This document shows, one piece after another, positions 1 to 64,000 of a DNA stretch of 64,000 bases. The stretch is from Bacteroidota bacterium. GTDB lineage: Bacteria > Bacteroidota > Bacteroidia > Chitinophagales > Chitinophagaceae. The stretch covers positions 1 to 64,000 of the forward strand of contig CANGUG010000002.1 of the NCBI GenBank assembly GCA_947457075.1, written 5' to 3'. The translations under genes and the position numbers were made by a program. Position 1 is the stretch's first letter. Each line of letters starts with the position of its first letter. The notes below the pieces were generated by a model. It saw only the letters and a program-made list of their open reading frames with translations. It ran no database searches and had not been told where the DNA came from.

Positions 1-139
1 GAAAAAATCATAAGAGGAATTATAGAGACTAATTATATTTTATTAATTAAGAACTAAACTAAATCGATGCACCCGTTTATGGGGTGCCTCGAAAAAATCA
101 TAAGAGGAATTATAGAGACTAATTATATTTTATTAATTA
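1..139. repeat. 49-bp exact direct repeat (1-49 and 91-139), period 90
   Basis: gaaaaaatcataagaggaattatagagactaattatattttattaatta occurs identically at both positions. Confidence 0.95.
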
Positions 140-151
140 GTCTCTATAATT
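108..151 (-). terminator. Perfect 17-bp inverted repeat (108-124/135-151) overlapping the stop codon of the 137-1600 CDS
   Basis: aattatagagactaatt ... aattagtctctataatt, 10-nt loop. Confidence 0.6.
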
Positions 152-1600
152 TAGTGCGGGTTTAATATCGCCTAATAATGCTTTGTATTTATAATCACCA
201 ATACTGGCTTTAAATTCTTCGTTTGCTTTTTGAATTAACAGGGGATTGGTCATTAAATCAATCGCAGTCATGGCCATTGTTTTACTCGCCACCAACATTC
301 CTTTTGTGCCAATTTCGGTACCTCCACTTGCAATAGCCTGCCAGCTATGTGCCGGGGTTCCTGGAACCCAAGTGGCACCACGTAAGCCAACCGTTGGCTT
401 TGTATAACTAACGTCACCTACATCGGTGGATCCGGTGTTGCCTTCCGAAATAAAACTCAATGGTTTAACGGTAGCTGCGGTTTCCACTGCTACAGGGGCA
501 CCAATAAAAGTGGGTTGTAATTTTTTAGCAAAAGCTATTTCTTCTTCTGTATAAGTAACGCCACCTACTTTTTCTAAGTTAGCTTGCATTACTTCGGCAA
601 GGGTACGATTAATTAATAAATCATGAGTTCCACCAATGATATCATATTTCATAGTTGTACCTGTTCCTAATGCAGCCCCTTCAGCAGCTTTCACTACTCT
701 GTCAAATATCTCCACTACGTCCTTACGCTTTGGATGACGAACATAATAATATACTTCCGCAAAATCAGGAATAACATTGGGTGCTTTTCCTCCATTGGTA
801 ATCACATAATGTATTCTTGTTTCCTGAGGAATATGTTCACGCATCATATTCACCATATTGTCCATGGCTTCCACTGCATCTAAAGCAGAACGACCTTGTT
901 CAGGCGCAGCTGCCGCATGTGCCGAAATACCATAAAATTTAAACTTAGCCGACTTGTTGGCTAGTGCACTTGTGGTTGACACCGCATTTACATCATCGGG
1001 ATGCCAATGAATCACCGCATCTAAATCATTAAATAAACCAGCACGCACTAAAAATACTTTACCACTTCCACCTTCTTCGGCAGGACAACCATATACTTTA
1101 ATGGTGCCTTTTAATTTACCCGTAGCGATTAATTCTTTAATGGCAATACCTGTGGACACGCTTGCTGTTCCAAATAAATGGTGACCGCATGCATGACCTG
1201 CATTTTTTCCAACAGCAGGTGATTTCTCAGCAACTGCATTTTGGGTAATACCTGGTAACGCATCGTATTCCGCTAAAATGCCAATAGTAGGTGAACCTGA
1301 TCCATAAGTTGCTACAAATGCAGTAGGAATTCCCGCTACGCCTGTTTCAACAGTAAAGCCTGCTTCTTTCAAATGTTGCACATGCAATGCAGCACTTTTA
1401 TTTTCCTTATAACCTACTTCAGCAAAATCCCAAATTTGCAAAGCTGTTTTTTTATCTGCCTCGTAACTTGCTGTTAAAGATTTAATAACCGTTTCTTTAT
1501 TGGCATTAATGGCAGCTGCATTTGCATCAAGCTTGCCCTTTTTTTGCGCGTTGCTGCTTAAAGTAGTCAACAATAATCCTGCTATTAAAAAATGTTTCAT
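137..1600 (-). CDS. Exported M20-family amidohydrolase (AbgB-like)
   Basis: Signal peptide MKHFLIAGLLLTTLSSNAQ; GILAEYDALPG, GHACGHHLFG and AEEGGSGK motifs of M20 peptidases. Confidence 0.85.
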   Translation of the reverse strand: MKHFLIAGLLLTTLSSNAQKKGKLDANAAAINANKETVIKSLTASYEADKKTALQIWDFAEVGYKENKSAALHVQHLKEAGFTVETGVAGIPTAFVATYGSGSPTIGILAEYDALPGITQNAVAEKSPAVGKNAGHACGHHLFGTASVSTGIAIKELIATGKLKGTIKVYGCPAEEGGSGKVFLVRAGLFNDLDAVIHWHPDDVNAVSTTSALANKSAKFKFYGISAHAAAAPEQGRSALDAVEAMDNMVNMMREHIPQETRIHYVITNGGKAPNVIPDFAEVYYYVRHPKRKDVVEIFDRVVKAAEGAALGTGTTMKYDIIGGTHDLLINRTLAEVMQANLEKVGGVTYTEEEIAFAKKLQPTFIGAPVAVETAATVKPLSFISEGNTGSTDVGDVSYTKPTVGLRGATWVPGTPAHSWQAIASGGTEIGTKGMLVASKTMAMTAIDLMTNPLLIQKANEEFKASIGDYKYKALLGDIKPALNYRD

Positions 1601-1631
1601 TGAAATTGATTGTGGTTTGAATAAAATAAAT

Positions 1632-2450
1632 TTATAAAAATAAGTCGGTGAAAAGTTCGGCTCCTGGTACTACCGAATAGCTTGACAAGTCGGTGATACC
1701 CTCTGCTGCCATTACTTCTTCGTCAATAAATGTTTTTCCTGTGTAGGCTAATTTTTCTTTTGACAAAATGTAAAACGCGGCGTCTGCAAGTATTGCTGGC
1801 GTACGACTCATTTTGGCCATCATTTCACCTCCTAACAAATTTCTTACTGCAGCGGTATCAATGGTTGTGCGCGGCCACAAAGCGTTGGAAGCAATTCCAT
1901 CGTCTTTGAATTCATGTGCCCAACCAATGGCCATCATACTCATATCGTATTTGGTTAGGGTATAAGCAATATGGGGCCCAATCCATTTAGGATCTAAGTT
2001 AATGGGAGGGGATAAAGTAAGAATATGTGCATGCGTTGATTTTTTTAAATATGGCAATGCATGTTGTACTACTAAAAAAGTACCGCGTACATTAATGCTA
2101 TGCATTAAATCAAATCGTTTGCTAGGAGTACCTTCGGTATCGGTTAATTGAATGGCCGATGCATTGTTAATGACAATATCAATGCCACCAAATTTATCAA
2201 CGGTTTGTTTTATAGCATTGGCAATTTGTGCTTCGTCTCTGATATCTACTTGCACGGCTAATGCTTTAACGCCCAGTTCTTCTACTTCGGCAGCAGCAGA
2301 AAAAATGGTCCCTCCAAGTCGGGGGTCTTCTTGTACCGACTTAGCGGCAATGACAATATTAGCACCAGCACCTGCTAGTTTTAAAGCAATGGCCTTTCCT
2401 ATACCTCTGCTTCCTCCGGTTATCAACACTGTTTTTCCTTGCAATGACAT
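1632..2450 (-). CDS. SDR-family oxidoreductase (HSDL2-like)
   Basis: TGGSRGIGKAIALKLA nucleotide-binding motif, NNASAI, YTLTKYDMS active-site region. Confidence 0.85.
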   Translation of the reverse strand: MSLQGKTVLITGGSRGIGKAIALKLAGAGANIVIAAKSVQEDPRLGGTIFSAAAEVEELGVKALAVQVDIRDEAQIANAIKQTVDKFGGIDIVINNASAIQLTDTEGTPSKRFDLMHSINVRGTFLVVQHALPYLKKSTHAHILTLSPPINLDPKWIGPHIAYTLTKYDMSMMAIGWAHEFKDDGIASNALWPRTTIDTAAVRNLLGGEMMAKMSRTPAILADAAFYILSKEKLAYTGKTFIDEEVMAAEGITDLSSYSVVPGAELFTDLFL

Positions 2451-2476
2451 AGCGATTGTTTTTATTTTTTAAATTA

Positions 2477-3070
2477 TTATTTCGTGAATTCGGGTCCTAA
2501 AAAATGAATGAGTAATTCAGCTGCTTCTTCACATGCAGTAGCTAAAACTTCGTTTTTAACAATCGCATTAAATTGATTGCTAAAACTTATTTCGTATGCT
2601 GCCTTGTCTATACGAGTTTGAATACTTTGAGCGGTTTCGGTTTGCCTATTCAACAAACGTTCTTTTAAAGTTTCAATGGAGGGAGGCATAATAAAAACGG
2701 AAAGACATTGATCTCCTAATTGCTGCTGAACATGAATGGCACCTTTTACATCAATATCCAATACAGGTACCTTCCCCAGGGCCCAAATGCGCGCCAGCTC
2801 CGACTTTAAAGTGCCATAATATACCCCTTCATACACTTGTTCGTATTCTAAAAAAGCATTGTCATATATAAGGCCTTCAAATTTTGCAAGGCTTAAAAAA
2901 TGGTATTCAACACCGTCTTGCTCTGCACCCCTGGGTGCACGTGTAGTAGCAGAAATTGAAAAAGCTAAACGCGGAAATCGTTTTAATAAATATTGGGTAA
3001 TGGTTGTTTTTCCAGCACCCGATGGAGCGGCCAAAATGATTACTTTTTCTAAACTAGTTGACATGCTCAA
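2477..3070 (-). CDS. gmk: Guanylate kinase
   Basis: APSGAGKTTI P-loop, SATTRAPRGAEQDGVEYHF, LDIDVKGAIHVQ. Confidence 0.95.
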   Translation of the reverse strand: MSMSTSLEKVIILAAPSGAGKTTITQYLLKRFPRLAFSISATTRAPRGAEQDGVEYHFLSLAKFEGLIYDNAFLEYEQVYEGVYYGTLKSELARIWALGKVPVLDIDVKGAIHVQQQLGDQCLSVFIMPPSIETLKERLLNRQTETAQSIQTRIDKAAYEISFSNQFNAIVKNEVLATACEEAAELLIHFLGPEFTK

Positions 3071-3131
3071 ATTTAATTAAATTATGCCGTATATTTATCT
3101 ATCATAATACATACTATTTAAATTCAGCCAT

Positions 3132-4637
3132 ATGCAAAAAAAATTATGGGTTTCCTTATTGATGATTGTAAGTTTATACGCTCAAGCACAAAAAACGGAA
3201 GATAAAAATCCAAGTTTTAAAAGAGAACTTTCCTTAGAAACCAAAACTGAAGCCAAGGGCGAAGTGACCATTAAAGGGCAAAAAGTGCCTTATAAAGTAG
3301 TTTCAGGTACCATACCCGTTTGGGATGAGGAAGGAAAGGCGATAGCTGGCTTATTTTATGTTTACTATGAGCGTACCGATGTGACTAATAAGGACGAGCG
3401 TCCATTGGTGGTTTCATTCAATGGTGGACCAGGAACTGCCAGTGTTTGGATGCATTTAGGATATACAAGCCCTAAAAAATTAAAAATAGACGACGAAGGT
3501 TATCCGGTGCAACCTTATGGAATAGAGGACAATCCACAATCCATTATTGATGTTGCTGACATTGTGTTTGTGGATCCTGTGAATACAGGCTTCTCTCGTA
3601 TTTTAGACAAGTCGGTGCCTACTTCAAAATTCTTTGGTGTCAATGCCGATGTAAAATATTTAGCTGATTGGATTAATACTTTTGTAGGCAGAAATAAAAG
3701 ATGGGCTTCTCCTAAATTTTTAATTGGAGAAAGTTATGGAACTACCCGTGTTTCTGGTTTGTCCTTAGAATTACAAAACAGACATTGGATGTTTTTAAAT
3801 GGAGTCATTTTAGTGTCACCCACCGACTTAGGCATAAAGCGTGATGGTCCTGCTAGTGCAGCTTTGCGCGTACCTTATATGGCAGCTACTGCTTGGTACC
3901 ATAAAAAACTACCTGCTGATTTACAAAGTAAGGACCTGACAAAATTTTTACCCGAAGTGGAAACATTTACAGTGAATGAATTGTTGCCTGCAATTATGCA
4001 AGGAGGAGCTTTACCTGTTGACAAGAAAAAAGAAGTAGTAAAAAAATTAGCAAAATATATTGGACTTAGTGAAACTGCCGTAACGCAACAAAATTTAGAA
4101 ATTCCTTTTGACTTTTTTTGGAAAGAATTGTTGCGTGATCAGGGTAAAACAGTGGGCCGTTTAGATTCACGCTATATTGGTATTGATAAAAAAGATGCAG
4201 GCGTAGCGCCTGACTATAATGCGGAGTTAATAAGCTGGGAACACTCTTTTACGCCAGCCATTAATATTTATTTAAGAGATGTATTGGGTTATAAGACCGA
4301 TTTAAACTATTATATATTTGGCCCTACTAATCCCTGGGACAATACCAATAACCGTACAGGAGAAGACTTACGTTTAGCAATGATGGAAAATCCTTACCTC
4401 CATTTATTGGTTCAATCAGGTTATTATGATGGGGCTTGTGATTATTTCAATGCTAAATTTAATATGTGGCAAATGGATCCTGCTGGAAAAATTCAAGACC
4501 GAATGTTTTGGGAAGGCTACCGCAGTGGACATATGATGTACCTGCGCAAAGAAGATTTAGAAACGAGTAATGATCATTTAAGAGCGTTTATAAAAAAGAG
4601 TATTCCGAAATTTGGCACCCCAGCCAAATTTCAATAA
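3132..4637 (+). CDS. S10 family serine carboxypeptidase-like, exported
   Basis: Signal peptide; FNGGPGTASVWMHLGYTSP and GESYGTTR nucleophile motif. Confidence 0.85.
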   Translation: MQKKLWVSLLMIVSLYAQAQKTEDKNPSFKRELSLETKTEAKGEVTIKGQKVPYKVVSGTIPVWDEEGKAIAGLFYVYYERTDVTNKDERPLVVSFNGGPGTASVWMHLGYTSPKKLKIDDEGYPVQPYGIEDNPQSIIDVADIVFVDPVNTGFSRILDKSVPTSKFFGVNADVKYLADWINTFVGRNKRWASPKFLIGESYGTTRVSGLSLELQNRHWMFLNGVILVSPTDLGIKRDGPASAALRVPYMAATAWYHKKLPADLQSKDLTKFLPEVETFTVNELLPAIMQGGALPVDKKKEVVKKLAKYIGLSETAVTQQNLEIPFDFFWKELLRDQGKTVGRLDSRYIGIDKKDAGVAPDYNAELISWEHSFTPAINIYLRDVLGYKTDLNYYIFGPTNPWDNTNNRTGEDLRLAMMENPYLHLLVQSGYYDGACDYFNAKFNMWQMDPAGKIQDRMFWEGYRSGHMMYLRKEDLETSNDHLRAFIKKSIPKFGTPAKFQ

Positions 4638-4643
4638 TTTTTT

Positions 4644-4690
4644 TTAAATGGAGAAATCATAACTTTTCAATTTAGGATTTCTCCATTTAA
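4644..4690 (+). terminator. Hairpin 1, 15-bp perfect stem
   Basis: ttaaatggagaaatc (4644-4658) / gatttctccatttaa (4676-4690). Confidence 0.6.
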
Positions 4691-4726
4691 TACTTGGCAC
4701 CCCTGCCAAATTTCAATAATTATTTT

Positions 4727-4773
4727 TTAAATAGAGAAATCATAACCTTTCAATTTAGGATTTCTCTATTTAA
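4727..4773 (+). terminator. Hairpin 2, 15-bp perfect stem, compensatory variant of hairpin 1
   Basis: ttaaatagagaaatc (4727-4741) / gatttctctatttaa (4759-4773). Confidence 0.6.
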
Positions 4774-4789
4774 TACTTGGCACCCCTGC

Positions 4790-4832
4790 AAAGTTTTAAG
4801 TCGCTATTTAAAATTTAGCTCCTTAAAACTTT
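4790..4832 (+). terminator. Hairpin 3, 11-bp stem
   Basis: aaagttttaag (4790-4800) / cttaaaacttt (4822-4832). Confidence 0.45.
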
Positions 4833-4846
4833 TCGATAATGATTTT

Positions 4847-4873
4847 AAAGGCCGCAGTAATGCGGCCTTTTTG
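4847..4873 (+). terminator. Rho-independent terminator
   Basis: aaaggccgca gtaa tgcggccttttt. Confidence 0.85.
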
Positions 4874-5032
4874 TTTAATAATTTTTTTAAAAAGAGAAAG
4901 CTTAAATTGAAAAGTTCGGATTCCCTTATCAGGCTTTTATACACTTAGCTATCATTTTTTTGATTGCCTATTTCGTATTCAATTTTATTGAAATATCAAA
5001 TAAGTAACTTATTTTACATGTAAATTAATTAT

Positions 5033-5728
5033 ATGAGCTCTGAAATAGATAATCTTATTGACATGGCCCTTGCTGATGGCGAGGTGACAGAGAAAGAAAG
5101 AGCAATTGTACTTCGAAAAGCAGAAGCACTAGGATTAGATAAAGATGAAGTTGAAATGATCCTTGATGGAAGAATTGCCCTCCAAAAAAAACAAGATAAC
5201 CTTAATCAACAAAAACCACTTTCTAATAAAGAGGGTGATTTAAAAAAATGTCCATCCTGTGGTTCTGGAGTCATTTCGTTTTCTACAAAATGTGAAGATT
5301 GTGGACATGAATTTAGAAACATCAGTTCTTCAAATACCATTCAAAAATTATTTACAATGTTAAATGATCTTGAGGGAAATAGAGATGATGATAAGCCTAA
5401 TTTAATGGACGGTTTGGGTAATATTTTTGGACAAGCTTTTGGAATGAAGGATAAAATTGAATCACAAAAAAAAGAGTTTATCGCAAATTTTCCAGTACCA
5501 AATACAAAAGAAGATATCATAGAGTTTCTGGCATTAGCATTGCCTAAAACAAAAAAAATGGGATTTTTTACTAGTGATGGTTTTACTCGAAAAGCACATA
5601 ATGAAATGGCTGCGATTTGGGAAGGCAAATGTCATCAAATTATAATGAAAGCTCGTTTCGCAATGAAAGAAGATAAATCAACATTAGCAGAAATAGAACA
5701 ATACGCAAAACAATTAGGAATAAAGTAG
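5033..5728 (+). CDS. TerB-like N-terminal domain plus zinc-ribbon protein
   Basis: MALADGEVTEKERAIVLRKAEALGLDKDEVE (TerB-like); CPSCG...CEDCGHEF zinc ribbon. Confidence 0.7.
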   Translation: MSSEIDNLIDMALADGEVTEKERAIVLRKAEALGLDKDEVEMILDGRIALQKKQDNLNQQKPLSNKEGDLKKCPSCGSGVISFSTKCEDCGHEFRNISSSNTIQKLFTMLNDLEGNRDDDKPNLMDGLGNIFGQAFGMKDKIESQKKEFIANFPVPNTKEDIIEFLALALPKTKKMGFFTSDGFTRKAHNEMAAIWEGKCHQIIMKARFAMKEDKSTLAEIEQYAKQLGIK

Positions 5729-5761
5729 TTATTAAAATATTTTAAAAATAAATTTTTTATT

Positions 5762-7207
5762 ATGGGATTATTTAGCAGATCTAAAGAAGGCGGTATGATG
5801 GATGTAATTCGTTGTGATGAACCAGAATATTTAATTTGGAAATGGAGGCCAGCAGGTAATGATGCAAACACAACCAAAAAAGAAAATTCAATTAGGTATG
5901 GTAGTAGTTTACGTGTTAAAGATGGAGAAGTTGCTGTTTTTGTTTACAGTCAAAAAGACGGACCTGTTCAGGATTATATAGTTGGTCCTTATGACGAAAC
6001 CATTAAAACTGCAAATTTCCCTGTACTTTCAAGTATTGTTGGTTTAGCATATGGGGGTGACACGCCATTTCAAGCAGAAGTCTATTTTATAAACTTAGCA
6101 GGAAATATTCAAATCAAATTTGGCATTCCTTATTTTGATGTGAGAGATTGGAATCCATCTTTAAAAATTAGCAGGCTAACTGCTCCTGTTGCAGTCAGGG
6201 GAACTTTAACCTTTAATATTACCGACTATAAGGCATTTATAAAATTAAATCGTTTAATCAACTTTGAGTTAGATACGTTTAAAAATCAGATGAAAGACGA
6301 TTTAACAAAAGAAATTAAAAAGATAGTTACAAATGTTCCCAATCAACTGCAGGTTCCACTTATTGCTATAAATGAGAAGCTAGCAGAAATCGAATCATAT
6401 ACTGTTCCTTTAGTAAAAAATAATATTGAATCTCTTTATGGTATAACTATAAAAAGCCTAGCAATAGCAGATGTTGAAATAGACAAAGATTCTGAAGATT
6501 ATAAAAAATTAGAAAAAGTAACGTCTCAACAAGATGAAAGATCATTAGATGCGCAATTTAATTCTAATCTTAAAATTTTAGAAGCACAAACGGATACCAC
6601 TATTCAAAATATGGCTGATATGCAAGCCATTAATGCAGTAAATATGGAGGAATCGTTAAGAATTCAACGAGAAGAAATGCAAAGAGCACAGCAATTGCAA
6701 ACAGAAACAAATTTCTTTGATACTCATAAGTTGAATATTCAAACAGACGCACAAAAAACAATTTTAACTTCTGCTGCAGACAGTTTAGGTGCAATGGGTA
6801 ATATGAATTTGGGTAGTGGAGGCGGTGGAATGAATCCTGCAGGCATGATGACTGGAATGATGATGGGAGGGGCAATGGGTGGTCAAATGGCCAATATGAT
6901 GAATAACATGGGAAATAATATGCAGCAAAATATGCAATCTGGTCCAGGGGCAATGCCTCCTAATACTGGTCAAGCTGGGGGTCCACCACCACCTCCACAA
7001 AGCGCTTTTCATATTTCAGTTAATGGACAACAAGCTGGACCATTTAATATGCAACAGTTACAGCAATTGGTTATGAATGGCCAATTAACACCGTCCACTT
7101 TTGTTTGGAAAACAGGAATGGCTGAATGGGCAGAGGCGAATAAATTAATTGAATTACAACAATTGTTTAATTCTGCTCCACCGCCACCACCACCACCGGT
7201 GGGTTAA
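5762..7207 (+). CDS. SPFH-domain protein with Met/Gly/Asn-rich linker, C-terminal GYF_2-like domain and poly-Pro tail
   Basis: MDVIRCDEPEYLIWKWRP... SPFH-type N-terminus; FHISVNGQQAGPFNMQQLQQLVMNGQLTPSTFVWKTGMAEW GYF_2 pattern; ends PPPPPPPVG. Confidence 0.75.
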   Translation: MGLFSRSKEGGMMDVIRCDEPEYLIWKWRPAGNDANTTKKENSIRYGSSLRVKDGEVAVFVYSQKDGPVQDYIVGPYDETIKTANFPVLSSIVGLAYGGDTPFQAEVYFINLAGNIQIKFGIPYFDVRDWNPSLKISRLTAPVAVRGTLTFNITDYKAFIKLNRLINFELDTFKNQMKDDLTKEIKKIVTNVPNQLQVPLIAINEKLAEIESYTVPLVKNNIESLYGITIKSLAIADVEIDKDSEDYKKLEKVTSQQDERSLDAQFNSNLKILEAQTDTTIQNMADMQAINAVNMEESLRIQREEMQRAQQLQTETNFFDTHKLNIQTDAQKTILTSAADSLGAMGNMNLGSGGGGMNPAGMMTGMMMGGAMGGQMANMMNNMGNNMQQNMQSGPGAMPPNTGQAGGPPPPPQSAFHISVNGQQAGPFNMQQLQQLVMNGQLTPSTFVWKTGMAEWAEANKLIELQQLFNSAPPPPPPPVG

Positions 7208-7220
7208 TTTTTATTAGGTT

Positions 7221-8966
7221 ATGAGTGAAAGTCAGTTTAACGAATTAATTCAAAAAGAATATCAATTTAAAGGCGAGAAAAGCCCTATTGGAATAGCTAT
7301 TTATGAAAATGCACCCGTTGACGGATTGGTAGTTTCAATGCCATTAAAAATGTTAAATAGACATGGTTTAATTGCTGGTGCAACGGGTACAGGTAAAACC
7401 AAGACGCTACAGGTAATTGCAGAACAGTTATCACTAAACGGAGTTCCGTCTTTGTTGATGGATTTAAAGGGAGATTTAGGTGGGCTTGCTATGCCGGGTC
7501 AAAAAAATGAAGTTGTAGAAACAAGAAGAAAATTATTTAACGGGACCTATGAATACCCCTATCAAGGATTTCCTTTAAATATTTTATCCATCGGAGAAGA
7601 CGAAGGGGTCTCTATAAAGGCATCAATTCAAGAATTTGGTCCAGTATTACTTTCTAAAATATTAGGACTTAATAATGTTCAGTCTGGTATAATTAGTATT
7701 GCATTTAAGTATTGTGAAGACAATAAATTAACCCTGAATACAATTGCTGATTTAAAATTTTTTTTAACTAAAATTTGCGAAGCAAATAATGATATTAAAG
7801 AAAATTATGGAAATATAAGTGACGCCTCTGTAACAACGATATTAAGAAATATTGCAGAACTTGAACAACAAGGAGGCAACTATTTAATTGGTGCTCCTGG
7901 ACTTGATGTAAATGATTTAATTATGTGCGACGACCAAAATAAGGGAGTGTTGTCAATTATTAGATTAACTCAGTTACAAGACAAGCCTACGTTGTTTTCT
8001 ACATTTATCATTTATTTACTTTCAAAATTATATTCCAATTTACCAGAAGTGGGAGATTTAGAAAAGCCCAAATTGGTAATGTTTATTGATGAGGCACATC
8101 TTTTATTTAACGATACAAATAAAGTTATTCAAGAAAAAATTGAATCAATCATTAAGCTCATTAGATCAAAAGGGGTTGGCATCATATTTTGTACACAAAC
8201 TCCAACGGATATTTCTGAAACTGTATTAGGACAGCTAGGCTTAAAAATACAGCACTCATTAAGGGCTTTTACTGCAAAAGATAGAAAGTCTGTAAAAATG
8301 ATGGCTCAAAATTTTCCAGACACTTTATTTTATAATGTGGAAGAGGACTTAACTTCATTGGGAATAGGTGAGGCATTCATTACATTATTGAAAGAAGATG
8401 GAGCTCCTTCTGCACTCGTAAAATCTTTAATGGCACCGCCCTTATCAAGAATGGGCATTTTAGAAAGCAAGGAACTCAACAAAATAATCAATAACTCTCT
8501 GCTTAAATCAAAATATGGAAGTAAGAATACAGTTTTATTAAAGCCTTCGAAAGAATTAGAAGATTTTTATAAAAAATTGTTTTTAATTAAAGAAAAGGAA
8601 AAATTAGAAGCGGCTAAACAAAAAGAAGCGGCTAAACAAAATGCCAAAGGAAATACTACCCCCAACAAGATGGTAATACCCAAAAGACAATCTTATGCGA
8701 ATATGATGTATGGAGCTATGTTGCCAATGGCGAATATGTTTTCAAACATGATGGGGGGCATTAATAATGGAACAAGCAATCAACAGCAAAATATTCAGTA
8801 CTATTATGCTAAAAACGGGCAACAGTTTGGTCCGGTTTCAGATATTCAAATATCCCAATTCATTATGAATGGTGAAATTAATGCCTTTTCCTATTTATGG
8901 AAAACAGGAATGTCAGAATGGTCACTAGCAACAAATTTTTTAGAATTTCAAAATTTATTAAAATAA
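7221..8966 (+). CDS. HerA/DUF853-like ATPase with C-terminal GYF_2-like domain
   Basis: GATGTGKTKT Walker A; KLVMFIDEAHLLF Walker B; C-terminus YYYAKNGQQFGPVSDIQISQFIMNGEINAFSYLWKTGMSEW. Confidence 0.8.
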   Translation: MSESQFNELIQKEYQFKGEKSPIGIAIYENAPVDGLVVSMPLKMLNRHGLIAGATGTGKTKTLQVIAEQLSLNGVPSLLMDLKGDLGGLAMPGQKNEVVETRRKLFNGTYEYPYQGFPLNILSIGEDEGVSIKASIQEFGPVLLSKILGLNNVQSGIISIAFKYCEDNKLTLNTIADLKFFLTKICEANNDIKENYGNISDASVTTILRNIAELEQQGGNYLIGAPGLDVNDLIMCDDQNKGVLSIIRLTQLQDKPTLFSTFIIYLLSKLYSNLPEVGDLEKPKLVMFIDEAHLLFNDTNKVIQEKIESIIKLIRSKGVGIIFCTQTPTDISETVLGQLGLKIQHSLRAFTAKDRKSVKMMAQNFPDTLFYNVEEDLTSLGIGEAFITLLKEDGAPSALVKSLMAPPLSRMGILESKELNKIINNSLLKSKYGSKNTVLLKPSKELEDFYKKLFLIKEKEKLEAAKQKEAAKQNAKGNTTPNKMVIPKRQSYANMMYGAMLPMANMFSNMMGGINNGTSNQQQNIQYYYAKNGQQFGPVSDIQISQFIMNGEINAFSYLWKTGMSEWSLATNFLEFQNLLK

Positions 8967-8979
8967 AAAAAAGATAATT

Positions 8980-9327
8980 ATGAACCAGGATAACAATTTT
9001 TCGCCAATAGAGCGTTTAATGGAATTTGGCATGAGTATGGCAGTAGCCAATCAAATGATACAAACCATGAATGACGTTTTGTCCAAATCAAAAAATCCTG
9101 TAATGCCGGGAGTGCAGTTACCGACACCATCGACAAAAATGTACTTTGTTGTAATCAACGATATTACACAGGGCCCATTTACTGAAAATGAAATTTTGAA
9201 ATATATTATATCTGAACAAATAACAGAATCAACATTTGTTTGGCATGAAGGCATGTCTCATTGGGAGCTTTCTAAAGATATTCCTGATGTAGCAAAATTA
9301 TTTTTATTAAAACCACCTAAATTTTAA
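8980..9327 (+). CDS. Small protein with C-terminal GYF_2-like domain
   Basis: MYFVVINDITQGPFTENEILKYIISEQITESTFVWHEGMSHWE. Confidence 0.7.
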   Translation: MNQDNNFSPIERLMEFGMSMAVANQMIQTMNDVLSKSKNPVMPGVQLPTPSTKMYFVVINDITQGPFTENEILKYIISEQITESTFVWHEGMSHWELSKDIPDVAKLFLLKPPKF

Positions 9328-9330
9328 TTT

Positions 9331-9675
9331 ATGAAACCGAATTTTTTTTTATTAATCATTGCGTTTTTACTAACTTCTTTAATTTCATTTACTATTTATT
9401 CCTATAGTCTAGCCACTACTAGAAATATTAGTACTGTATTTTCTTTTTTAACATTTTTTAGTTATTTAGCAGCATTAATTGGTGTTAAGTTTGAGTATCA
9501 AAAAGCACAAGTATTAAAAAATACACTCTCAATAGTTTTTTTATTGGCTAACTGTATTTTAACTACCATTTTTCTAAAAATTGATTATTCTTTACCAATC
9601 TACTTTTTATTAAATGGTGGAATCTTATTAATTTATTATACAATTTTATATTTTTTTAATAAATCTAACATGTAA
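9331..9675 (+). CDS. Small multi-pass membrane protein, unknown
   Basis: About four hydrophobic segments; 3 nt after the upstream CDS; TAATG overlap with the downstream CDS. Confidence 0.6.
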   Translation: MKPNFFLLIIAFLLTSLISFTIYSYSLATTRNISTVFSFLTFFSYLAALIGVKFEYQKAQVLKNTLSIVFLLANCILTTIFLKIDYSLPIYFLLNGGILLIYYTILYFFNKSNM

Positions 9676-10118
9676 TGAAAGTATTAAAGTGTAAGGCTTG
9701 TGGTGCATATTTAGAATATAAATTAGGTTCGCCTGTTTCTATTTGTAGCTATTGTGATATAGTAAATATCATTTCGGAAGATGTATTGACACCAGCATCC
9801 ATTACACAAACAGAAAATAATGAGGTTGTAGGAGCGGCCATGCAAATTGAAGAGAAATATATGGCCAATTATTTTATTGCATTAGGCGTAAGTCAGGGCG
9901 GCAAATTATTAATATCAAATAAAGAAATTTTATTTAGACCTCATATAATAAATCTGGGCAATTTGTCTGATAAATATATTAAGCTACAAGACATCACATC
10001 CTTTGAAAAGCCATTCTTCCCTTTATTTTTAAAAATACATGCAACAGGTAATAGAGTCATGTTTCTATCCACTTGGAGTAGAAATAAGATTATACAATCA
10101 ATATTAAATAGGCAATGA
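9675..10118 (+). CDS. Zinc-ribbon plus GRAM/PH-like domain protein
   Basis: CKACG...CSYC; GGKLLISNKEILFRPH...LQDITSFEK resembles a GRAM fold. Confidence 0.55.
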   Translation: MKVLKCKACGAYLEYKLGSPVSICSYCDIVNIISEDVLTPASITQTENNEVVGAAMQIEEKYMANYFIALGVSQGGKLLISNKEILFRPHIINLGNLSDKYIKLQDITSFEKPFFPLFLKIHATGNRVMFLSTWSRNKIIQSILNRQ

Positions 10119-10173
10119 TCTGAGTTCCGGTTTAATTTTGATTTAAGCAAAAGATAGGTGCTAATTTTCTTCT

Positions 10174-10857
10174 TTATCCATATTTACTAACCAGCCATAC
10201 AATTCCATAAACTAAACCAATACCTATAATTATAAACCATATGTAATTAGCCTTCTTTTTGGCACTAGCTAATTTTTTTTCATATGCTTCAATAAGTGTC
10301 ATAGATTTTAAGTCCTCTCTAAATAAAATTTTAGCTTTTAATAGTGCTTCGCTACCCTTGCTTTCCCATGCAGAAACAACATATCCCATTCCTCTACTTG
10401 TCCAACTTACATCTGCCTGAGAGATACATACTGTCAAGAATTCAAGTAAATCTTCCCTAGAATTAGGGATAGGTGTATTGTTAATTTGATCTGCCTTTCG
10501 TTGTTCAAAATCGTAATCTTCTTCTTCAGCTCCCTTTTTTAATGCATTTATTCTATTTAACAATTCAGAGATAGTTTTATTTGCACCAACATTGTTGAAT
10601 TCATGTCCACAATCTTCACACGACATAGTCATTGTTTTTACAGGAGAACCGCAAGCGGGACAAGTTTTTATATTTCCCACTTTTTCTTTACTTGACTTCG
10701 TTTGTTGTTTAAATATTAATGCTTCAATAGTTATTTCAATTTCATCTTGGTCCACTCCAAGTTCAATGCCTTTTTTTATAATAACTGCTTTTTCTTTTTC
10801 AGAAATTTGTCCATCAACCATAGACAATTCAATTAGTTTTTCAATTTCAGAGTGCAT
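10174..10857 (-). CDS. TerB-like/zinc-ribbon protein with C-terminal TM helix, paralogue of 5033-5728
   Basis: MHSEIEKLIELSMVDGQISEKEKAVI; CPACG...CEDCGHEF; C-terminal IWFIIIGIGLVYGIVWLV. The ORF-track start at 10890 is probably too early. Confidence 0.7.
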   Translation of the reverse strand: MHSEIEKLIELSMVDGQISEKEKAVIIKKGIELGVDQDEIEITIEALIFKQQTKSSKEKVGNIKTCPACGSPVKTMTMSCEDCGHEFNNVGANKTISELLNRINALKKGAEEEDYDFEQRKADQINNTPIPNSREDLLEFLTVCISQADVSWTSRGMGYVVSAWESKGSEALLKAKILFREDLKSMTLIEAYEKKLASAKKKANYIWFIIIGIGLVYGIVWLVSKYG

Positions 10858-11024
10858 ATAAATTATTTTAATTTTATGAAGCCAATGCAATATATAATAT
10901 TATTTATATAAATAAAAACTATTCTGCAACCTGACTATTTTAAAAGGTTGTTACTCACCTCTCATCTGAATAATCAATAATAAGATATAACCGAGTATTC
11001 TAATATATTAAATATTATTTATAT

Positions 11025-11032
11025 TATATTTG
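11025..11032 (+). promoter_or_regulatory. Candidate Bacteroidota -7 box TAnnTTTG
   Basis: tatatttg, 18 nt upstream of the ATG at 11051. Confidence 0.4.
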
Positions 11033-11050
11033 GAGAATAAAATAATTTAT

Positions 11051-11803
11051 ATGCTAAACAAATTTTTGAAAATCTTACTTATTCTAGTAGTCACACAAAC
11101 AGCTGTAACGAGCTATGGTCAAAGCAGTGCGCTTGATTCACTACTTGAGCCCATCAACAAAATAAAGTTTGAAGATGAAGACAGGCAAAAACTAGATCCT
11201 TATTTTATTGACACTTATTTTTCAAATGTGTATCAATATTTTGATTTAGAAGAAACCTATAATACGCCTCTTAAAAAAGAAGTATTTAAAAATTCTAAAG
11301 AATATAAAGCGCTTAGTGATTCTTTGGCTCAAATAAAAAAAGATTTACTAAAGCCATCATATATTGAAATGAAAATAATACCTATTAGTAGAAGTGAATA
11401 TGGTGTTGAATATGATTTAAAAAGAAATGGCTTTAAAGTATTAATGAATGATTCTAGACATGTTTATGATAACACATCGACACAAGTGAAAAATGTTATT
11501 GATTATTTAAGTTTTACTAATCTTCCTTTTCAATCTACGCTTGCTGATCCTATTTTAGGCAAGCTTTCAGAAATTAAAGAATATCTATTCTTGCCAGTGA
11601 ATAAAAATGTAGGCTTAGAAGTAGAGGACGAAAACAATGACACAAAATTAATAATCATTTTTACCCCAACAGCGGTAAGTAAAAAACTTACTTTTTATGA
11701 TATAATGAATGCCGAACAAGGAAGTAGCAAGTTTGTTTTGTGTAATGTTAAAAAAGTACTTCTTGTTATCAACGATGAAATTAAATACAGTAAAAACTAC
11801 TAA
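11051..11803 (+). CDS. Secreted protein of unknown function
   Basis: MLNKFLKILLILVVTQTAVTSYGQ signal peptide; start moved from 11030 (TTG) to the ATG. Confidence 0.6.
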   Translation: MLNKFLKILLILVVTQTAVTSYGQSSALDSLLEPINKIKFEDEDRQKLDPYFIDTYFSNVYQYFDLEETYNTPLKKEVFKNSKEYKALSDSLAQIKKDLLKPSYIEMKIIPISRSEYGVEYDLKRNGFKVLMNDSRHVYDNTSTQVKNVIDYLSFTNLPFQSTLADPILGKLSEIKEYLFLPVNKNVGLEVEDENNDTKLIIIFTPTAVSKKLTFYDIMNAEQGSSKFVLCNVKKVLLVINDEIKYSKNY

Positions 11804-11826
11804 ACAAGTTCTCCTCGCTCAATAAT

Positions 11827-11856
11827 TTTTTAAGGTCACTTTTAGTGACCTTTTTT
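11827..11856 (+). terminator. Rho-independent terminator
   Basis: aaggtcac ttt tagtgacctttttt. Confidence 0.75.
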
Positions 11857-11970
11857 AATTCCTTGACCTACAATTCTTTATGTTATCGCCCCCTCAACTA
11901 TAATTAACAATAAATATAATATGTATTCCAACTTCATTTGTACCTTTATCTATATTAAAAAGGGGCTTTT

Positions 11971-14900
11971 ATGAAATCATTTTTTGTTAGGGCGTTATCA
12001 TTCCTGTTCATATTCTTCTTGATGAGCTTTTCTTTGAAAGTGCATGCGCAAAGTTCAATCACTTTTAAAGTAACCAGTTTAAAGCCGGGGGACTCTTGTA
12101 CCGTATATGTTCAAAAAAGCGCTGAAATACATTATTATAAAATAATTAAGTCGGGGGCGGATAGTATCGCCACCTATAAATTTGATAGTTTAATCAATGG
12201 CAAGTGGGAAGTGAAAATTGATGCTACTGGTTATTACTTTCCAAGTTCCAAGGTAGTGGAACTAAATTCGAATGATAAATTGGTAGAAGTGAAATTGTCG
12301 CCAATTGTATTAAATAGTTCCACCAACTATGTTTATCAATGGGTGGATGATAGTAGCTATATGGGTCATGCACAGCAAAGCTATATTAATACGCCCTATA
12401 CTATTCAGGTATTAAATACGACGATTAAAATTCCTGATAACTTTTCAAGTGTTACTTTATTCAACAAATATGGTATTGTGCTTTCCGATACTTTGGCCAG
12501 GTGGACCAGTGAGGATGCGTATAGATTGTTTCAAACGGTGGAGAACAATACTTTGTTTCAAAAATTTGGGGAAGGCAGTCCGGTAAAAGTAACCTCCGTT
12601 TGGAAAATAGTGGACACGAATATCGTGAATGATATTAAGATTGATACAGTCAACAATATGCGGTTCGTGACCATCTCTAAAAAAGCATTTGTATATGCCA
12701 ATCCATCAGTAGGCGTTTTGGATGGAATAAAAGGAAGATTTTATTCAAAAAGGTTAAACCATGCGGTGGTTGCATTTAGCACCAATTTTGGTTACGACAA
12801 GGACTTGATTAATAAACTAGCACAAGATAGATATGGGTTTCGCTTTTTAATTCCCAATGAAGAATTAAAACAAATCATGAACGAGGATTTCTCCAATTTC
12901 CAAGAGTTTTCTGCTTTTGAAAAATTGACAATCTTAAACATGATTGAAGAGTTGCCCACAGGAATGCATGCGCAGACTAATTTAAAATATCTAGTGCGTA
13001 GAATAGCGGGTCAAGTGAATCCAACCTACCCCAATGCTGCAGCCATTGCCTGGACTGGCAGAAAAACCATTGAATTCATGAATGCGGCATTTCAAGGCAA
13101 TGATTATTTTAATATTCAACGTTTGGTATTGCATGAAAAAGCACATTTTTTATGGGAGGGCTTATTTGATCAGCAATTAAAAAAAGATTGGTCTGATTTA
13201 GGGGGTTGGTATGTGGATCCTACCGTTAGTTCTGGTTGGTCTACGACTAAAACAACTGAATTTGTAAGTGCATATGCGCACGCAAATAATCCCAATGAGG
13301 ATATGGCGGAGTCCATTGCATTTTATGTAATGAATCCAGACATGCTTATGTCAAGATCTATTAGAAAGTTTGAATTCATTAGAGACAGAATTATGAATGG
13401 CACTAGATATGTTGCCATGATTAGAAAAGATTTAACTTTTATGGTGTATAATCTTTCACCAGATTATAATTATCCAGGTAAAATAAAAAGAGTAGATATT
13501 AAAGTGGAGGGAGGTTCCAACCAGGATAAAAAAATTATAATGGAGATAGAGTTAAATATGATTGACAGTGCAAGGGACGGTGCAGTTTCCGCTTATACCA
13601 GATTTACAAGTACCATTGGTACCATTTTTGATATTGGATTAACCGCAACAAATAGTTTGGGTAATATTTTAAGAGGCCAAGCTACCATCAGCAAATTCTT
13701 TAAAAACGGTTATTGGACAGCCAATCAAATTATGGTAGCGGATGCGGTTGGCAATAAACGCTTCGAGAACAACAACACTTATGGATTGAAGTTATACATG
13801 GACAATCCATTAGAGGACTTGGTACCGCCTAAATATATTGACAGCACATTAAAACTAGCCAAAGGAATTTCAAAATTTAGTGGAATGGGTCCAGATGAGG
13901 ATAGCACTAATGGTAATGCTACTCAATATGTGGAAGCTAAATTTGACATAAGTGATAGAAACGAAGTTACCTATATTGGAATCAATTATGCCATTCCACA
14001 AATTAATGAAAAGGGAGTAAATAATGAACTGCAACTTGGGGTGTTGGGAAATAGTAATCCAAAATATTATAAAGTTGATTCTGTAAATCGTGATATAAAG
14101 CATATCACGTATAGGTATCCAATACCCGAATACTTTCCTAAAGGTTATTATGCATTAACTATGTTGTATTTAGTGGATGAGGGCGGAAATCCCAAAAGAG
14201 CATTTTTTATGAATGACACTGTTGCGTTTAATGTAAATGCGGTCAATTTAAATTTCTCCAATTCAAAACATGTTCGGGATAGTATATATATGGACACAAA
14301 ATATCCTGACTACATTCCTCCTATTTTAGATTTAAATGCAATTTCCATTAAAGCCACTCCTACGCATCCACAAGCACCTGATGGGGAAACCTTATTTGAG
14401 ATGGAATTTTTTGCAAAAGACTCTTCGGCCTATCCAGGAAATGAGTCTGGAATCAAAGTGGGTAGTTATATTTTAAGAGATCCTCAAGGAAAACAGCATT
14501 GGATTAGCATGCAAAATGACTTTGATAAAATCAAGGGTAATTTTTATTATTTAGTAACAGATCCAGAAGGCAAGCCGGGAGTATGGAGAAAATACAAAGT
14601 AAGTACTGTACTACCAAGAGGGTCCTCTCCAGGACTTTGGGGGGTTGAATCTATAGAATTAGTAGATAGAGCAAACAATATAAAACGATTTGGTTTTGTT
14701 GAATTAGTTCGTTTTGATATTGAGGAAACTGATAATGACCAAAAAGTAAATCCGAAAGTTGAAATTTTAGGTAAAAAAGTAAATTCCAAAAATGTGGACT
14801 CTGTTACCATGTCAATTGCTTGTCCTAATTGTGCGCAGAAAAATTACAGAGCAAGAATTTACAGTGATATGGGCGGAGAGTCGGTTTTATATGAAGGCAA

Positions 14901-16164
14901 AATGACTTCAGACTCCATTGTTGTTAATAATATAAAATTAGGCGGTGTAAATGATGGGGTATTATTTGCAACTGTATTTATTTTAGATACTTCAAAAGTA
15001 TTATTAGGAATTGGCAAAGCACAATATACCAAGGATGTAGTGGCCCCTAAGTCTTCTATCTTAAAAACCAATTTATCCAATTTTGGAAAAAGCAATATTG
15101 ATTCCTTGATCTATGAAATGAAGGTTTCTGAGTTGAAATGTGATTATAGTTTGGTGTTAACACAGGCTTCCATTGTTAAAACCAATTCAATAGGAACCTC
15201 TAATGGTTTTGTTACAACCATGTCTATGCAAAGCAATACCATTAAAGTAGGTGATTCTGTGGTATTGTCTGGTCGATTAACAGATTCGGTGTTTAAATTA
15301 AAGAATATTAACCTTTCTACTTTTGAAGACGGCATCATTGAGTTGAAAATGATATTGAAGGATTCATTAGGCAATGAAACAACTCCATTCAAAACCAATA
15401 TTTATAAAGATACCAAGGACCCTATATTAACTATTAAAAAATCAACCGCGAATACTACTAAAACAGTATATACCATTAGTTCCAATGAATTCTTGGCGAA
15501 TAATCTTATCAAAGACAGCTTAAGTATCAATATTGGAAAAATTGATTCACTCATTAAAATTTCCAATAAACAATATGACGCTTATATTACAAGAATTTGC
15601 TCAGAACAATTGCTAATGACCATCAAATCAAATTCAATACTTGATACGGTAGGTAATAAAAATAGCATCACTAATTATTATGTTGCGGGAACAGAGGTTC
15701 CAGTAATCACCAGAGATACAAGCAATGCTTTAGTATCTAGCTCAAGCATAGGAAATATTTGGTATAAGGACGGTGTAGCGCTTTCAGATACTACTCAAAA
15801 GTTTAAACCAACCACCCCTGGTGCTTATACAATTAGAAAATCATTAGATGGTTGCTTTAGTAATATGAGTAACGCTTATTATTATTTAGTAACAGATATC
15901 ATCAACCTAAGTAAGAATGAATTTATTAAACTAGCACCTAATCCGTTTGTGAATAATATTAATTTTGATTTCACCATCCTTAATTATCCAAGCTTGAATG
16001 TGGAAATATTTGACTTAGGACAAGGAGCACTGGTTGCTGCAAAGCCTAATATTTATGCCGGCACTTCACTTTATGTAGGACAATTGGCAGGAGGTACGTA
16101 TTTAATCAGAGTAAGCTCCCCGGATGGTAAAATTATCAAACAGTTTAAGATGATTAAATTATAG
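11971..16164 (+). CDS. Large secreted T9SS-substrate protein with HExxH metallopeptidase-like region
   Basis: Signal peptide ...SLKVHAQ; LVLHEKAHFLWEG with downstream NEDMAESIAFYV; C-terminal LAPNPFVNNINFDF...GGTYLIRVSSPDGKIIKQFKMIKL sorting domain. Confidence 0.75.
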   Translation: MKSFFVRALSFLFIFFLMSFSLKVHAQSSITFKVTSLKPGDSCTVYVQKSAEIHYYKIIKSGADSIATYKFDSLINGKWEVKIDATGYYFPSSKVVELNSNDKLVEVKLSPIVLNSSTNYVYQWVDDSSYMGHAQQSYINTPYTIQVLNTTIKIPDNFSSVTLFNKYGIVLSDTLARWTSEDAYRLFQTVENNTLFQKFGEGSPVKVTSVWKIVDTNIVNDIKIDTVNNMRFVTISKKAFVYANPSVGVLDGIKGRFYSKRLNHAVVAFSTNFGYDKDLINKLAQDRYGFRFLIPNEELKQIMNEDFSNFQEFSAFEKLTILNMIEELPTGMHAQTNLKYLVRRIAGQVNPTYPNAAAIAWTGRKTIEFMNAAFQGNDYFNIQRLVLHEKAHFLWEGLFDQQLKKDWSDLGGWYVDPTVSSGWSTTKTTEFVSAYAHANNPNEDMAESIAFYVMNPDMLMSRSIRKFEFIRDRIMNGTRYVAMIRKDLTFMVYNLSPDYNYPGKIKRVDIKVEGGSNQDKKIIMEIELNMIDSARDGAVSAYTRFTSTIGTIFDIGLTATNSLGNILRGQATISKFFKNGYWTANQIMVADAVGNKRFENNNTYGLKLYMDNPLEDLVPPKYIDSTLKLAKGISKFSGMGPDEDSTNGNATQYVEAKFDISDRNEVTYIGINYAIPQINEKGVNNELQLGVLGNSNPKYYKVDSVNRDIKHITYRYPIPEYFPKGYYALTMLYLVDEGGNPKRAFFMNDTVAFNVNAVNLNFSNSKHVRDSIYMDTKYPDYIPPILDLNAISIKATPTHPQAPDGETLFEMEFFAKDSSAYPGNESGIKVGSYILRDPQGKQHWISMQNDFDKIKGNFYYLVTDPEGKPGVWRKYKVSTVLPRGSSPGLWGVESIELVDRANNIKRFGFVELVRFDIEETDNDQKVNPKVEILGKKVNSKNVDSVTMSIACPNCAQKNYRARIYSDMGGESVLYEGKMTSDSIVVNNIKLGGVNDGVLFATVFILDTSKVLLGIGKAQYTKDVVAPKSSILKTNLSNFGKSNIDSLIYEMKVSELKCDYSLVLTQASIVKTNSIGTSNGFVTTMSMQSNTIKVGDSVVLSGRLTDSVFKLKNINLSTFEDGIIELKMILKDSLGNETTPFKTNIYKDTKDPILTIKKSTANTTKTVYTISSNEFLANNLIKDSLSINIGKIDSLIKISNKQYDAYITRICSEQLLMTIKSNSILDTVGNKNSITNYYVAGTEVPVITRDTSNALVSSSSIGNIWYKDGVALSDTTQKFKPTTPGAYTIRKSLDGCFSNMSNAYYYLVTDIINLSKNEFIKLAPNPFVNNINFDFTILNYPSLNVEIFDLGQGALVAAKPNIYAGTSLYVGQLAGGTYLIRVSSPDGKIIKQFKMIKL

Positions 16165-16256
16165 GCCAGTTAATTATTTAGTATTTATATTTATAAAGAA
16201 TTACCAATAATTTAATTTTTTAGATTAAAATTTCTTCCAAATAAATTATATATTTT

Positions 16257-16664
16257 ATGAAAATCAAGTTTATTCTTTTTGTTTTATTTGTTTTAAGTAG
16301 TTATCATTCTTTTTCACAAGATTGGCAGTATGCTGGTTCTTCTCAAGATGGAGATAAGTATTATATTAGAGATGCAGGGAATAGTGATGTTGGGTATAAA
16401 AAATATTGGATGAAAACAGTTGCTAAGAATTTAAGTTATTTCAAAAACTCAAAAAAAATTAAATTAACAAATGGGTATAGTATGGAATTGTTTGAATATA
16501 ACTGCTCCTCTAAACAAGTTAAGCTATTAAGTATTTATCATTATTATGCAAGTGGCAAAGTAGCAAATAGCTTTACGATACCATTTTATAGAACAGAGTG
16601 GAGAGATGTCCTTCCAGATTCAGTAGGTGAAATGGTTTTAGATAGAGCATGTGCTTTGTTTTAA
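16257..16664 (+). CDS. Small secreted protein resembling surface-adhesin E family
   Basis: Signal peptide ...SSYHSFSQ; D(K)YYIRDAG..KKYWMKT, YNCSSKQVKLLSIYHYYASGKV pattern. Confidence 0.5.
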   Translation: MKIKFILFVLFVLSSYHSFSQDWQYAGSSQDGDKYYIRDAGNSDVGYKKYWMKTVAKNLSYFKNSKKIKLTNGYSMELFEYNCSSKQVKLLSIYHYYASGKVANSFTIPFYRTEWRDVLPDSVGEMVLDRACALF

Positions 16665-16981
16665 ATCCTTTTTATATCCTCATTTAGTTCGTTGAAAATA
16701 GCAGCCCTGGATAATTTTGAATTTGCAAATAAATATTCTCTAAAATCATTTAGTATTGCTTTAATGTATGCGCATTTTTCATATTCTTCATGCATTAAAA
16801 AATAAATAAAAGCTTCATACACAATACAAATAGCTAATTGATTATTGTTGCGTTGTAAGTAGTCTAACCCTGTCAATTGCAACACTTCATAAGTGTCATT
16901 ATGCATTTGCTTTCTATTCGCTTCTATTTCGTTTTCAATTTCATCAAAGTCCATATCTGGTTCATTTTCAAAAGAGTCCAT
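16661..16981 (-). CDS. Hypothetical protein (106 aa)
   Basis: Open frame in a tightly packed minus-strand operon. Confidence 0.55.
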   Translation of the reverse strand: MDSFENEPDMDFDEIENEIEANRKQMHNDTYEVLQLTGLDYLQRNNNQLAICIVYEAFIYFLMHEEYEKCAYIKAILNDFREYLFANSKLSRAAIFNELNEDIKRI

Positions 16982-16987
16982 AATACT

Positions 16988-17386
16988 TTAATAAATATGA
17001 TTAAAAAATCCTTCTACAGAATTCAACATGGAAAGTAAAAGTGGATAGGAGAAATCGTTGTTTTCATCAGAAAGATTTCCTTTGAAAATAGTTTTATACT
17101 CAGTTCTTTGTTCATTCATGTTTGGATAATCTGGATTTTTAAATCGAACATTCAACACATCAATTTTTACAAATGAAGGAATTTTATCACTTTTAATACT
17201 AGAAGATGATATTCTAATGATGTTTCTTTTATTTCTTATTGCTGTGATAATTTCACAAAACACATAAGTTTCTCGATCATAAATATGGTTTTGCGAAGCA
17301 GTAGCCTGCCAATCAGGAATGATCATTGCATTTTTATTTGCAACAAAGTCCTTTTGAAGATTTTCAATAAGTTCGGCGTGTGTCAT
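16988..17386 (-). CDS. Hypothetical protein (132 aa)
   Basis: Open frame, 6 nt upstream of the 16661-16981 CDS. Confidence 0.55.
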   Translation of the reverse strand: MTHAELIENLQKDFVANKNAMIIPDWQATASQNHIYDRETYVFCEIITAIRNKRNIIRISSSSIKSDKIPSFVKIDVLNVRFKNPDYPNMNEQRTEYKTIFKGNLSDENNDFSYPLLLSMLNSVEGFFNHIY

Positions 17387-17410
17387 AATTTTATATTTTG
17401 AATTATTAAT

Positions 17411-17557
17411 TTAATATCTATTTCTTGTTTTCTTTGGACCCATATATTTGTTGACAACCGTTGTATTGATCCGAGAATCTCCTTTTGCTGAAATTCCTGA
17501 ACTCGTTGTTTTATTTAAGTTACCTCGTTTAGTAACTTTTGCAATTCTGTTTGCCAT
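17411..17557 (-). CDS. Small basic 48-aa ORF, absent from the ORF track
   Basis: MANRIAKVTKRGNLNKTTSSGISAKGDSRINTTVVNKYMGPKKTRNRY*; sits 25 nt after the 17583-18308 CDS and 24 nt before the 16988-17386 CDS. Confidence 0.5.
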   Translation of the reverse strand: MANRIAKVTKRGNLNKTTSSGISAKGDSRINTTVVNKYMGPKKTRNRY

Positions 17558-17582
17558 AGTTTGTATATTTTTTATTAATTAA

Positions 17583-18308
17583 TTATGCAGCAATTTTTTG
17601 TAATAAGGGCTTGTATTCCACTAAATAACATGGTTTGGATTTGTCAAAACGACTTACTCTAATGGTGCCAGAAGCTCTAGGATAAACGAATTCTTTTTTT
17701 CTCTTTAGTCTAAAAGCATCATATTCAGGCATCGAAAACCTTAGATACCTAAATAGGGTCAGTGCAGCTGTTGGAATAAATTTATTTCTAGCAAGAAAGG
17801 CGCTATCCCATTCAGCGTTATCTAAAAGACCATCTGCGGGCTTGAATGGGTCAATTCTATATCCATCATAACCTGCGATATTTGAGTCAATTCTCCAAAA
17901 ATCGTATTCGCTATAGACTGTATCATAATATAATTCGATATCTGAAAAACCGAAATTAGTATCCTTGGATGCTCTTTTTTTTGGTTGGTGCATATACCAA
18001 CCGTCATCTCCAAGAATTGGCCATAAATGATGAGGTTTTTCAATTTGATTATTCACAAAAATCAAATTGGATTTTTGTCCAGGAAGAATACCTTTTTCAA
18101 AAATACTTTCTCTATTAGCGGCAGGCGACAAATGCCAAACATAACGATTCGGCTTAATTGGATTGCTAGCATTATAAAGAAGTTCACTACGTTTTTTAAA
18201 TGCCCTATTTCTTGCATGCTCATTTTTGATTTTCAATATATCTTCATAACTATGTGCATGACCTTGTTGGTAAATATTTAATTTTTTAACATTAATTTCT
18301 TTGCTCAT
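17583..18308 (-). CDS. Hypothetical protein with weak ADP-ribosyltransferase-like (DarT/KptA-like) signature
   Basis: RYVWHLSPAANRESIFEKGILPGQKSNLIFVNN... and DFWRIDSN; fold assignment is inference. Confidence 0.4.
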   Translation of the reverse strand: MSKEINVKKLNIYQQGHAHSYEDILKIKNEHARNRAFKKRSELLYNASNPIKPNRYVWHLSPAANRESIFEKGILPGQKSNLIFVNNQIEKPHHLWPILGDDGWYMHQPKKRASKDTNFGFSDIELYYDTVYSEYDFWRIDSNIAGYDGYRIDPFKPADGLLDNAEWDSAFLARNKFIPTAALTLFRYLRFSMPEYDAFRLKRKKEFVYPRASGTIRVSRFDKSKPCYLVEYKPLLQKIAA

Positions 18309-18458
18309 ATTTTAAAATTTTTAGCGTTATATGTTTATTTGTACTTTATTATTAAGGGACTTAATAACAAATAAGGGTCACAAATTGTCAAAGAGCGATT
18401 TAAATTGGGAGGACAAAGCTAGCATATTTAACGCAGTAAATTGTATCCGAAATAACAC

Positions 18459-18579
18459 GCACGACAAATTACATATACAATATAGAAAATAATATAATAT
18501 ATAATATTATGTAAATAAATATAAAAATTCATAAAATGCCATACATTAATGACAAATAAGAAAACATATATTGTCGTGC
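18459..18579. promoter_or_regulatory. Inverted 9-bp half-sites GCACGACAA (18459-18467) / TTGTCGTGC (18571-18579) in the divergent intergenic region
   Basis: Direct reading; both sites upstream of the WYL regulator. Confidence 0.45.
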
Positions 18580-18627
18580 ATATGTATTCTTTTCATTAGT
18601 TTTACCTGTAAATAATTATTTTTACAT

Positions 18628-19575
18628 ATGCAAAAGCGGGATACAAATAAGCAGTTATTGTTCAAGCTGTCTCAATTAGAACAGTTATTAAGAGGAACGG
18701 ATTTTAAGTCATTTAAGTTTTTAGAAGATGCTTTAAAGCTCTCTCAACGAACCATTCAAAGAAGAATTGTTGAATTAAATAAACCAAAGGGAAAAGTTCA
18801 AGAAAGATTTAACCCTATCCATAAAAAAGACAAAGAATTTAGAATTTTTGATCCTGCAAATAATAGCATGCCCTTATTTAGTCAAGATGAAATTTTTGAG
18901 ATATGGGATAAGATAGTACATAAGGCTCAAATTGATATTGATAAGAATGTATCAGATAAATTGCTAAAAATTATTTCAATGAGATCAAATGATACGGGTC
19001 CTTACAAGGATAAATATCATAAAATTGAAAAAGCCATTAGCAATAATAGGAAAATAGCATTTCAATATCAACCCCGTAATTCAACAATATTAAAATCTTA
19101 TACTGTTACACCAGCGTATATAAATTATGATCATAATAAGTTATTTGTATATTACCCCAAGAAAGACGACTTTACCGAATTTTTTATTGATGGTATAAAA
19201 GATTTAAAAATTACCACACTAGAAACGGATGATTTTTCTAAATGGACGCCAAAACAAAATGATAATGATATTTTTGGATTTAGTATGAGAGACAAAAAAA
19301 TCAATGTAGAAATTGAAATGGATTCTTTCGCTAAAAACCAACTGATTGGACAATTTAGAAATACAATTCAATTTATACAACCTATAGAAGCCAATGAGGA
19401 ACAATTTAAGTTGAAAATGCCTGTAGGAGATATTGCACCCATTGGTAGATTCATATTTGGTCTAATTAGTAGAATAAAAATAGTAGGAGATCAAAAATTC
19501 AAAACTGAACTGAAAGACTATTATATAGAATATGTTAAAGAAGGGTTGACTGAAATAAAAAAGCAATGGGATTAG
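18628..19575 (+). CDS. HTH plus WYL-domain transcriptional regulator
   Basis: N-terminal HTH (LSQRTIQRRIVELN); KIAFQYQPRNSTILKSYTVTPAYINYDHNKLFVYY WYL-type core. Confidence 0.7.
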   Translation: MQKRDTNKQLLFKLSQLEQLLRGTDFKSFKFLEDALKLSQRTIQRRIVELNKPKGKVQERFNPIHKKDKEFRIFDPANNSMPLFSQDEIFEIWDKIVHKAQIDIDKNVSDKLLKIISMRSNDTGPYKDKYHKIEKAISNNRKIAFQYQPRNSTILKSYTVTPAYINYDHNKLFVYYPKKDDFTEFFIDGIKDLKITTLETDDFSKWTPKQNDNDIFGFSMRDKKINVEIEMDSFAKNQLIGQFRNTIQFIQPIEANEEQFKLKMPVGDIAPIGRFIFGLISRIKIVGDQKFKTELKDYYIEYVKEGLTEIKKQWD

Positions 19576-19595
19576 TGTATTCAAATTATATGGAA

Positions 19596-19629
19596 AATAA
19601 ATATATATTTTGTAATAAATATATATTTT
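19596..19629. repeat. Two copies of 16-bp aataaatatatatttt, period 18
   Basis: 19596-19611 and 19614-19629. Confidence 0.8.
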
Positions 19630-19650
19630 ATTATATTTAAATAAAAAACT

Positions 19651-20646
19651 ATGTTACCATACATTGATTATCAAAATAAATGGACTAATCCAGCACCTGC
19701 TGGTTTTGGCAGAATGCTCATGGACATGCCCTCCTATCATGATTACCTGATTAGGGAAATTTATCAACAAGATTATTTGGATTTATATCTTGGAGCAATG
19801 ACTTTTAATAGAACTATTGTTGGAGGAATATATTACGTAAAAATTACAGGAAACCCAATTTTAAGTGTTTTGGGTATTCCATTGGATCCTTTATTTACGC
19901 TTACAATGGGAGGCAATGATTACATTAAGGTTGATTATGATTATCCATGGACCATAGCTCAACTAAATCAAAAACGATGTATAAAATATATTATGATTGG
20001 AGAAGCTGCACATCCAATCAATGATTCGTATTTTTATAAGCATACCTCAACAGTTTCAAGTCCATGGTTGTCTGCTCCTGTTGCAGCATTTACTCCATCT
20101 CCTAATGGTTCCGTTTTAACAGGACCGACCAAATTGGAAAAACTTTTATACTTAGCAGATAATGGATATATTTTAATTGATTTATTCCCATTTGCAACAA
20201 ATTATACAGCTTTAAGAACAGTGTTAAATACAACTGGCGTATCTACTTTTTTCTTTAATAATGAAGTATTATTTAGAATAAATCAATTTGTTGTTAATGG
20301 ACTCACTTGTCAAAATTCAAATGAGCAAAATTCAAATGGGAAAAACGCATATGAACCAATAATTGCTTTTAGCGGCCCTCCAACTATACATCATTATTTA
20401 GCTAATGAAATAGCTATGGGTGCAATATTGTTGCCTCCAACAATAGTTTGTAGGTGTTATATGAATGATACTATTCCAGCTACCATTCCGACACCCCCAT
20501 TATATTGGAATAGGCCTTGGACTTCTATGACTGCTCTACATGGTGTAGTTATCCCATATGTAAAAGCTCCATATTACAGATGTTGTACTTGTCAAAATGC
20601 AATAGCAGGACCAAATAATTTATTTATTAGAGTAGCTTTTTTTTAA
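19651..20646 (+). CDS. Hypothetical protein with UDG-superfamily-like motif
   Basis: CIKYIMIGEAAHPINDSYFY and LYLADNGYILIDLFPFA; assignment is inference. Confidence 0.4.
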   Translation: MLPYIDYQNKWTNPAPAGFGRMLMDMPSYHDYLIREIYQQDYLDLYLGAMTFNRTIVGGIYYVKITGNPILSVLGIPLDPLFTLTMGGNDYIKVDYDYPWTIAQLNQKRCIKYIMIGEAAHPINDSYFYKHTSTVSSPWLSAPVAAFTPSPNGSVLTGPTKLEKLLYLADNGYILIDLFPFATNYTALRTVLNTTGVSTFFFNNEVLFRINQFVVNGLTCQNSNEQNSNGKNAYEPIIAFSGPPTIHHYLANEIAMGAILLPPTIVCRCYMNDTIPATIPTPPLYWNRPWTSMTALHGVVIPYVKAPYYRCCTCQNAIAGPNNLFIRVAFF

Positions 20647-20654
20647 GGATCAAC

Positions 20655-21959
20655 CTAAACCCTTTTTATATCCGCTCCTAGTTCTTGCAAGCGCTTGTCT
20701 ATATATTGATAGCCGCGGTCAATTTGTTCAATGTTTTGAATGGTACTTTTTCCTTCGGCGCTTAAAGCAGCAATCAGTAAGGCTTGCCCTGCTCGAATAT
20801 CCGGGCTGCTCATAGTAATACCACGTAATGCATACTTACGATCTAATCCAATTACGGTGGCGCGGTGTGGATCACACAAAATAATTTGTGCACCCATATC
20901 AATTAATTTATCGGTGAAAAACAATCTGCTCTCAAACATTTTTTGATGAATTAATACGCTACCTCTTGCTTGTGTGGCAGTCACTAATACAATACTCAAT
21001 AAATCGGGTGTGAAACCTGGCCATGGATTGTCATAAATGGTAAGGATACCACCATCCATATAGGTTTGTATTTCGTAATCCTCTTGCGCTGGAATAAAAA
21101 TATCGTCTCCTTGTATATCAAAATCAATCCCTAGTAATTTAAATTTCTCCGGAATAATACCTAAGTGTTGAACGCCTGCATCTTTAATGCGAATTTCACT
21201 TTTTGTCATGGCAGCCATTCCAATGAAAGAGCCAATCTCAATCATGTCCGGTAAAATACGGTGTGCTGTTCCTCCTAATTTTTGAACACCTTCAATGGTT
21301 AATAAATTACTTCCTACACCTGTAATTTTTGCACCCATTCTATTTAACATATTACATAGCTGTTGCAAGTAAGGTTCACAAGCAGCATTGTAAATAGTGG
21401 TGATACCTTCTGCTAAAACAGCAGCCATTAATATATTAGCAGTACCTGTTACGGAAGGTTCATCAAGCAACATATAACAACCTTTTAAACCATTCGTCTT
21501 AATGGTAAAACAAGCAAGGTCTTGATCATATGCATATTGTGCACCTAATTTTTCAAATCCAATAATATGTGTATCTAAACGACGACGTCCAATTTTATCT
21601 CCCCCTGGTTTAGGTAAGTAGGCGATATTAAAACGGGCAAGTATCGGACCAGCCAACATTACAGAGCCTCTTAATCGTCCACTCTTTTTTCTAAATTCTT
21701 CAGAAGCTAAATAATTAGGATCAATTTTATCGGCTTGAAAACGATAAACGCCTTCTTCCAATTTCTCAACAGATACGCCCATTTCATGTAAGAGCTCAAT
21801 TAATAAATTAACATCTACAATATTGGGAATGTTTGAAATGGTAATGGGGTCGCTACTTAATACAACTGCCGATAAAATTTGTAAGGCTTCATTTTTTGCC
21901 CCCTGAGGAACAATTGTTCCCTTTAATGCCTTACCGCCTCTTACTTCAAATGAGCTCAT
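20655..21959 (-). CDS. murA: UDP-N-acetylglucosamine 1-carboxyvinyltransferase
   Basis: GGKALKGTIVPQGAKNEALQIL; SGRLRGSVMLAGPILAR; SPDIRAGQALLIAAL. Confidence 0.95.
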   Translation of the reverse strand: MSSFEVRGGKALKGTIVPQGAKNEALQILSAVVLSSDPITISNIPNIVDVNLLIELLHEMGVSVEKLEEGVYRFQADKIDPNYLASEEFRKKSGRLRGSVMLAGPILARFNIAYLPKPGGDKIGRRRLDTHIIGFEKLGAQYAYDQDLACFTIKTNGLKGCYMLLDEPSVTGTANILMAAVLAEGITTIYNAACEPYLQQLCNMLNRMGAKITGVGSNLLTIEGVQKLGGTAHRILPDMIEIGSFIGMAAMTKSEIRIKDAGVQHLGIIPEKFKLLGIDFDIQGDDIFIPAQEDYEIQTYMDGGILTIYDNPWPGFTPDLLSIVLVTATQARGSVLIHQKMFESRLFFTDKLIDMGAQIILCDPHRATVIGLDRKYALRGITMSSPDIRAGQALLIAALSAEGKSTIQNIEQIDRGYQYIDKRLQELGADIKRV

Positions 21960-22024
21960 GTGTTTGGTGTTAGAAAAACGAAATTAAACTTTTCTTGAAA
22001 TAGACTCTATAAAATTTCAGGAAC

Positions 22025-22058
22025 AAAAAACCCATCAGTGTATTTTGATGGGCTTTGA
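22025..22058 (-). terminator. Stem-loop downstream of the DUF4290 gene
   Basis: aaacccatca gtgtatt ttgatgggctt. Confidence 0.5.
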
Positions 22059-22085
22059 TAGTAAGGTATATTAATGAATCGCTTA

Positions 22086-22769
22086 TTAGTAGCGCTTTTT
22101 AAAGTTGCGGTTATTGTTATTTCTTCCGCCACCGCCGCCGCCTGGCCCACGTCCGCCACCGCCTCTATTGCGGTTGTTGTTTTGCCATCTTCCTCCTGCT
22201 GTACGGTATTCATCGCGTTCAAAATTTTGGTTGCGATGTTTAATGTAGGGAGTATTGCTAAATTCAAGACCACCACCCGTAATAGCATTTAACTCATTGC
22301 GGATTGCATCATCTTGTACTAATTCTTTATGCCAGTTGCTATAGGCCAATTTCATGTAGTGCGCAATGCTGTTCGCGAAACCAGCTTTCTTTTCTTCATC
22401 GGTTTCAGCCATTGCTTTATCAATGACCAATTCTAAATTCTTACCCAAATGCGCATATTTAATTTTGCGTTTAGGATAAGGTAAAGGATCTGGTTTTTGT
22501 TTATAGGTTTCCTTGGTTGGAATGGGGTAAGGACTTTCAACGTCTAATTTAAAATTGCTCATAAAAAACAGGTGATCCCATAATTTATGCTTGTAATCTT
22601 CAATATTCTTAAGCGAAGGATTTAAAAAACCCATCAACTCAATCACCACCTGCGCTTGTTCCTGGCGTTTGGCCTTGTCCTCAATGGTCATAAGATGGTC
22701 CACCATCCTTTGAACGTGACGGCCATACTCCCTCATCCCCATTATGCTTCTTGCTGTATTGTACTCCAT
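22086..22769 (-). CDS. DUF4290-like protein with Gly/Arg/Asn-rich C-terminal tail
   Basis: MEYNTARSIMGMREYGRHVQRMVDHLM typical N-terminus; RGGGGRGPGGGGGGRNNNNRNFKKRY tail. Confidence 0.75.
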   Translation of the reverse strand: MEYNTARSIMGMREYGRHVQRMVDHLMTIEDKAKRQEQAQVVIELMGFLNPSLKNIEDYKHKLWDHLFFMSNFKLDVESPYPIPTKETYKQKPDPLPYPKRKIKYAHLGKNLELVIDKAMAETDEEKKAGFANSIAHYMKLAYSNWHKELVQDDAIRNELNAITGGGLEFSNTPYIKHRNQNFERDEYRTAGGRWQNNNRNRGGGGRGPGGGGGGRNNNNRNFKKRY

Positions 22770-22854
22770 GTATTAAATCTTCCGAGTAACAAATGTAAGG
22801 TTTTTATGGGTAATTTTCGCCACATCAAAAACCACTTTTGCGTATATTCGTGCT

Positions 22855-23895
22855 ATGGAGCAATTGTTACAACAAATAGAAGCCATCAAGGCCGAAATCG
22901 CAGCTACGGTAGCCACCACCCCGGATGCGGTGGAGCAATACAGAATCAAATACTTAGGTACCAAGGGTTTGGTAAAACAAATCATGGGGGAGATGAAAAA
23001 TGTGCCCAATGAGCAGAAAAAAGAGTTTGGTCAAATATTAAACGCTTTTAAAATTGTAGCTGAAGAAAAAATGCAACAATTGCAAGAAGCTTTGGGAGAT
23101 AGTGGGGAGCAAAGTGGTGCCAATTTCGATTTCACTTTACCAGGTGATCCTATTGCTGTTGGAACAAGACACCCTTTGAATTTAGTGCGTAACCAAATGG
23201 TTTCTATTTTTAAACGTTTAGGTTTTGCGGTAGCGGAAGGTCCTGAAGTGGAAGATGACTGGCATAATTTTGGTGCCATGAATTTACCTGCCGATCATCC
23301 AGCACGTGATATGCAAGACACTTTTTATGTACAAGAAGCGAGTGAAAATAATGCAGCCTGGTTATTAAGAACACATACCAGTAGTGTACAAGCACGTGTG
23401 ATGGAAACACAGAAGCCGCCTATTCGAGTAATATGTCCTGGTCGTGTGTATCGCAATGAAACAATTTCCGCGCGCGCGCATTGCTTTTTTCATCAGGTAG
23501 AAGGATTGTATATTGATGAAAATGTAAGCTTTGCGGATTTAAAACAAACCTTGTATTTCTTTGTACAAGAAATGTTTGGTAAGGATGTGAAAGTAAGATT
23601 CCGTCCAAGTTATTTCCCATTCACGGAGCCTAGTGCTGAGATGGATATTAGTTGTCAAATTTGTGCAGGCAAAGGATGTAATATTTGTAAACATACTGGA
23701 TGGGTTGAAATTTTAGGTTCAGGAATGGTGCATCCCAAAGTGTTAGAAAATTTTGGCATAGACCCTGAAAAGTATACTGGATTTGCGTTTGGTATGGGTG
23801 TAGAAAGAATTGCCCAACTAAAATACCAAGTAAACGACTTGCGTTTATACTCTCAAAATGACCTGCGCTTTTTAGAACAGTTTAAGTCTGTTTGA
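22855..23895 (+). CDS. pheS: Phenylalanyl-tRNA synthetase alpha subunit
   Basis: HPLNLVRNQMVSIFKRLGF; RTHTSSVQARVM; GFAFGMGVERIAQLKY. Confidence 0.96.
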   Translation: MEQLLQQIEAIKAEIAATVATTPDAVEQYRIKYLGTKGLVKQIMGEMKNVPNEQKKEFGQILNAFKIVAEEKMQQLQEALGDSGEQSGANFDFTLPGDPIAVGTRHPLNLVRNQMVSIFKRLGFAVAEGPEVEDDWHNFGAMNLPADHPARDMQDTFYVQEASENNAAWLLRTHTSSVQARVMETQKPPIRVICPGRVYRNETISARAHCFFHQVEGLYIDENVSFADLKQTLYFFVQEMFGKDVKVRFRPSYFPFTEPSAEMDISCQICAGKGCNICKHTGWVEILGSGMVHPKVLENFGIDPEKYTGFAFGMGVERIAQLKYQVNDLRLYSQNDLRFLEQFKSV

Positions 23896-23904
23896 TAAAC
23901 AATT

Positions 23905-24639
23905 ATGCTACATAATACCAAGGGCATTGTACTACGTGTAACTAAGTATGGAGATACGAGTTTAATTATGACGGCGTACACCGAGCTTTTTGGATTACAA
24001 CAATATATTTTAAAAGGAGTTAGAACTACTAGTAAAAAAGGGTCTAACAAAGCGGTATATTATCAACCTGCGGCCATTTTACAAATGGAAGTGTATCATA
24101 GTCCCATGAAAGGACTGCAAATGGTGAAGGAAGTAAATTGGGATACGATTTATCAAAATATTTATTCCGATGTGGTCCGTAATGCAGTGGCTACCTATAT
24201 TGTAGAAGTATTGCAACAAACCTTACAGCCGGAACCGCATCCTGAATTATTTTATTTAATTGAAGATACTTTCAAGCAATTAGACAAAGGCAATGCAACT
24301 CTTGCTAGCAATCTTCCGATTTATTTTTTAATCCATTTAAGCGAAACCTTGGGTTTTGGTTTACAAGGCAATTTCGAAGAAACAACCCCTTACTTAGATG
24401 TTAAGGAGGGGCAGTTTGTAAAAGAAAAACCATTGCATCCTTATTTTTTAGAAGGGCAGGAAGCACAAACTGCAAGTACCTTTTTACAAGTTCAATTTTA
24501 CAATGATTTAGAAAACATTGTTTTAAACGGTGGGCAAAGAAAAAAAATATTAGAATTATTCCAGCTTTCATTAAGCTGGCACTATAAAGGGTTTAAAGAA
24601 ATTAAATCGCTCGAAATTTTACAAGCCGTGTTGCATTAA
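23905..24639 (+). CDS. recO: DNA repair protein RecO
   Basis: MLHNTKGIVLRVTKYGDTSLIMTAYTELFGLQQYILKGVR. Confidence 0.9.
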   Translation: MLHNTKGIVLRVTKYGDTSLIMTAYTELFGLQQYILKGVRTTSKKGSNKAVYYQPAAILQMEVYHSPMKGLQMVKEVNWDTIYQNIYSDVVRNAVATYIVEVLQQTLQPEPHPELFYLIEDTFKQLDKGNATLASNLPIYFLIHLSETLGFGLQGNFEETTPYLDVKEGQFVKEKPLHPYFLEGQEAQTASTFLQVQFYNDLENIVLNGGQRKKILELFQLSLSWHYKGFKEIKSLEILQAVLH

Positions 24640-24680
24640 ATCGAAAGTCCTCCTTAAACTAGTTTTGTTATCGATTATAT

Positions 24681-25847
24681 TTAAAGTATCCTTCTTGATA
24701 CTGCTGCGGCTATTTGATTGTCCGTTCCAACATTTTCTATCAACACCACTCCTGGTTTTTTTCCTTTTTCAAAACTGCCTAAATGTTTATCCATTTGTAA
24801 TGCGCGTGCACCATTAAGGGTAGCCCAGCATAACATTTCTTCTAAAGGAATTTGTTGATGATGTTGTTGAATGGTTTTTAATTCATCTACTATATTTAAA
24901 CTCCAGTTACTTGCATAGCTATCAGTGCCCACAATAATATTAGCCGCATTGGTTCTTAGCAATTCAACAGGGGGCATGGTTTGTTCAATGTATTGATTGG
25001 CGTTGGGACATAAGCACCAAAACGTATTAGGCATTTGTTTTTTCACAGCACTAATATCATTGGCACTCGTGAAACTATTGTGTACTAAAATACTAGTGTT
25101 CGCATTTTTAAAAATGGGTAATACCGATTGAAGAGAACTTAAACCAGTGGGTTCAAAAAAATCAAGTGACACTTTTGTTCTTTCATACATGCCTAAAAAA
25201 CTTCCTGTTTTGTATTGAAAGAAATCATTTTCGTCGGGCGTTTCCTGATTGTGCATGCTAATGGTATGTGCACCAAAATGTGCACTTAGTAATTTCCATA
25301 AATGATTGGTCACCGAATAGGGTGCATGTGGTACTAGGGATGCGCGAATACAATTTTGTTCAAATGTTTTTTGTTTTTCTATCCCCTCAATTATTTTATC
25401 AGGCGCGCGGGTAGGATCTAAGTCGTACAACTCCACAAATGTATAATACGCTAAATTATGTTTTGTTTTTTGTGCAAGGGTATCTAAAGTGTTGCTAATA
25501 TCTCCCACCGCTACAATTCCATTTGCATACATTTCATTTTCTGCAGCAACAATTGCATCTTGAATTCTTTCAGGTTCCACTTGACGCAAGGAAACAATTT
25601 GTTTTACAAATTCCTGTAATCCGGTATGTGCCGGAATCATTCCTTTCATATGCGATAATTCCAAATGACAATGTGCATTTACGAACCCAGGTGTGAGGAC
25701 TCCTTCAAAGCTTTGAATATCATCTCCAGCATCTTCAATGCCCACAATCCCTTCTACGGTACCCTCCTTAGTGGTAATTAAAACCAATTGGTCCTGTAAA
25801 AATTCAGTGCCTGTAAAAAGCTGGGTCGCTTGGAATTTTTGATACAT
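24681..25847 (-). CDS. Amidohydrolase-family metal-dependent hydrolase
   Basis: TPGFVNAHCHLELSHM; LVPHAPYSV; GTDSYASNWSLNIVDE. Confidence 0.85.
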   Translation of the reverse strand: MYQKFQATQLFTGTEFLQDQLVLITTKEGTVEGIVGIEDAGDDIQSFEGVLTPGFVNAHCHLELSHMKGMIPAHTGLQEFVKQIVSLRQVEPERIQDAIVAAENEMYANGIVAVGDISNTLDTLAQKTKHNLAYYTFVELYDLDPTRAPDKIIEGIEKQKTFEQNCIRASLVPHAPYSVTNHLWKLLSAHFGAHTISMHNQETPDENDFFQYKTGSFLGMYERTKVSLDFFEPTGLSSLQSVLPIFKNANTSILVHNSFTSANDISAVKKQMPNTFWCLCPNANQYIEQTMPPVELLRTNAANIIVGTDSYASNWSLNIVDELKTIQQHHQQIPLEEMLCWATLNGARALQMDKHLGSFEKGKKPGVVLIENVGTDNQIAAAVSRRIL

Positions 25848-26072
25848 ATATATAAGTAAGGGTAAAATTAAGGGTAAAATGGGGCAGATGGGCCATTAAC
25901 TGCTTGTGCAATGCTATTTTTATGTAAGCAGCCATTTCCTAACCTATTGATTTTCAGCACCTATTTAGTATCATTTAAATTATGATACAAAAATATTATT
26001 GATAATCAATGTTTTATAAAGATGCGCCAAAAAATAGTCCTTAAAAACCGCCAATAACCTAAAATCCCGCCG

Positions 26073-26148
26073 TACCTTTGCCCTCCCTTCAAAAAGGGGA
26101 ATTATTTACGGCTAGCGGGATAGCGCGGCCTCATTTAAACAAAGAATT
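26073..26148 (+). promoter_or_regulatory. TAnnTTTG -7 box (taccttTG, 26073-26080) and short rplM leader with stem-like segments
   Basis: gtacctttgccctcccttcaaaaaggggaattatttacggctagcgggatagcgcggcc; possible L13-type autoregulatory leader, unverified. Confidence 0.4.
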
Positions 26149-26592
26149 ATGAGTAAACTACATTTCACCACGAAGCACGCCAACGCGGCTACCGTTAAAC
26201 ATGGCTGGTACATTGTTGATGGTACTAATCAAACCGTAGGACGTATTGCTTCAAAAATTGCATCAGTTCTACGTGGTAAGAACAAAGCTTATTACACTCC
26301 TCATGTTGATTGTGGAGATTATGTAATCATCGTAAACGCAGAAAAAGTTGTTTTGACTGGAAACAAATTCCACGATAAGCAATACTTAAACTATTCTGGT
26401 TACCCAGGTGGTAAAAAAGAAGAAGCTGCTGAAGATTTAATCAAGCGTCGTCCAGAAGTAATTATGGAAAGAGCGGTTAAAGGTATGTTACCTAAAAATC
26501 GTTTAGGACGTAAGATGATCAAAAAGTTATTTGTGTATGCTGGTCCTAATCACCCACACACTGCACAACAACCAAAAGAATTTAAATTTTAA
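26149..26592 (+). CDS. rplM: 50S ribosomal protein L13
   Basis: [48 protein letters not shown]. Confidence 0.97.
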
Positions 26593-26612
26593 TTAATTCC
26601 AAATCTATATAA

Positions 26613-27002
26613 ATGGAAAAGCAAACAAATGCAGTAGGTCGTCGTAAGGAAGCCGTAACGCGTGTCTTCGTTAGCAAGGGTACTGGAAAAATTACCGTTA
26701 ACGATAAAGATTACAAAGCGTACTTTCCTTTAGTGTACTTACAAAATCAAGTAGAAGCTCCTTTAAAAGCAGCGGGTGTTGAAGGTAAATACGATATCGT
26801 AATTAACGCAGCAGGCGGTGGTATGAAAGGACAAGCAGAAGCAGCCAAATTAGGTATTGCTCGTGTATTAGTTGAATTGAATCCTGAAGTTCGTCCAACA
26901 TTAAAAGCTGCTGGACAATTGAAGCGTGATCCAAGAAGTGTTGAACGTAAGAAGTTCGGTCACAAGAAGGCGCGTAGAAGCTTCCAATTTAGCAAGCGTT
27001 AA
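26613..27002 (+). CDS. rpsI: 30S ribosomal protein S9
   Basis: AVGRRKEAVTRVFV ... RKKFGHKKARRSFQFSKR. Confidence 0.97.
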   Translation: MEKQTNAVGRRKEAVTRVFVSKGTGKITVNDKDYKAYFPLVYLQNQVEAPLKAAGVEGKYDIVINAAGGGMKGQAEAAKLGIARVLVELNPEVRPTLKAAGQLKRDPRSVERKKFGHKKARRSFQFSKR

Positions 27003-27047
27003 TCGAAAGATAAATTATACATTAATTCATTATTACAACTTATACAA

Positions 27048-27929
27048 ATGGAAAATAATACTTCACTTCAACAGCAACTTTTGGAAGCTGGCGTACACTT
27101 TGGTCACCTTAAAAAGAAGTGGAATCCAAAGATGTTACCTTATATCTTCGCTGAGAAGAAAGGGATTCACATCATTGATTTAAATAAAACTGTAGATCAT
27201 TTACAAGAAACTGCTGCTGCTTTAAAGCAAATTGCTAAGAGCGGTAAGAAAATTATGTTTGTTGCTACTAAGAAGCAAGCAAAAGAAATTGTAAGTGAGT
27301 GTGCAAAGAAAGTAAACATGCCTTATGCAACTGAGCGTTGGTTAGGTGGTATGTTAACTAACTTCAACACTGTTCGTAAGAGCGTTAAGAAAATGCAAAG
27401 CATTGAAAAAATGTTGAACGACGGTAGCGCAGACAGCTTAACTAAAAAAGAGCGTTTAACATTAGGTCGCGATAAAGACAAAATGGAAAAAGTATTAGGT
27501 GGTATCGCTCAATTGGGCCGTTTACCAGCTGCTTTATTCTTGGTGGATATCGGACATGAGCATATTGCATTAGCAGAAGCTAAGCGTTTAGGTATTCAAA
27601 CTTTTGGTATGGTTGACACTAACTGTGATCCAAACAAAGTTGATTTTTCTATTCCTGCAAATGACGATGCTACAAAGTCAATTGCTATTATCACTAACTA
27701 TATCACTGCAGCAATTGCTGAGGGATTAGCAGAGCGTCAAGCTTCTAAGGATGATGAAACAGAAGTAGAAGAAGGCAACAACGAAAACGAAGCGAAAGCA
27801 AAGCGTATGGAAGCTGAAGCAAATGCTGAAGGCGGAAGAGCTAAGCGTGGTGCGGGTGCAGGTACTTCTGCTCCAGGTGCGCCTAAGCGTCGTACTACTA
27901 CTGGTACACGTCGTCCAGCTGGAAAATAA
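27048..27929 (+). CDS. rpsB: 30S ribosomal protein S2 with extended low-complexity tail
   Basis: LLEAGVHFGHLKKKWNPKMLPYIFAEKKGIHIIDLNKT. Confidence 0.97.
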   Translation: MENNTSLQQQLLEAGVHFGHLKKKWNPKMLPYIFAEKKGIHIIDLNKTVDHLQETAAALKQIAKSGKKIMFVATKKQAKEIVSECAKKVNMPYATERWLGGMLTNFNTVRKSVKKMQSIEKMLNDGSADSLTKKERLTLGRDKDKMEKVLGGIAQLGRLPAALFLVDIGHEHIALAEAKRLGIQTFGMVDTNCDPNKVDFSIPANDDATKSIAIITNYITAAIAEGLAERQASKDDETEVEEGNNENEAKAKRMEAEANAEGGRAKRGAGAGTSAPGAPKRRTTTGTRRPAGK

Positions 27930-27937
27930 TATATTAT

Positions 27938-27996
27938 CCCAATTGGGTTGTTGGTTTCTATTTACTTAGACACTAATGACCCAATTGTATTTTTTT
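27938..27996 (+). terminator. Possible terminator or attenuator between rpsB and tsf
   Basis: caattggg (27940-27947) / cccaattg (27980-27987) followed by a T-run; alternative palindrome cccaattggg (27938-27947). Confidence 0.35.
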
Positions 27997-28045
27997 GATA
28001 GTATTTAAGCAAGTTAATTTTAAAGAACATTTTAAAAATATTTTT

Positions 28046-28876
28046 ATGAGCGCTATAACAGCACAAGACATTAATAAGTTACGTCAAGCTACCGGTGCCG
28101 GTATGATGGATTGCCGTAAAGCATTGACTGAAACAAATGGTGATTTTGAAGGAGCAATTGATTGGTTACGTAAGCAAGGTCAAAAAGTGGCCGCTAAGCG
28201 TAGTGATCGTGAAGCAAAAGAGGGAGTAATTATTGCAAAAACATCTGCTGATAACAAAACAGGTTTTGTAGTATGTATTGCATGTGAAACCGATTTCGTT
28301 TCTAAGAATGCTGAGTTTGTTGCATTTGCGCAAAGCATTGCTGATGCTGCAGTTGCCAACAATGTAAAATCTGCTGAAGAATTAAATGCAGTATCTATTA
28401 ATGGTACTACGGTTGCAGATATGATCAATGATAAATTAGCTGCGATCGGAGAAAAAATCTCTGTTGCTAAATTTGAAAGAATTGATGCACCTTATGTTGC
28501 TTCATATATTCACGGTGCATACCGTATGGGTGTATTGGTTGCTTTAACTGCAGAAGCTGCTGAATTGGGTAAGGACTTAGCAATGCAAATTGCTGCGATG
28601 AACCCTGTAGCGGTGGATGCTGATTCAGTATCTGCTGAAACAGTTGCACGTGAAAGAGCTATCATTATTGATACGATGAAAGAGGATCCAAAGATGGCAG
28701 GTAAGCCAGAAGAAATGATTGCAAAAATTGCCGAAGGTAAAATTGCCGCATTCTTTAAGGAGCAAACTTTATTAGCACAGTCTTTCGTGAAAGACGGTTC
28801 TAAAACAGTGGGCGACCACGTTAAGAGCGTAGGTGACATTAAGGTTACTGAGTTCAAGCGTGTGGCTTTAGGTTAA
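28046..28876 (+). CDS. tsf: Elongation factor Ts
   Basis: ITAQDINKLRQATGAGMMDCRKALTE; start moved to the ATG at 28046. Confidence 0.95.
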   Translation: MSAITAQDINKLRQATGAGMMDCRKALTETNGDFEGAIDWLRKQGQKVAAKRSDREAKEGVIIAKTSADNKTGFVVCIACETDFVSKNAEFVAFAQSIADAAVANNVKSAEELNAVSINGTTVADMINDKLAAIGEKISVAKFERIDAPYVASYIHGAYRMGVLVALTAEAAELGKDLAMQIAAMNPVAVDADSVSAETVARERAIIIDTMKEDPKMAGKPEEMIAKIAEGKIAAFFKEQTLLAQSFVKDGSKTVGDHVKSVGDIKVTEFKRVALG

Positions 28877-28955
28877 ATTGCAAGCCATCACTGTTTAGTA
28901 CAAAAAATACAACTGATTCAAATTCCAAGGAATTAGAAAGTATAATAAATTAACA

Positions 28956-28986
28956 AAAGGGGGTCCCAAAAGGCCCCCTTTTTTAT
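28956..28986 (+). terminator. Rho-independent terminator after tsf
   Basis: aaaagggggtcccaaaaggcccccttttttat. Confidence 0.8.
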
Positions 28987-29074
28987 GGGTACACCATGGC
29001 TAATCAGCCGTCCATATAAATACCTTAAAACCTTATTCAAAATTTGTATCTTGCAAGTATAAATTTTAACGATT

Positions 29075-29791
29075 ATGCAGCCCAAATACAAACGCGTTTT
29101 ATTAAAATTATCTGGCGAAGCTTTAATAGGAACAGAGAGAACGGGAGACCCGTTCAATCCAAAAATTATTGAGCAGTATGCCAATGAAATTAAAGAAGTA
29201 GTCGCGCTGGGTGTAGAAGTGGCTATTGTGATTGGAGGCGGTAATATTTATAGAGGGATGAACGAGGCGGATAGTGGTATTGAAAGAGCGCATGGTGATT
29301 ATATGGGTATGTTGGCAACGGTGATTAATGCTATGGCGATTCAAGCAATGCTAGAAAAAATAGGCGTATATACGCGATTACAGTCCGCCATTAATATGGA
29401 ACAGGTGGCCGAACCTTATATCCGCAGAAAAGCGTTAAGGCATTTGGAAAAAGGACGTGTTGTTATTTTTGGTGCGGGTACAGGTAATCCATACTTCACA
29501 ACAGATACTGCGGGTTCCTTAAGGGCCATTGAAATGAAAGCAGATGTAATTTTAAAAGGCACAAGAGTGGATGGTGTGTATGATTCAGACCCAGAGAAAA
29601 ATCCTACTGCAGTTAAGTTTAATGAAATAAGTTTCCAAGACTGCATTTCAAAAAACCTGAAAGTAATGGATATGACTGCCTTTACTTTATGTATGGAAAA
29701 TAAATTACCCATTATTGTATTTGACATGAACAAACCAGGTAACCTAATGAAGTTGGTTAAAGGAGATGCAGTAGGAACCTTGGTTAAATAA
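29075..29791 (+). CDS. pyrH: UMP kinase
   Basis: [42 protein letters not shown]. Confidence 0.96.
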
Positions 29792-29826
29792 TGAATGGTT
29801 TAAAATGGCTTGGTTAAATTTATAAT

Positions 29827-31137
29827 ATGCGAAAACACAATTATATTTTTTTATTTTTTGCTACTCTTTTTTCAACTGAAAAATTAGCGGCACAAAATAA
29901 TTTAAGTTTAAAGGAAGCCATAACTATTGCGATTCAAAATAGCTATGATATAAAATTAATGGAGAATAATGTTGCTATTGCAAAGAACAATAATAACTAT
30001 GGAGTAGCAGGAGGCTTGCCCAGTGTAACAGCAACCACAACCAATAATAATACCCTTACTACTATTAATCAAACCTTTCCAGATCCTTCCAGAAATACTT
30101 CCAGGAATGGCGTTGACGGGGCTACTTTAAACGGCGGCTTAACTGCCACCATGATTTTATTTAATGGCTACAGGGTTGCTGCTACTAAAAGTCGTTTAGC
30201 AAGCATCGAAAAACAAACCATTGCAGCTTTGCAAACACAAATGTTGAATACCACTTCAACCGTGATGCAACAATATTATAATGTTGTAAGACAGGATGCA
30301 TTTTTAAAGACGATTGTAAAATCAATTGATGCATCTGAACAACGTTTATCCATTGTAAAGGCAAGACAAGCAAATGGTACCGCTAATCAAGCAGACTTAT
30401 TACAATCTAATTTGGATTTAAATGCATTGATACAAGCCAAACAAAATCAATTGTTAATACTTGAGCAAGTGAAAGCCGATTTATTCAATAGCATGGTAGT
30501 GCCCTCTAATTCAAATTATACTTTAACCGATAGCATTCAAGTGGATACAAAAATTAATTTGGCCGAAGTGGAGTCAAAAGTAAAAGACCATCCAATGTTA
30601 CAATCGGCGCAGCAATTAATTAATGTGAATCAGTTTTTAGAAAAAGAAACAAAGGCATTAACGTATCCAACATTAAGAGCTAATGGAGGATATAATTATA
30701 ATAGCAACAGATCGACAGCGGGTTTCATATTAGTTAATGAAAGCTATGGTCCATTTTTAGGATTGAATTTAAGTATTCCAATTTATGCAGGTAGTACAAG
30801 TAAACGCGCTTTTAAAAATGCACAAATTAATACAGTAAGTGCTAAGCTTCAATATGACAATACGGCGCAGGATATAGCAACCGAATTATATAAAACGTAT
30901 CAAAATTATCAGAATAGTTTAAAGCAAACTCCTATTGAAACGCAGAACTATGAAATGTCTGAAGCGTTATTAAATTTGGTAATGGAGCGATTTAAGTTAG
31001 GCCAAGCTACTATTGTAGATGTAAAACAAGCGCAACAAAGTTTTGAAACAGCAGGATTTAGATTAACAAGTTTAAAATTTACTGCAAAAATTGCCGAAGT
31101 AGAATTAAAGCGTATGTCTAATCAACTGACGTTTTAA
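29827..31137 (+). CDS. TolC-family outer membrane protein
   Basis: LSLKEAITIAIQNSYDIKLMENN; RFKLGQATIVDVKQAQQSFETA. Confidence 0.85.
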   Translation: MRKHNYIFLFFATLFSTEKLAAQNNLSLKEAITIAIQNSYDIKLMENNVAIAKNNNNYGVAGGLPSVTATTTNNNTLTTINQTFPDPSRNTSRNGVDGATLNGGLTATMILFNGYRVAATKSRLASIEKQTIAALQTQMLNTTSTVMQQYYNVVRQDAFLKTIVKSIDASEQRLSIVKARQANGTANQADLLQSNLDLNALIQAKQNQLLILEQVKADLFNSMVVPSNSNYTLTDSIQVDTKINLAEVESKVKDHPMLQSAQQLINVNQFLEKETKALTYPTLRANGGYNYNSNRSTAGFILVNESYGPFLGLNLSIPIYAGSTSKRAFKNAQINTVSAKLQYDNTAQDIATELYKTYQNYQNSLKQTPIETQNYEMSEALLNLVMERFKLGQATIVDVKQAQQSFETAGFRLTSLKFTAKIAEVELKRMSNQLTF

Positions 31138-31147
31138 TTTTTAATAA

Positions 31148-32251
31148 ATGCAATCAATTACTGTTACCGCACCCGGCAGAATTAATTTAATTGGAGAACA
31201 TACCGATTACAATAATGGATTTGTATTGCCTGCTGCCATACAAATGGCTGCTACTGCCACAATTACTAAGCGCGCCGACGATGAAATTCATTTAACCGCC
31301 AATGACCTAAACGATAGTTTAATTATTGACTCTATTGCCAACCTACGAATTAATGAAAAGCAATGGGCCAATTATATTATTGGTGTCATTGTTCAGTTTG
31401 TAAAAAAAAGAAAGTTTCCTACAGGTTTTGATATTCGTATTAGTAGCAATGTGCCCATTGGGGCAGGGTTATCAAGTTCTGCTGCCATTGAATGCGCCAT
31501 CGCATTTGGACTTAACGAATTATTTGAATTTGGCATTGATAAAATGGAATTGGCCTTGATTGCGCAAAAAGCCGAGCATGATTTTGCAGGTGTACAATGT
31601 GGTATCATGGATCAGTTTGCAAGCATGTTTGGTAGGAAAAATAAAGTAATGCTTTTGGATTGTCAAAATAGGGAATACCGCTATTTCCCATTCGAAAGGG
31701 GGGACTACCAAATTGTATTATTAGATACAGGTATAAAACATTCATTAGCGATTAGCGAGTACAATGTTCGAAAAGCAGCCTGTGAAAAAGGAATTGAATT
31801 AATACAAGAAAAATATCCGGCAATAGAATCCTTAAGGAATGTAACCATTGCTATCCTCAACGAATGTGTTGATGATCATTTAGAGGAATACAATAAGTGT
31901 AAATATGTCATTGAGGAAATAGAGCGAACGCAGGCTGCTACAGCAGATCTGGAATCGAATAACCTTATTGCTTTTGGACAAAAAATGTTTGCAACACATG
32001 CAGGATTGTCAAAATTGTATGAAGTAAGTTGTCCAGAATTAGATTTTTTAGTGAGTGCAGTTGAGGGCAATGAAAATGTGATTGGCGCAAGAATGATGGG
32101 CGGCGGTTTTGGAGGTTGTACCATTAATTTAGTGAAATCCGATGCAGTCAATGAATTCATAGAACAGCTTACTGTCCATTATCACACCCACACAGGGAAA
32201 CAGCTTACCCCTTATATAGTAAGCATTGAAGAAGGTGCACATATCTTATAA
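31148..32251 (+). CDS. galK: Galactokinase
   Basis: APGRINLIGEHTDYNNGFVLP; VPIGAGLSSSAAIE; GARMMGGGFGGCTINLV. Confidence 0.95.
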   Translation: MQSITVTAPGRINLIGEHTDYNNGFVLPAAIQMAATATITKRADDEIHLTANDLNDSLIIDSIANLRINEKQWANYIIGVIVQFVKKRKFPTGFDIRISSNVPIGAGLSSSAAIECAIAFGLNELFEFGIDKMELALIAQKAEHDFAGVQCGIMDQFASMFGRKNKVMLLDCQNREYRYFPFERGDYQIVLLDTGIKHSLAISEYNVRKAACEKGIELIQEKYPAIESLRNVTIAILNECVDDHLEEYNKCKYVIEEIERTQAATADLESNNLIAFGQKMFATHAGLSKLYEVSCPELDFLVSAVEGNENVIGARMMGGGFGGCTINLVKSDAVNEFIEQLTVHYHTHTGKQLTPYIVSIEEGAHIL

Positions 32252-32286
32252 GCACCATTTGCTTTAAAAAAATTACTTGCAGTAAA

Positions 32287-33225
32287 TTATTGATGCAATA
32301 AAAATGTTAGTGGAATATCAATTCTACTACTCCAAGAAGGTTCACTATGGTCCTGATTGATAAAATATTTTGTCATCCAATTTTTTTCAGTAAAACCTTT
32401 TATACGCATAACTGCATCTACTTTATTTTGTAAAGGTGGATATAGTGCATCCAGGGTTTGGTTACCACAATCAAAATATAATTTATGATTTTTGGGATTG
32501 GGTAAGTTTGTTTTTAGGTAATTAAAAAAAGCATCAGGAATGGGGTTGTTCTCCATTTCAAAAATACCTGGCCAATGAGTGGACATACAAATAGCCCCGC
32601 CAAATATGGCAGGATACTCGCATATCGCATACATTGAAATTAATCCACCCATACTACTGCCGCCGATAAATGTATTGTTAGCGTCGGTATAAGTTGAAAA
32701 TTGCAAATCAATATAGGGCTTCAATTCCTGAACAATATATTTTAAATAATTATCTGAATAAATTGCCTGGTTATTAAATACAGAGGCGTTGTTCGTTCTA
32801 ACAGCTTCAAATATTTTATTTTTTTGCACTGCTGATAAACTTTCAAAAGGTTTTTGTGGAAAGTATTCGGCATGCCTTTTTTTATCACCATTCCATATAC
32901 CTACTACAATTACGTCCTTAATTTTATTTTCCGCAATTAGGTTGGCTATTTTGTAATTAATATTCCAAGCCTTTTTGTTCCAAGTAATTGTTGAATCGTA
33001 TAACATTTGACCATCCTGCATATACAGTACAGCATATTTTTTATTTTTATTATACCCATCCGGAAGCCAAACATCCACAATTCTTTTATCAACATACTTT
33101 GATGATAAATGATCAATACGCACAATGGATCCTTTTGAAACCGTAGGAATACTTTGAGAAAATACCGTCATAGAAAGAAGCACTAGTGAAAAAATAAATA
33201 AAATTCTTTTTACTATTTTAAACAT
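32287..33225 (-). CDS. Exported alpha/beta-hydrolase (esterase, Fes/EstA-like)
   Basis: VDVWLPDGYNKNKKYAVLYMQDGQMLYD; GGSSMGGLISMYA. Confidence 0.8.
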   Translation of the reverse strand: MFKIVKRILFIFSLVLLSMTVFSQSIPTVSKGSIVRIDHLSSKYVDKRIVDVWLPDGYNKNKKYAVLYMQDGQMLYDSTITWNKKAWNINYKIANLIAENKIKDVIVVGIWNGDKKRHAEYFPQKPFESLSAVQKNKIFEAVRTNNASVFNNQAIYSDNYLKYIVQELKPYIDLQFSTYTDANNTFIGGSSMGGLISMYAICEYPAIFGGAICMSTHWPGIFEMENNPIPDAFFNYLKTNLPNPKNHKLYFDCGNQTLDALYPPLQNKVDAVMRIKGFTEKNWMTKYFINQDHSEPSWSSRIDIPLTFLLHQ

Positions 33226-33328
33226 AAACTTTTGTAGTTGAATAATTGAATGAATGGTAATACTAAAAGTAAATAAATATTTTTATTGTATTCATTTCTA
33301 ATTAACTTCATACTCCAAAAAATATTTT

Positions 33329-34393
33329 ATGATTTCTATAAGCCGTTGGTACCATTGCTTTATTGTTGTAATCACTATTGTCGTACTTGCCTGCAAACCA
33401 ACAGCGGAAGGACCGACGGTAGAACCAAAGCCACCAGTGGTTCCTACGGTGACGGACACTACCTTTATAAAAGGTGCTGATATTAGTTGGGTAACAGAAA
33501 TGGAGTCGAAGGGTATTCAATTTTATAATAAAAATGGGGTTGCAACCGAATGTTTTGCCTTAATGAAAGAAATTGGGATGAATGCCATACGTATTCGAGT
33601 ATGGGTAAACCCTACCAATAAATGGAATGGTATTGAGGACGTGATTGCAAAATGCGTAAGAGCTAAAAATTTAGGTTTAAAATTATTAATTGATTTTCAT
33701 TACAGCGATAATTGGGCTGATCCTAGTAAACAAGTTAAGCCAGCTGCTTGGAGTGCGGCTTCTTTTCCTATTTTAAAAGACTCATTAAAAAATCATACCC
33801 TGTTTGTTTTAAATCAATTAAAAAATGCGGGTATTCAACCAAGCTGGGTACAAATAGGCAACGAAACAGATGATGGGATTTTATGGCCTGATGGAAAGGC
33901 AAGTGTAAACATGCAAAATTTTGCCCAACTCATAACAGTAGGGGCGGACGCATCTAAAACTGTTTTTCCAAATGCCAAAGTAATGGTGCATGTGTCCAAT
34001 GGATGGAACAATTCATTGTTTCGCTGGATATTTGACGGTTTAAAAAACAATGGAGTGAAATGGGATATCATTGGAATGTCCTTATATCCCACTTGGGCGC
34101 CTGGAGGCTGGCAAAATGCCAATAATTTATGTTTACAAAATATGAATGATATGGTATCCAGGTATAATACACCAGTGATGGTGGTAGAAATTGGGATGCC
34201 CTGGGATAACCCTACGGAAGCCAAATTATTTATCGAAGACCTCATCAATAAGGTAAAATTGGTCAATGGTAAGAATGGCTTAGGCGTATTTTATTGGGAA
34301 CCAGAGAGTTATAATAATTGGCAAGGGTATTCCTTAGGCGCTTTTAACAATAGCGGTAGGCCAACCATTGCTTTAGATCCTTTTTTGAAATAA
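33329..34393 (+). CDS. GH53 arabinogalactan endo-beta-1,4-galactanase, lipoprotein-like
   Basis: VVLACKP lipobox-like; GADISWVTEMESKG; IRVWVNP; QIGNETDDGILWP; VVEIGMPW. Confidence 0.88.
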   Translation: MISISRWYHCFIVVITIVVLACKPTAEGPTVEPKPPVVPTVTDTTFIKGADISWVTEMESKGIQFYNKNGVATECFALMKEIGMNAIRIRVWVNPTNKWNGIEDVIAKCVRAKNLGLKLLIDFHYSDNWADPSKQVKPAAWSAASFPILKDSLKNHTLFVLNQLKNAGIQPSWVQIGNETDDGILWPDGKASVNMQNFAQLITVGADASKTVFPNAKVMVHVSNGWNNSLFRWIFDGLKNNGVKWDIIGMSLYPTWAPGGWQNANNLCLQNMNDMVSRYNTPVMVVEIGMPWDNPTEAKLFIEDLINKVKLVNGKNGLGVFYWEPESYNNWQGYSLGAFNNSGRPTIALDPFLK

Positions 34394-34464
34394 TTTGGTT
34401 ATAGAATATTTTCCTTATCTTAGTAATGTGTAATTCATACACATTGCTAAAGCTTGCTAACTCG

Positions 34465-37332
34465 GTGAAAAAACTTTTATTTTCATTAATATTATTTTTG
34501 TCATTACATGTTAATGCACAACTGTTAGTAAGCAGTCCTGATTTTATTACTGAGGGTGCAACAAGCACTACCATTATTGCTAATGCAACTAAAGGCAACA
34601 AAGGTTTATTAGGCAACACCAATGATATTTATGTGCATATTGGTGCCATCACTAGTTTAAGTACAGGTGGTGGAGATTGGAAATATGTTTTATCAACATG
34701 GGGAACGACCAATGCCAATTTTAAATGCACCGCACTAGGTAATAACAAGTGGAGTTACACTATTAATAGGGACTTACGCGCTTATTTTGGTATTACGAAT
34801 CCTGCAGAGCGAATCGTAAAAATTGCCATTTTATTTAGAGATGGCGCAGGCAATAATGTATTAAGAAATGCAGATGGATCTGATATGTATCTTAAAGTGT
34901 ATGACAATAATTTTAATGTTAAGATAGACAGCCCTTATTTGCAACCTTACTTTAATCCAATTCCAGAACCCATCAATAAAAAAGTAGGTGATACGATTTT
35001 CATTAATGGAAAGTCAAATCAAAATGCGAACCTTTCTATATTTTATAATGATACGCTTTTAACTTCCGCCAATAATGCAAACGTTGTAGGTGGCTTTAAA
35101 ATAATTAATACCATCGGCAATCAAAGAATTGTTGTGAGTGGAACCGCAAACTCAATGGTATCAAGCGATACAATACAGTTTTACGTTAATGGCAATCAAG
35201 TTATTGAGGATTTACCCGCAGGTATTGTGGATGGGATTAATTATTTACCAGGGGACACTTCAGCCACTTTGGTATTGTATGCACCGTTCAAAAAAAATAT
35301 TAACGTCATTGGTGATTTTAATAATTGGAAAATTGGATTAAACAATGCAATGAAAATGACAAGGGACAGTAGTCGTTTTTGGCTTCAAATAAATGGATTA
35401 ACTCCGGGAGTAGAATATGCTTATCAATATGTGATTGACGGAAATTTAAAAGTAGCAGATTATAATGCAGAAAAAATATTAGATCCTAATCATGATCGTT
35501 TTATACCAGCCACTACTTATCCTAATTTAAAACCTTATCCAACAGGAAGCACTAGCGGCATTGTAAGTGTATTACAAACAGCGAAGCCAACTTATAATTG
35601 GAAGACTAATAATTTTGTGAGACCTAATAAAAGTAATTTAATTATTTATGAATTACTTATTCGTGATTTTGCAAAGCAGCAAAATTTTAATGAGTTGCGT
35701 GATAGTTTAAATTATTTTAAAAAACTAGGTATCAACACTATTGAGTTAATGCCGGTTACAGAATTTGAAGGCAATAATAGTTGGGGATATAATACCAATT
35801 TTATTTTTGCATTAGATAAATTTTATGGAACAGAAATGGCGTTTAAAGAATTTATTGATTCAGCACATGCAAAAGGAATTGCCGTTGTTGTTGATATTGT
35901 AATGAACCATGTATTTGGTTCTTCGCCATTGGCACAAATGTATTGGGATGGAGCTAATAATATACCTGCTACCAACAATCCTTGGTTAAACCCCAATGCG
36001 ACCCATCCATTTAATGTAGGCAATGACTTTAATCATGATTCTCCTGCCACCAAATTATTGGTATCCAGGGTTGTAAAACACTGGTTGAATAATTATCGAA
36101 TAGATGGATTTAGATGGGATTTGTCAAAAGGCTTTACCCAAAAAAATAATCCTTCCAATGTGGGTGCTTGGGGTGCCTACGATGCAACAAGAGTCGCTAC
36201 TTGGAAAACTATTTATGATACTATGCAAAAAGTATCAGCCAATAGTTATTGTATTTTAGAACATTTTGCAGACAACAATGAGGAGCAGGAGCTTTCTAAT
36301 TATGGAATGTTATTATGGGGTAATGCAAATCACAGCTTTAGCCAATCTACCATGGGTTATGCACAAGATGCTAGTTTAAACAATGCATTTTCAAATGGAC
36401 GCAATTGGTCTAAACAACATTTGGTGACTTATATGGAAAGCCATGATGAGGAGCGTACTATGTTTAGAAACATTAATTACGGAAATGTAAGTGGCACTTA
36501 TAATGTAAAAGATACAGCAACCGCTTTGAAAAGAAATGAAATGGCTGCTGCATTTTGGGCATTGGTGCCTGGCCCCAAATTAATGTGGCAATTTGGTGAA
36601 TTGGGATACACTTATTCTATTAATACCTGTACCGACCTAACTGTTTCTAATAACTGCCGATTATCTGATAAGCCATTAAGATGGGATTATTTGAATAGTC
36701 CCAATAGAAAAGCATTGTACGATGCCTATGCAAAATTTTTAAAACTAAGAGCTAATCCAAGTTATACGAATGACTTTATTTCCAATAAGTATGTATTAAA
36801 TACATCCGGATTGTTTAAATCGTTCCAAGTAAATGGGGACTCAATAAAATTAGTAGTAGTAGGTAATTTTGATGTAACACCTCAAACAAGTAGTGTGGCA
36901 TTTCCGTCCGATGGTATTTGGTATAGCGTGTTTACCAACAGGTATCAAAGTGTATTAAATCGCACAGCTTCTATCACACTTCAACCTGGCGAATACTTTG
37001 TATATGCCAACAAAAATATTTCTACGCAGGTGATCACAGACATTTTAGATTTAAAAATGCCTGTATTGGATATGAAAACTAATTTATATCCTAATCCAAC
37101 GAACAATGTAAGTACCCTTGAATATAATTTGCCGGAAAGTGGTGTATTATCGATACACGCTTATAACATGGATGGTACAGACTTGGGAATTCTTTATTCT
37201 GGCTATCAAAATAAAGGCTTTCAAAAAGTGACTATCCGTAAAAACGGATTAATGAATACACCAGGAATTTATTTATTATCAATACAATTAAATCAAAAAC
37301 AAAAAATTCAAAAACTTTTAATTACCAATTAA
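34465..37332 (+). CDS. GH13 alpha-amylase-family protein with CBM48-like domain and T9SS tail
   Basis: NVIGDFNNWK; VVVDIVMNHVFG, IDGFRWDLSKGF, ESHDEERTMF; LYPNPTNNVSTLEYNLP tail; GTG start at 34465 fits the signal peptide better than the ATG at 34426. Confidence 0.85.
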   Translation: MKKLLFSLILFLSLHVNAQLLVSSPDFITEGATSTTIIANATKGNKGLLGNTNDIYVHIGAITSLSTGGGDWKYVLSTWGTTNANFKCTALGNNKWSYTINRDLRAYFGITNPAERIVKIAILFRDGAGNNVLRNADGSDMYLKVYDNNFNVKIDSPYLQPYFNPIPEPINKKVGDTIFINGKSNQNANLSIFYNDTLLTSANNANVVGGFKIINTIGNQRIVVSGTANSMVSSDTIQFYVNGNQVIEDLPAGIVDGINYLPGDTSATLVLYAPFKKNINVIGDFNNWKIGLNNAMKMTRDSSRFWLQINGLTPGVEYAYQYVIDGNLKVADYNAEKILDPNHDRFIPATTYPNLKPYPTGSTSGIVSVLQTAKPTYNWKTNNFVRPNKSNLIIYELLIRDFAKQQNFNELRDSLNYFKKLGINTIELMPVTEFEGNNSWGYNTNFIFALDKFYGTEMAFKEFIDSAHAKGIAVVVDIVMNHVFGSSPLAQMYWDGANNIPATNNPWLNPNATHPFNVGNDFNHDSPATKLLVSRVVKHWLNNYRIDGFRWDLSKGFTQKNNPSNVGAWGAYDATRVATWKTIYDTMQKVSANSYCILEHFADNNEEQELSNYGMLLWGNANHSFSQSTMGYAQDASLNNAFSNGRNWSKQHLVTYMESHDEERTMFRNINYGNVSGTYNVKDTATALKRNEMAAAFWALVPGPKLMWQFGELGYTYSINTCTDLTVSNNCRLSDKPLRWDYLNSPNRKALYDAYAKFLKLRANPSYTNDFISNKYVLNTSGLFKSFQVNGDSIKLVVVGNFDVTPQTSSVAFPSDGIWYSVFTNRYQSVLNRTASITLQPGEYFVYANKNISTQVITDILDLKMPVLDMKTNLYPNPTNNVSTLEYNLPESGVLSIHAYNMDGTDLGILYSGYQNKGFQKVTIRKNGLMNTPGIYLLSIQLNQKQKIQKLLITN

Positions 37333-37361
37333 CGATTCTTAAAACTTGAAATTGTAAATCT

Positions 37362-40349
37362 ATGAACATGAAAAAAGCACTTGCGGCTTTACTGTTTGCT
37401 ATTATCAGCATATCGGTTTATGCCCAAGAACGTACAGTTACTGGAAAAGTGACTGACGCTAAAGATGGAGCTCCATTGGCGGCTGCATCGGTGGTTGTAA
37501 AAGGTAGTAATAAAGGGGTAACTACCTCTGCAGACGGATCTTTTGCAATCAAAGTGCCAACAGGCGCAACAGCATTAGTTTTTTCTTATTTAAACTATGC
37601 TTCTCAGGAAGTGGTGCTGGATTCAAAAAATACAGTAAACGTATCTCTTGCTGCATCTACTGATCAATTATCAGAAGTAGTAGTTATTGGATATGGTACT
37701 AGTAGAAAAAAGGACTTAACAGGTTCGGTATCAACCGTGTCTGCTAAGGATTTTAATACAGGCGCTATTTCTACACCAGAACAATTAATAGCTGGTAAGG
37801 TTGCCGGTGTTTCTATTACTAGTAATAATGGTGCTCCAGGTTCTGGAAGTACAATTAGAATTAGAGGTGGAGCATCCTTAAACGCTAGTAACGATCCTTT
37901 AATCGTAATTGATGGTATGCCAATTGATGGCGGTGGAATTTCAGGTCAAGCAAATCCTTTGGCTTTGATTAACCCAAATGATATTGAATCATTCTCCGTA
38001 TTAAAAGACGCCTCTGCTGCTGCTATCTATGGAGCTAGAGCCTCTAATGGTGTAATTTTAATTACTACTAAAAAAGGTAAAAAAGGTGCGATGAAAGTAG
38101 ACTTCTCTAGTCAATTTAGTATGGCATCAGTTTCTAAAAAAGTAGATGTATTTAGTGCAAATGAAATTAGATCAATTGTAAATACAAATGGTACAAGTAC
38201 TTTAAGGGCCTTATTAGGAAATGCAAATACCGATTGGCAGGACCAAATTTATCAAACTGCTATCAGCAATGATAATAATGTGAGCATGTCAGGTGTAGTT
38301 AAAAATATGCCTTACCGTTTATCTTTAGGTGCATTGAATCAAGTGGGTGTTTTAAAAACTGATGACTTAAAGCGTACAACAATTGGTGTAAACTTAAGCC
38401 CAACCTTCTTTGACAATCACTTATCACTTAATGTAAACTATAAGTTAGCAAATAGTGCAAGTCGTTTTGCTGATCAAGGTGCGATTGGTGCTGCAACAGC
38501 ATTTGACCCAACTCAAAGAGTATTTAGCGGAAATAGTAATTTTGGCGGCTACTGGGAGTGGTTAGATCCAAATTCTTCTAATGGATTAAAATCTTTAACT
38601 CCTAAAAACCCATTGGGTTTATTAATGCAAAGACAAGACAACAGTAATGTTGTTAGACAAATTGCAAGTGCATTGATTGATTATAAGGTACATTTTTTAC
38701 CTGATTTACACGTTATCGTGAATTCGGGTGTTGATATTGCTGAAGGAAAGGGTACAACAGTGATTGGTGAAAATGCTGCATCTACTTTTAAAAGATTTAA
38801 AGATGCTTCTAATGTGTTTCATAGTGGGGTGAACAATCAATATCGCCAAACAAGAAACAATAGTTACTTGAATGCTTATTTAAACTACACAAAAGATATC
38901 ACAGCCATTAAATCTCGTTTAGAATTAGTAGCGGGTTATGAATATCAAGCATACAAAACAACCAACTACAACTTTAGTGATAGAACTTTTAATAGAACAG
39001 TGGTTAACTCACCGAATTTTGCATTTGATGTTCCAGAATATCGTTTAAGTTCTTATTTGGCTAGAGCTAATTTCAGCATAAACAATAAGTATATCTTAAC
39101 TGCTTCTATTCGTCAGGACGGATCTTCTAAATTTAACAAAGACAATCGATTTGCATTGTTCCCATCAGCTGCAGTGGCTTGGAAGTTAAAAGAAGAAGAT
39201 TTTTTAAAAACAAATTCGACTATTTCGGACTTGAAATTAAGAGCTAGTTATGGTGTAACCGGACAACAGGATGGAATTGGATACTATGATTATATCTCTT
39301 ATTATAATTTAGGTTCTAATACAGCACAATATCAGTTTGGTAACACATTCACTCCAATATTTCGTCCAAATGGATATTATTTTAATAGAAAGTGGGAGCA
39401 AACAGCAACAGCTAACTTAGCTTTAGACTTTGGATTATTTGACAATAGAGTATCGGGTACTGTTGAATTATATAACAGAACAACTACCGACTTGTTAAAT
39501 GAAATTAACCAACCAGCAGGTACTAACTTTAGTAATAAAATTGTTGCGAACGTTGGTAGTATGGAAAACAGAGGTGTGGAAGTAACATTAAATTTCCAAC
39601 CTATTAGAAACAAAACAACCACTTGGGATGTTTCTTTGAATGCTACTTATAACAAAAACGAAATTACCAAGTTAACAATTTCTGATGATCCAAATTATGC
39701 AGGAGCAAGATACGGTGGTATCAGCGGTGGTACAGGTAATACTATTTTTATTCAATCAGTAGGTTACAAAAGAGGTTCTTACTTTGTATATAAGCAAGTT
39801 TATGATAATGCAGGCAAACCAATCGATGGTTTATTTGCTGACTTAAACAGAGACGGTGTAGTGAATGAAAGTGATTTATACCAATACAAAGGAAATGATC
39901 CTCAATTCTTTTTTGGTGCAAGTTCTAATGTAACGTATAAAAAATGGAATGCAGGATTTGTATTAAGAGCGAATGTTGGAAACTATATGTATAACAACGT
40001 AGCTTCTAGTTCTGGTACTTTAAGAAATATCTTAAATCCTATTGGTTATATTAATAATGGATCAAGAGATTATTTAAGATCTGGCTTTAGCGGTAATGGC
40101 GCTAACTACTATTTATCTGATTATTATGTTCAAAACGCATCTTTCTTACGTATGGATAACATTAATATTGGATACAATGTGGGTAAAGTATTTCATGATA
40201 AAGCAACTTTGAAAATTAATGCAAATATTCAAAATGCATTTATTATTACTAAATACACAGGCTTAGATCCAGAAGTTAATGGAGGTATAGATAATAATTT
40301 TTATCCTCGTCCTAGAACATTTGTCTTAGGCTTTAATCTTAGTTTCTAA
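37362..40349 (+). CDS. SusC/RagA-type TonB-linked outer membrane transporter
   Basis: VTGKVTDAKDGAPLAAASVVVKG; VVVIGYGTSRKKDLTGSVSTV; terminal RPRTFVLGFNLSF. Confidence 0.95.
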   Translation: MNMKKALAALLFAIISISVYAQERTVTGKVTDAKDGAPLAAASVVVKGSNKGVTTSADGSFAIKVPTGATALVFSYLNYASQEVVLDSKNTVNVSLAASTDQLSEVVVIGYGTSRKKDLTGSVSTVSAKDFNTGAISTPEQLIAGKVAGVSITSNNGAPGSGSTIRIRGGASLNASNDPLIVIDGMPIDGGGISGQANPLALINPNDIESFSVLKDASAAAIYGARASNGVILITTKKGKKGAMKVDFSSQFSMASVSKKVDVFSANEIRSIVNTNGTSTLRALLGNANTDWQDQIYQTAISNDNNVSMSGVVKNMPYRLSLGALNQVGVLKTDDLKRTTIGVNLSPTFFDNHLSLNVNYKLANSASRFADQGAIGAATAFDPTQRVFSGNSNFGGYWEWLDPNSSNGLKSLTPKNPLGLLMQRQDNSNVVRQIASALIDYKVHFLPDLHVIVNSGVDIAEGKGTTVIGENAASTFKRFKDASNVFHSGVNNQYRQTRNNSYLNAYLNYTKDITAIKSRLELVAGYEYQAYKTTNYNFSDRTFNRTVVNSPNFAFDVPEYRLSSYLARANFSINNKYILTASIRQDGSSKFNKDNRFALFPSAAVAWKLKEEDFLKTNSTISDLKLRASYGVTGQQDGIGYYDYISYYNLGSNTAQYQFGNTFTPIFRPNGYYFNRKWEQTATANLALDFGLFDNRVSGTVELYNRTTTDLLNEINQPAGTNFSNKIVANVGSMENRGVEVTLNFQPIRNKTTTWDVSLNATYNKNEITKLTISDDPNYAGARYGGISGGTGNTIFIQSVGYKRGSYFVYKQVYDNAGKPIDGLFADLNRDGVVNESDLYQYKGNDPQFFFGASSNVTYKKWNAGFVLRANVGNYMYNNVASSSGTLRNILNPIGYINNGSRDYLRSGFSGNGANYYLSDYYVQNASFLRMDNINIGYNVGKVFHDKATLKINANIQNAFIITKYTGLDPEVNGGIDNNFYPRPRTFVLGFNLSF

Positions 40350-40376
40350 TTCATTCATTCGTATAAATAAAAGAAA

Positions 40377-41966
40377 ATGAAAACAAATAATTTTAAAATA
40401 GTAGTAGCCGCAGTATTCTCGGTATTCATTTTGGCTTCATGCGCTAAGCAATTAGACTTGTTGCCAACGAATGATGTTACCTCGAACACGGTTTACAAAA
40501 ATGCAACTGGCTATAGACAAGCCTTTGCAAAAGTATATGCAAGTTTTGCATTGACAGGAAATAATGGTCCTGCTGGTAATGGAGACATTCAAGGAATAGA
40601 TGAAGGTACATCAGACTTTTTAAGATTGTACTGGAAGGCACAAGAGTTAAGTACTGATGAAGCAGTCGTTTCATGGGGTGATCCTGGTATTCAGGATTTT
40701 CACAACATGAATTGGTCGGCAAGTAATCCAATGTTAACTGGATTATATTACCGTTCATTTTATCAAATTACTTTAGCGAATGATTTCATTAGACAAGCTT
40801 CTGATGCAAATTTAGCTTCAAGAGGTATCACTGGTGCTGATGCAGATAACATTAAAAAATATCGCGCTGAAGCACGCTTTTTAAGAGCGTATCAATATTC
40901 GGTGTTAATGGACTTATTTGGAAGTGTTCCATTTGTTACAGATGCTGATTTATTGGGCGCATCATTACCAAAGCAAAGAACAAGAGCTGAATTGTTTACT
41001 TATATCGAGTCAGAATTAAAAGCAATTGATGCGGACTTAGTAAATGCAAGAGCAAATGAATATGGCCGCGCGGATAAAGCAGCAGCTTGGGCTTTACTTG
41101 CAAGACTTTATTTAAATGCGCAAGTATATACAGGTACTGCAAAAAATACAGAAGCCATTACTTTTGCTAAAAAAGTAATTGACGCTGGTTATTCATTAAT
41201 ACCGGATTATACTAGATTAATGAGAGCGGACAATAACTTACATACTTCAGAATTTATTTTAACCATTAATTTTGATGGTCTTAAAACACAAAACTGGGGT
41301 GGAACTACCTTCTTAACACACGCGCCAATTGGAGGTTCAATGAATGCTACTCAATTTGGTGTTGACGGTGGATGGAGTGGTTTAAGAACTACAAAAGCAT
41401 TTAGTGATAAATTTACAGATATCACAGGTGCTACTGATAAGCGTGCACAAATTTATACAAGTGGTCAATCTGCAGACATTAATGACTTAACTAAGTTCAC
41501 TGATGGTTATGCTATTACTAAGTTTAAAAATATCAAAGCGGACGGTTCGGCTGGTTCAAGTTTAGTTTGGACTGATATTGACTTCCCTATTTTCAGATTA
41601 AGTGAAATGTATTTAATTTATGCTGAAGCTGTTTTAAGAGGTGGTACAGGCGGTGACGCTACTACTGCTTTAGGTTATATTAACACTATTCGCCAAAGAG
41701 CTTATGGCAATAATAGTGGTAATATCACAGCAGGTCAATTAACTACTGACTTTATTTTAGACGAGCGTAGTAGAGAATTGTATTGGGAAGGATTTAGAAG
41801 AACAGATTTAATTAGATATGGTAGGTTTGTTGAATCTACTTATTTATGGCCTTGGAAAGGAGGCGTAAGAGGTGGAACGAGTGTGGAGTCATTTAGAAAA
41901 TTGTATCCAATACCATCTGCTGATATTTCTTCTAATACCAATCTTAAACAAAACGCAGGGTATTAA
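40377..41966 (+). CDS. SusD/RagB-type nutrient-binding lipoprotein
   Basis: FILASCAKQLDLLPTN lipobox; KYRAEARFLRAYQYSVLMDLFGSVPFV; RSRELYWEGFRRTDLIRYGRF. Confidence 0.94.
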   Translation: MKTNNFKIVVAAVFSVFILASCAKQLDLLPTNDVTSNTVYKNATGYRQAFAKVYASFALTGNNGPAGNGDIQGIDEGTSDFLRLYWKAQELSTDEAVVSWGDPGIQDFHNMNWSASNPMLTGLYYRSFYQITLANDFIRQASDANLASRGITGADADNIKKYRAEARFLRAYQYSVLMDLFGSVPFVTDADLLGASLPKQRTRAELFTYIESELKAIDADLVNARANEYGRADKAAAWALLARLYLNAQVYTGTAKNTEAITFAKKVIDAGYSLIPDYTRLMRADNNLHTSEFILTINFDGLKTQNWGGTTFLTHAPIGGSMNATQFGVDGGWSGLRTTKAFSDKFTDITGATDKRAQIYTSGQSADINDLTKFTDGYAITKFKNIKADGSAGSSLVWTDIDFPIFRLSEMYLIYAEAVLRGGTGGDATTALGYINTIRQRAYGNNSGNITAGQLTTDFILDERSRELYWEGFRRTDLIRYGRFVESTYLWPWKGGVRGGTSVESFRKLYPIPSADISSNTNLKQNAGY

Positions 41967-41995
41967 TACCATTGTTAAAAGTTAAATCGAAATAT

Positions 41996-42835
41996 ATGAA
42001 AAAAATTATTCAGTCATTATTATACTTAAGCATAGCGATAGTATTTTTTGCTGCCTGTCAAAAGGATGAAGCAAGAGATACTTATAAATCAGGAACTGCT
42101 CCGGTTTTAAGTGCTTCAGTAAAAGACAGTATCGGATTAAATTTCCTTACTGAAACGGATCCGGCCATTACTTTTAATTGGACCAATCCAAATTATCAAT
42201 TTGCTTCTGGTGTAAGCTCTCAAAATGTGAGCTATACATTAGAAATGGATACTGCGGGTGCCAACTTTAATGGCCCTAACAAAAAATCAATTTCAATTAG
42301 CCAGGATTTATCTGCTGCTTATACACAAAAAGCATTTAATATTTTGATTGCTGATTTGAAAGTGACTACTGGTGCTGTGGTTAGAATTGAAGTAAGAATT
42401 AAAGCAAGTATTGGTGGAACAAGCGCAACAACACTTGTATCTAATGCTTTGTCATTTAAATTAGTGCCTTATGCACCACCGCCAAAAGTAAGAATTCCAG
42501 AAAACAATAATTTATTTATTGTAGGTAGTGCAACTGCTGGTGGCTGGAATAACCCAGTACCAACTCCTTCACAACAGTTCACTAGAATTTCTAACACAGT
42601 GTATGAAATTACTGTTCCATTAACCTCTGGTGGAGAATTCTTATTCTTACCAACCAATGGAGATTGGGGTAAAAAATATGCAGTAGTAGATAATTCTATC
42701 AATGGATTAGGTGTTGGACTAGATTTTGCTTATTACACTTCGGGTGGATCAAATATGCCTGGTCCTGCTGTAAGCGGTAATTACAAAATTCGTGTTGATT
42801 TCCAAACTGGAAAATATACAATTACAAAACTTTAA
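41996..42835 (+). CDS. SusE-domain lipoprotein
   Basis: FFAACQKDE lipobox; LFIVGSATAGGWNNPVPTPSQQFTRI; start moved to the ATG at 41996. Confidence 0.85.
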   Translation: MKKIIQSLLYLSIAIVFFAACQKDEARDTYKSGTAPVLSASVKDSIGLNFLTETDPAITFNWTNPNYQFASGVSSQNVSYTLEMDTAGANFNGPNKKSISISQDLSAAYTQKAFNILIADLKVTTGAVVRIEVRIKASIGGTSATTLVSNALSFKLVPYAPPPKVRIPENNNLFIVGSATAGGWNNPVPTPSQQFTRISNTVYEITVPLTSGGEFLFLPTNGDWGKKYAVVDNSINGLGVGLDFAYYTSGGSNMPGPAVSGNYKIRVDFQTGKYTITKL

Positions 42836-42850
42836 TTAAATAATTAACAA

Positions 42851-44224
42851 ATGAAATATTTAATCAAAACCTTACTGTTCACTACACTAATGGCCTTCGT
42901 GCTATTGGGATGTGAAAAAGTAGCACCCTTAATGGTGTACAAAAGCGGTACTTCTGCAACTTTAAGTACTTCAAGTACCAATATTGCACCACCAGTTGCA
43001 GACTCTTTAAAAAACGTAGTTACGTTTTCTTGGACCAATCCTAAATATGCTACCGATTCAAACACGGTGAAGTATATTTTACAAATTGACTCAAGCGGTA
43101 GAAACTTCTCCAAAGCTGTTTCTATTACTTTGTCTAAGAATTTATCATACACGATGGTGGCTAAAGACTTAAATGCTATTTTATTAAGTTTTGGTTTCAA
43201 TTACAATACCTCTTATAAAATTGATGTAAGAATCATTTCTTCTTATGCAAATAACAATGATTTACTTACTTCTAATGTATTGACTATTAATGCAACACCT
43301 TATGTGGTGCCTCCAAAAGTAGTGCCTCCAAGTTCAAGAGCCTTGTTCCTAGTGGGCGATGCTACTGGAGGGGGTTGGAACAATCCAGTGCCTATTCCTA
43401 CACAACAATTTACAAGAGTAGATTCTGTAACATATCGTGGTACTTTTTACTTAATTGGCGGAAAGGAATATTTAGCATTACCAGTTAACGGTGATTGGAC
43501 AAATAAATATTCAGTAGCCGATGGTACAAAAGTTGGATTAAGCGCGGGTGGTGATTTTGGTTACAACCTTTCAAGTAATTTCCCTGGTCCTGCTGTAACT
43601 GGTTTTTACACCATTACAATGGACTTCCAAAGAGGTAAGTTTACAGTGGCATTGGTAAGAGCCTTTGGTCAATTATTTGTACCAGGTGGATACCAAGGTT
43701 GGGATCCAGGAACGGCACCTAGCTTAGGTTCTCCAAAGGCTGATGGTGATTTCAGTGGATTTATTAATTTCACTGCTGCTACCGCCTTTAAATTAACTAG
43801 CCAAAGAAATTGGAATGGTACCAATTATGGTAATGGCGGTGCTGGTTTGATAAGCACTAGTGGTGGTGATTTGAATATCGCTACACCTGGTGTTTATTTA
43901 ATTAGAGCCAATACAGTAAACAATACTTTCTCTGCGGTTAGAACAACATGGGGTGTTGTGGGTGCATTTACCAATTGGGGTAATTCACCTGACATTGCTT
44001 TAACTTATAGCAATGGCAAATACACAGGTACGTTCACTTTAGCGTCAGCAAGTCCTGTTAAGTTCAGAGCCAATTCTGCTTGGACTATTGATTTAGGCGA
44101 TACTGGAGGAGATGGTGTGTTAGAATTTGGAGGGGAAAATGTTGAATTGACTGCTGGTACTTATAATGTTACTTTAAATGTAAGTAACGCAGGGTATTAT
44201 ACTTATTCATTTATTAAGCAATAG
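42851..44224 (+). CDS. SusE/SusF-like outer membrane glycan-binding lipoprotein
   Basis: VLLGCEKVAP lipobox; LFLVGDATGGGWNNPVP; LFVPGGYQGWDPG; VVGAFTNWG repeated starch-binding-like domains. Confidence 0.85.
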   Translation: MKYLIKTLLFTTLMAFVLLGCEKVAPLMVYKSGTSATLSTSSTNIAPPVADSLKNVVTFSWTNPKYATDSNTVKYILQIDSSGRNFSKAVSITLSKNLSYTMVAKDLNAILLSFGFNYNTSYKIDVRIISSYANNNDLLTSNVLTINATPYVVPPKVVPPSSRALFLVGDATGGGWNNPVPIPTQQFTRVDSVTYRGTFYLIGGKEYLALPVNGDWTNKYSVADGTKVGLSAGGDFGYNLSSNFPGPAVTGFYTITMDFQRGKFTVALVRAFGQLFVPGGYQGWDPGTAPSLGSPKADGDFSGFINFTAATAFKLTSQRNWNGTNYGNGGAGLISTSGGDLNIATPGVYLIRANTVNNTFSAVRTTWGVVGAFTNWGNSPDIALTYSNGKYTGTFTLASASPVKFRANSAWTIDLGDTGGDGVLEFGGENVELTAGTYNVTLNVSNAGYYTYSFIKQ

Positions 44225-44246
44225 TATAGTATACGTTTACGTATAA

Positions 44247-44278
44247 AAAAGCCCCTCCATTTGGAGGGGCTTTTTTTA
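44247..44278 (+). terminator. Rho-independent terminator
   Basis: aaaaaagcccctcc attt ggaggggcttttttt. Confidence 0.9.
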
Positions 44279-44281
44279 TGT

Positions 44282-44322
44282 GATCAAGTAATTGCGATCA
44301 AGTGATTGGAATCAGTGATTGC
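44282..44322. repeat. Degenerate 14-bp tandem repeat, about 3 copies
   Basis: gatcaagtaattgc|gatcaagtgattgg|aatcagtgattgc. Confidence 0.7.
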
Positions 44323-44335
44323 AATGATGGTATTA

Positions 44336-47300
44336 TTAATACCATGATCCATTAATCACTTCATTTCCATTGGCATTATTCTTTGCTATACGACGCTTTA
44401 CATTTTTCTTGTGAATGTACATGGTCACAAATACCAAAGGAATAAATAGGAAAGTTAAAGGAGGTATGCCTAACATGCTAATCCACTTTCCTCCAAAATG
44501 ACGGCGCATTGGACGCTTTAATCTTTCAGCAATTAAATACATTCCTGGTACAATAAATAAGGTCATAAAGAAAGCAAATATTAAACCAAATATTAAAGTC
44601 CAGCTTAAAGGCTTCCAAAAGGCAACATTATCGCCTCCAAAAAAGATATGTGGATTTAACTCACTAAATAAAGTAACGAAGTTAATGTTGAATCCAATGG
44701 CAATAGGAATGAAACCTAATATAGCAGCTAATGCCGTTAACATTACTGGAATAATTCTAGTTTTACCTGCTTGAATAACTGCCTCTTTTGTTTTCATACC
44801 TCTGGCCCTTAACTCGTCGGCAAATTCAATTACTAGGATACCGTTTTTCACTACGATACCTGCAAGCCCTACAATACCCAATCCAGTCATTACGCCAGAA
44901 ATTTTCATACCGAAAATGGAGAATCCTAAGAAAACACCAATGATACTAAATAAAATCTCCGTTAAAATAATCACCGATTTAGAAATAGAGTTAAACTGAA
45001 GCACTAAGGTGAATAAAATTAACATTAATGCAATGACCAATGCTTTTCCAAGGAATGCCACTGTTTCTAGTTGTTGTTCATTCTCACCGGTTTGTTTTAC
45101 CGTTACCCCTTCTGCAATTCCTTTGAAATTAGAAATATATTGTGCAATCGCCGTGTTCACGGTAGTTGGACTATAGCCTTGATCTACAAGTACATTGGAG
45201 CTTAATTGAATTAATCTTTTTTGATTTTTTCTTTTAATACTACCAAAAGTACTTGTTGGTTCTACTTTTACTAAACTACTAATTGGAATATTCTTCACCA
45301 TTCCACCAGCGGCCATATCCCTAAAGGACAAACGCATATTTAATAAATCTACTAAATTGTTTCTTTGCAATTCCTCGCTTCTAAGCTGAATTTTATATTC
45401 TTCCTTGCCCTCTTTAATCTTAGAAACTTCTTTACCAAATAAAGCGGTTCTAATGAGCATGCCTACTTGAGCGCTGCTTACACCTTCCATCAAAGCACGG
45501 TCTCTGTCAATGGTTAAGGTTAATTCTGGATTTTGCAAGTCCACATCCATTTTTAATGTATTGATCCCTGGAATTTGTGCAGCGTCTAAATAATTTTTTA
45601 AACCCACTGCTGTTTTCACCAATTTATCAAAGTCTTCACCTTGAATTTCAATATTTACTGGTGGTTCTGTTGGCGGACCACTAGATTCTTGGTCAATTGA
45701 AATTTCCGCACCAGGCACCCCTTGTAATTCTTGTCTTAAGCTTTCTAAATACGGAGCGGTTGATTTTCCTTCTCGCTTTTCAAACTCCACAAAATTCACT
45801 TGAATTCTACCTAGTTCTGCACGATTGCTTCGGTCACCACGCATGGGATCACCTGCCCCAACGGCTACATTGCTAATTATACTTTCTACCAAAGGGTTTT
45901 CCTTTTTATCGTTTCCTAACACCTTCCTTACCTTGGTTTCTAATACCTTGGTAATAGAATCGGTATAACGCACATTGGTACCAGAAGGCAATTTCAAATA
46001 CACATACAACTGATTAGGATCTCCTTTTGGAAAAAATTCAATACCTACTCTTCCTGTTCCAATACTTACGGCCAATAGCAGAAAAGAAAATATCAATAAA
46101 ATAAATGTACCAATTAATAATCTTACTGGTCTCCATCCACCCAATGATCTTCTTAATGCTTTTTCATACCAGTTCATTAAGTTTGGCAAAGTAGTCGTCT
46201 GAAACTTAACAATCATATCGTTGATGAAATATTTATTCGCAACAACGGTTATCATTATAAATATCAATAAATTTCCTAGGAAGGTAAAACCTGCAACGTC
46301 TAATAAAATACCTATTCCAACAGGAATCCAAAAATTTCTCTTTTTAAATATGGCCGACTTAGGTTCATTAGCAACCTTATCATCTTCATGATTCATAAAG
46401 TCCACAGCAAACACTGGGTTCATGATAAAGGCAACTACTAAGGATGCAGCCAAAGTAAAAATTAACATGGCGGGTAAATACACCATAAACTTACCAATGA
46501 TACCAGGCCAAAATAATAAGGGGAAGAAGGGGGCTAAAGTGGTTATGGTACCTGCAAGTACTGGAATAAATACTTCACCTGCGGCCATTTTAGCCGAAGT
46601 GGTAGCCGTAAGCTTTCCTTTGCCTTGCACAAATATGCGGTGTGTATTTTCAATTACCACAATCGCATCATCCACAATAATACCTAGTCCAAATAGCAGG
46701 GCAAAAAGCACCATAAAGTTCAGGGTAATATGCGTGCCTACTACTAGATCGCCCGCTGGCAAAAACACAAAGGCAACAAACATACTTAGGGGTACCGATA
46801 AAGCCACGAAAAAGGCATTGGTAACCCCCATAAAAAACATTAATACAATCAATACCAATAAGAATCCAATTACAATAGAGTTAACTAGTTCAGTAAAGGA
46901 ACTTTTCGTTCTAATACTTTGGTCGCCTGAAATCACCACATTTAAATCCTTAGGGAATACATTGGCTTTAGCGTCTTCCACAATTTTTTTCACTTCATCG
47001 GCTGTGGCAATTAAGTTTTCACCGTTACGTTTAATGATATTTAAGGTTAATACATTCTTTCCATTTAAACGCGCATAACTTTCAGAATTTTTGATAGTAT
47101 CTACAATTCTAGCAACATCCTTTAAATAAATAGGGGCGCCATTAGTATTACGCACTATGATATTGGCAATATCATTGGCGTTTTTTAATTGACCTTTTAA
47201 TTGAAGGTTTCTTTGCATATTGCCTACTTCCAGCAATCCACCTGATAAATCTAAATTCTCTCTTTGAATAGCGGCACTTATATCATCAAATGTGATACCG

Positions 47301-47929
47301 GCTGTTTGCATTCGGTAGTTGTCAACATTAATTTGAAATTCTCTTTCGGGTGCACCCGCTAAGTCAATTCTATTAATGAGTGCAATTCCCTCTAATCTGT
47401 CCTTTAAATCGTCGGCGTATTTTTTTAGCTGAATGGTACTATAGTTACCGCTAATGTTCACAAACATAATGGGCTGATCACTAATATTCAATTCCATTAC
47501 CCTAGGCTCCTGGGTTAAATCGTTTGGCAATTCTCCCTTTGCTTTGTCAACGGCATCTTTTACTTTTTGTAAGGCTACGTCGGTTTTAACGTCGGTGCTA
47601 AACTCTACTGTAATTAATGAAAAATCCTGTTGAGAGGAGGAGGTGAATTTATTTATTTTAACACCACTAATACTTTTAATTTGTTTCTCTAGCGGGCGTG
47701 TTACTAAGTTTTCAATATCCTTGGGTGAATTACCTACATACACTGTTTGAACAAACATCGTAGGAATAATTACTTCCGGAAATTGTTCCTTAGGTAAGGT
47801 TAGGAATTGAAAAATACCTCCCAAGCTAATAAATAACATCAATAAGTATATAGATGTTTTATTAGTAATACTCCAAGAGGTAGGACCAAATTCCTTGAAC
47901 TTCTCTTTTATTTTTTGAATTGTCGACAT
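44336..47929 (-). CDS. RND efflux transporter permease
   Basis: TSWSITNKTSIYLLMLFISLGGIFQFLTLPKEQFPE; GIIVDDAIVVIENTHR; GIVGLAGIVVKNGILVIEFADELRARG. Confidence 0.93.
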   Translation of the reverse strand: MSTIQKIKEKFKEFGPTSWSITNKTSIYLLMLFISLGGIFQFLTLPKEQFPEVIIPTMFVQTVYVGNSPKDIENLVTRPLEKQIKSISGVKINKFTSSSQQDFSLITVEFSTDVKTDVALQKVKDAVDKAKGELPNDLTQEPRVMELNISDQPIMFVNISGNYSTIQLKKYADDLKDRLEGIALINRIDLAGAPEREFQINVDNYRMQTAGITFDDISAAIQRENLDLSGGLLEVGNMQRNLQLKGQLKNANDIANIIVRNTNGAPIYLKDVARIVDTIKNSESYARLNGKNVLTLNIIKRNGENLIATADEVKKIVEDAKANVFPKDLNVVISGDQSIRTKSSFTELVNSIVIGFLLVLIVLMFFMGVTNAFFVALSVPLSMFVAFVFLPAGDLVVGTHITLNFMVLFALLFGLGIIVDDAIVVIENTHRIFVQGKGKLTATTSAKMAAGEVFIPVLAGTITTLAPFFPLLFWPGIIGKFMVYLPAMLIFTLAASLVVAFIMNPVFAVDFMNHEDDKVANEPKSAIFKKRNFWIPVGIGILLDVAGFTFLGNLLIFIMITVVANKYFINDMIVKFQTTTLPNLMNWYEKALRRSLGGWRPVRLLIGTFILLIFSFLLLAVSIGTGRVGIEFFPKGDPNQLYVYLKLPSGTNVRYTDSITKVLETKVRKVLGNDKKENPLVESIISNVAVGAGDPMRGDRSNRAELGRIQVNFVEFEKREGKSTAPYLESLRQELQGVPGAEISIDQESSGPPTEPPVNIEIQGEDFDKLVKTAVGLKNYLDAAQIPGINTLKMDVDLQNPELTLTIDRDRALMEGVSSAQVGMLIRTALFGKEVSKIKEGKEEYKIQLRSEELQRNNLVDLLNMRLSFRDMAAGGMVKNIPISSLVKVEPTSTFGSIKRKNQKRLIQLSSNVLVDQGYSPTTVNTAIAQYISNFKGIAEGVTVKQTGENEQQLETVAFLGKALVIALMLILFTLVLQFNSISKSVIILTEILFSIIGVFLGFSIFGMKISGVMTGLGIVGLAGIVVKNGILVIEFADELRARGMKTKEAVIQAGKTRIIPVMLTALAAILGFIPIAIGFNINFVTLFSELNPHIFFGGDNVAFWKPLSWTLIFGLIFAFFMTLFIVPGMYLIAERLKRPMRRHFGGKWISMLGIPPLTFLFIPLVFVTMYIHKKNVKRRIAKNNANGNEVINGSWY

Positions 47930-47969
47930 AAGGACAGTTTGTGCTTTAATGAATGATGATTGTTGCTAA

Positions 47970-49139
47970 TTATTTCGTTGTAATGTTTTGACCGTCATAA
48001 AGTGACTGATATCCTTCGGTAATCATTTGTTCACCTGCATTTAATCCTGAAATAATTTCAATGTTATTGCCGTAAAATTCTCCGATTGTAATCATTTTTT
48101 TACGTGCAATTAAAATTCCTTTTTCTTTCACTGCTATATAAATAAACTTTCCTTTATCATCGTTTTGGATAAGGTTAATAGGAATGATAATAGCGTCTTT
48201 TTTAGAATAGTCTTTAATTTTAACTTGTACTAATTGATTAGGACGGAAATTCTTATCCAAAGGCAATTTAGCTTCTACAAAAAAGCTTCTACTTAAAGGA
48301 TCAATCACCGAACCTACTACATTTAATTTTCCTTCTACAGTTTTTTGAATATCAGGGAATATAAAAGTAGCTTCTGTACCTACTTTCACTTTACCTGCAT
48401 AGTTTTCAGGTACTGCACTAGTTAGTTTTAATTTATCGGTATTCACTATTTTAATTTGACCAGGACCTCCAAAAAGTTCACCAACTTTCACATTTACCTC
48501 TTCGGCAACGCCATCCACATCGCTGTAAACGCTTGTAAAAGATAATTGGTCTTTTGCCATACCCAATTGTTCGGTAGCTGCTTTTAATTGACTCGCACTT
48601 GCATCGGCATTGGTTTTAGCAGTCATTAATTGTATTTCACTGCCAATATTTTGTTCCCAAAGATTTTTTTGTTTCTCATAAACCGATTTTGCCAAAGCTG
48701 CTTGTGCTTTAACGGTTTCCAAGTTTTGTGCTGCTGCTGCTGCACTTTGCTTAATAAGCGTATTGTCTAATTGTAATATTAATTGACCTTTTCTTACACG
48801 GTCGCCTCTTTTAACATATAATGCTTTTACTTGACCACCACCCGCGCGAGGGGTAATATAAGAAACGCTTTCAGATTCTACCTTTCCTTGTAATTCAATA
48901 AAGTGATTAAACTCTTGATTGACAATTGGCGCCAATACCACTAAGGAAGCTTTAGCTTGCTCCTTACCACCTGCTTTTTCAATTTCTTTTTCAAGGTTGG
49001 CAATTTGGGCATTTAACTCTAAAGCCTGTTTTTTTAATTTTTCTAAATTACCTTTTTTTGCTTCAAGGCTATTGCCTCCACCGCATGCCACTGACAAAAA
49101 TGCTAATCCAATGGTCATTAATTTTAAACTATGTTTCAT
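47970..49139 (-). CDS. RND efflux periplasmic adaptor lipoprotein
   Basis: LSVACGGGN lipobox; VKALYVKRGDRVRKGQLILQLDNT. Confidence 0.92.
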   Translation of the reverse strand: MKHSLKLMTIGLAFLSVACGGGNSLEAKKGNLEKLKKQALELNAQIANLEKEIEKAGGKEQAKASLVVLAPIVNQEFNHFIELQGKVESESVSYITPRAGGGQVKALYVKRGDRVRKGQLILQLDNTLIKQSAAAAAQNLETVKAQAALAKSVYEKQKNLWEQNIGSEIQLMTAKTNADASASQLKAATEQLGMAKDQLSFTSVYSDVDGVAEEVNVKVGELFGGPGQIKIVNTDKLKLTSAVPENYAGKVKVGTEATFIFPDIQKTVEGKLNVVGSVIDPLSRSFFVEAKLPLDKNFRPNQLVQVKIKDYSKKDAIIIPINLIQNDDKGKFIYIAVKEKGILIARKKMITIGEFYGNNIEIISGLNAGEQMITEGYQSLYDGQNITTK

Positions 49140-49173
49140 TTGTATATATTTTGTATTTGAATGAATGGGATGA

Positions 49174-50511
49174 TTATAATTTACCTGTTGCTTTTAATAA
49201 ATCAACTTTAGCAATTAAGGCTGCATACAAGGCGTTCATAAAGTTATTTTGAGCGCTTACTAAGTCGGTTTGTGCAGCAGATATTTCGGTATTGGAACCA
49301 GTACCTGCTTCGTATTTCTTTTTAGTTTGTTGGAATACCTTTTCTGCCAACTCCATATTTTTCTTTTGGAATTGAACCGTTGCAACCGACGACATGTAGT
49401 TTAACTTAGCTTGGTTAATTTCATTGTCAATATTGTTTTTTAAACCCTCAATTTGGTTTTCAGTTTGCTTTAATTCTATTTTAGTTCTCTTTATACGCGC
49501 ATCTGTTGCAAAACCATTAAAAATAGGCAGGCTAACGTTTAAGCTCACTAAGGAAGTGGTAAACCAGTCACCTCCCTGAAAAAAATCAAACTTGGTTCTT
49601 TGCGCATTTTTTGAATAGGAACCTGACATGGAAATAGTGGGTAAATTGCTTAATTGATAGCGTTTAATATTATACTCATTCATTTTTTTAATGGTACTTA
49701 AGTATTGAAAGTCCTTACGTACACTGTATTCAAAATTATTTTCTGACAATACATCGTTGGTTAAACTGTTTTCATTAATAACATCGGTTAATACCAAGCT
49801 ATCTTTAACAGGCATACCCATTAACATTTTTAAACCCATAAAACCAATCGCTACGCTGTTATTTGCTTTTAATTTTTCTGTTTCTAAATTGTTTAATTGA
49901 ACACTAATTTTGTCCACATCTAATTTTTCAGCAAATCCATTTTTAAACATTATCTCAGCATCACGGGATAAAGTACGGATACGATTAATGTTGGCATCTA
50001 AAATATTTAGCTGTGTTTTACTAGCAGCAAGTTGGTAATATATTTTATAAATATTTCCTTTAATTGCTTCCTGTGTAAGTGCCGCATTTTTTCTTTGCAT
50101 GTCTAAGGAAGCAGCTCTTGCCTGAAGTGCAATAAATACCTGACCATCAAATAATAATTGTTGAATACTCGCTCCAAAATTGGCATTATACTTTGTACCA
50201 AATTGCACTGGTATAAAAGTTCCTGGCGCACCGCCAAATATTTGACCGGGCAATAAAGAAACTGGAATTTGAGTATAATTTACACCATTTAAATTAGTAT
50301 TAATGGTAGGTAAAGCAGCTCCAGCAATTTCTCTATTAGTTTGCGTTTGCACATCAATAGCTAATAAAGCGTTTCTTACTTGTACATTGTTTTTTTGTGC
50401 ATACTCGACACATTGTTCAAGTGAAAATGCATGTGTGGTTTTAGTTGAATCCTGCGCTATTGAAAAGCCAGTGATTGCAAAACCCATGATGAAGAAAAAT
50501 AGTTTTTTCAT
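49174..50511 (-). CDS. TolC-family outer membrane efflux protein
   Basis: FSLEQCVEYAQKNNVQVRNALL; KYEAGTGSNTEISAAQTDLVSAQNNFM. Confidence 0.9.
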   Translation of the reverse strand: MKKLFFFIMGFAITGFSIAQDSTKTTHAFSLEQCVEYAQKNNVQVRNALLAIDVQTQTNREIAGAALPTINTNLNGVNYTQIPVSLLPGQIFGGAPGTFIPVQFGTKYNANFGASIQQLLFDGQVFIALQARAASLDMQRKNAALTQEAIKGNIYKIYYQLAASKTQLNILDANINRIRTLSRDAEIMFKNGFAEKLDVDKISVQLNNLETEKLKANNSVAIGFMGLKMLMGMPVKDSLVLTDVINENSLTNDVLSENNFEYSVRKDFQYLSTIKKMNEYNIKRYQLSNLPTISMSGSYSKNAQRTKFDFFQGGDWFTTSLVSLNVSLPIFNGFATDARIKRTKIELKQTENQIEGLKNNIDNEINQAKLNYMSSVATVQFQKKNMELAEKVFQQTKKKYEAGTGSNTEISAAQTDLVSAQNNFMNALYAALIAKVDLLKATGKL

Positions 50512-50530
50512 TTTTATAGATTGCTTGTTT

Positions 50531-51178
50531 TTATTTTTTTATTTGTGTTGTTTCATCTTGCATTGCATTTGCAATTGTTGTTTCCTGATGTTTATATTTT
50601 TCCATTAATTCAATTCCTTTAATGGTCATCAAACCATAAACAAAGTTTTCTGTTATTTGCATGGTTACTTTGCCAATATCAAAACGACTAAATGGATACA
50701 GTTGTACATTGAAAGGAACAAAACTTGTTTCGAGACGGTAGATAGATAATATATCTGGATCAATATCCTTTCGGTAGAAACCCTCAGCGACTCCTTTCAT
50801 TAAGTTGTCTCTTATGATTTGATGCATAAAAACGTCCTTGTGTTTTTGGATGCGTTCAAATGCGTCGGGAAAATATTTAGCCAATTCTTGCATGGTCAAC
50901 GGATTCATGTTTTTGAACATTTGTTGGATGTCTTCTAAAAGCATGAACATTTCATGCACGGCATTGTCGGCAGTTTCCTGTGATGTTGTACATTTTAGGG
51001 ATTGCTCTTCTAGTTCCAAGTTGACCACCGCCATCACCAAAGTGTCCTTGTCCTTGTAAAACTGGTAAATGGTTTTTTTGCTGATACCCAATTGGTTGGC
51101 AATATCATCCATGGTAACATGTTTCACCCCGTTGTGAAGCATTAAATCCCTGGCTTTCAATAATATCCTGTTTTCCAT
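50531..51178 (-). CDS. TetR/AcrR-family regulator
   Basis: ILLKARDLMLHNGVKHVTMDDIANQLGISKKTIYQFYKDKDTLV. Confidence 0.92.
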   Translation of the reverse strand: MENRILLKARDLMLHNGVKHVTMDDIANQLGISKKTIYQFYKDKDTLVMAVVNLELEEQSLKCTTSQETADNAVHEMFMLLEDIQQMFKNMNPLTMQELAKYFPDAFERIQKHKDVFMHQIIRDNLMKGVAEGFYRKDIDPDILSIYRLETSFVPFNVQLYPFSRFDIGKVTMQITENFVYGLMTIKGIELMEKYKHQETTIANAMQDETTQIKK

Positions 51179-51203
51179 AGCTCAATTTGAGGCGCAAAAC
51201 TAT

Positions 51204-51231
51204 GGAAACTATTTTGGTTTTCAAAGTTTCC
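51204..51231. promoter_or_regulatory. Inverted repeat GGAAACT-N14-AGTTTCC upstream of the TetR gene (candidate operator)
   Basis: ggaaactattttggttttcaaagtttcc. Confidence 0.55.
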
Positions 51232-51301
51232 GAGCTTATTATTTGATTATTTGTGCTGAATGGTAAAAAAGGTGGAAATTTGCTAATCAAACCCAGCATT
51301 C

Positions 51302-51964
51302 ATGCAATCAATTAGGGAGAAATTCCAAAATAAGAAAGTAATAGCTTCCCTTGCGCAGTTATTTTTCCAGGGGGTCGTGTTATTAGCACCCATTGGGGTG
51401 ACAGTTTGGGTAATTGTAAGTTTGTTTAACTGGGTAGATAATTTTCTTCCCAATTTGTTGAACGTTTTGTTTCCGACCCAATTTGCCATGGTGGATGGTA
51501 GAATTCCAAAAGTTACCGGTTTAGGATTTATTGTAGCGATAGGGTTGGTATTACTAGTGGGTTGGTTATCCTCTTTGTTTTTTGTAGAAAGATTGGTTTC
51601 AGTCTTTGATAAAGTATTAGAAAAAACACCGGGCATAAAAATTATTTATTCATCGGTGAAAGATTTTTTAGAAGCTTTTGCAGGCAATAAGAAAAAATTT
51701 GATCAACCTGTTTTAGTGAATGTGGATGCGCCTGATGTATGGAGGGTTGGTTTTATTACACAGGAGTCCACCGATCATTTTGGATTAGCAGAACATTTTA
51801 CAGTGTATGTTCCTCATTCTTATGCCATTTCAGGAATTACATATATCGTGCCTGCTTCCAAAATAAAAAAATTACCTAAGGGTGTTTCGGCGGGAGAAGC
51901 AATGAAATATGTGGTTTCAGGAGGCGTAACTACAGTGGACGATGAGGAAGTGAAAGATGCATAA
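51302..51964 (+). CDS. DUF502-family membrane protein
   Basis: LFFQGVVLLAPIGVTVWVIVSLFNWVDNFLP; TPGIKIIYSSVKDFLEAF. Confidence 0.85.
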   Translation: MQSIREKFQNKKVIASLAQLFFQGVVLLAPIGVTVWVIVSLFNWVDNFLPNLLNVLFPTQFAMVDGRIPKVTGLGFIVAIGLVLLVGWLSSLFFVERLVSVFDKVLEKTPGIKIIYSSVKDFLEAFAGNKKKFDQPVLVNVDAPDVWRVGFITQESTDHFGLAEHFTVYVPHSYAISGITYIVPASKIKKLPKGVSAGEAMKYVVSGGVTTVDDEEVKDA

Positions 51965-52044
51965 GCATCTTTCGATGTGCGCAAGAGTAATTGCATATTT
52001 CGATGTGAAGAAAAATTGAATAAAGAAAAAATAATTTGAGCTTA

Positions 52045-53103
52045 ATGCATCTACATAATTTTAATTCAGGCCCCGCCATTTTACCAAAGGAAGTGTTAGA
52101 GGAAGCGGCAGCGGCGATACATAATTTTAATAACACAGGATTATCCATTTTAGAAATAGGCCATCGTACCAGTTGGTTTGTGGAAGTAGTGGAAGAAGCG
52201 AAGGCTACGGTAAAAAAATTAATGAATCTAGGTGCAGACTACGAGGTACTTTTTTTACAAGGGGGCGCCACTATGCAGTTTATGCAAGTACCTTTAAATT
52301 TATTAGATGAAAATGGAATGGCTGCCATTTGTGACAATGGTGTATGGGGAAACAAAGCGGTTGCAGCAGCAAAATTATATGGACCAGTAACTGTGGTGGC
52401 AGACAGCGCTGATAAAAAACATACCTATTTAAAAAAGGATTTGACTTTACCAGCCGGTACTACTTATTTGCATATTACCACCAATAATACAGTGGAGGGA
52501 ACCCAATGGCATCAATACCCTCAGGTGAATGTCCCATTAATTGGGGACATGAGTTCTGATATATTTTGTCGTCCTATACAGTTTGATCAGTTTGACTTAA
52601 TTTATGCTGGAGCGCAAAAAAATATGGGCGCTGCAGGGGTCACTCTGGTGGTAATTAAAAAATCATTACTTGGAAAAGTAAACAGAAAAATTCCTGCCAT
52701 CTTAGATTATCAAAAACATATTGATGCAGGCTCCCTTTTAAACACACCTCCTGTTTTTTCGATATATGTAAGTTTGCTTACTTTAAGGTGGATTGAAAAA
52801 GAAGGTGGTTTGGTGGAGATGGAAAAACGAAACAAGGAAAAAGCGGAATTATTATATTCAACCATCGATGCACATCCAGCATTTTATTGTCCTATCGAAA
52901 AAGAAGATCGAAGCATTATGAATGCAGTATTCTTTTTAACCGATCCAGCAAAAGAAGCAACTTTTTTAACATTGTGTAAACAACAAGGAATGATTGGTGT
53001 AAAGGGATATAGAACCGTGGGAGGAATAAGAGTTAGTATGTATAATGCATTGCCTTTGAGCAGTGTACAAGCCTTCTGTGATTTAATGAATACTTTTTCT
53101 TAA
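52045..53103 (+). CDS. serC: Phosphoserine transaminase
   Basis: MHLHNFNSGPAILPKEVLEEA; LFLQGGATMQFMQVPLNLL; YAGAQKNMGAAGVTLVVI; start moved to the ATG at 52045. Confidence 0.95.
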   Translation: MHLHNFNSGPAILPKEVLEEAAAAIHNFNNTGLSILEIGHRTSWFVEVVEEAKATVKKLMNLGADYEVLFLQGGATMQFMQVPLNLLDENGMAAICDNGVWGNKAVAAAKLYGPVTVVADSADKKHTYLKKDLTLPAGTTYLHITTNNTVEGTQWHQYPQVNVPLIGDMSSDIFCRPIQFDQFDLIYAGAQKNMGAAGVTLVVIKKSLLGKVNRKIPAILDYQKHIDAGSLLNTPPVFSIYVSLLTLRWIEKEGGLVEMEKRNKEKAELLYSTIDAHPAFYCPIEKEDRSIMNAVFFLTDPAKEATFLTLCKQQGMIGVKGYRTVGGIRVSMYNALPLSSVQAFCDLMNTFS

Positions 53104-53166
53104 ATATTTTTCTATAAAGCGTTTCAAAAAAATTTTTACTCCAAAAAAAGAACGATATTTGCGCCC

Positions 53167-54429
53167 ATGGCAAAAATTAGACCCTTTGAAGCGCTTCGCC
53201 CACAGCCTCAGTTAGCGAAGCAAGTTGCAAGTAAACCATACGACGTTTTAAATAGTGCAGAAGCAAAAGTGGAGGCAGTAGGAAATGCTTATTCTTTTTT
53301 ACATATCACCAAAAGTGAAATTGATTTACCAGAATCAGTGGACATACATAGTCAACAAGTTTATGATTTAGCATTAGAAAATTTAAATGCTTTTGTGCAA
53401 AGAGATGTGTTATTTAAAGAATCAAAACCTTGTTATTATATTTATCAATTAATAATGGATGGAAGAGCGCAAACAGGATTGGTTTGTGTGAGCAGTATTG
53501 ATGATTATAATAATGACATTATTAAAAAGCACGAGTTTACTCGACCTGAGAAAGAGCAGGATAGAATTAACCATATTAAAACAACGGGTGCACAAACAGG
53601 CAATGTTTTTTTAGCCTACCGTAACCAAGCTAATATTGATACCTTAATTGAAAAGTGGAAGACGAATAAAAACCCGGTTTATGATTTTACAGCCGATGAT
53701 GGTATTCAGCATACGGTTTGGGCGGTAAGTGATGAAACCATTATTGATCAAATCACAATGTTGTTTGAAACCGAAGTGCCTTGCACATACATTGCGGATG
53801 GACACCATCGGGCTGCTTCTGCTGCAAAAGTAAAATTAGCTTTAGGTGAAGCCAATGCGCAGCATTCGGATGCTTCAACAAATACATCAACCGGCCCCAA
53901 CTATTTCCTGACCACTTTATTCCCTTCTAACCAATTACATATCATGGACTACAACCGTGTGGTAAAGGATTTGAATGGACATTCTGTTGAATCTTTTGTG
54001 GCTGCATTGGCCAATGAGTTTGACATAGTGGAACATGAAGGAGCGTATAAGCCTACTGAATTGCATAATTTTGGAATGTATATCGCTGGTCAATGGTATA
54101 TGCTAAAAGCAAAACCGGGAACCTATAACGACGCGGACCCAATTGGCGTTTTAGATGTAACCATTTTATCCAATAATATTTTAGCTAAATTATTAGGCAT
54201 TCAGGATCAAAGAACCGACAAACGTATTGATTTTGTGGGCGGTATCAGAGGGTTGGCCGAATTGGAAAAGCGAGTGGATAGCGGTGAAATGCAATTGGCG
54301 TTTAGCTTGTACCCGGTGACTATTCATCAATTGTTTAACATTGCTGATGCGGGCGAAGTAATGCCACCTAAAAGTACTTGGTTTGAACCCAAATTGAGAG
54401 ACGGATTATTAACGCATTTAATTTACTAG
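53167..54429 (+). CDS. DUF1015-family protein
   Basis: AKIRPFEALRPQPQLAKQVASKPYDVLN; TYIADGHHRAASAAK. Confidence 0.9.
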   Translation: MAKIRPFEALRPQPQLAKQVASKPYDVLNSAEAKVEAVGNAYSFLHITKSEIDLPESVDIHSQQVYDLALENLNAFVQRDVLFKESKPCYYIYQLIMDGRAQTGLVCVSSIDDYNNDIIKKHEFTRPEKEQDRINHIKTTGAQTGNVFLAYRNQANIDTLIEKWKTNKNPVYDFTADDGIQHTVWAVSDETIIDQITMLFETEVPCTYIADGHHRAASAAKVKLALGEANAQHSDASTNTSTGPNYFLTTLFPSNQLHIMDYNRVVKDLNGHSVESFVAALANEFDIVEHEGAYKPTELHNFGMYIAGQWYMLKAKPGTYNDADPIGVLDVTILSNNILAKLLGIQDQRTDKRIDFVGGIRGLAELEKRVDSGEMQLAFSLYPVTIHQLFNIADAGEVMPPKSTWFEPKLRDGLLTHLIY

Positions 54430-54450
54430 TCCATTTATATACCTTATTTA

Positions 54451-54476
54451 AACCCGGCCAATAGCCGGGTTTTTTA
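54451..54476 (+). terminator. Rho-independent terminator
   Basis: aacccggc caata gccgggttttttat. Confidence 0.85.
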
Positions 54477-54538
54477 TGCGCATAATTCTTTTTTTTCTGC
54501 GTCTTTTTGAGTATTTTGTTATACAATTTTGCTTGACT

Positions 54539-56323
54539 ATGGAATGTAAAAGACTATTCGATTGTATCGAACATCAATTAAACAATTTTCCCAAAGAGGA
54601 TATGTTGTCTGCCAAAGAAAATGGCCAATGGAAATCCTATTCAACAAAGGAAATTGCTCAAAATGTAAATGAACTTAGTGCGGGCTTATTAAGCCTTGGT
54701 TTATCAGCTAATGATTTTACACCAGAGGGCAGTGATAAAATTGCGATCATTAGTGCGAACCGACCTGAATGGTTAATTGCTGATATGGCCGCACAGCAAT
54801 TGGGTATTATTTGGGTACCGGTGTATCCTACCACTAATCCATTAGAACTTACTTTTATTCTTAATGATGCTTCGGTACAATATATGTTTGCAAGCAGTAA
54901 GGATTTATATGATAAAGTAATGTCTATTAAGGATCAAGTAGCCTGTTTAAAAGAAGTATATACTTTTGATAAAATAGATGGAGCAAAACATTGGACGGAA
55001 TTAAAAAATAAGGATGCTAATAAATTAGCCGAAGTAGATGCTATTAAAAAATCGATTCCAGTTGATCAAGTAGCTACTTTTATTTATACCTCAGGTACGA
55101 CAGGTACACCTAAGGGAGTAATGTTAACGCATCGCAATATTTATTTTAATTTACAAATGGGAAAAGAAAGTTTTCCGTTCCCAGATGCGCCAACACAAAA
55201 GGTATTAAGCTTTTTGCCATTGAATCATATTTTTGAAAAAGTGGCTTCCTATATTTATATGTTTAGCGGAATGAGTATTTATTACGCTGAAAACTTAGAA
55301 ACCATTGCTGATAATTTAAGAGAAATAAAACCCGATGGATTCTCGACTGTGCCAAGATTATTGGAAAAAGTATTTGAAAAAATAATGTTGAAAGGCGAAG
55401 AGTTAACGGGCGTAAAAAGAAAATTATTTTTTTGGGCAGTGGCATTGGCTGAACAATATGACAATCAACATCATGGCTCTTGGTGGTACCAACAAAAATT
55501 AAAAATCGCCAATAAATTAATTTTTAGCAAATGGCGTGAGGCTTTAGGTGGCAATGTAAAATTCATTGTAACAGGTGGTGCTGCTTGTCAAGTAAAATTA
55601 TTGCGCATCTTTAATGCTGCACAAATACCTGTTTATGAAGGATACGGCCCTACTGAAAACAGCCCTATCATTAGTATTAATTTTAGAACACCGGATGGTA
55701 CTAAATACGGAACCGTAGGTCATGTTATAAAAGGAGTGGAATTAAAGTTAGAGGCCGATGGTGAAATATGTGTAGCGGGTCCAAGCGTGATGTTGGGCTA
55801 TTATAAGCGCCCCGACTTAACTGCTGAAACCATTATTGATGGATGGTTGCACACCGGTGACATAGGTACTTTAGAAGACGGTAAATATTTAAAAATCACC
55901 GATCGTAAAAAAGAATTATTTAAAACCAGTGGCGGAAAGTATGTGGCACCGCAGCCCATTGAAAATAAAATGAAAGAAAGTCCTTTCATTGAGCAAATCG
56001 TATTAATAGGGGACAACAAAAGGTTTGTAAGTGCTTTGATTGTGCCAGGTTTTACAAAATTAATGGACTGGGCAAAGCAACATGGCATTGAATATACCAG
56101 CAATGAGGAAATCATTAAAAACAGTATGGTGTTAACCATGATTGGAGACATTGTTGATGAGTACAATCAATTATTTAATCAAGTAGAACAAGTAAAAAAG
56201 TTCACCTTAATACCAAGGGAGTTTACGATTGACAAAGGGGAGATGACACCTAAATTAAGTATCCGCAGAAAAGTGATATTAAATAATTTCGAAAAAGAAA
56301 TTGAAGTCATGTATGCTTCTTAA
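54539..56323 (+). CDS. AMP-dependent long-chain acyl-CoA synthetase
   Basis: FIYTSGTTGTPKGVMLTHRN; GYGPTENSP; GWLHTGDIG; start moved to the ATG at 54539. Confidence 0.93.
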   Translation: MECKRLFDCIEHQLNNFPKEDMLSAKENGQWKSYSTKEIAQNVNELSAGLLSLGLSANDFTPEGSDKIAIISANRPEWLIADMAAQQLGIIWVPVYPTTNPLELTFILNDASVQYMFASSKDLYDKVMSIKDQVACLKEVYTFDKIDGAKHWTELKNKDANKLAEVDAIKKSIPVDQVATFIYTSGTTGTPKGVMLTHRNIYFNLQMGKESFPFPDAPTQKVLSFLPLNHIFEKVASYIYMFSGMSIYYAENLETIADNLREIKPDGFSTVPRLLEKVFEKIMLKGEELTGVKRKLFFWAVALAEQYDNQHHGSWWYQQKLKIANKLIFSKWREALGGNVKFIVTGGAACQVKLLRIFNAAQIPVYEGYGPTENSPIISINFRTPDGTKYGTVGHVIKGVELKLEADGEICVAGPSVMLGYYKRPDLTAETIIDGWLHTGDIGTLEDGKYLKITDRKKELFKTSGGKYVAPQPIENKMKESPFIEQIVLIGDNKRFVSALIVPGFTKLMDWAKQHGIEYTSNEEIIKNSMVLTMIGDIVDEYNQLFNQVEQVKKFTLIPREFTIDKGEMTPKLSIRRKVILNNFEKEIEVMYAS

Positions 56324-56345
56324 TTTAAACTGCATTTAAAACCCT

Positions 56346-57227
56346 TTGTTCGCAATGAAAAACATATTACTCGCTTTTTTGATTAATTGTGTATTTGTTT
56401 TTCCATTAAATGCCCAGACCAAGGTAGCGGGCTATGCTTTAAATGTAGCAGAAACTAATCCCTACTTTAACTATAAAGGAAAATTAATAATAGTTGGTGG
56501 CGGCTCAATGCCAGATTCTTTATTTGAATTTTTTGCAGCCCATTGCGGTGGCAAGAATGAACCCATTGTATATATACCTACTGCAACAAAAGACGAAAAG
56601 TATATCCAAGAAGGCGGACATCTTGTAAAATTTACATCTAGGGGATTTACCAATTTATCAACCATACATACTAGAGATAAAGCCAAAGCTGATGCACCAG
56701 AGTATATTGCATTAATGAGAAAGGCAAAGGGTATTTTTTTTGGTGGTGGTGACCAGGACCTGATTGCCGAAGCCTATGGGGGCACTCAATTGTATCAGGA
56801 AATGCTTGCTTTATTGGATAGAGGTGGTGTGATTATGGGAACTTCAGCAGGGGCAACCATTATGGGTGCATTATTGGTTGGGGGTGATGCAAGAAAAGAC
56901 CTCACTAAATATTATTCATTTAAACCTGCTTTTTCCTTTATCCAAAAAGTAGATATTGACCAACATGTATTGGTACGTAATAGACAATTTGATTTAATTC
57001 CGGTGATTGAATCCAATCCTACTCATTTAGGCGTTGCCATCGATGAGTCAACTGCTATAATTGTGGAAGGCAATCAATTTAAAGTTTGGGGCAATTCCTA
57101 TGTAATGGTTTATGACGCAAAAGATTGGGCCAATCAAAAAGCCAAGTGGGGTAAAGTGGTAAAGCCTTTTACCATGCTTTCTTCAGGACAAGTATTTGAT
57201 TTAACTACGCAACAGGTAAAAAAGTAA
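56346..57227 (+). CDS. Exported cyanophycinase-like S51 peptidase
   Basis: Signal peptide; GKLIIVGGGSMPD; GIFFGGGDQDLI; VIMGTSAGATIMG. Confidence 0.85.
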   Translation: MFAMKNILLAFLINCVFVFPLNAQTKVAGYALNVAETNPYFNYKGKLIIVGGGSMPDSLFEFFAAHCGGKNEPIVYIPTATKDEKYIQEGGHLVKFTSRGFTNLSTIHTRDKAKADAPEYIALMRKAKGIFFGGGDQDLIAEAYGGTQLYQEMLALLDRGGVIMGTSAGATIMGALLVGGDARKDLTKYYSFKPAFSFIQKVDIDQHVLVRNRQFDLIPVIESNPTHLGVAIDESTAIIVEGNQFKVWGNSYVMVYDAKDWANQKAKWGKVVKPFTMLSSGQVFDLTTQQVKK

Positions 57228-57230
57228 AGA

Positions 57231-58760
57231 CTATTTTAAAGCGCTTTTTTCCTTAATAATAGTTTGCACATCTTTGTTTTGAATTTTACTTTCTAACCAA
57301 GAAATAATATCCAAATACATAAAGGCACGGCTCTCTAATTTATTTTTTTCAAGTGGCTTGAGTTTAACAAGTAATTCTTGGAAGGAAGCCTTCTTCCCTG
57401 ACTGAATAGTGCTACGTAAAAAGTTAAATAATATACTCTCTACTTCTCCTAAGTTTTTCATTTTTGACATAAAACGGAAAACCGATTTGGACAAGTAGGT
57501 TACTACTTCCATATTGCCTAATTCATAATGTGCAATTAAATGCAATAAGCGTGCATAACATTGTAAGTCATCACGCAGATTCAATTTCCAATTAATTATT
57601 CGGTTTAAATAATCAATTGTTTTTTCGGCATTACCTGCGCCAAAATACAAACAGGCTATTTTATAATAGAACACCAAAACGCGGTGACTATCCATGTACA
57701 TTTCAATTTCCTTTAGCTTTTCTTCCATGGCTGGAACCATTGTCAAACCCTCACTAAAAGTACCTTCTAGAAAGTGCTGGTTAATTTTACCAATGTATAA
57801 ATAAACAAAGGACTGGATTAAATTATTTTTATTATTAAGTACTATAGGTGTTTCGCTAAAGTTTTCTAATAGCGCAATGGTTTCTTTAAATTTATCAATG
57901 TTTTTTAAATCAAAGTGTGCACTAATTAAATTGTGTAAGCCTTTAATGTATTGCGCAGATTCAATCAACTGCATATTTTCATTCTGCTCAAAAAGGTCAA
58001 CCCATTTTTGTGCGTATCTATAATGCATTAAAAAATCCTGTGTAATAAAACCAAACCAACATTGGCATTGGTATAAATAAAGTCTTTCATAAAATCCTTT
58101 TGCCTGCTTAACCCTTTCTAAAATCGGATCCTGCATAAGTGCGTCCAAAGTGATTCTATCTTCCTGATTACGCGCATGTCCATGTTGAATATACCAACCA
58201 TACAATTGTAAACTAAGATTAGATGTTTTTGCAATTAGCTCCAAGCGCTCATTGGCCTCATCAATTTCATCACTTAACTGCTTCGCTCTGTCTTGCATAC
58301 TTCTTGTGATATGCAAGGACTCAATTTTCTTTTCCAAAAACAATACCTGCAATAAAAAAGTAACCTGGTTATTTTGCTTAGTCAAGGATTTTATTTTATC
58401 CAGTAATCTTAAGCTTTGTAGGTAAAGTCCTTTATTGTATAAAATTTTGGCATGGTCTAATTGTTCGTGAATTTGTAAGTCGATGTTTTCACTTTGCTTA
58501 AGGATTCTTAAGCTGGATAAAATTTGATCGTATAAATGCGCCTTAAGGTTGGACAGCTGTTGTTTTTGAATGGATTCGTTTTTGCGCAGTAATTCCTCCT
58601 CATCATATTCCTTCATTTTGTCTAAAGCGTCAAAAAGCTGTACAATTTTCAAATCAGCGGACGCGGAGTTTCGGGCAGCATACAACTTAAAGTTGCGCTT
58701 TTCCCCTTTTTCAAGGGATTTGACCAAAATATATAGTGCGTCGGTGCTTAGGTTGGGCAT
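57231..58760 (-). CDS. Hypothetical helical-repeat (TPR-like) protein
   Basis: Long helical protein with TPR-like periodicity; no clear family recognised. Confidence 0.6.
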   Translation of the reverse strand: MPNLSTDALYILVKSLEKGEKRNFKLYAARNSASADLKIVQLFDALDKMKEYDEEELLRKNESIQKQQLSNLKAHLYDQILSSLRILKQSENIDLQIHEQLDHAKILYNKGLYLQSLRLLDKIKSLTKQNNQVTFLLQVLFLEKKIESLHITRSMQDRAKQLSDEIDEANERLELIAKTSNLSLQLYGWYIQHGHARNQEDRITLDALMQDPILERVKQAKGFYERLYLYQCQCWFGFITQDFLMHYRYAQKWVDLFEQNENMQLIESAQYIKGLHNLISAHFDLKNIDKFKETIALLENFSETPIVLNNKNNLIQSFVYLYIGKINQHFLEGTFSEGLTMVPAMEEKLKEIEMYMDSHRVLVFYYKIACLYFGAGNAEKTIDYLNRIINWKLNLRDDLQCYARLLHLIAHYELGNMEVVTYLSKSVFRFMSKMKNLGEVESILFNFLRSTIQSGKKASFQELLVKLKPLEKNKLESRAFMYLDIISWLESKIQNKDVQTIIKEKSALK

Positions 58761-58850
58761 CGTAGCTGATTTTAACTCAAGTTATTGAAAATCAATTAAT
58801 TAATCTAAAAATAGTATGCTTATACATTGTAAAATAGGCATAAAAATGAT

Positions 58851-58886
58851 GTGAATTACTTGTTAATATGGGGTATTTTTAAATAG
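58851..58886 (+). CDS. Possible 11-codon leader ORF (GTG start) with Leu-Leu-Ile codons
   Basis: gtg aat tac ttg tta ata tgg ggt att ttt aaa tag; very short, speculative. Confidence 0.2.
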   Translation: MNYLLIWGIFK

Positions 58887-58887
58887 T

Positions 58888-58910
58888 AAACGGGCTTTAT
58901 GCCCGTTTTT
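58888..58910 (+). terminator. Terminator-like hairpin in the leuA leader (candidate attenuator)
   Basis: aaacgggc tttat gcccgttttt; lies between divergent genes, 29 nt before the leuA ATG. Confidence 0.7.
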
Positions 58911-58938
58911 CATCTATAAATGATTGTAAATCAATAAT

Positions 58939-60090
58939 ATGAGCCAAAAAGTTTTCATTTTTGATACCACTTTAAGAGATGGTGAGCAGGTGCCGGGTTG
59001 TAAACTCAACACCAAGGAAAAATTAGAATTAGCCGTCAAACTAGAGGAGCTGGGGGTGGACATTTTAGAAGCGGGTTTTCCTGTTTCTAGCCCAGGTGAT
59101 TTTGAGTCGGTAAATCAAATTGCCAAGACCTTAAAAAATACAGTGGTCTGCGGATTGTCAAGAGCTGTTCAAAATGATATCGAAGTGGCTGCCGCCGCTT
59201 TAAAACCAGCAAAGCGTTTTAGAATTCATACGGGTATTGGTACTTCGGACTTGCACATTAAACATAAGTTCAATTCCAATAGAGAAGAAATTATTGAACG
59301 TGCCATTAAGGCGGTAAAAATGGCCAGAAATTTTACTGACGATGTTGAGTTTTATGCAGAAGATGCAGGCCGCACTGACAATGAATATTTAGCCCGTGTT
59401 ATTGAAGCGGTGGTAAAAGCAGGCGCAACCACATTAAATATTCCTGACACAACTGGTTATTGTTTGCCACAACAGTATCAGGAAAAAATGAATTACTTGT
59501 ACAATAATGTACCCAATATTGATAAAGCTATTTTATCCTGTCATTGTCACAACGATTTAGGATTGGCAACAGCCAATTCCATTGCCGGCGTGATTGGTGG
59601 TGCAAGACAAATTGAGTGTACCATTAATGGATTGGGGGAGCGTGCAGGCAATACTGCCTTAGAGGAAGTAGTGATGATTATTAATCAACACAAGGATTTG
59701 GGATTATATACAAGCATTAATCCAAAGTTGTTAAACGCAATAAGCCGTGAGGTTTCAGAGACCATGCGTATGATGGTGCAGCCCAATAAAGCCATAGTGG
59801 GTGCAAATGCCTTTTCGCATTCATCAGGTATTCATCAGGATGGATTTTTAAAGGAAGCGCAAACCTATGAAATTATCAATCCTGCCGAAGTGGGTGCAGA
59901 GGATAGTAAAATTGTATTAACAGCGCGAAGTGGACGTAGTGCATTAGCGCATCGATTACATAAACTAGGACATCAATTTACAAGAAATGATATTGATGAA
60001 TTATATCCTAAATTTTTAGAAATAGCAGATAAGAAGAAAGAAGTATTAGAAGCCGACTTGCAAGCAATGGCATTTGCCTATCAAAAATAA
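58939..60090 (+). CDS. leuA: 2-isopropylmalate synthase, short form
   Basis: [62 protein letters not shown]. Confidence 0.92.
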
Positions 60091-60171
60091 TAAACACTAA
60101 ATTTTAAAAATACAATTCGCATTTTAAAAACAAACAAGGCGTAAAGAGAAAGCATAACAAATTACAAGACA

Positions 60172-61575
60172 ATGGGAAAAACATTATTTGAAAAAATTTG
60201 GGACAAGCATGTAGTGAAACAAATTGAGGATGGTCCTTCGGTTGTTTATATCGATAAGCATTTTATACATGAAGTAACCAGTCCGCAAGCATTTAGTGGC
60301 ATTGAAAAAAGAGGGGCTAAATTATTCCGACCTCAACAAATTGTAGCAACGGCCGATCATAACGTGCCTACCTTGCACCAGGAGTTACCTATTAAAGATG
60401 CTTTATCCAAATTTCAGGTTGACACTTTAATAGACAATTGTAAAAAGCATGGTGTTGAATTATACGGATTAGGACATCAATACCAAGGAATCGTTCACGT
60501 AATCGGACCAGAGTTAGGGATTACCCAGCCTGGTATGACTATTGTGTGTGGAGACAGTCACACTTCGACACATGGTGCTTTTGGATCCATTGCATTTGGT
60601 ATTGGAACCAGTGAGGTGGAAATGGTTTTTGCTTCACAATGCATTATGCAAAGCAAACCAAAAGTAATGCGCATTAATATTGATGGCGAATTAAAAAATG
60701 GCGTGGTATCTAAGGATATTATTTTATACATCATTGCACAAATTTCTGCAAGTGGGGCAACAGGTTATTTTGTGGAGTATGCTGGATCAGCTATTCGTGC
60801 ATTAAGCATGGAAGCAAGAATGACCATTTGTAATATGAGTATTGAAATGGGTGCAAGAGGTGGAATGATTGCACCAGACCAAACAACATTCGATTATATC
60901 AAAGGACGTTTGTTTGCACCGAAGGGTGCAGATTGGGATAGAAAATTAGCCGCTTGGAAGGAGCTATATACCGATGCTGATGCCAAATTTGATGTGGAGA
61001 TAAATATTAAAGCCGAAGACATTGATCCAATGATTACTTATGGAACCAATCCTGGAATGGGATTATCTGTAAGAGGAACGCTTCCAACCATAGAGAGTTT
61101 TACCGATGCTACTGAAAAACAAAACTATGAAAAGGCCTTAGCTTATATGGGATTACAAGCTGGACAAACTTTGTTAGGCATGCCGGTACAAAATGTATTC
61201 ATAGGTTCATGTACCAATTCAAGAATTGAAGATTTCCGTTTAGTAGCAAGTATTATTAAGGGTAAGCAAAAGGATCCAAACATAAAAACTTTAATCGTAC
61301 CTGGTTCTCAAGAAGTAGCCAAACAAATTAAAGCGGAAGGTTTGGATAAAATATTTGCAGAGGCAGGTGTTGAAATAAGACAAGCAGGATGTAGTGCATG
61401 TTTAGGAATGAATGAAGATAAAATTCCAGCAGGTGAATATTGTATTAGTACTAGCAACAGAAACTTTGAAGGACGCCAGGGTGCAGGTGCAAGAACTTTA
61501 CTCGCAAGTCCTTTAACTGCAGCTGCTGCATTGTTAACAGGAAAAATTACGGACATCAGAGATATTTTAAATTAA
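60172..61575 (+). CDS. leuC: 3-isopropylmalate dehydratase large subunit
   Basis: [55 protein letters not shown]. Confidence 0.96.
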
Positions 61576-61647
61576 GAAGCTAATAAAATAGTAACACTTA
61601 TTAAAAAAGTTCACGAGTTGCGAAAGCGCTCCTAGAAAATAAAGATT

Positions 61648-62235
61648 ATGCAATCATTACAAAAAATAACAAGCAGGTTTATTCCTTTACGTATTGAAAA
61701 CGTAGATACCGATCAAATTATTCCAGCACGTTTTTTGAAAGCAACGACAAAGGATGGTTTCGGGAAAAATTTATTTAGAGACTGGAGGTATGAGAACGAT
61801 GATGAAACCAAACCCAAAGCCGACTTCGTATTAAACCAACAGCAATACAGTGGTGAAATACTAGTGGCTGCTAAAAACTTTGGATGTGGATCCTCCCGTG
61901 AGCATGCTGCTTGGAGTATTCAAGACTATGGATTTAAGGTAGTGGTGTCTAGTTTTTTTGCGGACATCTTTAAAAACAATGCTTTAAACAATGGCGTATT
62001 ACCGGTAACGGTTACAGATGCCTTTTTGCAACAAATATTTGCACAGGGCGCAGAGGATACATTAACGGTGGACTTGGAAGCACAAACTATTACCATTGAT
62101 GCAACAGGTGCACAAGCACAATTTGATATCAATTCATATAAGAAAACATGTATGCTTAATGGCTACGATGATATTGATTATTTATTAAACATGAAGCCTG
62201 AAATTGAAGCGTACGAAAAAGCAAATCAATGGTAA
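61648..62235 (+). CDS. leuD: 3-isopropylmalate dehydratase small subunit
   Basis: [39 protein letters not shown]. Confidence 0.96.
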
Positions 62236-62322
62236 CAAACTATATCAAAGAAAAGTAAAAATATATTATTACTCCACCCACCCTTATGAAAGGGAGGCTA
62301 GATGAAACGAAAAAACAGTATT

Positions 62323-63438
62323 ATGCAAAAGAAAATAGCAGTCATATTAGGAGACGGAATTGGACCAGAAGTAACAGAGCAGTCTATTAAAGTATTAAAT
62401 ACCATTGCAAGGTATTACAATCACAGTTTTAGTTATGAACATGCTTTAATGGGTGCCTGTGCTATTGATGCAACCGGGAATCCATTGCCTGACGAGACCA
62501 TAAAAATTTGCTTAAACAGTGATGCTATTTTATTTGGTGCCATTGGAGATCCTAAATATGACAATGATCCTACCGCAAAAGTAAGGCCAGAGCAAGGCTT
62601 GTTAAAACTAAGAAAAGAATTACAATTGTTTGCCAACATCCGTCCTGTAACAACTTATAAAGCTTTGCAACATTTAACGCCTTTAAAACCCAAGTTGTTA
62701 GAAAATGTAGATTTTGTAATTTATAGAGAGTTAACAGGAGGTATATATTTTGGAGCAAAAAGTTTAAGTGAGGATGGAACGGTAGCAAAAGACGATTGCT
62801 CTTATTCGGTAACAGAAATTGAACGCATAGCACACCTTGCATTTAAGCATGCACAAACTAGAAGAAAAAAATTAACACTAGTAGATAAAGCCAATGTTTT
62901 AGAAACCTCAAGACTTTGGAGAAAAGTAATACAAGCAATAGCACCTACTTATAGCGATGTGACCGTTGATTATTTATTTGTGGATAATGCAGCAATGCAA
63001 ATCATTTTAAATCCAGCAGAATTTGATGTGATATTAACTGAAAATTTGTTTGGTGATATTATTAGTGATGAAGCATCGGTATTAGCGGGATCCTTAGGAT
63101 TATTGCCTTCGGCGTCGGTGGGAAATACCGTGGCTTTATTCGAACCTATTCATGGATCTTATCCGCAAGCAAAAGGAAAAGACATTGCCAATCCTTTGGG
63201 ATCTATTTTATCATCAGCCATGCTATTGGATCATTTTGGATTAACACAGGAAGCCACCATTATAAGAGAGGCAGTTGCTTGGTGTTTAAATAGTGGCTTT
63301 GTAACCAAGGACATCGATTCAATGAATAGTTATACGACAACGGCTATGGGCGATTTGATTTGTGAGTATATCGAAAGACATGCAAAAGGAGAAACACATC
63401 CAATTCATGAGCGATTGCATAAATCAACCATTATCTAG
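62323..63438 (+). CDS. leuB: 3-isopropylmalate dehydrogenase
   Basis: KIAVILGDGIGPEVTEQ; LRKELQLFANIRPV; NLFGDIISDEASVLAGSLGLLPSAS; start moved to the ATG at 62323. Confidence 0.95.
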   Translation: MQKKIAVILGDGIGPEVTEQSIKVLNTIARYYNHSFSYEHALMGACAIDATGNPLPDETIKICLNSDAILFGAIGDPKYDNDPTAKVRPEQGLLKLRKELQLFANIRPVTTYKALQHLTPLKPKLLENVDFVIYRELTGGIYFGAKSLSEDGTVAKDDCSYSVTEIERIAHLAFKHAQTRRKKLTLVDKANVLETSRLWRKVIQAIAPTYSDVTVDYLFVDNAAMQIILNPAEFDVILTENLFGDIISDEASVLAGSLGLLPSASVGNTVALFEPIHGSYPQAKGKDIANPLGSILSSAMLLDHFGLTQEATIIREAVAWCLNSGFVTKDIDSMNSYTTTAMGDLICEYIERHAKGETHPIHERLHKSTII

Positions 63439-63577
63439 TAACTGCACATATTGCGCGCATTGTTCTAACAAACATTCGTCTTAAGGTTAGGCGAATAATA
63501 GGTTGTATTTTTATCATTAGCCTTTTAAGCAGTTAATAACATAAAAAGCGATTCTTCTAATTTTTTAAATATATAAA

Positions 63578-64000
63578 ATGGAATTAAATAAATATTCAAA
63601 AACAATTACGCTAGATCCTACGCAACCAGCTGCGCAGGCTATGTTTTATGGTATTGGTTTAACCGACGCAGATTTGCATAAAGCACAAGTAGGGATAGTG
63701 AGCATGGGTTATGATGGCAATACATGTAATATGCATTTAAATGCATTGGCAGCCGAAGTTAAAACAAGTGTTTGGGAACAGAATTTAGTAGGTTTGATTT
63801 TTCATACTATTGGTGTAAGTGATGGAATGAGTAATGGTACACCAGGTATGCGTTATTCATTGGTGAGTCGTGATGTAATTGCAGATAGTATTGAAACAGT
63901 TTGTGGTGCACAATATTATGATGCAGTGATCACCGTTCCAGGTTGTGATAAAAATATGCCAGGTTCTTTAATTGCCATGGGGCGTTTAAACAGACCTTCT
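63578..64000 (+). CDS. ilvD: Dihydroxy-acid dehydratase, truncated by the window end
   Basis: [55 protein letters not shown]...[19 protein letters not shown]...[22 protein letters not shown]. Confidence 0.93.

What the first reader, a model, noticed from the sequence alone, without database searches (positions are those of the whole stretch)
5033..10890. Uncharacterised gene set: SPFH protein, HerA-like ATPase, three GYF_2-like domains and zinc-ribbon proteins
Seen in the sequence: five closely packed plus-strand genes follow a TerB-like/zinc-ribbon gene, with small gaps and a TAATG overlap. Three consecutive proteins end in a similar GYF-like module (GPF/GPV...FxWxxGMxxW). The ATPase has clear Walker A and B motifs. 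A zinc-ribbon/GRAM-like protein and a small multi-TM protein complete the set. Established: SPFH proteins act at membranes, and HerA-type ATPases form hexameric motors that occur in several anti-phage systems. Inference: a membrane-associated ATPase complex held together by GYF modules. Its role (defence, envelope stress, contractile particle handling or other) cannot be decided from the sequence. This is the best candidate here for an undescribed system.
Basis: partly seen in the sequence, partly recalled or inferred. Interest (0 to 1): 0.8.

Follow-up and report, generated by a model that had tools for sequence, protein, structure and literature searches.

The report
Undescribed SPFH membrane-complex operon with HerA
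This is a real set of bacterial genes, found in patchy fashion across the Bacteroidota, that probably builds a membrane-bound protein scaffold held together by small proline-reading modules; in this lineage an ATP-driven motor-like protein has been given the same docking module and plugged into the set.

Summary
In detail: TerB/zinc-ribbon, SPFH-GYF, HerA(YjgR)-GYF, small GYF, 4-TM and zinc-ribbon/GRAM genes lie tightly packed on the + strand (5033-10118); a second, TM-tailed TerB/zinc-ribbon gene faces them. A scan of about 85,000 species' genomes found 164 relatives of the SPFH-GYF protein. The best 80 show a conserved core, TerB-ZnR > SPFH-GYF > small GYF > 4-TM protein, mostly in Bacteroidota. 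HerA is not core: only the window and one sister genome carry it, GYF-tagged in place of the normal YjgR tail, as the only HerA_C gene in each. GYF_2 domains occur nowhere else in the window's genome. SPFH proteins carry proline runs beside their GYF domain (76/79 before, 78/79 after); this SPFH is the genome's only evident cytosolic PPPPP protein. PspA is absent (window, and 39 of 40 core-bearing genomes), so this is not a Psp operon, although Bacillus YdjI is the nearest studied relative. Best explanation: a PspA-independent SPFH membrane scaffold held by GYF-polyproline contacts, probably for membrane or ion stress, with HerA as lineage-specific client. Defence is not supported. Function is untested.

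The parts
5033..5728 (+). TerB1: TerB-like N-terminal helices + CxxC...CxxC zinc ribbon + C-terminal helical domain (core gene 1)
   Evidence: Pfam TerB 9e-5, zinc ribbons; four Cys invariant in 35 relatives; AlphaFold mean pLDDT 85.5, eight helices, no PDB match at E<=0.001
5762..7207 (+). SPFH (Band_7_1) protein without N-terminal TM: SPFH domain, ~95-residue helix, Met/Gly-rich segment, Pro run, GYF_2, C-terminal Pro run (core gene 2, hub)
   Evidence: Pfam; model matches HflK/C, flotillin, stomatin, and GltJ/Smy2 GYF domains; Pro runs conserved; no TM segment
7221..8966 (+). HerA-like ATPase of the YjgR (HerA_C/DUF853) family with the family's C-terminal helix replaced by a Met-rich linker and a GYF_2 domain (lineage-specific addition)
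   Evidence: HerA_C 1e-145; PDB 11kk YjgR 2e-103; tail comparison; Walker motifs; rarity
8980..9327 (+). Small protein: conserved Met-rich N-terminal helix + GYF_2 (core gene 3)
   Evidence: GYF_2 3e-12; found next to SPFH in 66 of 79 loci
9331..9675 (+). Four-TM protein of ~115 aa, no Pfam family (core gene 4, presumed membrane anchor)
   Evidence: TM segments; relatives in 71 of 79 loci; no consistent Pfam family across 22 members
9675..10118 (+). Zinc ribbon + GRAM/PH-like protein, TAATG-overlapping the 4-TM gene (accessory)
   Evidence: GRAM 0.001; 38% identical protein follows a short SPFH-GYF and a small hydrophobic protein in L009; not seen in the 80 core loci
10174..10857 (-). TerB2: TerB-like + zinc ribbon + C-terminal TM segment, facing the operon
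   Evidence: TM 206-224; TM-tailed TerB paralogues also at other core loci

Best explanation
A membrane-associated scaffold system, here called TerB-SPFH-GYF-4TM. Shown by sequence: the gene set, its conservation, the domain make-up, the polyproline/GYF pairing inside one operon, the absence of PspA, and HerA as a rare addition. Inferred: the SPFH protein oligomerises into a ring or cage like other SPFH proteins. Having no TM helix of its own, it is held at the inner membrane by the 4-TM protein and TM-tailed TerB/ZnR proteins, as Bacillus YdjI is by YdjG/YdjH. Its many proline tails and GYF domains form a multivalent mesh with each other and with the small GYF protein, and dock GYF-tagged clients. 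TerB/zinc-ribbon proteins serve as sensor or adaptor. The likely purpose is to guard membrane integrity or ion balance under stress. In this lineage the cell's only YjgR-type HerA ATPase lies in the operon and carries the GYF tag, so that a presumably hexameric ATPase is recruited to the scaffold.
For: Conserved 4-gene core in 79 analysed loci (71 with the TM family, 66 with the small GYF neighbour, 70 with an upstream TerB neighbour). The genome's only three GYF_2 domains are in this operon; 40 of 40 core genomes have GYF_2, more than half of them exactly two. Pro runs before/after the GYF in 76/79 and 78/79 SPFH proteins; 53 of 79 have PPPPP, against 2 of 944 other ORFs in the same loci. Genome-wide PPPPP occurs only in this SPFH, a TonB-like protein and one probable lipoprotein. 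Structure model matches HflK/C, flotillin, stomatin and GYF domains including Smy2 bound to a Pro-rich peptide. YdjI precedent: SPFH protein without TM, membrane-localised through YdjG/YdjH (PMC8581546). HerA is the sole HerA_C gene, GYF-tagged in both genomes that have it in the operon. CASTOR/POLLUX or Ion_trans channel genes near the operon in 10 of 79 loci.
Against: No binding, localisation or phenotype data. GYF_2 domains lack the literal GYF motif, so proline binding is unproven here. The ion-channel link is a minority pattern without a background control. TerB scores are just under Pfam's cut-off. The window's SPFH sits on a fairly long branch. The HerA tail's resemblance to the SPFH Met-rich segment is not robust, so only the GYF itself links them firmly.
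Confidence: 0.5

Rival explanations
1. Anti-phage defence system in which the HerA ATPase is the effector or motor, assembled at the membrane by SPFH/GYF proteins.
For: HerA ATPases occur in several defence systems; patchy distribution (4 of 151 genomes including the window's carry a close SPFH); tight operon.
Against: HerA is missing from nearly all core operons; it is YjgR-type, not a defence HerA; no nuclease, Sir2 or other effector partner; the SPFH, GYF, TM and GRAM proteins have no PADLOC match at E<=0.1; 145 flanking proteins give no recurrent defence family, none of those listed matched by more than 3, many of them kinase-type models; essentially absent from phages, plasmids and viral contigs.
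Confidence: 0.1
2. Ion-channel regulating complex: the SPFH protein controls co-encoded or other channels, as stomatins do in animals; stress sensing is by TerB (a domain linked to metal-ion stress).
For: CASTOR/POLLUX-type channel gene within a few genes on the same strand in 8 of 79 loci, Ion_trans channel in 2 more and in G040/G064.
Against: Most loci, including the window, have no channel gene nearby; no background rate measured; three of the CASTOR genes lie upstream of the core rather than after it.
Confidence: 0.2
3. A Psp (PspA-YdjGHI) envelope-stress operon in Bacteroidota guise.
For: Band_7_1 SPFH without TM plus zinc-ribbon and membrane partners, as in B. subtilis pspA-ydjGHI.
Against: PspA absent from the window's genome and from 39 of 40 core-bearing genomes; no TPM-domain (YdjH) gene; GYF, TerB and 4-TM parts are not in YdjGHI.
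Confidence: 0.05
4. HerA is the functional centre in this lineage: a membrane-tethered DNA translocase (segregation, DNA uptake or repair), with the SPFH scaffold merely as its anchor.
For: It is the genome's only HerA_C gene, keeps Walker motifs and is GYF-tagged in two genomes.
Against: The core exists without HerA almost everywhere; YjgR's own function is not described in anything I could find.
Confidence: 0.12

Closest known systems
Bacillus subtilis YdjI / pspA-ydjGHI complex (PMC8581546, PMC9239133)
   Same: Band_7-type SPFH protein lacking its own TM; zinc-ribbon and TM partners in the same operon; probable membrane-stress role
   Different: No PspA, no TPM domain; has GYF_2, polyproline tails, TerB and a 4-TM protein instead
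YjgR / HerA_C (DUF853) family (PDB 11kk)
   Same: ATPase core aligned over residues 43-434, E 2e-103
   Different: C-terminal helix of the family replaced by linker + GYF_2; sits in an SPFH operon
Short SPFH-GYF + zinc-ribbon pairs of Bacteroidota (L008-L031)
   Same: SPFH + GYF with flanking Pro runs; often next to zinc-ribbon proteins
   Different: Only ~25% identical in the SPFH part, shorter (~360 aa), neighbours differ; no TerB/small-GYF/4-TM core seen
GltJ GYF domain of Myxococcus gliding machinery (PDB 7z3c)
   Same: Nearest solved bacterial GYF domain; also in a membrane machine
   Different: Unrelated protein otherwise
TerB / Ter stress systems
   Same: TerB-like domain
   Different: No TerC, TerD or TerE genes in the operon; TerB here is fused to a zinc ribbon and a helical domain without PDB match

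Membership tests
Psp (PspA-YdjGHI) | PspA/ESCRT-III protein present | tested here: not met
   0 in the window's genome; 1 of 40 core genomes; control rings in E. coli and B. subtilis
Psp (PspA-YdjGHI) | Band_7_1 SPFH protein without TM | tested here: met
   Band_7_1 also rings in B. subtilis
Psp (PspA-YdjGHI) | TPM-domain protein (YdjH) in the operon | tested here: not met
   Pfam scan of all operon proteins
SPFH superfamily | SPFH fold | tested here: met
   Foldseek to HflK/C 1.7e-6, flotillin 2.2e-6, stomatin 1.2e-5
SPFH superfamily | Oligomeric ring or cage at the membrane | not testable with these tools
   single-chain models only
YjgR (HerA_C) | HerA_C ATPase core with Walker A/B | tested here: met
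   1e-145; motifs
YjgR (HerA_C) | Typical C-terminal tail helix (e.g. RQVGRTVAREITRGILG) | tested here: not met
   replaced by Met-rich linker + GYF_2
HerA-based defence systems | Defence-type HerA over curated score | tested here: not met
   NCBIfam HerA_antiphage 21-30 bits against cut-offs of 800-850
HerA-based defence systems | Nuclease or Sir2/DUF4297 partner gene | tested here: not met
   none among operon proteins or immediate neighbours scanned
Ter system | TerB domain | tested here: inconclusive
   9e-5, 23.2 bits against cut-off 24.4
Ter system | TerC/TerD/TerE partners | tested here: not met
   none in the operon; not searched genome-wide
GYF domain family | GYF_2 profile and fold | tested here: met
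GYF domain family | Binds proline-rich peptide | not testable with these tools
   only co-occurrence of Pro runs and GYF domains shown

The most novel reading that the evidence does not exclude
A widespread, undescribed, PspA-independent SPFH membrane-scaffold system whose parts assemble by a private GYF-polyproline code, with a variable position after the SPFH gene into which clients such as a GYF-tagged HerA motor are inserted and recruited.
Probability: 0.4. Interest if true: 0.75.

Novelty: new variant of a known kind. Interest (0 to 1): 0.55.

Why it matters
SPFH scaffolds are nearly universal but their job in bacteria is poorly defined. Here a compact, recurrent four-gene kit encodes the scaffold, its presumed membrane anchor and its presumed docking code together, and one enzyme (HerA/YjgR, whose function I could not find described) has been tagged for docking. 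That makes both the SPFH role and the YjgR role directly testable, and would be a bacterial case of modular polyproline-based assembly at a membrane.

Tried and rejected
Defence island: PADLOC on operon and 145 flanking proteins gave nothing recurrent. Phage or plasmid carriage: no full-length relative in plasmids; the one relative in 'phages' is an unverified scaffold whose other genes look bacterial; 1 viral contig. HerA tail copied from the SPFH Met-rich segment: the window's tail beats all 200 shuffles without bias correction but fails with it, and the sister HerA fails both, so left as unproven; the small GYF protein's helix does better. TerB1 C-terminal domain identity: no PDB fold match. 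Pfam for the 4-TM family: none. Literature for SPFH with GYF and HerA, SPFH with TerB, GYF with flotillin, GltJ with GYF, TerB with zinc ribbon: nothing relevant in the held library. A first regex for Pro runs missed most proteins and was redone with HMM coordinates.

Full report
1. What is there. Six + strand genes run from 5033 to 10118: TerB/zinc ribbon, SPFH-GYF, HerA-GYF, small GYF, 4-TM, zinc ribbon/GRAM. A second TerB/zinc-ribbon gene with a TM tail lies opposite at 10174-10857. The three GYF_2 domains are the only ones in the 2.2 Mb, 96.5% complete genome.

2. The conserved unit. Among 150 genomes of the same order, the SPFH protein has only three other close full-length relatives. A scan of one genome for each of about 85,000 species with an alignment of these four gave 164 relatives, of which the best 80 were fetched. 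Around the 79 scorable ones, clustering finds a 4-TM family in 71 loci and a small GYF protein in 66, with a TerB/zinc-ribbon gene upstream in 70. Spacing is tight: the small GYF gene starts within 120 bp of SPFH in 59 of 66, the TM gene within 60 bp of the GYF gene in 44 of 48. The hosts are mostly Bacteroidota, with Spirochaetota, a Verrucomicrobiota MAG and Caenimonas. In the midpoint-rooted SPFH tree the non-Bacteroidota rows lie among Bacteroidota rows, compatible with horizontal spread but not proof of it.

3. HerA is an addition. Only the window and L068 have HerA in the operon. In both it carries a GYF_2 domain, the two are 67% identical, and the two SPFH proteins are neighbours in the tree (support 91/87), so one insertion suffices. 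Ordinary YjgR proteins in the phylum are about 510 aa, about 50% identical in the ATPase part, and end in a different helix. No other HerA-GYF appeared in 399 genomes of the order or 396 of the phylum. In both HerA-GYF genomes it is the only HerA_C gene found; of the other 39 core genomes checked, seven have an ordinary YjgR elsewhere and 32 none (several are incomplete MAGs).

4. A position for inserts. In seven loci the gap between SPFH and the small GYF gene is 400-1460 bp and can hold unrelated genes: a 313/319-aa family in L135 and G040, a lipoprotein-like gene in L131, a secreted-protein-like gene in L127. HerA uses the same position in the window. Other loci insert a 137-aa protein or a TerB copy between small GYF and TM.

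5. Proline runs. 76 of 79 SPFH proteins have a proline-rich run just before the GYF domain, 78 of 79 after it, 75 both; 53 have PPPPP, against 2 of 944 other ORFs of at least 100 aa in the same loci. The distantly related short SPFH-GYF proteins mostly show the same. In the window's genome all 39 DNA matches to five proline codons were traced: in frame they fall in this SPFH, a TonB-like protein and a probable lipoprotein. HerA and the 4-TM family have no Pro runs. So one protein supplies proline tails and three supply GYF domains; this is why I propose GYF-polyproline docking. It is inference: the GYF_2 sequence lacks the literal GYF motif, although the model resembles GYF domains solved with proline-rich peptides.

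6. Structure. The SPFH model (45 sequences, mean pLDDT 74.7) has a mostly confident SPFH domain, a ~95-residue helix, a poorly resolved Met/Gly segment and a confident GYF domain. Foldseek finds HflK/C, flotillin, stomatin, prohibitin and vault. TerB1 (pLDDT 85.5) is all-helical apart from the zinc ribbon and has no significant PDB match.

7. Nearest studied system. B. subtilis YdjI is an SPFH protein without its own TM that needs YdjG and YdjH to reach the membrane and links PspA to it (PMC8581546). Band_7_1 rings in B. subtilis and twice in the window's genome. But PspA is missing from the window's genome and from 39 of 40 core genomes. It may work like the SPFH part of that system; it is not a member of it.

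8. Role. Defence is unsupported. Channel genes (CASTOR/POLLUX in 8 loci, Ion_trans in 2 plus G040 and G064) near the operon hint at ion balance, without a background test. I commit, at about 0.5, to a membrane-stress scaffold with GYF-polyproline docking and HerA as a recruited client.

9. Novelty. No paper in the held library describes this set; the two Psp surveys do not mention GYF. Subscription journals are mostly not held, so an earlier description cannot be excluded. I file it as a new variant of a known kind (SPFH membrane complexes).

Noticed in passing
L074, L080, L082, L097, L107, L132, L139, L142: A CASTOR/POLLUX-type ion channel gene (~634 aa) lies within a few genes of the core on the same strand; five times after the 4-TM gene.
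   Followed up: partly
L076, L112, L034:7780-8607, L019:2-727: A voltage-gated Ion_trans channel gene lies downstream of the core on the same strand (Pfam 8e-46 for L112).
   Followed up: partly
L036 (G000:C17:1-15000), 2833-5517, - strand: Second Band_7_1 SPFH protein (with SHOCT, no GYF) in the window's genome, followed by three small, partly zinc-ribbon proteins and a small hydrophobic protein: a paralogous arrangement.
   Followed up: partly
L183 (MT835670.1): Record labelled 'Bacteriophage sp.' (unverified) carries ABC-transporter and two-component-like genes beside a TerB-like/SPFH-GYF pair; it looks like a bacterial contig.
   Followed up: partly
L129 genome, G806:C2:750548-751152 and 780951-781555: Two SPFH/GYF pairs with identical GYF_2 scores 30 kb apart on one contig: apparently a duplicated operon.
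   Followed up: no
L067:47-538, L109:5982-6479, L110:891-1328: A ~165-aa protein without Pfam match (checked on the L067 copy) lies upstream of TerB in three distant loci.
   Followed up: no
L096, L102, L103: TerB proteins with a GYF domain N-terminal to TerB: another GYF-tagged client in a Bacteroidales group.
   Followed up: partly
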